A stretch of 64,000 nucleotides of DNA from Gamsiella multidivaricata (lineage: Eukaryota; Mortierellomycota; Mortierellomycetes; Mortierellales; Mortierellaceae). Made by a program: the position numbers and the translations under genes. The DNA is taken from positions 1-64,000 of the forward strand of contig NW_026251730.1 in the NCBI RefSeq assembly GCF_025024155.1. Direction: 5' to 3'. A model generated the notes under the pieces. The model saw only the letters and a list, made by a program, of their open reading frames with translations. It had not been told where the DNA came from and searched no databases. Of the stretch, positions 1 through 64,000 are shown one piece after another (within the stretch, counting starts at the first letter, position 1; each line of letters starts with the position of its first letter).

Positions 1-654
1 CCAATTTGAGCTGTCGTACCAGAATCGTCCCAATCGTCGGATCCGGCAAGAATTCGCTCCCGAACGTCACCCGCATCGGCCCCACCTCCATGACGGGCTG
101 TCGAGCCGTTGGCCAGTATTCGTGACACTTGATCCGACCCATTTCCTGTTCACGCGTCAACATCACCACCACCCTCGAATTCTGTTCCCACGTCGCCTTC
201 CAGAAATCCTGGAACGTCGAGGGTAAAGGTCCCTGGGTTGCGATATAGGATTTCTTGCTGAGCACCGGTGTCAGGAACGAGGCATTGATGTAATCGTCAT
301 GACCCTGTTCCACCTCCGCAATCTTGACCCGCGTGTGATCGTATGGCCAGATGTTGTTGTACCGGTTCTTGAGTCCTTGTTCGATTCCTGCACCGATACT
401 GAAGTTCGTCGTCCGGCCCGACCGCATGTTCTGGGGCAACATCAAGAGCGCCAAACGCTTGTTCTCATTGATCTCCACTTTCTGTTATAAGATAATAAAA
501 TAAAATAAAGTAGAAATAGAAATAGAAATAGAAATAGTGACGTAAAAAAAAAAGGAAGAAAAAGAAGAGCCATTATTAGTAGTCTGTATCATAACGTGGT
601 GTCTTGTTACCAATCAATCACACTAACAGAGAAAAGAGAAAAAGAAGAAAAAGA

Positions 655-686
<32 letters not shown>

Positions 687-2602
687 AGGCTCTGCCAGGT
701 CTACGCATGCCCCATGCAAAAGCAATTTGAACAACAAAATCACGAATCAAACGAACTTTACCTGAAAGAACTCGGCGAGTCTCGCCTTACCGGACTCTTC
801 AGCAATGGCAGACAACAGCCACCTCGGGAGATGATCCTGCATCGTCTCGACCGAGAATCCCATTGGCAGACGCACCGGGATCTCCTCCGTGATGTTCGTG
901 CTCAGTCCCATCGCCTGACGGACACTTTCAAACAACGGGTTCACATTCGGGTTCTCGATCATGGGCGTTTGGCATCCAAGGGCTCCTCCGGGGGGTTGCG
1001 ACATCAACGACGGTAACGAGCCCAGGTGCAGACGCGGACGTGGCGGTGAGACAATCGACATTGGATTCGTCGTCGCTCCTGTTGGTGCAGACGAGGAAAG
1101 ACTACCGCCGCCGCTCAATGACATGTTTAGTGGCGAAGACGATCCCGAGTTCGGCCTTCCTTCTGTCCTGCAGAGATCGTTATGCCGCGCCAAGAACTCG
1201 TTAAATCCTCCTAGATAATGGAGGACACGTAGTTGAAGAAAAAGATATAGTGAGCAATAGTATTTTTTCCCATACGGAATCAACAACTGATCGTAAAGTA
1301 AAAAAAGTAAAAAAAGTAAAAAAAGTAAAAAAAGTAAAAAGTAAAAAAAGTAAAGAGCGCCTGCTTACCATTGAGATATCCCAGGGTTGCGGTGCAACCT
1401 TCCTTGCGGAACTTTTGGGTCATAAAGAACGTCGGCGATCCAACCACAGGCGCCGCACCGGTTGCGTCAAAAAAGACAATGTTCTCACACTGTTTCCACC
1501 TCGAAAAGATCTCAACGTCCTCTTCCGTCGTCAATTGCTCTGTCAACATCCGTAAAGAATACATCGGCCGCTTCAACAACATGTTGGGGATACACACATT
1601 CACCGCCGTCTTGATCGACGAGGCTGCGAACGCCACGGACGGCCGCATGTCCAGGAGCATGATCGCGTTCTTGTTCCCTATCACGGCCTCGTCGATATTG
1701 TCCGCATTCAAGACCTGTTCCAGCAGGCACGACACCGTCTCGGCCTTCATCTCCTGAATGTTCAACTCTGCAGGCGCTGCCACCGCCGTTGGGGACAGGT
1801 GCGACATTGAGAGACGCGCACCCGAAGCCGAAGCCGGCCCTGAGCTCGGTGGGGACATCAAGGAGGAGAGGGGCATGGAGATCGACAGATTGGATCTGTG
1901 TACGGGCATGCCAGCGGAATAAGATCCATTGCGATCTATGCCCGGATGTGTTCCGCCTGCAGTCGAAGACGGGTATGGTTCCCAGCCCGGGGCGGATGAG
2001 GCGCTCAGGGTACGGGCATGTGAGTGTGAGGCCATCGAGGACGGTGGCAGATGGAAGCCATGAGGGTCCTGTTCAGAGACGGTCGAGGGATCGGCTGTGG
2101 AGGGGAAGTAGGAGGGAGAGGAGGCCGAGAAGCTTGGGATCTCGATGGCGGCGGGAGTCTGTGCCGGGACAGAGAAGCCCGAGATGAAGAGGTTGGCCTG
2201 GGAGGGCTGGAAGGCTGAGGTGGTTGGGCCAGGGGTGGAGGCGGCGGTGGAGAAGTAGTCGGAGCGGGATGTCTCGGTCCAGGTGGCCTGTGGGGTGAAG
2301 AAGGGGGTTTCGAGGGGGAGCTGCTGCGTCAGATGCAACGCAGGGTCCTGAGCGGCTGCAAAGAAGCCCGATCCGGAGAACGAGGGCGTTGGACGGGCAG
2401 AGGCGGCAGCAGTGGCTGTGGCGATGTTGGTAGCAGCGCCGGAGTGCGGTGCCGGGTGGTGTGGTGCGGACGGGGAGGTGGAGGGGTCGACTAGGAGGGC
2501 GAGGGTGGAGGGGTCGTGGGGCCCCGTGGAGGAGAGGGCGGATATGCGGGAGTTGGAGGCATTTTGTTGGCTCTGGAGGATCCGTGATGACGAAGTGTTC
2601 AT
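1..2602 (-). CDS. Rhodanese-domain tyrosine protein phosphatase (Pyp/Ptp2-Ptp3 type), 3' end outside window
   Basis: Predicted exons on the minus strand are 2602-1369, 1210-762 and 481 to beyond base 1. Phases agree: exon 1 ends after one base of a Gly codon and exon 2 restores it as LNGGFNEF. The N-terminal ~270 residues are Ser/Pro/Ala/Thr-rich and probably disordered. A rhodanese/Cdc25-like domain follows (MLLDMRPSVAFAASSIKTAV, then FFDATGAAPVVG). Exon 3 begins the classical PTP domain, with NRYNNIWPYDHTRV, DDYINASFL and YIATQGPLPSTFQDFW. The catalytic HCxxGxxR loop lies beyond the window edge, so activity cannot be judged. A rhodanese followed by PTP is the architecture of fission yeast Pyp1/Pyp2 and budding yeast Ptp2/Ptp3, which dephosphorylate stress MAP kinases in cytosol and nucleus. 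Function here is inferred from that family. The first intron carries AAAAAGT-type repeats. Confidence 0.88.
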
Positions 2603-3057
2603 ATCTCTCGTATCTCCTTATCCGATTTGGCGGTTTGATTTTTTTGGGTGAAGAAGGAAAGAAGGGAAGGGCGGTGGTTGGTTGCAGCGGCCTTGTTTCT
2701 TTGTTTCGAGTTGAGACCGGGGGGGACAGAAGCAATTGATAGGCCGGCTGATGGGAAGGAAAGAACAAGGGGCCTTCTTATCGTTTTCTAGCCCTTTGTG
2801 CAATATCAATGGCGGTGGAAGGACGCGGGGAAGGAGGCAGAAGGATGGAAGGTAGATCGCATAAAAGAGCACACGCACAAAAGAACAACCAAGCAGGCCA
2901 AGAAGCAGGACTGGAGGGGGGGGAGCGGCAAAAGGGGAGGACGAGGATGGAGATGAAGACGAAGAAGAAAGAGAAGAAAAGGGGGAGGAGAGGAGGAGGG
3001 AAGCGAACAATAACAGATTATTATATATAATGTTGCTATATAATGGTATGTTGTATG

Positions 3058-3130
3058 TTGTATGCTGTATGTATAGTATATGTATATGTATATGTATATG
3101 AATATGAATATGAATATGAATATGAATATG
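3058..3130. repeat. TATATG / GAATAT microsatellite
   Basis: Alternating TATGTA/TATATG units grade into about six GAATAT units. Simple repeat, no coding content. Confidence 0.8.
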
Positions 3131-5040
3131 TATAGGGATGGATGAATGTGTGTATGAAAAAGCAGTAGCAATTGATGAAGAAGAAGAAGAAGCAAAAGAA
3201 GGGAAAAAAAGATCTTAAGTCAAGTCAGAAGAAGAAAAAAAAAAAACGATGGCGACCGTTGAGAATTGAGCCTTCTGCTGCTGCTGCTACTGTTGTTGTT
3301 GTTGTTGTTGTTGTTTTTGTTTCCTAAACGATGACGACGTGAAAAGGGAATGCAGAGCGCGAGAGGGAGAAGGAGAAGGAGGGGAGAAGGGGGAGAGGAG
3401 AGGGGCAGGAGAGAGAGAGAGAAGGGGGAGGGGAGAGAGAAGGATCTTTCTTCTGCAAAACCCAATCAGATCTGTTGCAATCGAGCTGGAAGCGAGCGCT
3501 GGCTGATCAACAAAGGGCGAATGGGTCAAGACCGATTGAACAGGACAGCCAATTAAAGAGGGAAATTGACAAGAAGGGGGAAAAAAGAAAAAGAGAAAAA
3601 AAAAACGAAAGAGAGAAGAAAGAAAGAGAGAAAAGCGAGGACGGGAAAAAGACCCGCGGTGGTCAATGGTCTGTCAGTCTGTCCGTCCGTCCATCCGTCC
3701 GTCAAACGGTCTTCGTTGTCTCTGCTCCTGTTTACTCTGTGTACATCTTCTCTCTCCTTCTCTCGCTTTCCACCTTTCTCTTCCTGCTGAAGATCAAAGA
3801 GAGAAGGGACCCCCGTTGCACCGGGATACAGTTTCGCACTACTGCACCATGTCTGCTGCACTTCAAAAAAGAAAAAGTGTGTGTGTTGTGCGTGTGTTTG
3901 TGTTTGTGTGCGATGAGAGCCCTGTCAATGACTTCATACATCCGTACGTCTTTCCATCCCCCCCTCCCCTCCCCCCCTCCCTCCCTCCTCTTACATCTCA
4001 GACTATGGCTATGACATGGCAGCCCATGGGGCCCACGTTGATATCCTGTATCAGACGCAGGGCCGCCCTCGCCTCTTTGCCTTCTAGACTTGCCTTCCTT
4101 CTCTCGCTGTCTTTCTCTCTCTCTCTCGAGACTCGCTGTGCATCTTCATACTCCCGTCTGAATGACCCCCTCATGAATGACCAATGGATGACCCACGGAA
4201 AATTGCCCCATGATCAGGGCCTCGTCCCTCCTTCCAACGTGCTCACCCCCCATTCCCCAGCGACGTCGTCCCTGGGATTCAATTCCCTCTCGGAGAAACA
4301 GGCACAGGAAATATATAGTCTACAGTACCTCTGTGTGCGTATGTTGTCTATAGACCGTGTTCAACAAGGTTATGCCCATAAAGAAAAGAGAGCTGGCGAC
4401 TAGGGTTTTAATAAAAAAAAAAAAAAAATAGCCCACAGCGATTCGATCTGTTTGTTTTTGTCTATCCATCGTCGTCATTTCCTCTTCTTCTTTTTCTTTT
4501 TCCCTCCTCCTCCTTCTCCCCGGAACTCCCTTTTGGCTGAGATGAACTTCCTCCTCCTCTCCCCCCCCCTCTTTCGAATGAACAGCTGGGCACATACTTT
4601 TTCTTTTGTTCGTTGTTCTCTTACGCAGAGAGAGTGGGGGAGAGAGGGGCGACAATGACCCAGTGTGTTGGTTAACTCCATAGACAGACAAACCCCAGGC
4701 AAAGAGACATGCTTTGTTCCTGGGGAGATGAGACGAGAAACTATACTGTCGAGGTGGTTATTTTTCTTTGTTCTTTGTTATATAGACTCTATCTATTATA
4801 TTATTTGCATCGTATTAAAACTAAATTATATATTTTTGGTTGAAATGTAAACCATCCCATGTTCCTGGAATGACATCATTGCGGTGCCTGTGATGCGATG
4901 CGATGCCATGCCATGCCATGCCTTGTCTTGTTGTTTGTGCCACCCTCCAATTCAGCCATCAAACCCGCTCCTCCCCTTCCCTTCGCAGCCCAGACCACAG
5001 TTACTACTCCTCTCTCTCCATGTACATGTACTAGAGACTC

Positions 5041-5082
<42 letters not shown>
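5041..5082. repeat. (TC)n dinucleotide repeat
   Basis: Nearly pure CT/TC run in the intergenic stretch. Confidence 0.9.
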
Positions 5083-5083
<1 letters not shown>

Positions 5084-6152
5084 AGGGGGACAATGCTTTT
5101 TTTCTACCGCAGCCCATCGTCGGGTTCTTTCCATCCTTCCGGCCCCTTTCCTCCTTGTTTCTTTCTTTCTTTCTGCTGCTTCTTCTGCAGTACACGCTTA
5201 ATCTCCATGTTCTAGACCATTCCTCACTAAGCCAAACCCCCTCTCCCCCATTTTACCCTACTAGTCAGCGGACCCGCCCTTGGGAAAAAAAAAAATGAAA
5301 CAATAATGAACCTAGTCTTCCTTCAAGGAATACCCCTACCGTGTTGGACCTGTCCAATCACTCCCCCCCTCCTTGCCTCCTCCTCCTCCCTTACTCAGCA
5401 AAAAAAAAAAAAAAAAAAAAAGCTAGGTCTTTCCTCCTCCGTTTTGTTGTACATGTACAAACATATGCTCATGTCCAGAGCACTGATAGGCCCGCGACAA
5501 ACAAGGGAAGGGGCGGGGAGGGTAGAAATACGCCATTTTTTTTTATTAGACCATCCCATGGCATTGGCTGACACAAGAAAAAAGAAGATCCCACACACAC
5601 AATTCGACGGCTGCAAAAGCGCACGATCCATCTTGTGCAACAAGACCAAAAATATATATATATATATATAAAAAAAAAACCTCTAACCCATTCAACACCC
5701 TTTGGTCCATTGGCCCGTTGGCCCGTTGGGCGCGAACCTGTCTCTCCCTCTCTTCATCCTCTTGCTCTTTTTTTTTTTTTTTTTTTTTTTCCTGTCCCTT
5801 AGTCCTTGTTTCTCGCTATTACTGCCGCCTTCTCGAATCTCTGCAGATGTTGTTGTTGATGATGATGATGACGATGATGATAATGTTTTATATCCAGGCG
5901 GCGAAAGAGAGGGTCCCATGGCAATGGCTTTGCGCCCCCAGAGACAAACCAGTCAATCCAACGCGTCCTTTTTGCGTTTTGGGAGGGATTTTTTTTTTTT
6001 CATTATTTCTTTGCGTCTGAAATGTATGTATGTATGCTCTTGCAAGAAAGATATAAAAAAAAAGGAAAAAAAGAAAAACTGTTTTCAAAGGATCGTCTTC
6101 CAACGTCCTTTGTTCTCTTTCGATGCTCTCTTCTGTGGCGTCTTCCTTTCCT

Positions 6153-8048
6153 CTAACAGGCGCATCCAAAGTCCTTCGAAGTGTCGCTGTCAATCTTGAT
6201 GGGATCAGGGAAATCACTATAAAGATGTCAAAAGAGATATGAATTGTTTAGTCATTGCCTCGCATCGCATCGCATCGTATCGCAGCACGTTTTTTTTTTC
6301 TCTTTTTCCCTCCATCTTTCTTCTTTTCCCTCCATCTTTCTTTTTTTTCCCTCCATCTTTCTTTTTGATAGAGTCAATTGGGTTGTTCCAGATAAAGTTC
6401 GCAACGGCTTTTTATCCTTACATCTCAACCTCGACCTCCTGCTGAAGAGCATTCTTGGCAATGGTCTGGAAAGCTTGCTCAACGTTGATGGCCTCCTTGG
6501 CAGAGGTTTCAAAGTAGCTGTCAAAAAGATAAATAACGTTCGTTAGAATCCTGACCCATGTCCATAAAAACAACCAGCTTCAGTCGTAGATAACACAGAG
6601 CGGTTGAACTTACGGAATGTTGCCCTTGGACTGGCACCAAGCCATAGCGCGCTTTTGAGAGATCTACAATATACGCAGGCCACAAATTGCTTAATCAGCC
6701 TTTCCTATCCCTCAATCGCTATAAAATATATATAAAAAAAAAGGCGAAAACCTCCTCTAGAAGACACCAAGCACTGTAACCCTGTAAATGATGCATACCA
6801 TGCGCTTCGACTCCTCCATATCGATCTTGTTGCCAATGACGACAAAGGGAAAGTTCTCGGGTCCACGAGGGGAAGCCTGGATCAAGAACTCGTCTCTCCA
6901 GCTCTCCAGGGTCTCGAAACTCTTTGCGTTGTTGACATCGTACACGAGCACACAGCAGTCGGCTCCACGGTAGAACGCAACACCCAAAGACTGGAAACGC
7001 TCCTGTCCAGCAGTGTCCCAGATCTATCATAGGTATTATATTACAGATGAAAACAATGAAGAATTGCGTTCTGGTCAGTCAAAAAGAGCATTTAAAAAAC
7101 AAAGACACGAGCCGTATTGAAAATTGCCTCAGGCATGGTTGCCTGGATGGACGACAAGCGTCATACGACAACAGCAAACAGTGTTTAAGTCTATCGGGAG
7201 AGGGGGAAAAGGGAAAGGGAAAGGGAAAGGGAGGGAGGAAAAACAAAAGAGCGGCATCGGGCCCTGTTCAGCCGTTTCCGTTACCTGCATGGTCACGAGG
7301 CGATCATCGACAAGAACCTCCTTGGTCAAGAAGTCGGCACCGATGGTGGCCTTGTATTGGTTGCTGAACTTCTTGTTCACATACTGGTTCATGAGCGAGG
7401 TCTTTCCGACACTAGTTACAGTTGCAAAGAAAACACAATACAGAAAACGAGACAAAAAAGAAAAACCTTGTTAGCAGGTTACAAAGAAAAAGAAAAAAAA
7501 TTGGGCACATGGCAAAGATGAGCAAAAGGGGGGAAAGGCGTGTTCCTATCTCGTGCCCGTTATGGGGGGAAACGCCTCGCACCCCTTCACGCCTCAACAG
7601 CCCTGTTATGATAAACAGAGGAATGCCCCGCCATCCTCGTCATACACGCGTCCTTCTGTTATGGGAGGAAGAAAAAAAAAAGACAGGTCCGGTTACTGCG
7701 TTTCGCGCATGTTCTTACCCACTCTCGCCCAGGATAATAACCTAATGGCAATCGGTAAATATAAAAGACAGGAAAGTTACAGGTCGGTCAAACAGCGGTC
7801 AGGACAAACGACAAGGTCAAAGCATGCGTTCGACAGTGTTCATATGTATCCAGCGCGAAGGATAGAATCCAACGACGTATAGGGTGCAATTGCACCACGC
7901 CGTTCCTTTTATCGAATCCTTGACAAGCCGTGTGTGGTGTGTCCATATGCCAACTAAACGAGACTCGTGGAAGTCATCATGAAAGAAAAAAAAATAGTGC
8001 GATGGAGCGTGGTCATACCTTCAAGAGGACTTTTTTACGGGAAGCCAT
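6153..8048 (-). CDS. YPT7: Rab7/Ypt7-family small GTPase
   Basis: Seven exons on the minus strand: 8048-8019, 7741-7719, 7411-7285, 7023-6799, 6663-6614, 6517-6422 and 6216-6153. They sum to 615 nt, 204 residues plus stop, close to the usual ~207 for Rab7. Visible motifs are the P-loop LGESGVGKTS, the switch I region [22 protein letters not shown] and TSAK. The last exon gives DFPDPIKID and a C-terminal Cys-Ala-Cys, as expected for double geranylgeranylation. Rab7/Ypt7 acts on late endosome and vacuole membranes in HOPS-dependent fusion. The sixth exon can be read to an early stop, but a GTAAGG donor there and a TATAG acceptor restore the canonical tail, so I choose the spliced form. Exon 2 is only 23 nt and codes part of the P-loop. 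Confidence 0.93.
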
Positions 8049-8596
8049 TTATGTAGCAAGAAGAACCTGGTTTCTGTTGATGTTATTGTTGTTGTCGTCG
8101 TTGTTGTTTGTTTTTTTTTAGTGATAGAAAGAGATAGAAAAAAATAAAGAGCTCAAGGTGAGTTGGGCGAGTTCCGCGGTAAAAGGGCTGGTTTCGTTCG
8201 TAGTTCGCAATGACAATACAAAGAGCAAGTACTGCGGACAAAATGTCAGGTTGAGTCGCGCTTTGATAAAGAAGAGATTCCTTACAAGTAAAAAAAAAAA
8301 AAAAGAAAATGGAAACGGAAAGAAGGAAAAGGGAGGGAAGGAGGGGAAGATTACAGGGAGGACGAGTAGCGGAGGAGTGATGGGGTTGATGAGAAAGTGA
8401 AGCAAAGAAAAATAAAAGTGTGCGGCGAAGGCGAATACAAAAAAATACTGTCCACTCAATAGGTCAAAAAGACGCAGCCTACGTCACTGGTAGGCTTTTT
8501 TTTTTTTTTTTTTTTTTTTTTTTCTATGCTCAATGCCTATGAACCATTTGTATAGAGTCTATGATAAAAAAAAAAAAAACAGTTGCTCTCCAGTCT
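8049..8596. other. Intergenic spacer with T-run
   Basis: Region between the Rab7 start and the stop of the next minus-strand gene. It contains a T-run near 8497-8523 and A-runs. I see no gene. It should hold the Rab7 promoter and the 3' untranslated region of the downstream gene. Confidence 0.5.
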
Positions 8597-9270
8597 TCAG
8601 CAGGTCGGGATCCTGGCCCAGGCATCGCCATAGCGCACCACCAGTCCATCCTCATCCACCTCCACCAGTGTCGAGTCGCTGTCGTCGTCGTCCTCATCCG
8701 TCCAGCACTCGACAATGCTCAGTGTATCGCTACTGCCCTGTCCCACATAGGCCACATGTGTGCGCACCGGTCGCAGCTCCAGGTCCGGGAACGACACCAT
8801 CGCCGTCAGCTCAGAGGTCACCGCGGACGGACAAGACATCAAATTCGCCAAATGATCCCGCATCTCGTCAGGATCGATCCCCAACGTCGCCCGTCGCAGA
8901 GGCAGCAGAAGCGTACTGGGACTGACACCGCCTCCCAAATCCAGGTGGATACATCCGTCCAGCGCCGGCAAATGCTCATACGTCTTGAACCCTGTTGATC
9001 CGTTCAAACTCGATGAGGAGCTGCTCTTGGAAAGGGTCCTGTTTGCAAACTCGATCACGGGGCTCCTCAAGGCTATCGTGGGTCTTTCGGGAGACACAAC
9101 ATTGGATAGGGAAGAAGAAGAGGAATACAGCGCTTTGGGCAGACATGGGGCAACAGGCTGACTTGTCGGGGTCTCAGTCGGGGTTGTTGGCGAGGTCGTA
9201 CAAGATTTGCTGGACGACATCGTCGCAGATGCCGCTAGACCTGCAGCTGCTGTTGATGTCGTTGCTGTCA

Positions 9271-9302
<32 letters not shown>

Positions 9303-10108
9303 GTTGTCGTTGTTGTTGTCGTTGTTGTTGGGGCAGAAAGCGACGGCAAGACCTCCTTCAACGGATTAAAGGACGAAAACCGCTTGGAGCCTCTCTTGGA
9401 GCCCTTTGGGGGCGGGGTCCATGTCAGGTTGATCTTCTCGAACGGTATCGAGCACTCCAAATCGGAGGATGACGACGAAAAGGACGAAGAAGAGCAACAG
9501 CTAGCTGCGTCCGAGAAACTAGTCTCGGCATCCTGCATGCTCATAGAACTACCAATGCTATCAGTACTGGTCCTGCCCACACAACTGCTGTTGCTCTCCT
9601 CCAAACCGCAGTTCTCTCTGTTCAAGCCCAGTGACCTCGGAGACGAGGCTGCTGCCGCAGTGGAGATAGCTGGCGAATTGACACCGGAGCGGAAGAAGCT
9701 ACGCGACCTTGCGAGGCGGTGCTCCGTCACCTTGTACCATCGTTGGTCTTGGTCCACTTCCAGTAAAAGTCGCTTCTCCGGACCTTTATCGAACATGGCA
9801 GTGAGAAGCACCCGACGTGTCATCCAGTCCTGGTCGAGGGTGATGCAGTATTGGATGTATCCTGGGTTATGGCGGCCAGAAATCAAGATCTCACCTTTGA
9901 GGGTGTGTGCAGCCTCAGGTTGCTTGTTGGAATGTGAGAGGGACATGTATTCCATCGAGCTCTTGATCAATCCTCGATAGATCAGGTGCCGTCCTGTGAG
10001 GGAATCTGAAGGGGTAGGGGTAACGGGTCGTGGTGAAGGTTTGGCGAGTGGGATGGAGGACGCTGACGAGGCTAGCGACGAGGTTGCTGTTGTGGTAGTC
10101 ATTATCAT
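8597..10108 (-). CDS. Putative glycolipid-binding (PF06475-like) protein with large low-complexity insertion
   Basis: Single-exon 503-residue reading frame. The N-terminal part (about residues 40-135) has YRGLIKSSMEYMSL, GEILISGRH, and TLDQDWMTRRVLL. The C-terminal part (about 380-503) has LDGCIHLDLGGGVSPSTLLL, PLRR and VDEDGLVVRYGDAWARI. These match the pattern I know from the putative glycolipid-binding family PF06475, mostly bacterial, where the DGC.D.DLG..P..N.LPIRR and DGLV.DYP.LW motifs are typical. Between the two halves lies a ~240-residue Ser/Thr-rich insert with about 20 consecutive Thr. Whether it binds glycolipid is inference from the family, whose function is itself poorly known. 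No signal peptide is visible. The ATG at 10108 is followed by another Met two codons later, so the exact start is uncertain. Confidence 0.72.
9271..9330. repeat. (GTT)n trinucleotide repeat coding poly-Thr
   Basis: GTT/GTC repeat on the plus strand, read as ACA/ACG/ACT-type Thr codons on the minus strand inside the glycolipid-binding-like gene. The mix of synonymous codons shows it is not a freshly expanded pure tract. Confidence 0.9.
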
Positions 10109-12249
10109 TATTATTGCTAAGTGTTAAGAGGTGAGTGGTATAGAAGATTGCGAGCGGATGCTGTTGATACTGTTGATGCTGGTGAATGGATTTGAATGTT
10201 GCTTATCGGAGAGAGAACGTTAGAGCGAAATGGTTTCTGGAGAGTTTTGAGAAGAAACGTTAAGATGGAAGGGGAGGAGGGAAGGGGGAAAGGGAGAAGT
10301 GAGAGGTTGGAAGTGGGAAGGGAGTGGCAAGTGAATGAGGAATAAAGAAATTCAGGTACAGGGTACAATGGGAGGGAGAGGCAAAGTCGTGTTGCCGGGA
10401 AGGGGGACTACAGGGTGGATGTTGTTTAAGAGACAAAGAAGAAGAAGAAGAAAAAGAAAGAAGACAAGAAGAAAGAGAACAAGAAAATACGTTGAACGCT
10501 CAGCTGCCTGAACACAAGAAGGGTTACCAATAATGCCAGGGGGATGATAAAAAAAAAGAGAGGAGTGAAGGGAGGGGGGAAGAGAGTGCGGGATGGCTCT
10601 CACATTTTTTTTATTTGGCTGAGCGTTTGGACCGTCGTTGTTGTATGCTATTATGCTATTATGCTATTTAGTGTGCCAATGCGATCACCCGAACAACAAA
10701 GACCATGCGACAAAACAGTTTTTTTGTATAGGATTGCGAAATTGAAGCTCTAACTTTTCGGATAGTAGCGATTATGAGTATCGGTATGAGTATGATATGA
10801 GAGCAATTAAAAAGCGACGATCGGTAAGGAAATCTAGGCGGCAATCAAAGGTCATCCATCATACACGATATAATAAGGAAGGATGGTAGAGGGCTGTCGT
10901 AGACAGCCGCATTAGGGCTTTCTGGGGGAAAGGGGTTCGGTTGAAACGGGGAGGCTGTGTTACGAAAGCAGTGAAGCGGAATAAAAAGAACAGCAAGCGG
11001 AGGATTCCTTTCCATTGATTTCCAAATGCAAGCTGTGTGTTCAAAGGGACAGCTGCAGCTAAAAGACGAAGCATTGGATCTATGCGAGCATAGACGGTAT
11101 TTATGAAGTAGAAACCCACGGGCAAGCGAAACAGCGGGCGATGCAGTGCGATTGTTTAGATGCATTGCAATTTAGGAGGAGAGAACGCTGTTATCAAACA
11201 CGACAAATTAGTGAGCGCCGTTTTGTTCGATTGCGCTCTCGTAGTGAAGGGAAATTGCCGCGCTGCTCAGGTGGCCATATGAACATTTGTCTGTGAACAC
11301 ATGCACCGCTGTTTCATTGTAATATAACTATTATATCAGGATACATATTCCCTCTCCTCCCTCCCTCTCTCTCATACACTCTCCGCCGTCTGTATCGAGC
11401 CAGCCAAACATGCATGTGCAAAGAGTCCTGACTCCCAGTAGTAAGCGGCGTTAAGGCTAAATCAGAGCTGGGCCATGCACAATGCGCGCGATGCTCTGCT
11501 TACCTGATCGTACCCCCATTGTGAGCCGTTCAGGCACTGTCGCTTGTGTAACCAACCGAATCCCGTGGCTACCACGGAATCTTTCTCTCTCTCTCTAACA
11601 TCTCGCAACACTCCCCTGCAGACAGCCGCTTGGTGGACCATCTCCAGGGAAAAGTGGCTTTGAACGAGATGGAGAGAGGAAGGAGGATAAAATTCATATT
11701 AGCCCGTGATCTTGACTAGGAGAGGACCCATCGGACCCGACAGGTTGCGTAGCGGTTTTGGGCCCCGGCTCAAGTATTAGAAACCATGCGACTCAGAATG
11801 TGCATCATAGGTATTTGGTCCCTCATTTTACATTAGTTTAGTGGGGGCCTTTTGTTAGCTATCTTTAGGTAACTATCGGCCGGCTGACAGTCCAAGCCGA
11901 GGCTTGGACAATGCAGCCTGTGGCACGTCTGCGCGTCTGGGGGGATCTGGCGTCAATAAAAAAAAAAAAAAAAAAAATCTCGCAACACTCCCCTTTGGAG
12001 ACGAAGGGGGAGGAGGTAATATCTGAATCATAAGATGCGTAGCGCAGGTCTGCTCACTCACTACCTCCGTGCTCCAGTAACAAACCATGTTTACGCCCGC
12101 AATTCCAAAGGGCACTATGCGTTTGCTGCTTCTTGCAGATATCTGGTACCTGAAATCTCCAACCAAAAACTCGGGCCCAACTATCTGGGAGCTTAACTGG
12201 TTCATCTCAGGGCTCAAATGAACACTGTTTGATGTGCTCAGCCAATGGA

Positions 12250-12267
12250 CCCCCCCCCCCCCCCCCC
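12250..12267. repeat. Poly-C run (18)
   Basis: Uninterrupted C-run, unusual in length for a homopolymer of this base. Confidence 0.9.
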
Positions 12268-13874
12268 TCACACACCAGCCTTCAAAAACAGGCGCTTACA
12301 GATACATTCACCCTTGTATGCAACCTCAATAACCTCCTACTCCCCGTCCAGTACTTCCATCAGAGGATTCTTTTTTTATAATGTCCGATCCTGCACGTAG
12401 GACTTTAATTCTTTGCAATGCAGATTCATGCATGTCGGGGAATGTTCGATACGTTGGGACGCACCGATCGCAGGGCGGAGTATCTGTCTAAATAGAGACG
12501 ATTCACCATATACAGGTATGCAGTTTGATCTGGTAGTGAAATATAGCCGAGTGCTCTTCCCAAATATATGGAGATCCCTTCAAGCTGCGCACAGCATTTT
12601 TTTTTTGTTTTTGCTTTTCCAGGCCAACTAGGCACCTTTACCAGTACATCACATCTTTTGCTATGGCTTTTATTAATTCAACAGCAAATATATTGACTCT
12701 TATCGTCCACCTACTTTTCCCAATCGACCAACGATAAAAAAAAAAAAAAAAATTGTGGATGCCCCCCGCGCGTGTCGAACGGTGCCGTAGCCAGAACAGT
12801 TCCACTCGCAATGCATTGACACATGTTCAAGAATGCTATTGCAAAGTCATTAAAAAAATATACCAAAGTGAGGTCTAAAGGTATACATGGAGTATTTTAA
12901 AAAAGTGCTCCTTGGTGATTCTACAGCCGGTTCCTTTACGCACAGTGCAGGCAAGGTTTAATAAAGTTGAATGTTTTTTGGGGGCCTCGAAAAAAGGAGA
13001 AGGTGCTTTATGTTTTACATGAGCTGAAACGAGATAGTAGCTCATTGCTATGATGCGAAACCACATTACGCGACAAAAAAAAAAAAAAAAAAAAAAAAAA
13101 GATACGCTGAACGCGTCGCGCTATTCTTCACAAGTCCGGAAGAGAAAAATAAAATAAAATAAAAAGGCGGCGTCTATACCCGGATCACCCATAGATGGGC
13201 GAAAGAAGAAAGCACAGAGGAAAAAAAAAAACCATCTCCGTCATGAAAAAAGAAAAAAAAAAAAAAAAACATCTTTGTCATGAAAAAAGAAAAAAAAAAT
13301 CCACAACTCGTCGGGACCTAGATACACGCGACTGAACACACGCGACTGAACATACGCGAATCAACACACGCGAATTAATTACGGAAACCCTTGTATGGAC
13401 ATTCTTTTTTTCGCAGCTATCACGCGCGTGTATGTTATATATGTTTTACTCTGGTTCCTATCCTCGTATTATTTTATTATTCGACCGCTGAAACTGTGGT
13501 CTGAATCCTTCCTCCCTGTATGTGAAGAAACGTTATGACATTGATACACGTCAACGTCAACATATTTGCATACAAACAACAAAAAATAAGCGCGGGTAGT
13601 GCTTTCACTGAGCCTTTTTTTTTTTTTTTTTTTTTTTTTTGTCAGCGTCCCTTTGTTCAGGATATCAACTCTTGCAGAAAGGGACTGGTCTCAAAAATAA
13701 AAAGAAAAAACACAAGTAGATATGGCACTCCAGACCATTAGCGATTGTGTCTAGACTTTTGTCTTCACATGCAACCGCCTACTGTTTTCGCCGCCCTTGG
13801 TCCTGACAGGAACAGAGCAAAAGAAGAAAGCATACGCCCAGGCCATAGGTTGTCATAGGTTGCCATAGAAAGAA

Positions 13875-13917
13875 AACAACAACAACAACAACAACAACAA
13901 CAGCAACAACAACAACA
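13875..13917. repeat. (AAC)n microsatellite
   Basis: Trinucleotide repeat AAC with one AGC interruption, outside any recognised gene. Confidence 0.9.
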
Positions 13918-15752
13918 GAAAATAAGGTCAGTGTATACAACCACAATGTTGTGCTATGTTGCATGCTCAGAGGTGGAGAAGAAGAGAATACGGTTGTATC
14001 ATCATCACAAGTGGTTACGATTGATAATTTGCTCCGCATGCCATCCGTATGTGAATATAGTACCGCAGAGTTTTTTTAGTGCCTTTGTAGCCACTTCTTG
14101 TGGAGCGGTCGAAAAAAACAACTCTATCCTTGTGCATTGGGTATGGAGGAATCAAGTCGAGCACAATAGAATATTCAAGGGGAAATGTTGCGATTGTCTG
14201 GTTAAAGATTGAGACTACTGTCTGTGTCGAAAGGGAGTGGATGCGAATAGTGCACATACATATATTGGGTGCTGGGGAAGGAAAAAAAAAAAAAAAAAAA
14301 AAAAAAACAGAAGGACTGACACTGCAGTGAGTGAAAAGAACATGCAGCATGGCATAACCGAAATACGGCGAGGATAAGCCCGTTGTAAGGATGTTTGTGC
14401 GCCTTTACTTTATTTGGTGACACAAGCATCATGATGGACGAAAAAATAACCGTCTCCACATACCTTCCCTTGCTCTATTTGTGTATACATACAAATGCAC
14501 CAATGAGGACGCACAAAAACAAACAGAATAGCTGACGCCCAAGGACAAGCTGCTGATATTTGCATTGCGTTGTATCACGGCGAAGGACCTCGGGAGATTT
14601 CCAGACCTTCTGCAGAAGCATTCATGACTAATGGAAATTAACGGTTCTCCAGGTCCAGGTCCAACACACCCCTCACCAAAGTCGTACGAGAAGAAGGGCG
14701 ATCCAGGGAGCACATGTGGACTAATATTTACCATGCAGCGAACCGAGACCATGGGAAGCTACGTTCTCTTTTCCCTCCACTTCGTTTACGCCAGTGCTTG
14801 TAAATAACAGACTTGATGTATATATCCTTCTCGGATATCCTGTTTCATGCATATGTGCTTACACGACAATGTTTATGTCTGTACGCGATATTCTGCTCTC
14901 GCCCCTTGCAAAAACTGTGAAAACCAGGGAACATTAACGTACGCGTAATTGTTTTGTCCTTACAGCCCTGGGCTTGCTCTACGCAAACAACTTCATGTTC
15001 CAAAAGTTGCCATCGCTGGTATCGATCCATGCGGCCAGCTTTGTGTGGATGAATTATTTCTCAGCATGCATTGCCTCACCGCATCCTCTCCTCAAACATC
15101 CTGCGCCGTAATGAGTTGGCTCAATATCAAGGACGCAAGAGGGTCTGTGTTGACTATACACACAGTTCGTCTTGTTGCTTTGTTGACTTGTTGACTTGTT
15201 GCCTTTTTTTTTGTTGCCATTGTTTGGTTGCTCCTTGTTCTTTTTTCTGTTTGACTTGTCCTCGCCTGTACTCAGTGTCGCGGATACATATTAAAACATT
15301 GCGCCGATGCTTTCTTTCAGATATGGATATAGTAAATTTCAGCAGTACTTGTGCAGTTGGCAATTAGTAGCCTTTTCATTCATGGATTTACAGGTACAAC
15401 GATTGAACGAAATGATCCATAAACACGCTTGGACTAGCAGCTGATGCCATATATCGTTGCTTTCGTTCCTTCATTGTTTAAGTTACTAAAACGGGCGATA
15501 CACCTTTGTTTGTATATTGTTCTCAACAGCGAACACTATTACACAAGGGGTCGGGGCATTTTCAGTTGCCTCCATGATACGCGTTGAATTTATCGAGTTT
15601 GCGCTACACAGGGAGTATTAGCGAGTTTACATGAGTAAATATATCCAAAAAAAGTTACTCATCCGTGAAAGCGATCACTTCAGATGCTTCTCGACTTGAG
15701 AACCCTCGGGGCTTACCCTACTCTGATAATTGTCTCCCTCTTCTTTTTTTCC

Positions 15753-15759
15753 TATAAAA
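15753..15759 (+). promoter_or_regulatory. TATA box of ML gene 1
   Basis: TATAAAA about 97 bp upstream of the ATG at 15856, at the same relative place as in the other two array genes and followed by a pyrimidine-rich leader. Confidence 0.6.
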
Positions 15760-15855
15760 GACGAGTTCACCCTTCTTCTTTTTTTGTTCTCCATCCTCCT
15801 CTTCTTCACAACTCAGTCCTCCCCTTCCAAAAAAAAAACAACCAATCCCTCAACC

Positions 15856-16427
15856 ATGAAGTTCACCGCCATTGCTGCCCTTCTCCTCGCTGCCGTCGCA
15901 AGCGCCCAGTCTCCTACCTTCTCGAACTGCGCGACCGGTGCCACGGACATGACGGTCACCGGCTTCACCTTGAGCCTCTACCCTCTGTGTGTCAACAAGA
16001 ATGTCTGTGCCACCGTTACCGGAACCCTCAGCACCCCTGTCATCGCGGGTGCCAAGTTGGCAGTCACTGGCAGGTATGGTGGACGCGTCGTCTACACCGA
16101 CAACGCCGACCTGTGCACCCTCCTTGCCGCTTCGGGATACCCCTGCCCCGTTCCCGTCACCACCACCACCGTCACTGCCTGCATCCTCGTCAAGCCCACT
16201 GCCCCCACTGGCGTAAGTCGGAAATATGATACTAAATGCTTATGGGCGTGTCTCTTTTTTTTTTTATTAGTTCTAAAACAAAGATATTGACGCATGCTCC
16301 TGACCAACTTGTCTTTTGTCAATGACTTCAATAGGTTCCCGTCGCGCTGACTATCCAGGCCACCAACGGCAACGGCAATGTGCTCTTCTGCCAGGTCGCC
16401 ACGGTCACTGCCCAGACCTGCCCTTAA
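15856..16427 (+). CDS. Secreted ML-domain (MD-2/NPC2-like lipid recognition) protein, paralog 1
   Basis: Exons 15856-16212 and 16335-16427, 450 nt, 149 residues. A signal peptide is clear (MKFTAIAALLLAAVASA, cleavage near Gln18). The mature part shows the ML layout: an early Cys in SNCATG, PLCVNKNVC, a GRYGGRVVYT strand, DLC, YPCPV, TACILVKP, and LFC near the end. ML proteins bind sterols or phospholipids in an Ig-like sandwich; fungal members are phosphatidylglycerol/phosphatidylinositol transfer-like or NPC2-like. Ligand and role here are unknown. The intron is phase 0, with donor GTAAGT and acceptor TTCAATAG, and is nearly the same in all three paralogs. The start is the only Met that gives a signal peptide. 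Confidence 0.87.
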
Positions 16428-17333
16428 ATCAGTCGAGCAGGGCTCGTACTCTCCACGGTTCTCCAAAATATCTACCTCTCCCCCATTTTTTTTTCTTTTT
16501 CAAAGAAAGTCTTTGATAATAGGTGAAGGCGGATTTTTTTTCTAGTATTTATTGCAGATTTATCTGGCAACAAAAAAAAATAAAATAAAGTATTTTCGGA
16601 GGTCAAACCCTTTATCTATCTCTTGACTCGGATGATGCCTGGACGCGTATGATACGCGACGGTTGGAAGAAAAGGAAGAAATAGGAGATAGATCATAAAG
16701 GGAAGAGATATCTATAGCTTCTTGAACAGCCGCTAATACTAATCCTTGAATCCTTGCAAGACAGAAAAAGAAAAAAAGACGTGTTGTTGATTTATGGCGC
16801 TACATTCCTGCGCATCGTGTATTAAGAGACTAACTAACACCGTCGGTCCGCTGATCGCTATAATTATAGAAGCATTTCTAGCTGTGTTACGCAGCTGTCT
16901 GTTCATTTTGGCATGTGTACCGCTTTGGTCAGCACGATAGCATAAAAGAGAAAAAAGTTCGCCGATCTGCTTAAAAGAGTTTCGGCGCCCTTGACAAAAA
17001 ATTCCTTACTGCCTTTCAAACCAACTCCGAGTATTGCACGCATCTATGCTGCAACAAACCTAGCCTGTATTCCTCCCTCCGTTGCGTTTACACCAGAGCT
17101 GAGGATGACAGACCTGAGTGTATGTTTTTTCTTTGGTATTCCACGTTTTTCGTGCATACGTGCTTACATGACAATGTTTATTCTATGTGGGGTATCCTGC
17201 CCCTTTGTACTCCCCTCTCCCCCTCCTTCCCCCCCGCACATACCCCGTCAGCTGTGAATACCGGGGAACATAGACGTGTGCGTGACTGATTATCTTTGTA
17301 ACCCTTTTACAGTTTCTTGAAAGCCCTGAGCTT

Positions 17334-17620
17334 GGCTCGTAAACAGCTTCGTGCTCTCGAAGCTACCATCGCTGGGATCGATGCACGTGGTGGCCTTGTG
17401 TAGACGAATTCTTTCTCAGCATGCTTTACTTCGGCGCACTCTCTCCTCAAACATCCTGCACCATAATAGGTTACCTCGATGTCAAGGACATGAAGGGACT
17501 TCATTGACCGTTTACGCGGTCGCAAACTATCTTGCGACCAAGGCCAACTGGCACCCCAACCTAGGTTCGACCAAAGTTCTGTGTCTTGTTGATTTGTTGA
17601 CTTGTTGACTTGTTGTTGTT
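17334..17620 (+). pseudogene. Conserved upstream block with F-box-like remnant (unit 2)
   Basis: Upstream of ML gene 2. It reads ALSLARKQLRALEATIAG directly after a TTACAG acceptor-like site, then stops. About 90 bases on, another frame gives SPQTSCTIIGYLDVKDM, which resembles the start of an F-box (LPxE.L..IlsyLdvkDL). Here the frame breaks straight after the motif by a small indel. I infer a dead gene fragment carried along with each array unit. Identity is weak evidence only. Confidence 0.35.
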
Positions 17621-17921
17621 TCTATTGTCGTTGTCTCGTCTTCTTTCCTTCTCGGCATGCCAGTTACTTAATGCAGTGGACGCGTTATGCACACGTTGCG
17701 CCAACCGCTTTCCTTTTAGGCCTGACAGCAAATATTGCACAAGGAGTCGGGGCACTTAAGTGAGCGTTTGATACGCGTCGAGTCCTGTTAAGTATGCGCT
17801 ACACAAAGAAGACCTGTGGGCTTAAAAATAAGCACATACATGGCCATTGCTATTCTCTGATGCAGATGGCTGCGTCCAATGCGTTCTCGGTTCTAAACTT
17901 TCGTATATCCTTCTTTTTCCA

Positions 17922-17928
17922 TATAAAA
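17922..17928 (+). promoter_or_regulatory. TATA box of ML gene 2
   Basis: TATAAAA 127 bp upstream of the ATG at 18055, followed by a CTTTTT-rich leader; same layout as gene 3. Confidence 0.6.
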
Positions 17929-18054
17929 AGAGGAAGGACCTTTCTTTCTTTTTCTTTTCTTTTTCTTTTCTTTTTCTGCTACTCATCCTCCTCTCCTTCA
18001 CAACTCAACCCCCTAAAGCCCGTTCTGGAAAAAAAAGCAACCAAGTCTCCGACC

Positions 18055-18630
18055 ATGAGGTTCACTGCCATTGCTGCCCTTCTCCTCGCTGCCGTCGCAA
18101 GCGCACAGTCTCCTATTCTCACGAACTGCGCACCTGGTACCACGGAAATGACGGTGACAAGCGTCTCCTTGAGCCCCTACCCTCTGTGTACCAACAAAAA
18201 TGTCTGTATCACTGCCACCGGAACACTCAGCACCTCTATCGTTGCCGGCGCCAGTTTGTCGATCTCTGGTAGATATTTGGGACGCGTCGTCTACACCGAT
18301 AATCAGGACCTGTGTAATCTCCTTTACGTTCAGGGACATCCCTGCCCTGTTCCCATCACCGTCACCAGCCTTACTGTCTGTGTTCTCGTCAAGCCCACTG
18401 CCCCTACTAGCGTAAGTCGGAAATATGATACTAAATGCTTATGGGCGTGCCTCTTTTTTTTTTTTTTTATTAGTTCTAAAACAAAGATATTGCCGCGTGC
18501 TTCTTTCGAACTTGCCTTTTGCCAACTACTTCAATAGATTCCCGTTGTGCTGACTATCAAGGCCATCAACGGCAACGGCAATGTGCTCTTCTGCGTGACC
18601 GGCACAATTACTGCCCAGAACTGCCCTTAA
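18055..18630 (+). CDS. Secreted ML-domain protein, paralog 2
   Basis: Exons 18055-18411 and 18538-18630, 450 nt, 149 residues. Signal peptide MRFTAIAALLLAAVASA is identical in paralog 3. The mature part keeps the Cys pattern (TNCAPG, PLCTNKNVC, DLC, HPCPV, VCVLVKP, LFC, NCP). First-exon changes relative to paralog 3 cluster in the mature coding part, while promoter, signal peptide and intron are almost unchanged. Function as for the ML family: extracellular or vacuolar lipid binding, ligand unknown. Confidence 0.87.
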
Positions 18631-19215
18631 ATCAGTCGAGCAGGACTCGCACTCTCCACGGTTCTCCAAAATATCTACCTCTCCTCCATATTTTTTTTTC
18701 TTTTTAAAAGAAAAGTCTTTGGTAATAGGTGAAGGCGGATTTTTTTTCTAGTATTTATTGCAGATTTATCTGACAACAAAAAAAAAAAAAATAAAGTATT
18801 TTTGGAGGTCAAACCTTTTATCTATCTCTCGACTCGGATGATGCCTGGATGCGTATGATACGCGACGGTTGGAAGAAAAGGAAGAAAATTCCTTACTACC
18901 TTTCAAATCAACTCTGAGTATTGTACGCATCCATGCGGCAACAAACCTAGCTTGTACTCCTCCCCCGTTTCGTTTACGCCAGAGCTGAGGATGACAGACC
19001 TGAGTGTATGTTTTTTCTTTGGTATTCCACGTTTTTCGTGCATACGTGCTTACATGACAATGTTTATTCTGTGTGGGATATCCTGCTCCCTTCCCCCTTC
19101 CCCCCTCCTTCCCCCCCACACATACCCCGTCAGCTGTGAATACCGGGGGACATAAACGTGTGCGTGACTGATTACCTTTGTAATCCTTTTACAGTTTCTT
19201 GAAAGCCCTGAGCTT

Positions 19216-19500
19216 GGCTCGTAAACAGCTTCGTGCTCTCGAAGCTACCATCGCTGGGATCGATGCACGTGGTGGCCTTGTGTAGACGAATTCTTTCTCA
19301 GCATGCTTTACTTCGGCGCACTCTCTCCTCAAACATCCTGCACCATAATAGGTTACCTCGATGTCAAGGACATGAGGAGACTCTGTTTGACTGTTCGCGC
19401 AGTCGCAAACTACCTTGCGACCAAGGCCAACCAACACCCCAGTCTAGGGTCGATCAAAGTTCTGTGTCTTGTTGATTTGTTGACTTGTTGACTTGTTGTT
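19216..19500 (+). pseudogene. Conserved upstream block with F-box-like remnant (unit 3)
   Basis: Same block as in unit 2. Here the F-box-like frame stays open longer: SPQTSCTIIGYLDVKDMRR, then LCLTVRAVANYLATKA. The pattern of a hydrophobic helix, a YLDVKD turn and RLCL..R is what an F-box shows. There is no in-frame continuation into leucine-rich repeats and no credible start, so I call it a remnant. Confidence 0.4.
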
Positions 19501-19806
19501 GTATTTATTGTCGTTGTCTTGTCTTCTTTCCTGCTCGGCATGCCAGTTACTTAATGCAGTGGACGCATGATGTACACATTGCGCCAACCGCTTTCCTTTT
19601 AGGCGCCTGACAGCAAATATTGCACAAGGAGTCGGGGCACTCAAGTGAGCGTTTGATACGCGTCGGGTTCTGTTAAATATGCGCTACACAAAGAAGACCT
19701 GTGGGCTTAAAAATAAGCACATACATGGCCATTGTTATTCTCTGATGCAGATGGCTGCGTCCAATGCGTTCTCGGTTCAAAACTTCCGTGTATCCTTCTT
19801 TTTCCA

Positions 19807-19813
19807 TATAAAA
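19807..19813 (+). promoter_or_regulatory. TATA box of ML gene 3
   Basis: TATAAAA 116 bp upstream of the ATG at 19929, in a leader nearly identical to that of gene 2. Confidence 0.6.
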
Positions 19814-19928
19814 AGAGGAAGGACCTTTCTTTCTTTTTCTTTTCTTTTTCTGCTACTCATCCTCCTCTCCTTCACAACTCAACCCCCTAAAGCCCGTTCT
19901 GGAAAAAAAAGCAACCAAGTCTCCGACC

Positions 19929-20503
19929 ATGAGGTTCACTGCCATTGCTGCCCTTCTCCTCGCTGCCGTCGCAAGCGCACAGTCTCCTATCTTCTCGAAC
20001 TACGCGATCGGTTTCACAGAGATGACGGTGGCCAGCATCGTCTTGGCCCCCTACCCTCTGTGTGTCAACAAAAATGTCTGTATCACCGTTATCGGAACAC
20101 TCAGTACCTCTATCGTCACCGGCGCCAGGTTGTCGATCTCTGGCAAATATGGCGGACGCGTCGTCTACACCGATAATCAGGACCTGTGTAATCTCCTTTA
20201 CGTTCAGGGACATCCATGCCCCGTTCCTCCTCTCGCCTCCATTACTGCCTGCGTCCTCGTCAAGCCTACTACCCCCACTGGCGTAAGTTGGAAATATGAT
20301 ACTAAATGCTTATGGGCGTGTCTCTTTTTTTTATTTTTTTCATTAGTTTTAAAACAAAGATATTGACGCGTGCTTCTCACTAACTTGCCTTTTGTCACCG
20401 ACTTCAATAGATTCCCATCGCGCTGACTATCCAGGCCACCAACGGCAACGGCAATGTGCTCTTCTGCCAGGTCGCCACGGTCACTGCCCAGAACTGCACT
20501 TAA
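19929..20503 (+). CDS. Secreted ML-domain protein, paralog 3 (first Cys lost)
   Basis: Exons 19929-20282 and 20411-20503, 447 nt, 148 residues. Same signal peptide as paralog 2. Remaining motifs match (PLCVNKNVC, GKYGGRVVYT, DLC, HPCPV, TACVLVKP, LFC). The first conserved Cys of the mature protein (SNC/TNC in the paralogs) is Tyr here (SNYAIG), and the C-terminus ends NCT instead of NCP. In ML proteins the first Cys normally makes a disulfide, so one bridge may be lost. The frame, splice sites and promoter are intact, so I treat it as a working gene. Confidence 0.85.
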
Positions 20504-21110
20504 ATCAGTCGAACAGGGGTCGCATTCTCCATGGATCTCCATGCCCTTTCCCTTTCCCCCCTTTCCCAATATTTTCAGCAGATAAATATTTTTCTAGGAT
20601 CAAAACCTATATCTGTCTCTCGACTCGAACGATGCCTGGATATGTGTAAAGCGTGGCAGTCGAAAGTGATGAAGCAGAGAAAGAAGAGAAGAAAAGAGAT
20701 GGTAAAAAAAAGAAGAAACGTGTTGTTGATGTATGGCGCTACATTCCTGCGCATCGTGTATTTAGTGTGCCATATTGGATAGGCACTTTACTAGGATTAC
20801 GCTAAATCGGCGACCTATCCTTCGAAAAGTTTTTTTCCGCGCACATCGGTAGCGACCTTGTCCTCCGTGGCACGAGACTAATAAAAGATTACAATCTTTT
20901 GGTAAGAGCGGATAGCACCCTACTGCTATTCCATGCCCATTAAGCGATTAATCTGGAAGTCGAGTTCATCGATCCAGATTGGCGTGATAGACGAAAGGGA
21001 CAAGTTTGCCTTTTGCTAAATTTTGATGGTCTCAGTTGCTGCAGCATTTCCTCCCCTCTGATTCATAAGGAAACTTTTTTTTATTTCAATCATTGTGGCT
21101 CCATTCATGG

Positions 21111-22363
21111 CTATTTATTCCCCACGGCGATGATATCCTCAGACGGGTTTCGCGGTTTGAGAATGCCTGCCCGTACCCCCTGATTTCCTTTTTCCACACG
21201 ACGCTCTGCTGTCGGAGACGATATTGCAGGTGGTGGTGGTGGTGGCGCATTAGGACTACTATCTGTGTCTGGTACCTGAGGCCACTCACGTCGCTGTCTC
21301 TTGGGGCGATATGGTTGGAAAGACGTATTCACTTCTGATCCAGCGAACCCTTCTTGCCATTTCACAATATGGTCCAGTGCCTCCAGTGATCTCTTGAGGC
21401 GATTGAGAAATTTAAGGTTTTAGGAGTTTAGAATGAGTAATATTTATTTGTACGAATTTTGATATGCTGTGCTTGAGGTACACTTCTCACTTTTAATGAA
21501 GTACACTGGCCTCTGGTGAAATATGCGACATTGATTATGAATTTGTCCCCACACATTTCCTACTGCTCAATGAGACTCTCCAATGCTGGATCCCCGTCCA
21601 ATACGGACAGAATAGTGGCATAAGGTGTCCGATCGCTACGCATACGTGTTATGTCGCCCGCGACAACCTGGCATCTCCTGCAAACAGTCGGTGGGTTGGA
21701 GTGGTCAGGGGGTTCTATGGTTGAATCAGCGGTTTATTCGAAGGTTGATTGCCGTCTAATCCTGCGTTTGGAGAATTCTTATATATTAGACACAGTTGTG
21801 CTGGAATGCTCTAGAAACTAGGCGCAGCATGGTTATGACCATGGCATCATTCTTGAATAAACAGTTGTACCTGTTGCATCTCCAGTAAGCGGCATTATAC
21901 ATCGCTTCTCGATAACCTGAGGAGGCATTATGCCGAGCGATCTCGACCATCTTCCACTCCCTAGGAGAAGGAGCCCAAGCCCGGCACGGCACCTTGGTGG
22001 TCAATGCTGACCATGAAAATCGAGGCGGTAGCCCAGGAACGGGGTCGAGGGACGGTGCTCTAAACGGTCCAGTGTATTTGCTCTGGCTGCACCTCTCATA
22101 CTCAGGGTGGTCGAGATCGACCTCAGGGTTGAATCGTACCCGTGGAGGGGCACGCGCAGTGCGAAGTATAATGTGATCCAGAGGTCAATGAGAACAAGAG
22201 AAGGATCCTTAATTACAGCTACCGAGCGATTACTTATTGCTCGGTGGCTTAAGTTAATTTCTGAACTCAGTCTAGCTATCAGACGTGTTTGTAATTGGCT
22301 GTTCGAATGCGTTTGTGTGTATGAGCGTGGCATGGTGCTTGTAAGAATCACAATGAAGAGCAT
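21111..22363 (-). pseudogene. Degenerate minus-strand gene of unknown family
   Basis: Several stretches look coding on the minus strand but do not join into one frame. About 22363-22180 gives ARLSSEINLSHRAISNRS. A frame change then leads into RVRFNPEVDLDHPEYERC, FRAPSLDPVPGLPPRFSW and VEIARHNASSGYREAMYN, down to a stop at 21786. Further on, about 21760-21540 gives PTVCRRCQVVAGDITRMRSD and ILSVLDGDPALESLIEQ, and 21393-21111 gives a Lys/Arg/Pro-rich tail. These may be exons of one broken gene or of two. I do not recognise the family. Confidence 0.35.
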
Positions 22364-22404
22364 GGTTTAAATCTCTTCTTCTCAGACAAATCTATCATTA
22401 GTCT

Positions 22405-22707
22405 ATGGGGATCGGTGACACAAAGGACGTAGAGAACCCATGTGGGGAAAGCGTTCTATCTGCTCCGTACGAGGTCATGGAACAGAAATATGCGATTTCA
22501 ATCGGCATGGATCATTTCTATCGGTTCGGCTTCAAAATTGAAGGTCTTCCTGATGTGGAAGAGTCAGCCCATCGGTTATCAGAACCTGAAGAGGATAGTA
22601 AGCCCACTCTCAAGCCTCTCATGATCCCTGACATCGAAAAGGCACCTGAATTCATAGCTGCGAAAGAGGAGTTCATGCGAGCTAGAGTCCTCGCCAAAAA
22701 GTTGTAA
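22405..22707 (+). CDS. Hypothetical 100-aa protein, C-terminus supplied by a MITE-like repeat
   Basis: Open frame of 100 residues with an even, protein-like composition and acidic C-terminal half (EEDSKPTLKPLMIPDIEKAP). The last residues RVLAKKL and the stop lie inside the left arm of the inverted repeat at 22685-22844, so the original reading frame was probably longer and was cut by that insertion. No recognised domain. May be a truncated gene. Confidence 0.4.
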   Translation: MGIGDTKDVENPCGESVLSAPYEVMEQKYAISIGMDHFYRFGFKIEGLPDVEESAHRLSEPEEDSKPTLKPLMIPDIEKAPEFIAAKEEFMRARVLAKKL

Positions 22708-22844
22708 CCCCACCCTTAGAGCTCACGCATATCCCTTGTCCCACATATGGGATGAATTTTTTAGAGTTTACATAGGTTTTAGCGTACCTCTTCAAATATG
22801 AGAACAAGGGATAAGGGTGGGGCTACGACGTTTTTGGCGAGGAC
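22685..22844. mobile_element. MITE-like inverted repeat
   Basis: Left arm (GTCCTCGCCAAAAAGTTGTA, then CCCCACCCTTA) pairs with the right arm near 22795-22844 (TTTTTGGCGAGGAC at its end). Arms are ~50 bp with several mismatches, spacer about 60 bp. TA occurs at 22683-22684 and at 22845-22846, consistent with a Tc1/mariner/pogo-type target, though the left tip carries two extra bases (GA). Non-coding. Confidence 0.6.
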
Positions 22845-22846
22845 TA

Positions 22847-23972
22847 TTTTTGTGTGTGAACATGCCTACTCTAGCTATTTATTCTACTAGATGAAAGAAG
22901 AAGGAACTCAAACTTCTAACTAATAACGTACAGCAAAACAGATAGTCCGAGAAGTTAGCTCACTTTGGCGTAAGAATGCCTCCAGCGCTGCTGAACAGGC
23001 GCTCCGAAGAGAGGTACACGCGTGCATTGCTTGACAATTGTGGGAGCGCATTCAATATGTGCCTCCACCAAACACCTCTGGCATATGTGATTGGTGAGAT
23101 TTTTTATCTATACTCAGCATAGGTACCACTGGTCATCTTAACTTCGTTCGTTCGTTTGGTCACCTCTCTTTGTTGCTGGTCATCTCCCATCATCGTCACT
23201 GAGCATTCTGTCAAGGTCTGGACAGGCAGGTAAGCGAAAGATGGAGGAGTAAGAGCGAGTACAAGATAGGGAAGTATTTTATTGTAGATTGAGGTTTGAT
23301 TAGGGCAACTAGCTAGGCCTTTTATACATGAGTAATGCTTGACTTGGGGTCCCAGCTCGGTAGCTTATATCGTATAAACTCCGGTGCTCGGAACCGCAAC
23401 ATAATGTAAGACTCATGGAATTGGCAAAGGTGGATGCGGGCAATCGTCTACTTGGAACGGGCATGCAACGCTAAACCAGATATGCTTTCCGTGTGGGGCA
23501 ATTCTGGAGACGCGACCTGATTTGGGCTCGCGTAACAGACGCGAGGTAAGCACAAGCCACTAGGGTCAATTGAAGTGAGTGCAGGTCTGTCCTCAACCTT
23601 AATTCGTGACACATTCCATCAACTCGTCACCTCAGGATTCATCCCTTCTGAAAGGTAACTCATTGACTCGAGAGTTAACCCGTGCAGAAACGCATTGTCA
23701 TAAGTGGCCCCGCTTCTTCAGCTCCAGCAGATATACTTCGGGCTCTGCCGAGTAGGAAAGTGGCAGCGACAATGGCGGTCTTCAGAAGGGACCTGCATGG
23801 CATGTGCTCTCATGGGCGCCATATGCTCTCTCTGTTTGATACAATGCCAACTGGAAAGGTTTTGAAGTTGGAGATGCTACCACCGAGGTCAGGTCTCCTA
23901 ACGTTTCATTTTCTTTTCTTTTTTTGCTTCTTCGCTTAGTTCTTTTTCTACTCTTCTGAATTCGGACACGTC
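22847..23972. other. Intergenic stretch upstream of the 569-aa gene
   Basis: 1.1 kb without a supportable gene. A short frame at 23682-23939 ends in a T-rich tract just before the next start codon and lacks any motif. Confidence 0.4.
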
Positions 23973-26198
23973 ATGTCAGCATCGTCATACCTGAAATGGG
24001 CACTTGAAAAAGTGCCAGGCCAAGAGCATGTCTCATTTGGAAATTTCGTCCGTCACTTCAACTTGAGTGACAGGGAGTCAGCATCACAAGCTTTTACTTT
24101 GCTTATTGGCTCTCGTCTAATACGTAGCAAGAGACGAGAGAAACTCCAGAAAGCATTCAAGGAATTCTGTGATCATCGTGCAGAAAGGTTCTGGGCTGAA
24201 CATAACCTGCAAGTCAGCTCTGAAATTACGGCCAAGCAAGCTGAAGTAATATCGCAGAGAGTTGGGATAAAGCAATCTGAGATCGCGTACGATCGGTATT
24301 TTTCAAGTGCCAACGGTAAGCTCTATTTCTCCATTGCAGGAGCTGTAGGACAGCCATTTGTGTCGTATCAGAGGAGCATAGCAACTGACTCTGTATTTTA
24401 ATATACAACTCTAGCAAAGAAACCGTCATCAGGACCAGTGCAGGCCTTACCCATGTATTCCGCCGATGGCACTACCTCTGTGGGTCAGTATTATTGACTG
24501 AATGAAGGACCTCATCGATCCATCTTTTGTTGCGATACAGAGGAAGATATTTATACACTACATATTATGCTATAGTGTCCAGCACTTCAGTTCCGGCTGA
24601 AAATTCGGTTTCCTCGAAAAGATCAGCTGCAGAAGTCGTCCCTGAGGTTGATGAGAGTATGGGGGCCCCAAGTCATGAACCACCTCATAAAAAAGTCGCG
24701 TTCTTGGAAGTCGAGTTTCCTTTGGAAAGTGAAAGCGATTACGTCGATTCCAATCCGTCTTCGGCCAGATCATCCCTGAACTCCATTGACTTCCGCTTTA
24801 TCGATCATTTGGTCGGACCAGGCACGTCGTCTTCGCGACTGACCACAAAGGCTCGCCTCATAATCGACCAAGTTGATGTTTCTGAGTTATTGCTGAACGC
24901 ACGAAGATCAGTGGTCAAAAAGCAATACGAGATAACGGATGTTTCGGATTTGTTGTAAGTGGTTGCTGTATAGCTTCTGAACTTTTTTGTTTAATGATCT
25001 GACATCTCTTCTTAATTATGTTTATAATGTATGGGTGCTTTAGAACTATCAATTTCATCTTTGACGCGAACTTCCTGAAGAGACACGTTCCGACAAACAT
25101 CTCGGAAGCTTTTTTATCTGTAATATTACCCACGCCATCTGATAGAGAACTGAAGTTGCTTTTCGACTGCTCTGTATTTGCGGCGTCACATACATTCCAA
25201 GGTACCAGAAGACACATTCGGAACAAAGTCCAAACAGAGGGAGAGAGTCTTGCAGCGAACATTCTGCGCTACTATACGGAAAGGCCCAGCCTCTGGCAGC
25301 AGAGCACTTCATATCCCATCCCCCCGCGATCGCTAGCACAGAATGAGGACACATACACGCAGGCCATTATGAAAAATATTATCTTCGGCGTAGTCGGTGA
25401 TTTGGATGTGTTAGATCACTGGTAAGTCAAAATGTGTAACTGATGCTTACATTAACAATATGAACAGCTCGTAAATGATGCTATTGTCTTTTTTAGGAGT
25501 CAAGACCCACTGCCGACCCCCGCGGGTTTCGAGGAAGCGTATTACCCCGACTATTTCGCAGAATATGACGGATTCCCACTTCTGATTGTTGACATCAAAA
25601 AGTCGGGAGCAAATGATGACGATTTGGAAGAGGACCAGCGGATACTCCCCTGCATGCAAAAGCTGATGATAGATCGCATGCTCGATGCCGGGGTTATGGC
25701 CCCAATAGTAGTTGGGTTCTTGATAAGATGTAAGTAATGTAGGTTATTGAGTTTAGCAACATTTCTTCCGCGCAATGATCACGGTATTGACTTGAATGAC
25801 GTCCTAGGCTCCCGCTGCGAGATTTCCCTGATGTCGTTGGATCATGAAGCCCTATACGTCGTCAAATCAATAGGAGCCTTTGAGCTTCCGCGAAACAATC
25901 TCCAACTCGCTCTTCTTTGCCCTGGACTAGGCCCTTTGCAGTTAGCGCATGTAAGTGAACATACTTTTATTGCTCTTTGGTGCCCATGTATCTATCTGTT
26001 GCTTAAGCCATTTTATATATCAACTGTGATTAGGAGGTGGTCTTGAGGACCCTCACCGCAATCAAGGCTCGCGATAGTAACTGCAGCATGAGAGCAAAAT
26101 GGCGCCGCCCCTCCTATTACGTCGAGGGCAACCGAATACCAACTCCTAAAGCCGTGATTGATGAAGACGTAGACCCAACGGCAACGAAGGCGCAATAA
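23973..26198 (+). CDS. Uncharacterised 569-aa protein with possible PD-(D/E)XK-like motif
   Basis: Seven exons: 23973-24315, 24415-24483, 24576-24954, 25044-25421, 25497-25729, 25808-25950 and 26034-26198. They total 1,710 nt and all junctions keep phase with GT-AG introns of about 75-100 nt. Residues 1-115 form a charged helical region, 116-260 is Ser/acid-rich and probably disordered, and the C-terminal half is compact. Around residues 414-425 the segment YDGFPLLIVDIKKSG resembles the D...(D/E)xK core of PD-(D/E)XK nucleases; this is inference from one short motif. It lies among transposon remains but is intact. I believe similar proteins are multicopy in Mortierella-like fungi but cannot verify that. 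It could also be a non-catalytic effector or transposon-associated protein. Confidence 0.75.
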
Positions 26199-26497
26199 AG
26201 TGCGACGCAGACTGTCGGTAACATGTGATTTGCATCACTTGAGTCAAGATGTGAATAGGCCTATTGCATTCATAACAGCAGGCTCCAAGGACTCTCACAT
26301 CATGGATGGAGATGACCAAAGTACAAGGAACGGAACTTGAGTGTATATAGACGCCCCCGACATTCCAACCCAATCAACTTACTAGAAGTCTCAAGAAAAC
26401 TGCGGATTGAGCATACCACTGGAGGTGGAATCAAACAGCATGCGTCAATAATCCGTGGAAATGAACAGACTTCACCATAAATGAGGGACTGAAGAGT

Positions 26498-26764
26498 ATG
26501 GCACTGGAAGAGGAGTATCGAAAATTGGATGATGCTGACCGATATTATCTCGATCTAAATTTCGCAACGCTTAGGATTTATACCAACAATTTTTTTCTAA
26601 CACAGTTATTTGGACACCGAGATTACACGGGCCCCTATCGCAATGTTGAAAAGGGTTTGTTGTTACTGTTCTACGTACTAAAAGGTTACTCTATGACAGA
26701 AATGGAGAGATTGGCATCCCGAGTATGCACATCTCCGCTGAAGAAGCCTCAGCACACATCATGA
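26498..26764 (+). pseudogene. Possible transposase N-terminal fragment
   Basis: 88-residue frame with ADRYYLDLNFATLRIYTNNF and KGLLLLFYVLKGYSMTEMER. A helical block that ends in a short 'choose-a-substrate' helix of this kind occurs ahead of DDE cores, but no DDE core follows. The frame ends after unrelated sequence. Assignment is tentative. Confidence 0.25.
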
Positions 26765-27313
26765 GATGAACTCTTTGAAATGCCTTTCAACAGCATATAT
26801 AGTATTAGAGTAGCCCAAAAATTACAGTCAAGGAGAAGAACACAGGAATGATGCCAAGGCGGTGCTGCACAGAGTCCTTGACCTTTCGGATATCTTGCAC
26901 GTCCTTGATCTCAGTGCGGTGGAATCTGCTTGGTTTCACAGTGGGCCAGTCCTGGTGAAGGAACCTTTACTGTGTTGATATCAGATTGTCGAATTCCGCC
27001 TCCATCAAAATGTGGTGAGCTAATCAATGCCTCTCTAATTGCTCAACCCTCTCTATTTGACTATTGCCACTGTTACCAAGCTCGAATAAAAAACTCGATA
27101 TCACAACATTTTTGCCTGAGTAAACACACATTTTTGAATCATCCATATTAAAAATGGGCAAAATCGTTTATTTAGTCAATCGATTCTTGCGAGCGATTTA
27201 GTGTTCACTGGCCGAATAGCGTGCACTTATTACCCTTCGTCTTGACGCTTTTCTTCTGTTTTGCACACTTTTATCCCACGTTTTCATCACTGCATGCCCT
27301 GGAAACCATCGCC

Positions 27314-28045
27314 ATGAGTAACATGCAAAGCCCATCTTATGAAGACAATGCGTCTGTGGATCAGCATCAGCCTGGGAGTGATGGCCTACAGCCTTCGAAC
27401 TTGTCAGAGTCTGAGGAGGAAGCTCTTGTGAATCCCAGGCGTCAACCACGTTCACGGAAGCCAATAGCTTCACAAACTGCTTTGAATTCGCCTTCGACAG
27501 ACTTCTTTCGGTCCCGACGAGCCCTTGCTCCGCACCAGAACCAGCAATATCAACAAATTGCAAGTTATATCCAACAGTCGCGACTACAACAGCATCCATC
27601 TCAAGAGCTTCAACCTCAGCAGCACCCACATCAACAACTCCGACCGTACGTAGACGCGCGAGTGTATCAAGAGTATTGGCATCGCTCGCCGCTGGTAATA
27701 GCCTATTTATCACATCATTTTGTAGCATGTATTGTCAAGTGGGCATGCTTGTATTAACCAAAGCGGTCTTTCTCTCTCAGCATGACACTAGAGCATCAGG
27801 TCAGTTTGCTACGCCCTTATCGACTGCTCCTCTTGTTGTGCCTTGGCCGCTCTATACTATATTGTTGACCATAGATTCCTTGCGGTCTGGTATTTCGCCG
27901 ACTACTACTGCCACTAGTCCATCTCGACAGCCCCTATTTTGACATGTAGCGCCACAACAGCAGTCTTTTCCACTAATATTACCCCTCTTTCTCTCCACAC
28001 TTCCCTGCACTCTCTCGTGCATCGGTAAAAGGCACTCGTAAACGA
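27314..28045 (+). pseudogene. Disrupted 5' part of Myb/SANT-like gene
   Basis: From the ATG at 27314 an open frame encodes a polar, Gln/His-rich region (QQYQQIASYIQQSRLQQH). A second coding-like stretch begins near 27781 (HDTRASGQFATPLSTAP). It meets an in-frame TGA near 27940, where a CGA-to-TGA change would explain the break, and then a frame change near 28030 before the intact frame at 28046. I read this as the decayed N-terminal half of the next gene. Alternative splicing could rescue some of it. Confidence 0.4.
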
Positions 28046-29038
28046 ATGCAACCTGATTTAAATGTAGAGGAACTATCAAGAGCGAAACTTAGAACGAACC
28101 TCAAGTCCCGGGAAAAGCAGACGAAGTTTGTCTACACTACAGAGCACGACGCCTTCCTCGCTAACAAGCTTACGGACTATCGAATAAACAGGATTCTACG
28201 AGGCACCGGTGGCAGGAATCAGCCAGGACTATCCAAATCAAAGGTCCACCAGCAGATTGCAATCGAATTCAATGCAAAATTCGACGCGACCCTTGAGGGA
28301 GCCCAGATCAAGAACAAGATCGCCAATATGCAGAGGCTCTGGAAGGATACACGCAAGTCGATCAATGCTATTGACAATGGCGACCTCGACGAAGACGCTT
28401 TGAGGGATCAAGCCCTGAAAAGGTGTTCCTTTTTCTATATCATGGAGCCTATTTGGGCGACGTCCTGGTCTCAAGCGCCGAGAACAGCTATTGAGGGCCC
28501 AGTCGACTCGACGGAAGAGATCATACAGGACGCTGGCGCTGATGAGGATAAGGACGATGAGGATGAGGATGATGTGATGGACAAATCGAGGGACGCAGGA
28601 GAGGATTCTGCTGTCACTGCAAGAACTGGATCGGTATCAACTGCAAACGGTGGATCAGAAACCATATCGCGAAATGCAACAAAGACTCAGGCCCAACTCG
28701 GCGAGCTTGTTGTGGATCTTCAGGACGCGAAAAAGATGGTGGAATTTTCTATCAGAGAGCAAGAGGCAACGAAGCGACATATCGCTGACCTCAACCACAG
28801 CATGGGGATCGAAGAGCAAACGACGAGGCGCGAGCTAGAGCGGTTACGTTTGGAGAAAGAGAAAATAATCGAAATGGAGAGGACGAAACAACTGGCGATC
28901 CAGTTGCAGATTGAACAAACCAAACTTGAGCGCCTGAGAATGGAGTATAAATTGAGAATGGGACCAAGGAAAACTGCTGGCGATGGAGCGAGCCCAGCGT
29001 CAGGTTGTCATAGTATGGAGGAGACGTCAACTGCGTAA
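28046..29038 (+). CDS. Myb/SANT-like DNA-binding protein with C-terminal coiled coil
   Basis: 330-residue open frame. Residues 27-125 (YTTEHDAFLANKLTDYRINR, QIKNKIANMQRLWKDTRKS) follow the Myb/SANT-like pattern seen in fungal genes and in Harbinger-linked accessory proteins. An acidic stretch (DEDKDDEDEDD) and a long C-terminal coiled coil rich in Glu, Arg, Lys and Leu come next. Related accessory proteins guide Harbinger transposase to DNA ends and the nucleus. No transposase sits next to this one, so it may be an orphan or a domesticated copy. The annotated Met is likely not the original start. Confidence 0.55.
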   Translation: MQPDLNVEELSRAKLRTNLKSREKQTKFVYTTEHDAFLANKLTDYRINRILRGTGGRNQPGLSKSKVHQQIAIEFNAKFDATLEGAQIKNKIANMQRLWKDTRKSINAIDNGDLDEDALRDQALKRCSFFYIMEPIWATSWSQAPRTAIEGPVDSTEEIIQDAGADEDKDDEDEDDVMDKSRDAGEDSAVTARTGSVSTANGGSETISRNATKTQAQLGELVVDLQDAKKMVEFSIREQEATKRHIADLNHSMGIEEQTTRRELERLRLEKEKIIEMERTKQLAIQLQIEQTKLERLRMEYKLRMGPRKTAGDGASPASGCHSMEETSTA

Positions 29039-29459
29039 GGAACTATAAATACAATGATATGTTGGTCGTTTAATATAGTGGGTGTCGTTGCTGTTGTAAA
29101 GAGTTACTGCTTGATTCATGGCTCTTTCTCGATCCAAACGGACAAAAATCTCCCCTTCTCCTTGCACGGATTGGTATATCTTGATATACTGCTGAGTCGC
29201 GCCTGTTTTGTGAGATTTGAGCAAATGTCTATTGTGCTTCATCCTTTTTACAAAAGTGGGTGCAACTAGTCATTTATTTGCCTTTCCCTCCTACTGTAGG
29301 TGCTACATTCAGTGGCATGTTATATCGCTCGCTACGGTGAACCCGATGCTACTCGCTTGCGCACTTATTCTTTAGGTAACTGACAGACAGCGCTTCAATG
29401 CCGGAGATGGAAGGACTGCATATGCCTGTTACACTTTCGAGGTAGCTGCGCGTAACCTT
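29039..29459. other. Spacer, no gene seen
   Basis: About 420 bp between the Myb/SANT-like gene and the convergent Crinkler gene; no coding signal. Confidence 0.4.
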
Positions 29460-32331
29460 TTACTTCGTCAACACATATTCGATCAGTCTCTTTAGGTTGC
29501 GGATGTCCTGCTCGTTTTCCTTGATACCTTCATAAAAAAACTCGTTCATATTCGACGAATCGATATAAACCATTACATCTTCAATGCCGGTGGCGGGGTT
29601 CACTTTGATGCAGGTAATTGGCCTAGGTTTTTTAACTCCGGGAAACTCGAGATGAATGCGGAGTATGCCCAAAATCTTCCCAGGAGTGCCGGAAGCCTCA
29701 AATGCGCGTCGGATATTTTCCAACTGTGGGTTCAAGCTAATGCCGTCTTTTTTCAAGAAGCTGCATCTAATGTCTCTGGATGTTTCGTTCTCCTTGTGCA
29801 TGGTCTGTGGCACAGGTTTGCTATAAAACTTGATAACAATGGAGCCAGCGTAACGATTGTCGGAGAAAAACCATACCCCATCCCGACGGGTGCCAAACTG
29901 CTCTATCAATAACTTGTTTTTCGGACGGGCGGTGAGAAAGTCGAGATCACCCTGAACACTATCTCTGTATCTAAATTCGCTTGCCGTGTTGATATCGTCA
30001 ATCTGGAGCTCGAGTCTGTCACACCATGTGGGCAAGGCGATGCCTTTGAGGAAAGGAAGGTCCGCAATACGAAAGCCATTGAAACGTTGCAGTGAGCGTC
30101 GGACGAGTGGTTCCAGCGCATCTCCCTTTGCTGTTAGATTTACACCGAAGTTCGTAACAATCCGCTGAAACTGATCGAGGTACTCCAAAAAGGCAGGATC
30201 CACACCAGAGATTTTCGACTCCTTCTTCACTGCCTTCACGACCAACGGCTCGCTCATGATCAAGCAAGTTCCATCGGGGTCCGATTGAAGCCTGCATAAG
30301 GCCTTGTCCACAAAGTCGAATTGTGAAATACTTGCGAACGAAATCTTGCCACCTTGAAATTCGTAGGCCAAAACCATTCGGCCGACTAGACGCACTGTCT
30401 CGCCTGTCTTGTCGCTATCGATGATGCTGCGCACCTTGCTCCGCAGACCAGTCAGTACGTTCTCGATCGCCGAGTCAATCGCCTCATCCAGCATGGTTTG
30501 TTTGGATTCCTGGTCAGAGTGACAGCCGATAAGTTTATTGATAACGCTGAGCGAAAATCGAGGCCGCCCCATAAGTTCCTGGCACTTGGCAGGTGGGAGT
30601 TCACAGTCGGATATATCGACTAGTCCCGATAGCACGCTTCCCACGTCTCCTTCATCAAACGAGGGGAAGCACGTTATTTTCGTGAAATTCATTCGCTTGC
30701 CAATTGCCGAATACATCTGGTCTGCATCCTGCAATGATAGCGCTGTTCCAAGCAACACCAGCGTTGCACGCATGTTGCTCAACGTTGCAGATAGAGGCGT
30801 GAGAAACCCGCGGCGAAATCTGACTTGTACATGGTTCCTTCCGTCGAGGATTTCTTGGTCGCCGCCTAACGCAGACGGTGCGATGAATTTATCGGCCAAG
30901 ATACGAGTTCCTGCGACGTGGGCTTCATCCAGAGCGATCATTAGTCCTCGTATCCGTGGGGCAAGATAGTCTGCCAGCCTATTCTGCACATGATCTCGCA
31001 TGAGACGAATTGTCCCCACCTCATACGCGCGCAGCTCGTTGACCAGCGTCCAAATTGTCTCAGCTCCTTCATTAATCTGTTCATGGAAGAACTGAAGAGG
31101 CTCGAGATCAGGATTGTTGTTGATAAGAAGCTGAAGGAATAGCAGTCTTGATAGGAACTCAAGCTCGACCCTATCTCCTACAAGCCGTTTCAGGGTTGAA
31201 TCATTCTCCATCAGGTCGTTCAAAGATACTAGCTCTGGTCTCGAAATGCCCCCGCACATCTTTTCGACTTCCCTCGCAAGTGTAACAAAGTTGGGATCCT
31301 TGAAGTCCGGGGATGACATAGTGCTCGGGTCGCAGCACACGCAATATATAACAAAGTGTGTCTTTGCGAGATCGACCACCGTCGCAGTCTTTCCTGAACC
31401 TGATGGGCCAATTAGGGTCACCACGCGATGGCCATTAATCTTGCCGAGGTCACTCTCAACAATGCCGCGCAATGTCTCGTTCCTGTCTGACGTTGGTTCC
31501 TTGTCCAATACCCTTCCCAACATTACCAGATTCATATCAGTTGCTGTGATACCATATGGCAGAGCTCTTTTGTAGAAGGAGCCTAATTTTCTCTCGGTAG
31601 GCTTTGACGTCCCTTACATCCACGAAATGCCTGAGGTGTTTTCGGTTTGCACCTTCGATGATAAGCGTTAGTTCTGGCCCAATATCAGCATACGGAACAG
31701 CTTTTTTCGGGATGGGCGTTGCTGTGTTGTCATAAAGGAGAGGGAAAGAGGAATGGGTTTAGCGGACTAAGGCGTGGTACGTTAGATAGAAAAATAAAGT
31801 GCCGGGTCATTCGCACTTACCAGAGAGTGGTGTACTGAAACGAGAGACTTGAAGGGCATAGGTAGGAGCATGGATAGGAACAGCTAATGTAACAGCACGG
31901 TAGAATGCAAGAAACGATGGGGTGAAGAGTCAGTACTTCGTGAGAAAAAAGCGAAACGCGAGTAAATCCAGGTATTAATTCAAAGCGCGTGGGATGCATT
32001 ACCTGGCGGTGGTCGCTTCACAATGATGTGGATTGCTTTTTTTAGGCGGCTCCTCTGTGAAGACCTTGGAGAGGCGAGTCTTTGGGACAAGCTCCGTCTT
32101 GTAGTCGATCTCGTTCAGGAAGACCGCATTGCGGATGTTGGCAGCGACGACAGGAACCGAGACACGCCAGACCATGAGCTTGTCTGCTGCGACGTTGTCA
32201 AACTCAGGCGTTTTATTGGCCTTGATGAGACCCTTGAGGCTATCCACAGTTTCTGTCGAGAGGATCTTGACGGGAAATGCATTCGACATGGGTTCTCTAT
32301 CGGTGAGACAAAAGAGATTGAGGTTGGACAT
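29460..32331 (-). pseudogene. Crinkler (CRN)-type effector gene, apparently frameshifted
   Basis: Minus strand. Exon 1 (32331-32003) encodes the ubiquitin-like Crinkler N-terminal domain (LNLFCLTDREPMSNAFPVKI, DKLMVWRVSVPVV, FLNEIDYKTEL). Exon 2 is 31883-31821. Exon 3 (31721-29460) encodes a P-loop NTPase with GPSGSGKT (residues 43-50 of its 691-residue open part) and a Walker B-like RGLMIALDEAH, followed by a long C-terminal region. CRN proteins of oomycetes and fungi combine such a header with NTPase and nuclease-like domains and can act in the nucleus of a host or rival cell. Two breaks are visible: one at the seven-base homopolymer at 32037-32043, one between 31605 and 31540. Both could be real mutations or assembly errors. 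No secretion signal is apparent. Confidence 0.75.
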
Positions 32332-33614
32332 GGTTGAAAGTGTAGCCGAGTGTGATTGAGGTGAACAGACGACGTGGTTTGTTGACGTACGTAGGAGGAC
32401 GAGAGTGAAGAGCACTATGGCAGAGAAGAGGAAGAGAGAGAAGAGAACCAGACGAAGTCTGTCAAAGTGGTCTGTGCGTTGCCACTGTTTTCAGTGCATG
32501 TGACTTTTGTCACGATTTTCACGCTAGTGTTCAAGCTGCCAAGCAGAAGGATGAAAAGGCCTCTGTATCCCCTATCGGACGCCAGCATGGCATCAAGTTT
32601 AGCATGGCATCAAGTTTAGCATGGCGGCTCTCCGTGCATCGAACGAGCGAGAGAAGATATTGGCTATGGTGAGAAAACTGCTAGCTCATGCTACCAAGCA
32701 AATCATGCGTACATGGCCCTTCTACTGGACCAAGTACTTTATGATGTTGGGCGTGGATTTGCAAGCCCTGCAGTCGAAGATTTCTGTACCTCGTAGGTGT
32801 CCGTGTCTTCAAGATCATCCAGCACTAATTTGAGCTGAAATGGAGCATAATGGCGTCCCAGTATGGCGCCTGTCCCATGCGACTCGAGTAGCATCGTATG
32901 TGTGAATGCATGGGGAACGCCGTGCAGGGTTATACAGCGGTGTTGGCATCGTATTGTACTATACAGGTGAAATGGTGCTGGATTGTGCTGGCTGTGCTGA
33001 ATTTGTGCTGGTTGTGCTGAATTTGAGCTGCATTGTGCTGAAAAATGCTTAAAATCAAACTGCAGCCTTTAGTTAAAAAACAGCCTAGAAATCAGCTGAG
33101 TAGCACACCAGCACGAGCCGCTAAAATTTAAAATTTAGAGCTCTTTTTGTTTGCAGCCTAAATTTGTGGCCCAAGCACTGCACTCCCAAAGAGGCTGTGG
33201 GCCTGACTGCTGCAGCGACCTTGGCCCCAAAAACCTCCAAGTAGGATACTCGGACGACTGGCTGCAGACTTCCTGCTGGCCATAGGAACCCATGAAAGTG
33301 ATACACATACGGCGCCTTGTCAATATTCTTGTCCTAGACTGTCTTGATCTCCACTTTTTCATACCGGCATCCATATGACATTGGGATTCACGTACTCGCT
33401 GTTGACGGTCCTCCAGTCGATTATAATATAGGCCTATTGCCATATCAGTTTAGCGCGCATGTTGCATCAGAGGATGCTGCATAGTGTGCTGCGATCACCA
33501 ATGATGTTCTTTAATACCTCTTCCATGGGATGTATCCTTCACCGTCCCAGCTAAGGCCAATCAGCGGTTGATGGCGTCTTTTCGCTATTTTGCTGTGTGC
33601 TCAAGGACAGTCTA
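32332..33614. other. Intergenic, GCTGAATTTGT-type repeats
   Basis: Contains a short tandem duplication of ATGGCATCAAGTTTAGC near 32588-32622 and several TTGTGCTG-type units at about 32980-33045. Short frames here have no family motif. Confidence 0.4.
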
Positions 33615-33929
33615 CTAAGCCCCTTCGGCTTTGGTGCTGGTCGCTGTATCGACGTCCAGCTTCACTATTCTCATCCCTCCTTTTAGCTTCATATATCTCT
33701 TGCTGCATTGGTACTCCTTGGCGACGTCCCGTAATATCTGAAGGCTAAATTCTGTTACTCGATCGCCACCTTTGCGCTTTTCCGGGGAATTCTCGGTGGA
33801 ATCAGCACTATCCGCGCTTACCGTCAACAGGACAGGTTCATCAAGGGTAAAAAGCATCGTCTGGTCCAGAATTTGAGTGTGTTCTATTTCGGCATCGCAG
33901 GAAGCAGTTAACCCACGTTCCATTTTCAA
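33615..33929 (-). CDS. Hypothetical 104-aa protein or fragment
   Basis: Open frame with normal composition (VTEFSLQILRDVAKEYQCSK). It starts just inside a T-run at 33945-33965 that also borders the ABC fragment, so it may be a fragment cut by an insertion. No recognised domain. Confidence 0.25.
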   Translation of the reverse strand: MKMERGLTASCDAEIEHTQILDQTMLFTLDEPVLLTVSADSADSTENSPEKRKGGDRVTEFSLQILRDVAKEYQCSKRYMKLKGGMRIVKLDVDTATSTKAEGA

Positions 33930-33963
33930 ACTCTAGGCTCCATCTTTTTTTTTTTTTTTTTTT

Positions 33964-34757
<794 letters not shown>

Positions 34758-34785
34758 GCCCGCATCAATTCAAAATCTGATGTTG

Positions 34786-34954
34786 CCCGTCGTGTTTGGA
34801 GTGGCCCGTATTCCCAATATGGAAGGTGGCTCGACTGCCTTGAAGGAAAATGTGGCGGAAACGAGACGTACCATTCAAATCTGCCCGTTTGGATGGCTCG
34901 TTTACCTCGTTTGCCTCGTTTTGATTCAATGGCCTTGTTACTCATTTGTCTTGG
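34786..34954 (+). repeat. Left inverted end of Harbinger-like element
   Basis: Pairs with 37235-37404 on the opposite strand with only scattered differences. Contains repeated CTCGTTT-type motifs. Confidence 0.8.
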
Positions 34955-35448
34955 TTGGGTACTCAAGTTCCAGCGCGAACTCGAGCGTCTTCAAATGGAT
35001 GGAGCTATACCAACGTCCAGAATTGTACTTCTCGCCGGGCGAGTACCTCCTTGCCGACTTGGCGCACGCACTCTCCAAGTTTTGTATTCCTGCTTTCAAG
35101 TCTCCTGCAGCATATCCACCTGAAATTGCCGCATTCAACACTTGCCTTGCTCGCTATCGCGTCCGTGACAGACCCTGCATTGGTCTCCCGAAATCACGGT
35201 GGTCCTCACTCAAAAACATGAGGCAGCAGATCCGGAAAGAACAGGGTATAGTGATTCTGACCCCATGGATATTGACATTCTATATACTCCATTACATGCT
35301 GGCTTTGATCGGTGATAGCTGGGCGAAATTGTTTAAAACCATAGGGCCTTTCAGTTTCGACAACAGTGAATCATCTCAGACCACTATGGACCCAATTACG
35401 TTCTGCGAAACCTTGTGGAAAACAACGCTGGAGACAAATATTGCTTGA
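34955..35448 (+). pseudogene. Harbinger DDE_Tnp_4-like transposase fragment, catalytic residues lost
   Basis: In frame with the left inverted end, the sequence reads VFKWMELYQRPELYFSPGEY, LLADLAHALSKFCIPAFKSP, then RWSSLKNMR. The order matches the second half of Harbinger DDE_Tnp_4 (h.vf..selyq....f..g.yLlgDsAYpl...l..Py; RW.sLk.lR). The usual GDsAYP Asp is retained only in altered context (ADLAHA), and the Glu that should precede the RW motif is not present. The first half is missing altogether. Confidence 0.65.
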
Positions 35449-35495
35449 AATTGACCCCAACTCCAACTAAGATGTAGAGATAAAAATGATGGTTT

Positions 35496-36908
35496 TTATT
35501 GCTTTACACCGTCAATCATTTCTAACAGCTCTCGGGTCTGTCCGATGGAATAGCCCTTTTCAATGCATAATATTAAAAACTCAATCCTCGCCTTCTTGGC
35601 TTCGGCCTCTTGGCTTTGTTCCTGTTGCTCTCTCTGGTGTTTCTGTAGCTCTCTCTGGTGTTCTTGTAGCTCTCTCTGGTGTTCCTGTAGCTCTCTCTGG
35701 TGTTCCTGTAGCTCTCTCTGGTATTCCAACTTCATGCGCTCGATAGACTCCTTCGCTTGGAGGCCAAAAAAAAAAAAAAAAAAAAAAAAAAGTGAGAAAG
35801 AGCACAAGCAAGAGAGAGAGTCCGTACAGATCGATTATAGTCAACTTACAGTTCACTCTCATCTCCATGGACTTCATAAAGACTTCGCCGAATGTCAATG
35901 TTTTTTTGATGGACACGGATGACAAATCCTGTAGGGCTGGGGGCGGGTTCAAGCGCACATCCCGGGATCCGGAGCCCTTGGACGTGGAACTCGACCGACT
36001 TGAGGGCTCTCTTCGGAGTACAAATGGGAATAACGCTGTCGAGACCGATGGTGCCTTTGACCTATGATTCATGAACTTGGTAGGGTTGAGAGCAACACCT
36101 GTTCTTTGCCGTGTTCGGTGTTCCATCAATGCTTCCTCCTCCTCCTCTCCCTCCTCTTCTTCCTCCTCCTCCTCCTCCTCCTCTTCTTCTTCCTCTTCTT
36201 CTTCTTCTTCACCTTGTTCTTCTGGATAGTTTAGCAAGTCTAGGGATCCACCAGTACTGTCTCTCATTGTTTCGAGTATATCAACGAAGCCATCAACCTC
36301 CGTAATGGCGCTGGGTACAGCCGCATGAGTATCAAGCTGTCTCGTTATTGTGGTCTGGGAAGTCTTGCTACGGAAGGTCACACCCAACGCTGATGTCGAG
36401 ACCTCACTCAGTGGCTCTATGCTTGGACTTGAGCCAAACGAAACGTACATCTTGGTAAATGAATAGTCCCTTTTTTGCTCCATTGTCGGTATGCCCTTGC
36501 GCAGATCGTCATCAGTAAGACCGTTCCCCGTTCCTTTACTAAAAGCCAAGGCCTTCACGTAATTCTCCTTGTACCGTTTGCAACGTGCACTCATGGCCTT
36601 GCCGATAGGACTGGAATTGGCTCTCCCATTGTGCCGTTCGGATAAAATGCTCTTGGCTTTCCTGGCTTTCCTGGCTTTCCTGGCTTTCCTGGCTGACGCG
36701 TACTTGGTGCCCACATTCGTCTTGCCGTCCTTGCCATACACTGGACCAAAGTTGTCTATGTTCTCCAGCCAAGTGAGAACAGGATCGAAATCATTGGGTT
36801 CCCAACGTGGAATGCGATCGCCAGATTTATCGCGATTGGCACTTTGCTGAGAAGAGCCAGCTTCGCCGCTGGCTTGTAAAGAATACTCCCTGATGTTGTC
36901 AAGGCTGA
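35496..36908 (-). CDS. Harbinger accessory (trihelix/Myb-like) protein with coiled-coil tail
   Basis: Two exons: 36908-35850 (5' limit inferred from a TACAATAG acceptor; the true first exon is not found) and 35755-35496. The intron has donor GTAAGT and an acceptor after a 28-T run. The exon 1 frame includes ERIPRWEPN-like motifs (DRIPRWEPNDFDPVLTWLEN), GPVYGKDGKTNVGTKYAS, KARKARKARKAK, a poly-Glu stretch and KKTLTFGEVFMKSMEM. Exon 2 is a heptad-like coiled coil, QRELQEH repeated four or five times, ending in MIDGVKQ. I infer it binds transposon ends with the transposase. The open frame that reads through the intron gives a nonsense Thr/Pro/Glu tail and was rejected. Confidence 0.62.
35626..35735. 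repeat. 21-bp tandem repeat coding a coiled coil
   Basis: CTCTCTCTGGTGTTCCTGTAG-type unit, about five copies. On the minus strand each unit codes one QRELQEH heptad of the accessory protein. Confidence 0.85.
36132..36210. repeat. (TCC/TTC)n repeat coding poly-Glu
   Basis: Trinucleotide-biased CT tract read as GAG/GAA on the minus strand in the accessory gene. Confidence 0.85.
36656..36692. repeat. 9-bp tandem repeat (Arg-Lys-Ala)n
   Basis: Four CTTTCCTGG units in a row, read as RKA/KAR on the minus strand. Confidence 0.8.
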
Positions 36909-37234
36909 CTATTGTAGTAGATTGAATGCCAATAAGTCAAGGTTTGAGTTCGAACATATCATTCATAGACTAAACTCATGACAGGAGGCACACCTGTTGA
37001 AGCTAGCTTTCTATGTTGGACTATGAAGAAAATCGCGGCCAGGCACTGCTGCCCCCACCTCGAATAAAGAAAAAGTTCTCTTTGCAACGCGAAATCAGCG
37101 CACCTTTCTGAGGGAGTTTTCTCTTCGAATTACCAGCGGTTGGATGATGGGCCTTAGGGCTGTGATGGAGTGAGTGATGAAGACGAGAAGCGTTTCGCCC
37201 CACCCAGATTCTATGAGTCATGCAACATGATCAG

Positions 37235-37404
37235 CCAAGACAAATGAGCAACAAGGCCATTGAATCAAAACGAGGCAAACGAGGTAAACGAGCCATCCAA
37301 ACGGGCAGATTTGAATGGTACGTCTCGTTTCCGCCACATTTTCCTTTCAAGGCAGTCGAGCCACCTTCCATATTGGGGAAACGGGCCACTCCAAACGAGA
37401 CGGG
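37235..37404 (-). repeat. Right inverted end of Harbinger-like element
   Basis: Inverted partner of 34786-34954. Confidence 0.8.
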
Positions 37405-37773
37405 GACAGGGCGTGTTAGAGGAACATCATGCTCAGAGATACAACTCGCAGTGTTTTCTTTAAACAAAAGCCATGTTTTCTTTAAACAAGAATTGGATAT
37501 GGTTTATGGTTCCTCTCCCCTCCCCCGATAATTCCCCACGTGGGTTTATGCAGTAGAATGAGCAAGAGGAACCGCGCCATGGAGGTCTAGATCTCTAGGC
37601 CTTGTTTTTTCGCGTCTGATAGACTAGACAACCAGGTGTCGGTTCTTGTTCCAGTTTTCTTTGCACAACTGTGTTCGCGCTGTTGTCTCCTTCTGTTGCA
37701 TAATCTTGTGGAGCGGCTCTCTTTGTAGGGTCATACTGTCACACTGCACCCAGGATGGGAAGAGGAAATTTAC

Positions 37774-37782
37774 GGTCCATGG
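37774..37782. repeat. 9-bp target-site duplication, left copy
   Basis: GGTCCATGG directly before the left terminal inverted repeat; the identical 9-mer lies at 43100-43108. Confidence 0.9.
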
Positions 37783-38202
37783 TAGGCTCGACCCAGCCCT
37801 CTCTTCCAGTTAAGGAGGTCGGAAATGTAATTTCCTTTTTAGGCCTCCTACTTCAGAGGGGCTGGTAAAAAAGAATGGGTCGCTGGCAGGGTTCGAAAAT
37901 GGAAGGTTCTTAAGGGTATTTTCAGGCTAAATCATGCAAATACAGGATACAGGGCATACATTCCATAGTCGCAAGGTCGCGCTGGCATGCGCTGGCATGC
38001 GCCATGGCCATGCATAACAGCACAATAAAATATTAAAAATATGCTGCTCCTCCCTCACCTCACATCTTTCTTCTCTCAGCGGCTCGCCTCCTTACATTAC
38101 TTAAAACTGGTATGTTGCTCATCTCTGAAGACATTGCTAAGCAGTCTAAAGATGAATCGCGTAAAGCTCCCAGTGACTTATCAATTCAATCTCAGTCCTC
38201 AG
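37783..38202 (+). repeat. Left 420-bp terminal inverted repeat with promoter and coding start
   Basis: Reverse complement of 42680-43099. Contains a duplicated GCTGGCATGC motif, an AT-rich AATAAAATATTAAAAATATG segment just before the ATG at 38041, and the first 54 codons of the helicase frame. The repeat ends on a codon boundary. Confidence 0.95.
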
Positions 38203-40032
38203 CAGCAACTCATCAACATGGCCCTACCGTTCAACCGTGAAGAAGCTATCAAGCGGTGTCAAGATGTCTTCCATATCACCCCTAAAGACTTGCAGCTGGA
38301 TGTCGTCGAATGCATCGGTACCGGTCGGGACTGTATTCTGATTGCTGGATGCGGCTGGGGCAAGTCCCTTGTATATTTTCTACCGACGGTGCTCTGGACC
38401 GATCGGATCATCGTTGTAATATCACCTCTGAGGGCTTTGATACAAGAACAGCAGCTGAAACTTGCAAGCTTGGGCATCCGCAGCACGGCCCTCATGGGCG
38501 GAGACATCACCGGGATTGACTCTGGAGTGGCCGCAGGATTGTATAGGGTTATTTTTATGACACCAGAAATCATTTTTGAGAACAAGCGCGTGCAGGAACT
38601 CTGGTTCGACAAGAGATGGCGAATGCGACTGCAAGCCGTTGTCCTGGACGAGGCTCATTGTGTCACCTCTTGGGGTACCACTTTCAGAAAGCTATATGGC
38701 CGCCTTGGAGAACTCCGGACGTGGGTGCTTCCCAGCGTGGCGTTCATTGCTGTATCGGCCACTCTTCCGCCCCAAGCCCTTGCAGATCTCAAACACAGGA
38801 TCCATTTCAAGGGCTCTACATCTGTCATCAATGTTGGTAACGATCGCCCTAATATACGACTGGAAGTGCGACACTTCAAGCCAAACAACAAGCTGAGGCA
38901 TCTTGATTTTCTTATGGACTTCCAAAAGACCATTGTTTATTTTGAAAGCCGGAATGAGACCGTTACGGCTATGAGGTACTTGCAAGGGTTGGTGACCGAT
39001 GTCAACGATAGCAGGATTGCCTCCTGTCTGGGGTCGGAGCGCACTCAGGAAGCTTTGGAATCCTCGGCCACAAAGAAGGACATCACCCTCTATCATGCAC
39101 TCATGTCCGAGGACTACAAGCGGAAGACCATGGAGGCATTCAGGCAAGGCAACATTCGCTTGTTGCTATCTACAGAAGCCGCTGGAATGGGATGTGATAT
39201 CAACGACGTCGACCGTGTCGTTCAGGTCAGGTGCCCCACTAGCATTTCATCCCTTGTGCAGCGTCTTGGTCGTGCAGCTCGTGATCCGAAACGTCAGGGG
39301 CTCGGTATTTTATTGGTACCACCACCATCCGATGAGACCAAGTACGCCGACGAGCATCTCAAGGAGTACATCGTCACTCAAAAATGTCGCAGAAAAGTCC
39401 TCAATGACGTCTATGGCAATGTGCATCATCCGAACGAGAATTGCTGCGATCTTTGTCACCCTACACGGAAATCTTCATATCCGCAGGGGCAGATCTCCTT
39501 CACAAAAGTGCTCACCGCTGTCACCTTGACAACCGCTTACATACCAAAAACTCGAGTCCCCAAGCGCACGTTTGAGCAGAATGAGCTGGCCAAGGAAGCA
39601 CTGCGGAACTGGAGAGCAATGGCATTTGTGCGCGATTTGGCACCACTCTGTGATTCCTTTGAGCCGCGCTGCGTAATGACGGACAATATGATCCAGGTGC
39701 TTGGGGAGAATTTCGCAAAAATCACAACACCCGCAGATATTCGTTCTATCATCACTTGGACACCTGTGGTTGAGCTACAACGGCAGGAAGTAGCCGATAT
39801 TCTCATCAGACTGAACAAGGATATTGACATGGCAAGTGCACAGCCGCCACAGGAAGCGGGCCAGTTCATTGACGGTCAAAGCGGAGCAAATATAGAAATT
39901 GATCGAGAAGCAGATGAGTCTCATCAAACGCCCGCTGCTGTGACTTCAAAGCCTACATCAAAACGACCGAGTTTATTCAAGAATAGGACTGCATCAAATT
40001 TCTTTAGTCCCAAGAAAAGCAAGAAAAACTAA
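38041..40032 (+). CDS. RecQ-type SF2 DNA helicase of the transposon
   Basis: 663 residues, single exon. Motif I is GCGWGKS (103-109), a RecQ-like variant; DEAH box VLDEAHCVTSWG (about 201-212); motif III SATL (239-242); motif V STEAAGMGCDINDVDRVVQ; motif VI QRLGRAAR (407-414). A RecQ zinc-binding-like segment has Cys at 449, 468, 469 and 472. The C-terminal ~190 residues are charged and end in a Lys-rich tail suited to nuclear import. No HRDC domain is seen. RecQ helicases unwind DNA 3'-5'. Here it presumably serves element replication, repair or end processing. Translation may start at Met1, at Met38, or at Met60 (38218, good context, just inside the inner edge of the repeat). Confidence 0.9.
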   Translation: MLLLPHLTSFFSQRLASLHYLKLVCCSSLKTLLSSLKMNRVKLPVTYQFNLSPQQQLINMALPFNREEAIKRCQDVFHITPKDLQLDVVECIGTGRDCILIAGCGWGKSLVYFLPTVLWTDRIIVVISPLRALIQEQQLKLASLGIRSTALMGGDITGIDSGVAAGLYRVIFMTPEIIFENKRVQELWFDKRWRMRLQAVVLDEAHCVTSWGTTFRKLYGRLGELRTWVLPSVAFIAVSATLPPQALADLKHRIHFKGSTSVINVGNDRPNIRLEVRHFKPNNKLRHLDFLMDFQKTIVYFESRNETVTAMRYLQGLVTDVNDSRIASCLGSERTQEALESSATKKDITLYHALMSEDYKRKTMEAFRQGNIRLLLSTEAAGMGCDINDVDRVVQVRCPTSISSLVQRLGRAARDPKRQGLGILLVPPPSDETKYADEHLKEYIVTQKCRRKVLNDVYGNVHHPNENCCDLCHPTRKSSYPQGQISFTKVLTAVTLTTAYIPKTRVPKRTFEQNELAKEALRNWRAMAFVRDLAPLCDSFEPRCVMTDNMIQVLGENFAKITTPADIRSIITWTPVVELQRQEVADILIRLNKDIDMASAQPPQEAGQFIDGQSGANIEIDREADESHQTPAAVTSKPTSKRPSLFKNRTASNFFSPKKSKKN

Positions 40033-40033
40033 T

Positions 40034-42841
40034 TTATAAAACATATCCGGCATTAAAAAGCGATCTAATATATTCCTCCGCTTGATTGTCCTCGTTCTTC
40101 AGACCATCAACAACAACAGCGTCTTGTTCATCGCCACCTAAATTGACGCTTTTCTCGACAAACTTCTCGAAGCGTCCATCTATCAATTTTTCCAGACCTT
40201 CACTGACCAGGTTTTTCACAAGCGGTACACTGCAGTCTCCCGGCCGCGCATTGCCGAGAATGTCATGGTCCTTGAGCGACTGCTGGATTAATTGAATGTC
40301 CCGCTCTGCGGACAGTGTTGAGTGAAAAGAGCTGTTGTGTGTTATGTCGTACTCTGACTCAAGCGTCTTGGCGATCTTCGAGAATAAGCGGATATTTGTT
40401 GATATCTGGTTGGCTAGCATTTCCCATGACATGTTGCTCTCTTTCCCTGAATGTATAGTCTTGGTCAGCAGATTGTTGTGTTCCTGATACAAGTCCGCCG
40501 GAATCCACCCGCTCGCCTTGCCGTTGGTATTAATCAACCAAGATGACACGACTGCCTTTGTCCATTGCGGTGACCATGCATGACGAATACCGTAAGCGAG
40601 GCGCATGAGTTCGTTCGCGTAATTTTTCGTCTCCTTGGACTGGAACATGACAGTGATCACCTTGATGACCTCGAGGATCCGCCCGACGTCTCCAACCTTG
40701 ATGGCTGCACCCAGTTCCATATAAACCATCATGTCCCTGAGAAATAAGGCCGCGTTTGCATTTGCATTGCCGAATTTGCGAGGGTTCTCCATCGGATCGG
40801 TGAGATACTGGTGACAGATGGCCTCGGTAGCTTCGCGGACGCGTTTGTCTAGCGCTGCGTTCCCAAGCGGTGCCTCATAGCTTGTCCCGAACGTTTCCAG
40901 CTTCTGAGTATTCAGTATCCTGTCGTCTAATACCTCATCATTCAGCATATCGATATCCAGTATCTCATCATCCAGTACCTCTGGCTTCTGGGCGTCTGGC
41001 TTTTCGGCATCCGGCTTCTTGGCATCTGGTCTCTGAACATTAAGTTCAACCTCATAAACCCGTCTCACCATTGCATCAAAGATATGCCTCAGCACTTCAT
41101 CTGCAGCGTGATAGTTCGGCGAGTCTAGGTTCACGCGTTTACGGCCCAGCATAGTTATGAAGAAAGCCAGTGATCCTGGCTCCGAAATACGTCCGTAATG
41201 CGTGCGAAGAATCGTGCTGCAAAAGAGCATCTGGAGGTGAAATAATTGCATAACAGGGACCGCCCATTCTAGTCGATTAAAAGGCGTGGTGTCTGCTGCA
41301 CGCAATTCCTGAAGGGATATGACCCTGGAAACGGTCAGTTGATCTCCAGAAACTATGATCCTTGTATTGCTGTTGAACCAGTCCTCCGGCAGTTTAAGCA
41401 TGATCTGGGTGATATCCTGCAAGACGTCGAGATTGCCTTCATTTGTCGATTGATCGTGCCTCATCGCAGGTAGTGGAAAGGTTAGCGTCTGGCGGGTTGG
41501 GAGAATCTCGAGTTCAGGAACATGGATCGAACAGCGCTCGTACGTGCTGTAATGCCGCTGTAGCATGTCAAAGAGGTGGAATGTATAGACGAGCTTCATA
41601 TGCGAACGGTTCTGCTGATCGGGTAAAAAATCCGAAAGTTGGGGCGGTCTCAGTAGACTCTGAGCTGAGGTTGGCGTGCCGAGATCCTCGCCGATTACAA
41701 TGGTGGCGGTGGTGCCGTTCTCAAAAGTGTCGCCATTGTAGGTCCGCTGATCATATTTTCGATTCGCGATGTTGATGTTGTCGTAAAGAATTGAAAACGG
41801 ATGGTTCCGAACTGCCTCTCGGACTCTGCTGAGCATATCGTTTGATAACTGTGTGAGGGCGTTATGGGTCGTCATAGGCGAAACACATAGACCGATAGAG
41901 GCGAGTACATTCACCACGCGCTTTGGACATCTTGTGGCCGCGAAATACAGTCCGAAGATCATCTGCAAACGGTTTGACTGCTGGCTCTGACGAACTACCA
42001 GCATGCTGGCGATGGTTGATACAATTGTCGTTAACTCCCGCGGGTGATAAGGCAAGTCGTCGCACCCCTCCTCTTCCTCTTCCTCCTCCTTCTCCTGCTC
42101 CTTCTCCTGCTCCTTCTCCTTCCCCTTCATCTTCTTCTTCTCCCTCTTCTCAATACTCTTCATTGCTTTATTCTTGCGCAGCTTCTTCTCCTTGTACGCC
42201 AATCCTCTTAAAAGTCTTATGAGGCAGGGTGCTGAAGAGTTGAGCTCCTCCTCAATAGGATCCAAGGAAAATCCTTCGACATGTGCGTGGGTAACACTCC
42301 TGGCGCTCGTTTGCAAACTTCCCCCGTTATTGACTCTTCTGAGATCCTTCCGTGCTCGACCAATGACAACATCCGTGACAGCTTCCGTGAAAGTTTCGTC
42401 GTTCTTCGTGTTTTCGACCTTGCCTGCCCATTCGTTGATCAGGACAGCTGGACCATCTTGGGCGATAAACATGCCAACGAAGAATCGAACCTTACTGTCG
42501 CCAGACCGGAAAGCCTTCAGCAAAAATGAGCGCAGCGTGAAGTGATTTTCCTGGATAGCCTTAAATACGTTGGCCAGGCGAACGTTCTCTGGGGCGTAGT
42601 CGCGCGACATGCTAGCAGCTGCAGTTTCGTCGATAATGTTGTTTGCAAAAATGTACGCCATAGTGTTCGCTCTTGAGGACTGAGGACTGAGATTGAATTG
42701 ATAAGTCACTGGGAGCTTTACGCGATTCATCTTTAGACTGCTTAGCAATGTCTTCAGAGATGAGCAACATACCAGTTTTAAGTAATGTAAGGAGGCGAGC
42801 CGCTGAGAGAAGAAAGATGTGAGGTGAGGGAGGAGCAGCAT
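40034..42841 (-). CDS. DUF6589-like protein, candidate transposase
   Basis: 935 residues, single exon, fully open. Features in order: 54 residues shared with the helicase; a Lys/Glu-rich charged block (215-260); then ILYDNINIANRKYDQRTY with Asp354, IIVSGDQLTVSRVISLQELR with Asp500, NRLEWAVPVMQLFHLQMLF, and PADLYQEHNN with Glu787. The sequence around YDN, ENGTTATI, GDQLT, FHLQM and DLYQEH is what I remember of the fungal family DUF6589. The spacing of Asp354, Asp500 and Glu787 would fit an RNase H-like DDE core; that is inference. A PDAKKPDAEKPDAQKP-type repeat and an LDDEILDIDMLNDEVLDD repeat lie between the last two. Alternative start at Met61 (42661). It faces the helicase tail to tail. Confidence 0.82.
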   Translation of the reverse strand: MLLLPHLTSFFSQRLASLHYLKLVCCSSLKTLLSSLKMNRVKLPVTYQFNLSPQSSRANTMAYIFANNIIDETAAASMSRDYAPENVRLANVFKAIQENHFTLRSFLLKAFRSGDSKVRFFVGMFIAQDGPAVLINEWAGKVENTKNDETFTEAVTDVVIGRARKDLRRVNNGGSLQTSARSVTHAHVEGFSLDPIEEELNSSAPCLIRLLRGLAYKEKKLRKNKAMKSIEKREKKKMKGKEKEQEKEQEKEEEEEEEGCDDLPYHPRELTTIVSTIASMLVVRQSQQSNRLQMIFGLYFAATRCPKRVVNVLASIGLCVSPMTTHNALTQLSNDMLSRVREAVRNHPFSILYDNINIANRKYDQRTYNGDTFENGTTATIVIGEDLGTPTSAQSLLRPPQLSDFLPDQQNRSHMKLVYTFHLFDMLQRHYSTYERCSIHVPELEILPTRQTLTFPLPAMRHDQSTNEGNLDVLQDITQIMLKLPEDWFNSNTRIIVSGDQLTVSRVISLQELRAADTTPFNRLEWAVPVMQLFHLQMLFCSTILRTHYGRISEPGSLAFFITMLGRKRVNLDSPNYHAADEVLRHIFDAMVRRVYEVELNVQRPDAKKPDAEKPDAQKPEVLDDEILDIDMLNDEVLDDRILNTQKLETFGTSYEAPLGNAALDKRVREATEAICHQYLTDPMENPRKFGNANANAALFLRDMMVYMELGAAIKVGDVGRILEVIKVITVMFQSKETKNYANELMRLAYGIRHAWSPQWTKAVVSSWLINTNGKASGWIPADLYQEHNNLLTKTIHSGKESNMSWEMLANQISTNIRLFSKIAKTLESEYDITHNSSFHSTLSAERDIQLIQQSLKDHDILGNARPGDCSVPLVKNLVSEGLEKLIDGRFEKFVEKSVNLGGDEQDAVVVDGLKNEDNQAEEYIRSLFNAGYVL

Positions 42842-43099
42842 ATTTTTAATATTTTATTGTGCTGTTATGCATGGCCATGGCGCATGCCAGCGCATGCCAG
42901 CGCGACCTTGCGACTATGGAATGTATGCCCTGTATCCTGTATTTGCATGATTTAGCCTGAAAATACCCTTAAGAACCTTCCATTTTCGAACCCTGCCAGC
43001 GACCCATTCTTTTTTACCAGCCCCTCTGAAGTAGGAGGCCTAAAAAGGAAATTACATTTCCGACCTCCTTAACTGGAAGAGAGGGCTGGGTCGAGCCTA
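42680..43099 (-). repeat. Right 420-bp terminal inverted repeat
   Basis: Inverted partner of 37783-38202; carries the promoter region and first 54 codons of the DUF6589-like gene. Confidence 0.95.
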
Positions 43100-43108
43100 G
43101 GTCCATGG
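43100..43108. repeat. 9-bp target-site duplication, right copy
   Basis: GGTCCATGG directly after the right terminal inverted repeat. Confidence 0.9.
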
Positions 43109-43957
43109 TTCGTGGGTTCATGATTCATAGTTCATGGGAGCATTTGATACTTTAGGGCTGAGAAGGAAATTGAGAGCCGTGGGGGAGAAGGTGAATAAAC
43201 CGTATGTAAGCATTATTGTGATATTTGAAATAATAGAGGAGACATGGCGGCTGGAGGATGGACAACGGTTGAGTACTAAACTAGCTACTGTGGTCTAATT
43301 ATCAGGCTACGATCAGATCGCATTGCATGTAGAGCCGAATAAATTAGAGGTGGGTTGAGAGTAGAGTCTTGAGAACAGCAGCGACAAGCAAGAGTGACAC
43401 TTTGATATTCACTTTGCCCACTTTGTCTGCAGTATTTGCAACCAACCGTATCGACATAGCGACAGATAGACTATATAGGACACTGCGTGAAGAGCGTGGT
43501 ACCCACGAGGAAGCGTGCAGTCTAGTGAGCGCAGCTCCAAGTCTAATGAGTGTCTCTAGTGTGCGGTCGAATAGACGGTGCAGAAGTGCGGAGCGGAGAG
43601 GGAAGAAAGTAGAGGGGAGTGCGGGTCGGTGCAAAAGCAGTGGGCGTTGTTGGCGCTGGTGCTCTCATACACAATACACACAAACACACAAACAATCCTC
43701 ACCCCATGGTAATGGCAATGGCACGCGCAGCTAATAAACCATTGTATGCTGTTGCCATGGCTCATTTATCTGGGTCTATCCCTTCTTATTCTTTTCTTCT
43801 CTTCCTTCCTTCTCTCTCTCTCTCTCCATCTCTCACGATCCATTCCCTGTCCCTCCCCATTCACATCCCTCTCATCACCTCCGTCCCTCCTCCATTCCGC
43901 ATTCCCCCACGACTACAACAGTTACTGTCCTCAGACTTACACATCTCATACTTCATC
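43109..43957. other. Upstream region of the GPI-protein gene
   Basis: No coding region seen. The last ~200 bp are CT-rich, a common fungal promoter and leader feature. Confidence 0.4.
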
Positions 43958-45064
43958 ATGCGTTCCACCTCTTCCCTCGCTCTCCTTGTCGCCGTCCTGG
44001 TCGCCCTCGTCGCCACTGTCTCAGCCCAGCAGCCCGAGACAGCCTTGCCCTGCTACCAGGAAAAGTGCACTCCTCTGATCAACGTCCTCAAGGATTGTCA
44101 GATCACCGTCGATCCCTCGACCGGTAACATCAACTTCCCTGTGGCCTCCAACACCACCACAGAGACCGACAAGTGCATCTGCAAGCAGTCCGTTGTCGAT
44201 GCTTATGGTAATTGAAACATAGGAAGCATGGCCATCAACTTGTTTCTTTTTGAATCGGGCGGGAAGGGGTGTTGGGTAACGGAGACCCGACAAAGTGACG
44301 GGCTCGCACGCACGCACACTTATCACTCTCGACTGAGACCAACAAAGTTCCAGAAAAAAACGACTCGCTATGTTCCATATTCATATTTCAAGCACAAAGG
44401 ACAGCCCCAAGGGCGATTTCGCTCTTGTTGTCGGGACATACAGTACTTGCTCGCCCAATTGACTACTGAGACAGTGTGCAGTCCGGGCCATGGCGTGTTT
44501 CTAAAGGAAACGAATGCATTCGACTGCAGGGATTTGAAGAGGCAAAGGTGTCTTCCAGGTCGATGGTCATTGCTGGACAGGATATCATCTACTGAGTAAA
44601 TGGAGACTGCAGCAGGGCGAAAAGCGGAGACGACAATGCCATCCTCCTGAACTCAAACACAATGAGAGGAATGGACTGATATGGCAGACAATATCCACAG
44701 GGATCATGTACTCGAAGATGGAATACCCATTGGTCATGTTCTCCTTATATCCCTCCTTATGCTGTCTTGCGTTGTCAACCATGAGACACGTCCTAAAAAG
44801 CACATCGGCCCTACCTAACAATCAACCAACCCCACTTCTTCCCTGCATCGTTTGTATCTAGATCCTTGCTACACCTGCGGTGCCGAGAACTCGAAGATCC
44901 AGGACCGCTTTTCAACCGTCAAGCTGGTCGATTCCTGCAATGCTAACTTTGGCGCCAGCACTGTCAAGTTGCCCGGCTCTTCTGCTGCGTCGTCGTCCAT
45001 CCACGCCGGATCGCTTGTCCTAGCAGCTGCATCCATTGCCTTCTCTATGGTCTTCCTTGCTTAA
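43958..45064 (+). CDS. Small secreted Cys-rich protein with GPI-anchor-like tail
   Basis: Exons 43958-44207 and 44862-45064, 453 nt, 150 residues. N-terminal signal peptide (MRSTSSLALLVAVLVALVAT, cleavage near VSA-QQ). The mature part has eight or so Cys in pairs (PCYQEKC, DKCIC, DPCYTC, DSC). The end is Ser/Ala-rich followed by a hydrophobic helix (LVLAAASIAFSMVFLA), the pattern for GPI attachment. The predicted product sits on the cell surface or wall; function unknown. The 654-nt intron is unusually long for this window; donor GTAATT, acceptor ATCTAG, phase 1. Confidence 0.75.
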
Positions 45065-45530
45065 AAGCACCTAGTAAGGACTAACAAAGTAGCACCCATC
45101 ATCTCCAGAAGGCGTAATCCATAATAAAAGAAAAAAAGGCGATATTTATTCCTTGAGGGAAGCGTCTCATTTGACGCAGCGTACTTGAATGCAGGCTGAG
45201 CGATGGCAGGGCCATGGTTTCGAGCACGGGTATGGGGTGTTGGATGTTGTTGGAGACGCGTGTGCGATGAACGTAGCTATATATGTTGCCACGAGGGCTA
45301 CTTCACGTGTCAGAGAAGCGGCCAGAAGCAAGTCACCCCTCGATCATCCCGCTGATTCGATGGCGCCTCCCCCGCGTCTCTTGCCTGTGCCTGGGTGTGT
45401 CTTTCTTCTCCACAACCGCCTCTCCTCCCACGACCCGACCTCTTTCTCCCACTCCACTCCTCCACTCCTCCACTTCTCCATCCTCCTCCACTCCCCCCCC
45501 CCCCCCCTCTGCTTCTGATTCCTCGACACA
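45065..45530. other. Spacer with CT-rich leader and C-run
   Basis: Upstream of the carnitine acetyltransferase. CT-rich from about 45400, with a run of 16 C near 45492-45507, directly before the start codon. Confidence 0.5.
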
Positions 45531-47899
45531 ATGAACGTTGCTTCCTTCAGGTCGGCGCAGAATGTCGCCAGGTAAGAACCAATGCCACAAACCTTGTGCA
45601 TCCAGTTTGCCCAAAGTGAACACGGACTATGCATGAGATCGCAAAGACGATGGCAAGAGCACTCGCTCATCAACAAACGCATCTTCAACCCAACCTGCCA
45701 ACTAGGATTCTGACATCCGCTTCGCGTCCCCAGCTTGCGTCCCAGGCCCGCGCTCGTGTGTTCAGATACTCGACTGCAGCTCCTGCTGAGAAATCGTTCC
45801 AGAACCAGAGCAGGCTGCCTCGTCTTCCCATCCCTTCCTTGGCCGAGACAGCCGCACGCTACAAAAAGTCCCTAGTCCCAATCCTGAGCGAGACGGATTT
45901 CTCCAGAGCCGAGAAGGCCGTTGATGAGTTCATCAAGCCCGGCGGATTGGGCGAGACCCTTCAGTCCCGTCTGCACGACCTGGACAAGACTGAGAAACAT
46001 TCCTGGCTCGAGACCATCTGGCTCAACAAGGGGTACCTTGAGTGGCGCGAGCCGTCGATGATCAACGTCAATTGGTGGGCCCAGTTCAAGGACTCGCCCA
46101 CTTTTAATCTGGAGCAGGCCCCTGCCCGTGGGGTGGTCTCGGATGTGCAGATCCAAAGGGCGGCCAACTATGCGAGCTCATTGCTCACGTTCAACGACCA
46201 TGTCAACAACCAGACCATGCCCCCCGAGTACCAGCGCACGACTCCGTTGTGCATGAACCAGTACAAGAACCAGTTTGGAGCGTATCGTGTGGCAGAGCTG
46301 CCTAGAGATCGCATCGTGACGACTTGGCCGGCGACCGCGAACTACATCGCAGTGATGATGAGGGATCAGATCTATAAGGTGCCCGTTTCAGGACCCGATG
46401 GTGAGCGTGTCTCGATCAAGGCGATCGAGCAGCAATTGAGACATGTGGTCGAGGCTGTCAACAACTTGCCGGAGCAGGAGAAGCAGGCTGCCGTGGGCGT
46501 GTTGACGTCCGAGAACAGGGATACGTGGGCCAAGGCTCGTCAAACGCTCTTAGGTCTGTCGCCCCAGAACCATGCCTCGTTGTCGTTGATTGACCATGCA
46601 TTGTTTGTGATCTGCTTGGATGACTACAGCTCAGATAGAGACATCGATGTCTCGCACCACAACATTTTCCATGCGGGCAATGCTCACAACCGTTGGTTCG
46701 ACAAGTCGATGCAATTCATCTTTGAGAACAACGGACGCGCCGGTATCAACGGAGAACATACCCCTGCAGACGCCGTCATCCCTGGACGTATCCTGGATGA
46801 GCTGGTCAAAAGGTAAGGTCTTCTACACGGCCTGGATGTCTTGTCAGCACGCCTGCATTGAATTGAGTGCTCACAGTTTTCCTTTTTTTTTTTTTTTTTT
46901 TTCGATTTCATTAGTGAGAAGCATGCTGAGCCCCTTCACGCGTCGAATGTCCAGCTTCAGCCCATTGAACACGTCAAGTTCGTGATCAACGATGAGATCA
47001 AGGAGACGATTAAGCAGGCAGAGGTCAATGCCAAGAAGATGATCGACAACGTTGACAGCTGCCTCATTCACTTTAATGAGTACGGTTCTAACTGGCTGAA
47101 GAGTGGTACGTACTATTTTACACCCCCTTTGAATGTAAGGAGTCGTATAATAATATTTGGTTGCAAGGAATTGAGATACTAACGGACATGCTTGTGTATA
47201 TTACGCAACCCTTTTAGTCAAGTGCTCGCCTGATGCCTACGTCCAGATGGTCATGCAGCTAGCCTATTATCGTCATTATGGCACCTGGACGCCCACATAT
47301 GAGTCCGCATCGGTTAGAATGTTCTTGGGTGGCCGCACAGAGACTGTTCGCTCCTGCTCAGTCGATAGTGTTGCATTTGTCAAGGGATTCGAGAGCAAGC
47401 AAGCGGATGTATGTGTCACTCTTTGATTTCACTACCCACCAAAAATTGAAGATTCGCTGATTACTGACATCTGCCTTGATTTAACCTTGTATTTGAATAG
47501 ACGACGGAGAAGCAGCGTCTGTTGCAGAAGGCGATCCAGTCTCACCTCGAGTACATGATGGCCGCCTCTGCAGGCAAGGGTGTAGATCGCCACCTGTTGG
47601 GTCTCCGCTCGATGATGCAGACGCCGGAGGAACAGAAGCAAGCACAGATCTTCCAGGACCCATCCTATATCCAATCCATGTACTACAGACTGTCATCTTC
47701 TAACATGTCACCTGGCGACAATTTCTGGGGTGGCTTTGGACCAGTGGTGCCAGAGGGCTATGGTATCAACTATGCGATCGGAAAGGAGAACATCAAGTTC
47801 AGTATTTCAAGCCTGAAGAGCTGCAAGGAGACCAACTCGCGCGAATTCAGAGAGACCATCCTGGGAGCTTTGAGGGATATGAAGAAGTCGATGGCGTAG
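45531..47899 (+). CDS. Carnitine O-acetyltransferase, mitochondrial type
   Basis: Exons 45531-45571, 45658-46812, 46915-47105, 47218-47408 and 47501-47899; 1,977 nt, 658 residues, all phases consistent. Choline/carnitine acyltransferase motifs: LPRLPIPSLAETAARY at the start of the domain; the catalytic His381 in NGEHTPADA; YGTWTPTYESASVRMFLGGRTET; VDRHLLGL; and GFGPVVPEGYGINYAI near the end. The enzyme moves acetyl groups between CoA and carnitine to carry acetyl units into mitochondria. The first exon adds an Arg/Ala/Ser-rich leader (MNVASFRSAQNVARALAHQQ), a good mitochondrial targeting signal. The C-terminus lacks a peroxisomal SKL/AKL signal. A start at the Met at 45650 would also be in frame if exon 1 is not used. 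Confidence 0.93.
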
Positions 47900-48157
47900 A
47901 GATGGTTAGGAAGGGGAAGACGGAGCAGTAAAGAGATGCACTCCTAGCAGAGAACGTACATATATATATATACTGAATAAACGTTCATTCATGCATTTTG
48001 CCTACCTTTAGTCATCCGAGTCATCTGCAGACGATTGGCCTTGAAGACGCGCGCGCGAATTGAATTGAAACCCATGAGTATCGTCGGATAATCTCTGGAT
48101 TGCTGGGGGCAGGATCCTCATTTTAAATAATAATAATAATAATGACGCGTCAAACGC

Positions 48158-48190
<33 letters not shown>

Positions 48191-50394
48191 AGTTTCCCAA
48201 CCTATTACGCGGCATACATCCGAGGTCCGTTAGGGCAACATGCAGCATGCACGCGTTCGAGGAGGGGGGGTCCCTCCGCCGCCCCTAAGCCGTAATGGCG
48301 CTTTTTTTTTTTTTTTTTTTTTTCCTTTGAGCCAAGCATACCTAAATATGGTTCAGATCCATTTTCCCAAGAGACGACGGACCTCCGACATCCTGTGTTT
48401 GTGCACGCAAAGGTGGTTCACCGTAGGCGAATTTTGGGTTTCGGCCAATCAGAGGATGCATGGTGCCAAACTGCAGAGTCACACGCATTGTGGATCGATG
48501 GGATTTCTCATTGGTTCCCCTCGTTCCCTTTTTGACGCGTGCTTTTTTGTTTGCGGGCTTTCAGGTCGCGTCATTTTGAGGGGGAGGAACAGGGCAAGGG
48601 GGAGGGGGAGTTGGACCAACTGTGCTGCTTTTTTGTTTGTCGGCAAGAGACAAGGAAGAAACAGAATGTAATTTCTCATCAGCACCAAGGCTCAGCAACA
48701 AACAGAAAGAAACGCCATTTCATATATTATTACTAGAGATTCTCACCGACTGTTTTATTTCTATTCAACAATATATAACGGCGAGAAACGCTAATTATTA
48801 CTGTTACCATGGTTATTTCTCAATTGACTGTCGATGTCATGCGTGAAGAGACCGTTGCGGAATCGAGTTCCCAGGGCCATGTCTTTATTAGTTTGCCATC
48901 CATTGTTGTTGTTGGGGGGGATGTTGTTTCTATATGCAATGCCTGTGTTTACTAAACGCCTTGTCTGTCTCTTTTTTTTTTTTTTTTGACAGGTAGGTCT
49001 GCATGAGGAAAGGAGGGCCATCGATGAGCTCGCAGGGAAGAAATACGCGCTAACAAGGAATGGAATGTGCGTTTATTGTTGTATGTATCTGAAGATGAGG
49101 ACATGGTCCATGCTGCCACTCCCCAACTTTCCCACCAGCTACTCCTGGGTAAAAAAGAAAGAAACATTCACGAGTGGTTTGCCGAGGATGTTTTCGCCCA
49201 CGTTCAAGCAACTAGATGTTTAGTGGATTATTTGTAAGGCTGGCTTTTATCTTCCCTTATTTTTATATTTTCACGCGTGTCGAGTGTCGTCGAATCACAT
49301 ACATTCTGTAGAATACCCTTCCTATGCAAGAGTCTCTCCCCCTACCCCCCTCCTGATCCCCGCAATATTGGCCGGAATGAGGATATGGTTATCTTGCTCA
49401 GGACAAACCTGCATCATCTTTTTTTTTTTTTTCTGTCGTCCGACCACCAGGGGAGGAGGAAGGGTTGTTTATGTGGGATTTAGTTTCGTAGGACGAATGC
49501 GCGTAAAGTAGACTACAGGGCATATAGTCGGTGAGCCTGCAGGCGGCCAAGCGGCAGAATGCTCTTTTGTTTGTCGATGTTGTACGCAAAAAGGGTCCAC
49601 CAGTCAGGGTTGGTTGAACCCTGAATCGAATGCCCATGAGGATGACTTTTTCAGGCCTGAAACCCTAGGCACACGGGCCTGGTTAAAAAAAAAAGAAAAA
49701 GAAAAAGACCTAAAGCGCACGGGGAGGTGAACTATACTGCACTGCGATATGGATCGATCAAGACTAATAATGTAATATACACATCGGGCAGCAATCAATT
49801 TACGGGTGCAGCTCTTGGAGTATCTGTAAATTCAACGGTAAGCGTGGTACCCCAGCTCTTTTTTTTTTTTCTCTCTCAGGGCGATGACAACAATAAGCTT
49901 AAGCTTACCGAGGACGAATTGGACTAGACTAGACCTTGTCAACTTGGTTATGGCGCAAAAATGAAGGTTTGTCAACAAGAAGGTTTGGAGCCCCCGCACC
50001 CCCTCGCCTGCTCGGTGGACATGCCGCAGATGAATTGCACTGTAAGGGCGCCTTACAGCCTGATCTCAATTGGGGACCTTACTTTATAGAATGTGGTGCA
50101 TATGGTATGGATACATAGACTGCCGCCAGGAAATTGTTTGAGGTCATGGTAAATTACTCAATCACGGCCGAATAATACGCGACACTTTATTACGGCATCC
50201 CCGATAGCCCATCCGTAGTAAATGAGGAGCTGTCATTGCTTTGCATTAAACACTACACTTTATTCAATACCAGGGAAAGAAGCCTATCAGCCTATCAGCC
50301 TACTATTGTTGTTGACAACATAGGCCTTAGCAGATTCCCAGGTACACCGATACAAACACGATCTCATGGGAAATGCCACTGTGCCTGTCTTGCG
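47900..50394. other. Gene-free interval with long T-runs
   Basis: 2.5 kb. Contains T-runs at about 48160-48188 and 48302-48323, and shorter ones at 48972, 49420 and 49858. No reading frame carries a family motif; those seen read through homopolymers. Confidence 0.5.
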
Positions 50395-50401
50395 TATAAA
50401 G
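50395..50401 (+). promoter_or_regulatory. TATA box of the carboxypeptidase gene
   Basis: TATAAAG 114 bp upstream of the start codon at 50515, with a C/T-rich leader between. Confidence 0.55.
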
Positions 50402-50514
50402 GCCCTTTCCCCCGCCCTGTCTTTCTGGTCTTCTTTTCCATCCTCGTTCACCAGCTCATTCCACTTCTCCACTCCCATCCAACCCCATCCCTCTCCTTGA
50501 CACCCTCAAGCACG

Positions 50515-52062
50515 ATGAAGCTTTCACTCTTCTCCCTCACGGCTGTCGTGGCCTTGTCAGTCTTGCTGACTCCTGCATCCATCAGCGCCCTGCCTGCGCC
50601 CTCCAACGGTGTTGTCTCGTTCAACAACCATCGCGTGGTCCGCATTAACGTCCGCAACGAGGCCGAGCTCAAGGCCCTGACCGACAACCAGGATTCCCTT
50701 GGATTCGACTACTTCACCCATGAAAAGGTCATTGGAGCACACATCGACATCCGCATCCCACCACAGTCGTTCTCCAAGTTCCAGGCCCTGAAACTCGATT
50801 ATTCCACTCTGGTCGAAAACCTGCAGACGGTCCTCGATCAAGAGAAGCACGAGAACGATCAGTACCAGCAGGTCTTTAGCCAGAAGTTGAGCGAGGCCAA
50901 GAAGCTGAAGAACGGTCGCAATGGTGAGGTCTCCATCAACGGCGTCACCCTCCCCGAGGGTTCAGAGGTGTACGCGGCCGCGGACACCTGGTTCCAGGGA
51001 TACCATAGCTATGCTGATCACCAGAGCTGGTTGAGCACCCAGATTGCCAACAACCCTGGCAAGGCCTCGAAGATCAGTGCCGGAAAGTCGTTCCAGAGTC
51101 GTGATCAGGCCGGTATCAAGATTGGAAGCGGACCTAACCATGTTGTCTTCCACGGTACGCAGCACGCGCGTGAGTGGATTAGTACCATGGTCGTTGAGTA
51201 GGTGCACTTTTTGTCTCTTTCCTTTTGTATGTCTGTATTGAACACACTGTACTTCTATGCTGCATACTAACAAATACTACGCGCCAATATTCTTTCAGAT
51301 ACCTCATTGACCAGCTGCTGAAGGGCACTGACTCGCGTGTGGCCGGTTACTTGCAAAAGTACACGTTCCACATCATCCCCATCATGAACCCCGATGGTTT
51401 TGTCATCACCCAGACCTCGGACCGCATGCACCGCAAGAACGCCCAGAGCAACGGAGGATGTCTCGGTACTGACAGTAAGTTGAACGTCGTCGCATATCCG
51501 TGTCTTTATTTTGCTGACCGTGCATCTCACCTAACTTTTCCATCTATTTTTTTTTCTCTCCGAAAAAGCCAACCGCAACTGGGGCTTCAAGTGGAACACT
51601 GGTGGTTCTTCCTCCAACCCCTGTGCTGACGACTACATGGGTCCCAGTGCCTTCTCGTCGCCCGAGGCTACAAACATTGCAGCCTACCTGCGCTCGCTGC
51701 CCAAGGTCGTCTCCTACATCGACTTCCACTCTTACTCTCAGCTGTGGATGGTCCCCTACGGCTACACTGGCACCCGCCCTGGGACCTACACGTACATGAA
51801 CGGCCTCGCACAGAAGGCCGCCGCAGCTCTCCGCGCCGTCAACGGTGTTTCGTTCACAACCGGTGACATCTACAACACGATCTATCCTGCCTCGGGTAGC
51901 TCTACCGATTATGCCTACAGCATTGGTGTTACCGCACCCTTCGCCGTTGAGTTGAGAGATACCGGACGCTACGGATTCTCTCTGCCCGCCGCTCAGATCC
52001 TGCCCTCCGGTACCGAGACCTGGGCTGCTTTCGCCGCCATCCTTGACAACATCCAGGTCTAA
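50515..52062 (+). CDS. Secreted M14 zinc carboxypeptidase (carboxypeptidase A type)
   Basis: Exons 50515-51197, 51299-51474 and 51569-52062; 1,353 nt, 450 residues. Signal peptide MKLSLFSLTAVVALSVLL, then a propeptide of ~100 residues. Zinc ligands appear as HAREW (His217, Glu220) and DFHSYSQ (His340). The catalytic Glu is Glu414 in VELRDTGRYGF. Substrate residues are seen in TNRNWGFKW. The length and order match fungal prepro-carboxypeptidase A. It removes C-terminal hydrophobic residues from peptides outside the cell. The first donor (GA|GTAGGT) overlaps an in-frame TAG that is removed on splicing. Confidence 0.94.
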
Positions 52063-52074
52063 GGATTGTTTATA

Positions 52075-52088
52075 CCCCCCCCCCCCCC

Positions 52089-52134
<46 letters not shown>
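52075..52134. repeat. C-run followed by (TC)n repeat
   Basis: Sixteen C followed by about 20 TC units just after the carboxypeptidase stop codon. Confidence 0.9.
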
Positions 52135-52140
<6 letters not shown>

Positions 52141-53244
52141 ACGCACGTTTTTTCTTTTTTTATTGACAGAGAGAATGTTATCCAACCCCCTTCCCCCTGG
52201 TACAATGATCGAAATCGCTAGAGAAGCGAATACTGAGCAGGCGCAGAGACAGGATATTCCTTCTGTTCTTTTATATATCCCATTTTACATAACCACTCTA
52301 TCACCCTTTTTTGATATGGAATGCAGGTTCGATTCCAGCTGGAAAAAAAAGGGTCACAAACGAATAAAAATCACTCAATTTACCAGAGCAGGGCTCGGAA
52401 TTGAGGAAAAAAATGAAAAAAAGAAAGTCGCCCACAATCTGCAGGGAGTGCGAACAGGCTTAAATAGGGGGAGCGGATTGCAGCCTGGGAAGAAATCTTT
52501 GTACTCTGTGCGGTTATTATTGTCGTGAGTCCTTTCATTCTTCCTCGAGGGCCCAATCTACAAACCGTCCCTAGAGAAAAGGTCCTATAAGAGATCAGCT
52601 CGACAAGCTGGAGCCCAGTCGCCCCCAGTGGCCTGGTTTTCCTTACCATGTCGAAGACACTTCCCTTCATATTATATCCCCATTTAAAAAACTTGCTACT
52701 GGGATGAAGCATCATCCATCAGATTTGGCGACTAAACCATGGGTATCTGTACCCCTTCCCCCCCTCAAACATACACAGGGACATCTTTAACCGCAAACGA
52801 TCGCTGCAATGGGGGTGGCGACAGCTGTTCGTCGAGAGCGAGGACGCCATGTTTAAGAGAGCAGCTGACGGTCGGCGCGTTACTGGCTCCTATTCCTGGA
52901 ACCTGAGTTCGCTGCCTTAGCCTCCCCCTGCTACTCGCCAAGGGATAGTAGTTCCCAAGGTGCTCGAATGGGAGGGTACGGAGCAAATTGGGCCGGTAAT
53001 TTTAATCGCCACTACGGGGGCATGGCAGGATGGTCCCCCATTGGATATAGACTCTCAGGCACAAACAATGGTCAGACCGGACGCAGGGAAGCAAGCCCAT
53101 TTAAACTCTCCCCCCTCTTTCACACCAGCTCCACCGACTCGCACCTTCACCCGACCTCTTCTCCCACTTCTCCTCCTTCGCCATTCACCCCTCTCCCTCC
53201 TCTCCCTCCTCTCCCTCCTTTCCCCCCTCCTCTTTTCTCATGTC
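52135..53244. other. Intergenic, no gene seen
   Basis: Upstream of the F-box/LRR-like gene. The reading frame continues open upstream of the chosen start from 52960, but this part has no domain and becomes a CT-rich leader at about 53150-53240. Confidence 0.45.
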
Positions 53245-54891
53245 ATGAACCAAACTCCCAACCCACTCGAAATCCCAGAGATCCTCTCCAGAGTCGGACT
53301 CTACATTCCTCTGTGGGACTACAGCTGCCAGCGCCGACGCCCACACTTCACACCACGCCATCTCCTCAACTGCATCCTCGTCAACCGGACCTGGCACGAC
53401 ATCCTCCTCCCGATTCTCTGGTTCACCCTTGACGACATCTCCATACCCACGCCCGTCGACCTCCTCCACGTCCTCACCCGCCACAGCTCCCATCTCCGCA
53501 TCCTCGAACTCGGTCACATCCCACCTTCTATATTCCATACCCCATTCTCATGTCTACCCCACAACCTACTCCACCTGGAGCTCATAGGGCTCGAACACAA
53601 CGAATGGTCAAAGTCATTGATTCTACAGAACACGAGGCTGCAAAGTCTCCATTGGCAAGGCGGGGACTTTCATCGGGACGACTACGGGACCTTGGACGCA
53701 TTGGCGCTTTCAAGACGACTGGGGAGGTTACAAGATCTGCACCTGGAGTGTTGGAAGCTGGACAGGCATTTTATGAAGCTACTGAGGCGGAATCCAGGGT
53801 TGAGGAGGCTGGCGTTGGATTTTGTTACGGGCGAGATCATCCATCGACCACCCCAGACTCGAACAGGTGACGATGGCTTCAAGGCGTCAAGCGCGAGGAA
53901 GCAACATAGCGAACGATACCCAGATCATGACAGGACGAGTCATGGAGGACAGAAAGAAGAAGAAGAAAAAGAAGGACAGGAGGAGAAGGAGAATAAGGAA
54001 ACAGAGGATGAGGAAACAGAGGATGAGGAGATATCGCTACCAGATCTCACCAGCCTGACAGTGTGCAAGGATGTGGAAAGCGGAGCCCTGGAGGCCCTCG
54101 TACGACTGTGTCCTAATCTGCAGGAGCTCTCATGGATGGGATCAAAGGACAGCGACCTGAGACAACTCACGACGAACGTTCGCGAATGCTGTCCTTTCCT
54201 CTCGGTACTGACGTATTCGACCGTCGAGATATCTGAGGACGAGTCCGTGTACGTGGATCTGATCCAGAGCGTACCCCGACTGGTAGAGCTGCAGATCCGG
54301 ATCCCGGCGCTTGGGGACCGATTCACAGAGGCATTGATCAAGCACGCCGAGACACTCGAGATCCTGGACCTCAGGATACTGAATCACCACGCCCTCAGCA
54401 ACGCGAATTTGAAGCGGATCCTGATGAGTTGTCATCAGATCACGGCACTATCGATCGACGGGTCCCAGTGCGGGGCTGAGGATCTGTTTTCGTTCGATTG
54501 GGCATGCGTACGGCTGAATCGGTTATTCCTGGCGGGTCTACATACGATGACGAGGGGACAATTAAAGGAAGCCGACAACGGAACGGTGGCAGCGGTCTAT
54601 GGGTGGAGCATTGGGCCGGAGGCCAGGAATGCTGGAATTCATCTTGGGAGCGGTACTACGAACGCGTCCGTGGGGGAGATCACAGGAATGAATGTGATAC
54701 AGACGAGCGATGGATTGTATTTCTCGCCCGACTTGTCAACAGAATTACAGAGGTCTGCCCATAAGGTGTCGACAACGTTCCTACGGCGGTTGCTTTCACA
54801 TTTGCAGCGTCTGGTGCATCTGCATTCGTTTGTCCTGAACGGGGTCGAGTACACGCGGCAGTCCTACTCGAGTGGTGTGATCTGTGAATAA
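53245..54891 (+). CDS. F-box/leucine-rich-repeat-like protein
   Basis: 548 residues, single exon. Start chosen at the Met in MNQTPNPLEIPEILSRVGLY, where an F-box-like motif begins (LEIPEIL..VGLYIP, LLNCILVNRTWHDILLPILW). Leucine-rich stretches follow: LRILELGHI, LLHLELIGLEHNEWS, LQDLHLECWKL, LRRLALDFV, then after a Glu/Lys-rich linker LVELQIRIPALGDRF, LEILDLRILNHHAL and ITALSIDGSQC. Such proteins are substrate receptors of SCF ubiquitin ligases. Large F-box/LRR families are common in Mortierella-like fungi. The target is unknown. Confidence 0.75.
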   Translation: MNQTPNPLEIPEILSRVGLYIPLWDYSCQRRRPHFTPRHLLNCILVNRTWHDILLPILWFTLDDISIPTPVDLLHVLTRHSSHLRILELGHIPPSIFHTPFSCLPHNLLHLELIGLEHNEWSKSLILQNTRLQSLHWQGGDFHRDDYGTLDALALSRRLGRLQDLHLECWKLDRHFMKLLRRNPGLRRLALDFVTGEIIHRPPQTRTGDDGFKASSARKQHSERYPDHDRTSHGGQKEEEEKEGQEEKENKETEDEETEDEEISLPDLTSLTVCKDVESGALEALVRLCPNLQELSWMGSKDSDLRQLTTNVRECCPFLSVLTYSTVEISEDESVYVDLIQSVPRLVELQIRIPALGDRFTEALIKHAETLEILDLRILNHHALSNANLKRILMSCHQITALSIDGSQCGAEDLFSFDWACVRLNRLFLAGLHTMTRGQLKEADNGTVAAVYGWSIGPEARNAGIHLGSGTTNASVGEITGMNVIQTSDGLYFSPDLSTELQRSAHKVSTTFLRRLLSHLQRLVHLHSFVLNGVEYTRQSYSSGVICE

Positions 54892-55695
54892 TAATAAAAA
54901 AAGAAAAAAGAAAAAAAAGAAAAAGAAAAAGAAAAGGATAGATTTACTGCAACAAAAACTCGAGAGTGGCCTCTTTTGTTATTGACGTAAAAAAATAATC
55001 ATCTGCAGCGCAAACCGCATGCAACAGAATAACGGTTGCTCTAGATGTTATGTCTTCACGTCTGCTTCTGATATAGCTATGGCTCTCCCTCCTCCCACCT
55101 CTTCCCATCGGCACTTTGAATTTCCTCCGAGTTCGTTCTTCTGATCAGTGACTCGCCGAGTTACAGCACGCACTTTCTGGAGTATGAGCTCCCCAGACTC
55201 AAAGGCGTCTGAGGTGCCACATTTGAATGGCGCGCAAGGCTATGCAATTTGTATAAGTACCTGCGCCTGGCTTTAGCGAGCACTGGTCCACAACAATGAA
55301 ATGGCTGCTTTCTTTTTTGACCCGAGCATTTTACACGTAATAAAATGTCGCGCATGTTTTTGTGCCCATTATTGTTCTCACAGAAGCCTTTGTGCTCACA
55401 AAGTTACGTTTCCGCTGTGCAAAGTGATTCAAGTTGAACGCAAGCAGCTGCTTCAAGAAAATGTAGGACTGAATCGACGTGATACCGTCGAGAGCTCTCT
55501 CCTTTGATAGATTTGGATACCTCAAGTCGGCAACAGTTACATTAGGCATTTTGTCGGTCATGCATGGTTGGCGGGAGTTGCTGGTCAAATTGAAGCGACT
55601 GAAGTCGTTTGTCACCCCTGCGGACCAAATTGCTTCGAGCTCAGAGTGGGTCAAAAAGAACATGCCATTCTATGCGGTCATTAGCAAACATACCA

Positions 55696-55726
<31 letters not shown>

Positions 55727-55899
55727 GAAGCAATCAGAAGCCAACCTATGCATTTTTCTAACTCTGTTTTTTGTTGCTTACTATACCATTGCTCAAGTAT
55801 CTTGGAAGTGTACAATACAGTCTGCCACAGTGGAAAAATGGGTTGACTGGTTTGCACATTGGTGATCGTAAAAAGGTGTAGATTTTATTGCCTCAAGTC
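54892..55899. other. Intergenic with unassigned minus-strand frame
   Basis: A 110-codon minus-strand frame at 55331-55663 (HSELEAIWSAGVTNDFSRFN, LRYPNLSKERALDG) has normal composition but no match I know, and its start is uncertain. It may be a gene fragment. An A-run at 55692-55728 follows. Confidence 0.35.
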
Positions 55900-58800
55900 C
55901 TACTGCTCGAGGTTTAGACCGTCAATGTTGGCCAGCGGCGCTTTCTTAATCAGATAAAGACAGAGCTCCTTTAACAAGACCGATTCCTTGCATCCCGAAA
56001 GACTCGTCTCTTTCAATCTGAGCGTTCTCAACGGTAGCTCGATATCGTCCTCGTATTTGACCACATAATCAACCAGTATCTTGAACTCATTTATCGAGAA
56101 GTTCGTGCCATCCAGACTGAGCGTTTCTAGCGCATCGAGTCCGATAGATTTGATCCCAGCCTCCCAATGCGTCGAGTCTAGCCGGACATGTTCGAGTGCC
56201 AAATGTTTGAGTGGCGTCCATTCAGCATGCGTTTGAAGGGCAATGTCCGTGGATTTCTGCCCTGGTACATCCTGAGAAGACGATTGAGGGGGCGACAGCT
56301 GGCTTTCTTGTTGAGGAGGCCCTGACACCATCGCTGCCAGCCAGCGAGCGGACGCCTCTGGGACCTTCGCGCTGCCTCGGCAGATGATCCTGAATGTGTC
56401 GAGCTTAGGAAGACTGAGACGTGTCGGGAACTCTGTCGCCAGGGTCGGCATCCAGGACTCTGTTGCATCGCCTTGGAGAGTTAGGGAATGGAGCCTTCCT
56501 CCGTGCCGGCGAAGCAACTGTACTGCCTTCTCCATATTATCGCTCTCCTCGAGTCGGTCCAAATGTAGCTCCAGGCGTCCCAAATCCGATGAACGCTCAA
56601 TGACCCGATTTACACAATCGAGGCCGACTGATGTCAGCATTGCGGGGCTCAGGGTCAGGTGCACTAACGAAGAACCTTTGGTCTTGGTGCCATTATCCAA
56701 GAGCATCGCAAGATCGTCAGAAAATACATGGTTGGTCCGCAGCCGCTCGATGGACCAGCTATATTGATCGCACACCGTAAAGAGATAGCTCGATTTGGTA
56801 ACGACAGCGGAAGCCTGCATCTCGATGCTAGTGGATACGTTGCAAGTCGGGGATGAGGAATCAGGAAAGCAAGCAGTCATATTGACGGTATCGTCGATCC
56901 TTGTATGGTTTTCGACATGCGTCCCGTCGTCGATCACCTCCAGCCTTCCAAGCGTACATGAGCCCTTTTGTAAGAGTAAATCTGTTCTTGTTGTTGTGAC
57001 CAACTTGACAATAGCCAAGGTCCGCTCAGCGTGGCATGTAACGCGCATCTCGGAGAGCATAGGGTTCTGACAGAGGATGCTGGCCAAACGATCCTCCATA
57101 CTTTTTGAAGAGCTATGCTTCACGCTGACTTTGGTGAGACGGCCGTTCTTGATAAACTGAAGTTGCCCTGGAGTGAGATCTTCGAGTCTTGTCATAGCCA
57201 TTACTGTGTCCTGAATCCTGCCGTGATTTGCAAAGATTGTCACGATTTGTTGCTTGCACTCCAATGTTATAGTTTCAAGTTGTGGGAGCTGATTGATGTT
57301 GCTCTCGATAGAGTCGAAAATGAGGTATTGGTCATCGCAGCTGAGCCTCAAGTCTATCATAGATGAACAGCTCCTAAGGATTTTCTCCAAAGCTGGGTCG
57401 TTTGAAATAAATGAATCTATCGCGAGTGTTCGAAGCTGGGGGGCGTTCCTTATGGAGGATGGGCTAATATGCTGGTAAAAATCCTTGAAGTTCGCGAGTC
57501 TCAATGATTGAATCCGCCCGTTTGACATAAGTTCCACGATAGGATCAAATCGACGGCCACGATTGACGAAATCGAGCGCTGGTCCGTGGAACTTTTCCCC
57601 GCTGATGGACAGACGGACTATCGCCGTCTTGCTGACAGCGGCAGCGAGAGTCCGAAGATCGGCTAAAGTCGCATCCCATTGCAACCCAATCTCTAGCTCC
57701 TGAACTCCGGGCGTCTTGACCATCGCTTCATAGAACTGCCTAGCGAGTGTCCTAGATCTGATTGAAATCTCGATCCTACCCTTCTTTGGTATAAAATTCC
57801 CAAGATTGAGCTCGACGATGTCTCGTAGTTGTCGTAAAGCTGTTGCCCGATAGTTCGCACGATAGTGGTCGATGCACACCCATTTGACGTGCCCCTCCGC
57901 GGTGACTATCCGGTACAAGTTGCCAAGACAACGGTCCTGGTCTTGAACTTTGAGATACAACTCTAGCTGACGCAGATCTGCGCCTTCCAGTACCTCGAGC
58001 TTGTCCATATTCGCTTGTCCTCCAGTCGTGTCAACTCCGCTATTGTTATTTTGCTGTAGATCCTCAATAAAGCTGATTGCATTGTCCACTTGTGCCCCAA
58101 AGTTCTCCTTCGTGGACGTGAGCCCCTCCACGCTCTTGAAAAGCGCTAATGGTGGCACAACGATCCCGGCTACTGTGAACCCGTACTTAATCATCTGCAG
58201 CAGCGTGAGCACGTAGGATCCGTACTTTTCGAAGAACTCCTTGGGCCTATCCAGATCGTATCCCTCGTGCTTGGCTAGATGGAACTCGTGAAAGATCCTG
58301 GTTGGTTTGGAGATTGTATGCGTACCGCATTCGCACAGGAAGTAGAGACGGAACTGCTGCGAGAAAGGCTCGAGCAGTTTGTCACGACGCCTGGATGCCA
58401 TTGGGAGGACGATGAACAGCCGAGGGACAGGGCCCTCATGGAGCTCGTAGGTCTGGGTGAGGACGGCTTGAACACGGTCCTGAATAAGTGCCATACGGAG
58501 TAGTGCCTGTTGCTGTAGTTGCAACATCTGCTCTTGCTGTTGAAGTACCCTCGTCTGGAGCATCTTGTTTGTTTCCATCTCCGCCTGTAAGCACTCAATG
58601 CGACCGCCCAACGCGTTCTTGATTATGGCCGTCTGGAATTCTAAAGTGTGAATCATCTCGCCATGCGGACTAAAGGTAGACAGCTGCATTGTCGGGGGGT
58701 TGAGGTTCTGGGTGTCCGTTGTCGGTGTTGATGCGGGTCCTGATAGGACAAGCTGGGGATTCTGCACCGGGTCCTTGATCTGGGGTGGAATGGCATTGCA

Positions 58801-59224
58801 GGGCGTGGATGGACTCGCTAACTTGGGCACTGATATCTCAGCGGACTTGGGCACCAGTATCTCAGCTGACTGGTCCACGGCTTCCGTTACCACATCGAGG
58901 ATAATTCCTGGTTGATATGAAATCCGCAAAGGCTCAAGACTGCAGTTGAAAGAGTAAAGTGTCAGGTATTTACTGGAGAACTTTTCTAAACCATGTCATT
59001 GTTCTGCTCTGTACGTACTCCTCAAAGTTATCGTCCGTCATGAAGTGGACAAGGCTTCTCTCGTTCATGATATATCGTGGGTTATGGAAGAGCATCTGCA
59101 CATCCCTCCAAAGGATAACATACTGTCCTGTGCTCTTGTCGAGTCGAGTGTTGATATAGACAATTTCGTTCCATGTTGAAAGTCGAAACGCCTGCGAATG
59201 CTGTTTGTGGGTGTTCTCTGCCAT
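55900..59224 (-). CDS. Large LRR-like protein, lineage-specific family, copy 1
   Basis: Exons 59224-59019 and 58939-55900; 3,246 nt, 1,081 residues. Exon 1 starts MAENTHKQHSQAFRLSTWNE and ends before donor GTACGT; acceptor is CTGCAG, giving DLEPLRISYQPGIILDVV. A Pro/Ser-rich linker is followed by a Gln-rich helix (LQQQEQMLQLQQQALLRMAL), a region with FYFLCECGTHT-like and conserved hydrophobic blocks (RLYFLCECGTHTISKP, FHEFHLAKHEGYDL), and a long C-terminal array of irregular leucine-rich stretches (LRLANFKDF, LRTLAIDSF, LETITLECK, LTLQGDATE, LKHLALEHVRL). Role unknown; the layout of a signalling or recognition head plus LRR-like tail is seen in expanded fungal families. Its C-terminal half is related to 62582-64000. 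Confidence 0.78.
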
Positions 59225-59514
59225 TGTGTGCTCGATGGAGATGAAAGAAAGGGATGAAGTTGAGGGCGATGCATCATCCCCCTCTATTGACCTCTTGCAG
59301 CTCAGGGCGAGGGTGTTTCGTACTACAAACAAGGTTGGATGTCCATTCCCCATCGACATTTTCGGGCATAAGAATAAAGCTTGCCATTCGACATTTTTGG
59401 GCATAAGAATAAAGCATAAGAATAAAGCCTGCGCTACTCACGATAAAAAAATAAATTTTATTTTGCATGGATTTTGTGCTAACCTCCACAAATGCAAACA
59501 CAAAAAGCATGGAC
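59225..59514. other. Upstream region of LRR-like copy 1 with short tandem repeat
   Basis: GGGCATAAGAATAAAGC units recur two to three times at about 59367-59430. No gene seen. Confidence 0.45.
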
Positions 59515-59516
59515 TA

Positions 59517-59768
59517 CACTTTTCATAGTGAAATATGCATTTTTTCCACTGAATTGAAAATATAAGGGGTGTTATTCAGTTTTGTGATGGCGGTGACCCT
59601 ACGTTATATCCCCACACTTATTCCCTCTCTCACTTTTCCCCGAAAAGCAGCACGATTGGTGATCCGTAAATCCAAGCAGAAATAAAGATGGACTGAATAA
59701 CACCTCCTTATATTTTCAATTCAGTGGAAAAAATGCACATTTCACTATGAAAAGTGCAAAAAGGACTG
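59517..59768. mobile_element. MITE-like element A, TA-flanked
   Basis: Inverted ends of ~65 bp: the left (CACTTTTCATAGTGAAATATGC onward to GGTGTTATTCAG) pairs with the right, ending AAAAAGGACTG. TA flanks at 59515-59516 and 59769-59770. The left tip has lost about 12 bp of the terminal CAGTCCTTTTTG motif that the right tip keeps. Non-coding, 252 bp. Confidence 0.7.
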
Positions 59769-59775
59769 TAGTCTA

Positions 59776-60098
59776 CAGTCCTTTTTGTGAAATAGCCGAA
59801 CTTTCATAGTAAAAGTTGGGCTATTTCGACTGAAATGAAATATATCATGATGAGTTTATTTCTAGTAAGATTTACGAATCAAGTACCGTGCTGTTTTTCG
59901 GTAGCTCGCGTTCTCATCTCCAAGCAAAGTGAGAGTGAGAATGACACGCGTTTTGATGTAGTCATGAGCGTAAAGATTGCAGGGAAATAACGTATTTCAG
60001 CCATCACAAAAAATGAATAGCCTCGTGTATGTATTTCAATTCAGTCGAAATAGCCCAACTTTTACTATGAAAGTTCGGCTATTTCACAAAAAGGACTG
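59776..60098. mobile_element. MITE-like element B, TA-flanked
   Basis: Perfect or near-perfect inverted ends of about 55 bp: CAGTCCTTTTTGTGAAATAG, then CCGAACTTTCATAGTAAAAG and TTGGGCTATTTCGACTGAA. TA flanks at 59774-59775 and 60099-60100 match the TA target duplication of Tc1/mariner/pogo-type elements. Non-coding, 323 bp. Lies 5 bp from element A. Confidence 0.78.
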
Positions 60099-60205
60099 TA
60101 GAGGAAATTTTTATCTTCCCTTGGATTGGAGCCAATTAGTAAATAATTTTTATCAACGTGAGTACTCGTATTCAACGACTCGCTCTTTTTTTCTATGAAG
60201 CTTGC

Positions 60206-61142
60206 CTACATTTCAGTCCAGCAAGTCCCTCTACAAGTTCATCCCTTTCCTCTGCACCTGAACCCGTTTCCAGTAGTGAGTCGTCCTCGCCTCGAACTAT
60301 TTCAGATTCAACAGATTCGGAAGACTAAGAGGTACAAGACGAGAACATAATTTTGGAGGGCGCACAACAGGTCTCTGAAGTTCAGGCAACAACGACCCCG
60401 CAAAGGAAACGTCAGTACCACAAGTTTAACGATCCAGCATACGAGATAGTGTTGCTGAGGACGATCGATGCAGTGAAGCCATTTGGGATTAGATGTGGCG
60501 AAACTAAAGAGGCGTGGCAGAGGGTCGTGGACTACTTACAGGATTATGATATCGAGCAATTCCAGAAGAGCGGCCAAGAATCTATTGTTCGACGGTGTTA
60601 CCGTTCGTTTGTGTCGAACGGAATGGGATGCCCTTTTACGGGAACAACGGAAGTACGAGACCCAACTAGAAAGAGCGAGTGGTGTCACGCCGGATGTGAC
60701 CGAAGGTATCCTTCTAATGCAGAGCATATACGAACACGAGCAAGCGTGTGCCAAGGATGTACAGGAGACTAAAGAGCTGAAGGGAAAACAAAAACAGCGG
60801 ACAAGTGACGATCGAGAAGCTGGCTGAGCACTGCTGGAACCATCCACGACTGGGCCTATTCAGATTCGGGATGAAACAGACTCAGAGTCTACCGCATTAT
60901 CAGCCGCAAGGAGGCCATTGAGGAGAAAACGAGTTTTTTCAGCCGCGCTGCAAGAACAATATGCTGAGGCGACAGAACATGCGAAAAAGCAAACGACACT
61001 TCAGGAACGACGACTGGAATTAATGACAGAAGAACGAGAAGAAAGACGGCAAGAGAACATCGAGATGAGGAAAGACAACATCGAGATGAGGAGAGACAGC
61101 ATCGGAAGAAGGAAATGGAACAACGCCAACATCAAGAGGTAG
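60206..61142 (+). pseudogene. Harbinger Myb-like accessory gene, decayed
   Basis: An initial Ser/Pro-rich stretch (PASPSTSSSLSSAPEPVSSS) runs into an in-frame TAA near 60327. A Myb-like block follows (KFNDPAYEIVLLRTIDAVKP, GETKEAWQRVVDYLQDYDIE), then a frame change near 60630 into EQRKYETQLERASGVTPDVT. A stop, and then a coiled-coil end (ERRLELMTEEREERRQENIE) in a third frame. The order matches Harbinger accessory proteins. It faces the transposase tail to tail. Confidence 0.6.
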
Positions 61143-61229
61143 TCGACCTTATGAGAGAGCAATGGAAGAACCAAGAAAAACTTATCCAAGCAATTCTCAA
61201 ACTCGCGGAAAAGCGTTGATTATTGGATT

Positions 61230-62280
61230 TCACTGCATGATCGCTCTATGGAGGTATTCTTCTAAAGAAGGGCTATCGACTCCGAAATGTTCATTAGCCT
61301 GGCTACCGTAGAAGCAGGTGTGGATGATTGAAAATAAAACAGCGAACTTGTAATACGATCCAACACAACTTGATAATATGCGCTGTGTCCTGACGAAATC
61401 CAAGACCGAGAAATATTTAGTAATCTTTCCAAATGCCCATTCGGCTACAACACGCTGGCTTGCCATGATTGCATCAAAGGTCCTTTCCGCCTCAGTCAGA
61501 TTCGGTCCAGAATAAGGGCATAGCATATGACCATCAAAGCGGTACGCAGAATCTCCATATAGAGCCAACGGACGATTGTCTACACCATTGGCATGTTCTG
61601 TGAGGATCTCTCGAATGCCTGACTGTTGACATAATGCGTAGTCATGGGTGGTTCCTGGGTATGGTTCCCCGACATGGGCAATCATACCATCTGGTGTCAC
61701 AATCCCTTGATACTTGACTCCATGGACTCGCTTGTGGCCGTTGAATATGGCCCTTTGATTATGAGAGGCCCGACAAATCTTGCGAACAGTACCATCGATG
61801 TGACCAAACACAGAATTGCATGCGTAATCACTTTTCTTGGAACATAGCTCTACTAGTTCTTCGAGTTTCTCACTTGTCAAACGGCGATGATCCCAGATCA
61901 ATATTTGATTCCAATGAGGCACGACCCACTTGATAAAAGATGTAATGATTCGAGACAGAAACGGGCTACTGTATCCGAAAATCAACTCCACTCATTAAGT
62001 CTTGCAGGAAAGACATTCGATAAAGAGTTATGCAGAGAACCGTCAACGAATCGACGCTGTTGCGGTTCCGAGTGATAAACCTGTCAGGCACTTGAAGTAC
62101 GTTCAGAATTCTCCTCAGCTGTATAACAGTGAATCGAAACTGTTTTCTATATTGCTGTGCGGTATAGGCGGCTATATCGAAACGGTGTACGAGATTGCCA
62201 GGTTGTGGCAGATGTCGACGTTGACCCTCAAAATCTCCCTCCTGATCTTCCTCATCTCCAAAGCCAACATGGTTATTTTA
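61230..62280 (-). pseudogene. Harbinger (DDE_Tnp_4) transposase, N-terminal frame broken
   Basis: The C-terminal 253 residues are open and contain the three acidic catalytic positions: GHIDGTVRKICRASHNQR (Asp66 of this piece), LALYGDSAYRFDGHML (Asp147) and VVAEWAFGKITKYFSVLDF (Glu184). Upstream the same strand reads EDQEGDFEGQRRHLPQPGNL and KQFRFTVIQLRRILNVLQVP, but two frame changes near 62000 separate it from the core and no start codon is in frame at the 5' end. A recently dead autonomous element is the simplest reading. I found no certain terminal repeats. Confidence 0.72.
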
Positions 62281-62581
62281 TAAAAGGAGTTGATGGTGAA
62301 TGTTGGTGAGCAGAAGCAAGGGAAACATGGTGCAGGTTGGTGAATAAATAACGGTGCAGATGTGAGTAACGCAAAAAGGAGAATGTCGGATTCGACGAAT
62401 TGGTGGCAACACAATTCAAATTTATTGCAGCATTTTCATTTCAACCTACTTCCTTGAAACTTGCTCTGTCTATTCAGAAAAAAGTGCTACAAGTTTGCTC
62501 CACAAGTATTTAGGTTGCGACAGTGGATATAAAATATGAGCGCAGTGTTTAATGGTCCCCTACATCCTTCCCTTCATGGTC
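62281..62581. other. Spacer between Harbinger relic and LRR-like copy 2
   Basis: Short A/T-rich spacer, no gene seen. Confidence 0.4.
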
Positions 62582-64000
62582 CTAGTCCAGCTTCTTGATA
62601 CCTTCTACATTAATCGCAATTGCCTTGTTGCGGAGCATCACAAAAGCCTCCTTCAAAGACTCAATGTCCTCGCATTCGTCAAGTCGAGTCACCGAAGCTT
62701 TCAGAGACTGTAGCGGCACGATCGTGCCGTTGTACTCGGGTAGGCTGCGCACCAAAATTTGGAGTTGGTCGAGCGAAAAGTTGCTACCACTAAAGCTAAG
62801 GCTCTCCAATGAAGTAAAATCCATTTTTTCTATCATATCCTTCCAGTCCTCATTCTCAAATTGAACATTTTCAATAGAGACGTTCTTGAGCGACCACCAC
62901 TCTTGGTGTGAATCTGATGTTGAAGCAGATTGGACGGTTATTGACGTACTAAGTGAGGATGATGCAGCTTGCTGGGAAGGCCCTGACACCATCGCTACCA
63001 GCCAGCGAGCGGACACTTCTAGGACCCTCGCGCTGCCTCGGCAGATGATCCTAAATGTGTCGAGCTTGGGAAGACTGAGACGTGTTGGGAGCTCTGTCGC
63101 CAGGGTCGGCATCCAGGACTCTGTTGCATCGCCTTGAAGAGTTAGCGAATGAAGCCTTCCTCCGTGCCGGCGAAGCAACTGTACTGCCTTCTCCATATTA
63201 TCGCTCTCCTCGAGTCGGTCCAAATGTAGCTCCAGGCGTCCCAAATCCGATGAACGCTCAATGACCCGATTTACACAATCGAGGCCGACTAATGTCAGCA
63301 TTGCGGGGTTCAGGGTCAGGTGCACTAAAGAAGAGCCCTTGGTCTTGGTGCCATTATCCAGAAAAGTAGCGAGGTCATCGTAGAATGCATGGTTCGTATG
63401 TAGCTGCTCGATAGTCGAGCCGTAGTCCTTGAATAAAGCAAGGAGATATCTGGATTCGGCGCTTGGAAAGGAGGCCCTCATCCTGATGTTGGTGGATATG
63501 TTGCACGTCGGCAATGCGGAGTCCGGAAAGCTGAGGGCCATGTGAAGAATATCGTCACTCTTGCCGTTGTCGCCTGGACACCCTTTGTCCTCACATAGAT
63601 TGAATTGGCGAAGCGCGCACGAGCTTCGTCGAAACATGATGTCCGTTCTTTTCTCAGTGATTAGCTTGATTGTGTCAAGCGCCTGTTCCGGACGACATCC
63701 AACACAAATCTCGGAAAGATCTGGGTTCATATCTAGAACCTTGAGTAACTCAACCCTGGTACCTTGACTTGGAGTGCGTGTAACGTGAAGCGCCTTGAGA
63801 TGGCCGGCGGTAAGGAACCTCTCCTCTTCTGACTTGAGGTCATCGAGCCGGTCGATGGTTGCCTTGGAGTGCTTGATCTTGCCCTGAGAGCTGCTCACGG
63901 TCAAGATGAGTCTTCCGCTGCCTATATTGACAGTTTCGAGTCTCTCGAGGCCGCTGATGTTGTCTCTGAGGAGGTCGAAAATGAAATTCCAGTTGCCAGA
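62582..64000 (-). CDS. LRR-like protein, copy 2, 5' part outside window
   Basis: The frame is open from base 64000 to the stop at 62582, so the gene continues beyond the window. The window part (473 codons) aligns in order with residues ~600-1081 of copy 1: LERLETVNIGSGRLILTVSS, then CPDNGKS-like region, FPDSALPTCNISTNIRM, YGSTIEQLHTNHAFYDDLAT, and a block almost identical to copy 1 (GLDCVNRVIERSSDLGRLEL onward to SLPKLDTFRIICRGSA). After that block the two proteins diverge again. Same strand and same family as copy 1. Function unknown. Confidence 0.78.
   Translation of the reverse strand, partial: SGNWNFIFDLLRDNISGLERLETVNIGSGRLILTVSSSQGKIKHSKATIDRLDDLKSEEERFLTAGHLKALHVTRTPSQGTRVELLKVLDMNPDLSEICVGCRPEQALDTIKLITEKRTDIMFRRSSCALRQFNLCEDKGCPGDNGKSDDILHMALSFPDSALPTCNISTNIRMRASFPSAESRYLLALFKDYGSTIEQLHTNHAFYDDLATFLDNGTKTKGSSLVHLTLNPAMLTLVGLDCVNRVIERSSDLGRLELHLDRLEESDNMEKAVQLLRRHGGRLHSLTLQGDATESWMPTLATELPTRLSLPKLDTFRIICRGSARVLEVSARWLVAMVSGPSQQAASSSLSTSITVQSASTSDSHQEWWSLKNVSIENVQFENEDWKDMIEKMDFTSLESLSFSGSNFSLDQLQILVRSLPEYNGTIVPLQSLKASVTRLDECEDIESLKEAFVMLRNKAIAINVEGIKKLD

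What the first reader, a model, noticed from the sequence alone, without database searches (positions are those of the whole stretch)
37774..43108. Young 5.3-kb transposon encoding RecQ helicase plus DUF6589-like protein, 420-bp TIRs, 9-bp TSD
Seen in sequence: gap-free 420-bp inverted repeats without visible mismatch, identical GGTCCATGG on both outer edges, two intact convergent genes and nothing else. Known: RecQ-like helicases occur in subtelomeric and mobile contexts, and some DNA transposons (Academ, Helitron) carry helicases. To my knowledge, DUF6589 has no accepted function and this pairing is not a described superfamily. Inference: DUF6589 is a transposase and the helicase aids replication or end processing. 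The intact state suggests current or recent activity.
Basis: partly seen in the sequence, partly recalled or inferred. Interest (0 to 1): 0.96.

Follow-up and report, generated by a model that had tools for sequence, protein, structure and literature searches.

The report
Young helicase-bearing jumping gene, AcademH-type
A soil fungus carries intact, recently moved copies of a DNA transposon whose two genes are a protein of unknown function (probably the transposase) and a RecQ-like helicase; it most likely belongs to an already described helicase-carrying group (AcademH), and its main new value is that it gives a likely job to the unnamed protein family DUF6589.

Summary
The element is 37783-43099 (5317 bp): 420-bp terminal inverted repeats (TIRs), 100% identical; 9-bp target-site duplication (TSD) GGTCCATGG; two intact convergent ORFs, a RecQ-family helicase (663 aa) and a DUF6589 protein (935 aa). 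The host is Gamsiella multidivaricata. A second full copy differs by 3 bases and has its own TSD. Eight further, diverged elements also have inverted ends and 9-bp TSDs (of ten examined, nine exact, one with a 1-nt indel). Two of them sit inside the tip of a third, whose intact other tip shows the empty site. Of 22 DUF6589 loci, 18 have a convergent helicase beside them. D-D-E columns hold in 53 of 53 filled rows, so DUF6589 is very probably the transposase. I could not compare DUF6589 with an Academ transposase (paper not held, structure prediction off), so membership is probable, not proven. New as far as searched: the DUF6589-transposase link.

The parts
37774..37782 (.). left copy of the 9-bp target-site duplication GGTCCATGG
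37783..38202 (+). left terminal inverted repeat, 420 bp, outer end 5'-TAGGCTCGACCCAGCCC; holds the 5' leader (and 54 ORF codons) of the helicase gene
38041..40032 (+). helicase ORF, 663 aa; start deposited for the C99 copy is codon 60; RecQ family (TIGR00614 E 1e-56, below that model's curated cut-off), DEAD at residues 84-248, Helicase_C at 334-414
40034..42841 (-). DUF6589 ORF, 935 aa; deposited start at codon 61; candidate transposase
40322..41641 (-). stretch matching Pfam PF20231 (DUF6589), residues 401-840
41780..41782 (-). codon of D354, candidate catalytic aspartate 1 (YDNIN)
   Evidence: catalytic role inferred
41342..41344 (-). codon of D500, candidate catalytic aspartate 2 (GDQLT)
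   Evidence: catalytic role inferred
40481..40483 (-). codon of E787, candidate catalytic glutamate (DLYQEHNN)
   Evidence: catalytic role inferred
42680..43099 (-). right terminal inverted repeat, 420 bp, identical to the left; holds the 5' leader (and 54 ORF codons) of the DUF6589 gene
43100..43108 (.). right copy of the target-site duplication GGTCCATGG

Best explanation
The segment is a recently transposed class II (DNA) transposon, apparently autonomous, most likely of the AcademH lineage. SHOWN: the ends are long perfect inverted repeats starting TAGGCTCG; insertion duplicates 9 bp; the element and its relatives moved repeatedly in this genome; both genes are open in four of six elements read, and those four are diverged in a way that fits selection on both proteins. 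INFERRED: the DUF6589 protein is a DDE-type transposase (D354, D500, E787) that binds the two TIRs, cuts or nicks the element ends and joins them to target DNA with a 9-nt stagger, which host repair turns into the TSD. INFERRED: the RecQ-like helicase unwinds DNA during end processing or during the copying repair that restores the donor copy. INFERRED: because both genes start at or in the identical TIRs and converge, each TIR doubles as promoter and leader for one gene, so both are expressed together, much as in maize MuDR (MuDR recalled from memory).
For: Perfect TIRs. Two full copies with different 9-bp TSDs and 3 differences in 5317 bp; a third copy runs off a contig end, 875 of 875 bp identical. 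A second family (7211 bp, 673-bp TIRs at 99.6%, both measured on the C1 copy) has four copies with four different 9-bp TSDs: TGCCTGGCC, ACATTTCTG, CACAGGCGT, AGTATTTAG. C118 element: 629-bp TIRs, 100%, TSD GGGAAATTC. Three elements on C147, two of them in the right tip of the first, with TSDs TTTAGGGGT, GATGGGAAC/GATGGAAC, GGAACGAGC. A convergent helicase lies beside 18 of 22 DUF6589 loci, which are not all independent. In four diverged elements with both ORFs open (39-53% aa identity in pairs), third codon positions differ most in 12 of 12 comparisons. D-D-E in 53 of 53 filled rows. In print: AcademH makes 9 or 10 bp TSDs and carries a helicase (passage), is low-copy in Basidiomycota, Ascomycota and Mucoromycota (passage); fungal Academ copies with DEAD/recQ_fam (passage); this helicase's best NCBIfam hit is recQ_fam TIGR00614.
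Against: No Pfam transposase domain besides DUF6589 was convincing in 58 proteins. Two of the six elements read have broken or intron-split genes: C1 (both genes in pieces) and C147 element 2 (DUF6589 in two ORFs). In the stretches held of C125, C22, C94, C60, C63 and C149 no terminal inverted repeats were found, although only C125 was held past both genes. Four of 22 DUF6589 loci and 5 of 23 helicase loci are unpaired. No expression or excision data. Identical TIRs may partly reflect gene conversion, so 'young' rests mainly on copy-to-copy identity.
Confidence: 0.8

Rival explanations
1. DUF6589-RecQ elements are a superfamily separate from Academ that picked up a RecQ helicase independently and happens to share the 9-bp TSD.
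For: No homology test against an Academ transposase was possible here; RecQ helicases were also recruited by KolobokH and by a red-alga Kolobok (passage); no held paper turned up by the terms DUF6589 (0 papers) or PF20231 (1 unrelated paper) ties the family to transposition.
Against: Helicase, 9-bp TSD and fungal host match printed AcademH features (passages).
Confidence: 0.17
2. A Mutator-like element (MULE): 9-bp TSD, long TIRs and two convergent genes with promoters in the TIRs, as in MuDR (recalled).
For: Anatomy is very MuDR-like.
Against: 0 of 58 DUF6589 proteins hit a MULE domain at E<=0.1; the conserved motif between second D and E reads QLFH, not the C/DxxH printed for MuDR; MuDR's second gene is not a helicase (recalled).
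Confidence: 0.06
3. A Kolobok element with RecQ helicase (KolobokH or a relative).
For: KolobokH has a RecQ helicase and is known only from fungi; one red-alga Kolobok has the RecQ helicase on the complementary strand, as here (passage).
Against: Kolobok duplicates TTAA (recalled); the ten elements examined here have other duplications, nine of exactly 9 bp and one with a 1-nt indel; [quoted passage not shown]
Confidence: 0.02
4. A host RecQ and a host DUF6589 gene caught by a segmental inverted duplication, or an assembly artefact.
For: Long perfect inverted repeats can arise in assemblies; C9 shows a 3-kb palindrome running to a contig end.
Against: Several copies with distinct flanks and 9-bp TSDs, and nested insertions.
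Confidence: 0.01

Closest known systems
AcademH DNA transposons (Kojima 2020; known to me here only through passages of PMC10045372 and PMC10799480, paper itself not held)
   Same: helicase gene, 9- or 10-bp TSD, occurs in fungi including Mucoromycota, low copy
   Different: here the candidate transposase is recognised as Pfam DUF6589 and lies on the opposite strand from the helicase; whether printed AcademH has the same gene layout, TIR length or termini could not be checked
AcademX
   Same: Academ superfamily
   Different: nuclease instead of helicase and 3- or 4-bp TSD (passage)
KolobokH
   Same: fungal DNA transposon with RecQ helicase (passage)
   Different: [quoted passage not shown] TTAA target (recalled)
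MuDR / MULE (recalled)
   Same: 9-bp TSD, long TIRs, convergent genes read from the TIRs
   Different: no MULE domain in 58 of 58 DUF6589 proteins at E<=0.1; second gene is a helicase

Membership tests
AcademH | 9- or 10-bp target-site duplication | tested here: met
   ten elements with both ends held: nine exact 9-bp TSDs, one with a 1-nt indel
AcademH | encodes a helicase; fungal Academ copies carry DEAD / recQ_fam | tested here: met
   PF00270, PF00271; TIGR00614 E 1e-56, 192.7 bits against a curated cut-off of 219.8
AcademH | transposase homologous to Academ transposases | not testable with these tools
   no Academ reference sequence at hand; paper not held; structure prediction off
AcademH | low-copy occurrence in Basidiomycota, Ascomycota, Mucoromycota | tested here: inconclusive
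   this family: 2 full copies plus 1 at a contig end, 22 DUF6589 loci in all. Named DUF6589 hits are Mortierellomycota and one basidiomycete, Schizopora; whether 'Mucoromycota' in the passage covers Mortierellomycota is not said; searches scored only 8000 candidates, so absences mean little
KolobokH | TTAA target-site duplication (recalled) | tested here: not met
   ten elements examined, none with TTAA
MULE/MuDR | 8-10-bp TSD and long TIRs (recalled) | tested here: met
MULE/MuDR | MULE transposase domain | tested here: not met
   0 of 58 members at E<=0.1
DDE transposases with C/DxxH motif (hAT, P, MuDR, Kolobok, Dada) | D-D-E triad with C/DxxH between second D and E | tested here: inconclusive
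   D354, D500, E787 in 53 of 53 filled rows; the motif at the matching place is Q532-x-x-H535 (98% each), not C/DxxH; D718, D783 and H840 are invariant too
Helitron | no TIR/TSD, HUH Rep plus Pif1-type helicase (partly recalled) | tested here: not met
   TIRs and TSDs present; no Rep or PIF1 domain in either protein at E<=1

The most novel reading that the evidence does not exclude
DUF6589 elements are a transposon superfamily of their own, distinct from Academ, with a DDE transposase of a new subtype (QxxH in place of C/DxxH) regularly paired with a RecQ helicase that drives replicative, helicase-dependent transposition, and with TIRs that serve as twin promoters and, in some elements, even supply a common N-terminus to both proteins.
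Probability: 0.15. Interest if true: 0.75.

Novelty: new member of a known kind. Interest (0 to 1): 0.42.

Why it matters
It gives a probable function (transposase) to a Pfam family of unknown function, suggests that many genes annotated 'DUF6589' or 'RecQ/sgs1-like helicase' in Mortierellomycota are transposon genes, and offers near-identical copies with clean ends for testing why such a transposon would carry a RecQ helicase.

Tried and rejected
Subtelomeric helicase origin (TLH, recalled): set aside, because the C99 copy lies about 188 kb inside its contig and the elements have TIRs and TSDs; the C96 copy is 38 kb from a contig end, and telomeres were not sought. Assembly palindrome: rejected by distinct flanks and TSDs. 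Empty site for the focal insertion: the joined flanks match only their own locus, so none was found; the empty-site evidence comes from the C147 elements instead. Viral contig scan with the protein profile: 65 pattern matches, 0 relatives. PDB profile search with A1: 0 hits at E<=1. The profile-based protein search (the third) gave 13 hits, all DUF6589: Mortierellomycota, unnamed sources and Schizopora; only 8000 candidates were scored, so the lack of animal hits says little. Paper searches: DUF6589 0 papers; PF20231 one unrelated paper; AcademH 7 papers, of which I looked at passages of 4; transposon/RecQ/Mortierella/Academ wordings, where no listed title or abstract start describes this pairing (searches list 20 of 31, 20 of 24 and 20 of 23 papers).

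Full report
WHAT IS THERE. The finding is accurate. The element spans 37783-43099 (5317 bp). Its ends are 420-bp inverted repeats, 100% complementary without gaps, flanked by GGTCCATGG on both sides. Between them lie two convergent ORFs with one base between their ends: a 663-aa helicase (DEAD E 4.9e-21, Helicase_C E 2.6e-17; best NCBIfam model recQ_fam TIGR00614, E 1e-56 but 192.7 bits against a curated cut-off of 219.8; best solved relatives WRN, RecQ and BLM) and a 935-aa protein with DUF6589 (E 4.9e-94). The RecQ zinc-binding domain scores only E 0.026, under its cut-off.

HOST. The protein P0001, 100% identical to the DUF6589 ORF in its best local alignment though 4 residues shorter than the ORF from the same start, is deposited as Gamsiella multidivaricata BC939DRAFT_447007 on a contig of 470868 bases, the length of the window's own contig C96. 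The window is thus from that fungus.

IT IS MOBILE. A search of the 37.5-Mb own genome found a second full copy, C99:188728-194044, with 3 differences in 5317 bp (all T here, C there) and its own duplication GAGGGGTCG; a third copy is identical over 875 bp and then runs off the contig end of C126. More distant relatives behave the same way. C118 holds a 5389-bp element with 629-bp TIRs, 100%, and TSD GGGAAATTC. Four near-identical copies of a 7211-bp element (673-bp TIRs, 99.6%, measured on the C1 copy; C95 and the second C96 copy 0 mismatches over 5418 and 5394 of 7211 bases held; C148 one gap in the stretches compared) sit in four places with four different 9-bp duplications, TGCCTGGCC, ACATTTCTG, CACAGGCGT and AGTATTTAG. 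On C147 element 1 (TSD TTTAGGGGT) received element 2 in its right tip (GATGGGAAC on one side, GATGGAAC on the other), and element 3 lies a few bases further on in what is left of the same tip (GGAACGAGC). The undisturbed left tip of element 1 gives the empty-site sequence. In all, ten elements had both ends held; nine have exact 9-bp TSDs and one a TSD with a 1-nt indel. Of the other DUF6589 loci, the fourth C147 pair shows 134 bp of perfect TIR before the contig stops; in the stretches held of C125, C22, C94, C60, C63 and C149 no terminal inverted repeats were found, but only C125 was held past both genes; the rest were not fetched.

THE TWO GENES TRAVEL TOGETHER. Clustering the hits (45 of 64 and 42 of 75 rows used; the rest were weak or short pieces, other helicases or TIR-only matches), 18 of 22 DUF6589 loci have a helicase in convergent orientation within 3 kb of the 3' end; 4 of 22 do not, and 5 of 23 helicase loci lack DUF6589, two of these (C63, C126) at contig ends. 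The 18 are not independent: two are the focal family's copies and four are copies of the 7.2-kb family. Of six elements whose ORFs I listed, four have both genes in long open frames; C147 element 2 has DUF6589 in two ORFs and the C1 element has both genes in pieces (introns or damage). The four open ones are 39-53% identical in protein, and third codon positions differ most in 12 of 12 pairwise comparisons, as expected under selection on both proteins.

TIRs AND GENE STARTS. In the focal copy each ORF enters the TIR by 54 codons, with the same letters (ending MNRVKLPVTYQFNLSPQ) at both ends, but the deposited proteins start at codons 61 and 60. In C147 element 1 the longest ORFs of both genes begin with MNSYTNTA inside the TIR, and in C147 element 2 the helicase ORF and the first DUF6589-side ORF both begin MTAPPPYPPQPAIPCQVRTAERCLGADMD. 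So the TIRs hold the 5' leaders and, in some elements, apparently the start codons of both genes. That they act as twin promoters is inference, by analogy with MuDR (recalled).

IS DUF6589 THE TRANSPOSASE? In an alignment of 58 proteins, D354, D500 and E787 are D, D and E in 53 of 53 rows with all three columns filled; D354 lies in YDNIN, D500 in GDQLT, E787 in DLYQEHNN; [quoted passage not shown] QxxH is similar but not the same. D718, D783 and H840 are also invariant, so the choice of triad is mine. The basidiomycete Schizopora protein (DUF6589 E 3.1e-72) keeps the first two D motifs and LFH but ends before E787. Apart from DUF6589, Pfam hits in the 58 were few and scattered: one weak transposase helix-turn-helix (E 0.054) and one reverse-transcriptase RNase H pair in one member, probably a neighbouring retroelement. 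Being the one non-helicase gene of an element that leaves TSDs, DUF6589 is the transposase by elimination as well as by motif, but catalysis is not shown.

COMPARISON WITH THE KNOWN. A passage of PMC10045372 says that AcademH generates 9 or 10 bp TSDs and AcademX 3 or 4, and links this to the helicase or nuclease they encode. A passage of PMC10799480 says AcademH occurs at low copy in Basidiomycota, Ascomycota and Mucoromycota. A passage of PMC6416283 says most fungal Academ copies contain domains such as DEAD/DEAH helicase and recQ_fam. [quoted passage not shown] Of the AcademH paper itself (PMC7165386) I saw nothing, as it is not held. On these grounds the element fits AcademH in TSD length and helicase, with host range and copy number compatible, while homology of its transposase to Academ could not be tested.

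VERDICT. A real, recently active DNA transposon, most likely AcademH. The kind is known; the identification of DUF6589 as its transposase appears not to be in the held papers under the names DUF6589 or PF20231 (the one paper with the latter string is unrelated), but the AcademH paper itself could not be checked.

Noticed in passing
own genome C147:7771-25623 (L032, L034, L044, L052, L054, L064-L067): Two related elements sit within about the last 20 bp of a third one's right tip, with readable TSDs giving the order of insertion; hints at a taste for their own tips.
   Followed up: partly
own genome C9:93578-96571 / 97033-100026 (L007, L070, L071): A 2994-bp inverted repeat (99.8%) reaching the contig end; near its 461-bp centre lies a 107-bp, 87% match to the focal TIR. 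A palindrome perhaps started at a transposon tip, or an assembly artefact.
   Followed up: partly
own genome C105:323496-323572 and C170:356839-356915 (L025, L027): A 77-bp tip of the TIR (91-92% identical) sits inside an AT-rich palindrome in two places, like a small non-autonomous element.
   Followed up: no
own genome C22:55630-55708 and C161:157689-157756 (L006, L008): Solo TIR tips of 68-79 bp, 99-100% identical to the focal TIR, without the rest of the element next to them in the search hits.
   Followed up: no
own genome C1:924696-931906 and copies on C95, C96, C148: A second, longer family (7.2 kb) with four near-identical copies whose genes need introns or are broken in simple reading; termini GAAGCTCTGAACCC rather than TAGGCTCG.
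   Followed up: partly
window 38835, 40440, 41566: The only 3 differences from the C99 copy are all T here against C there on the + strand of the window, as cytosine deamination could give.
   Followed up: no
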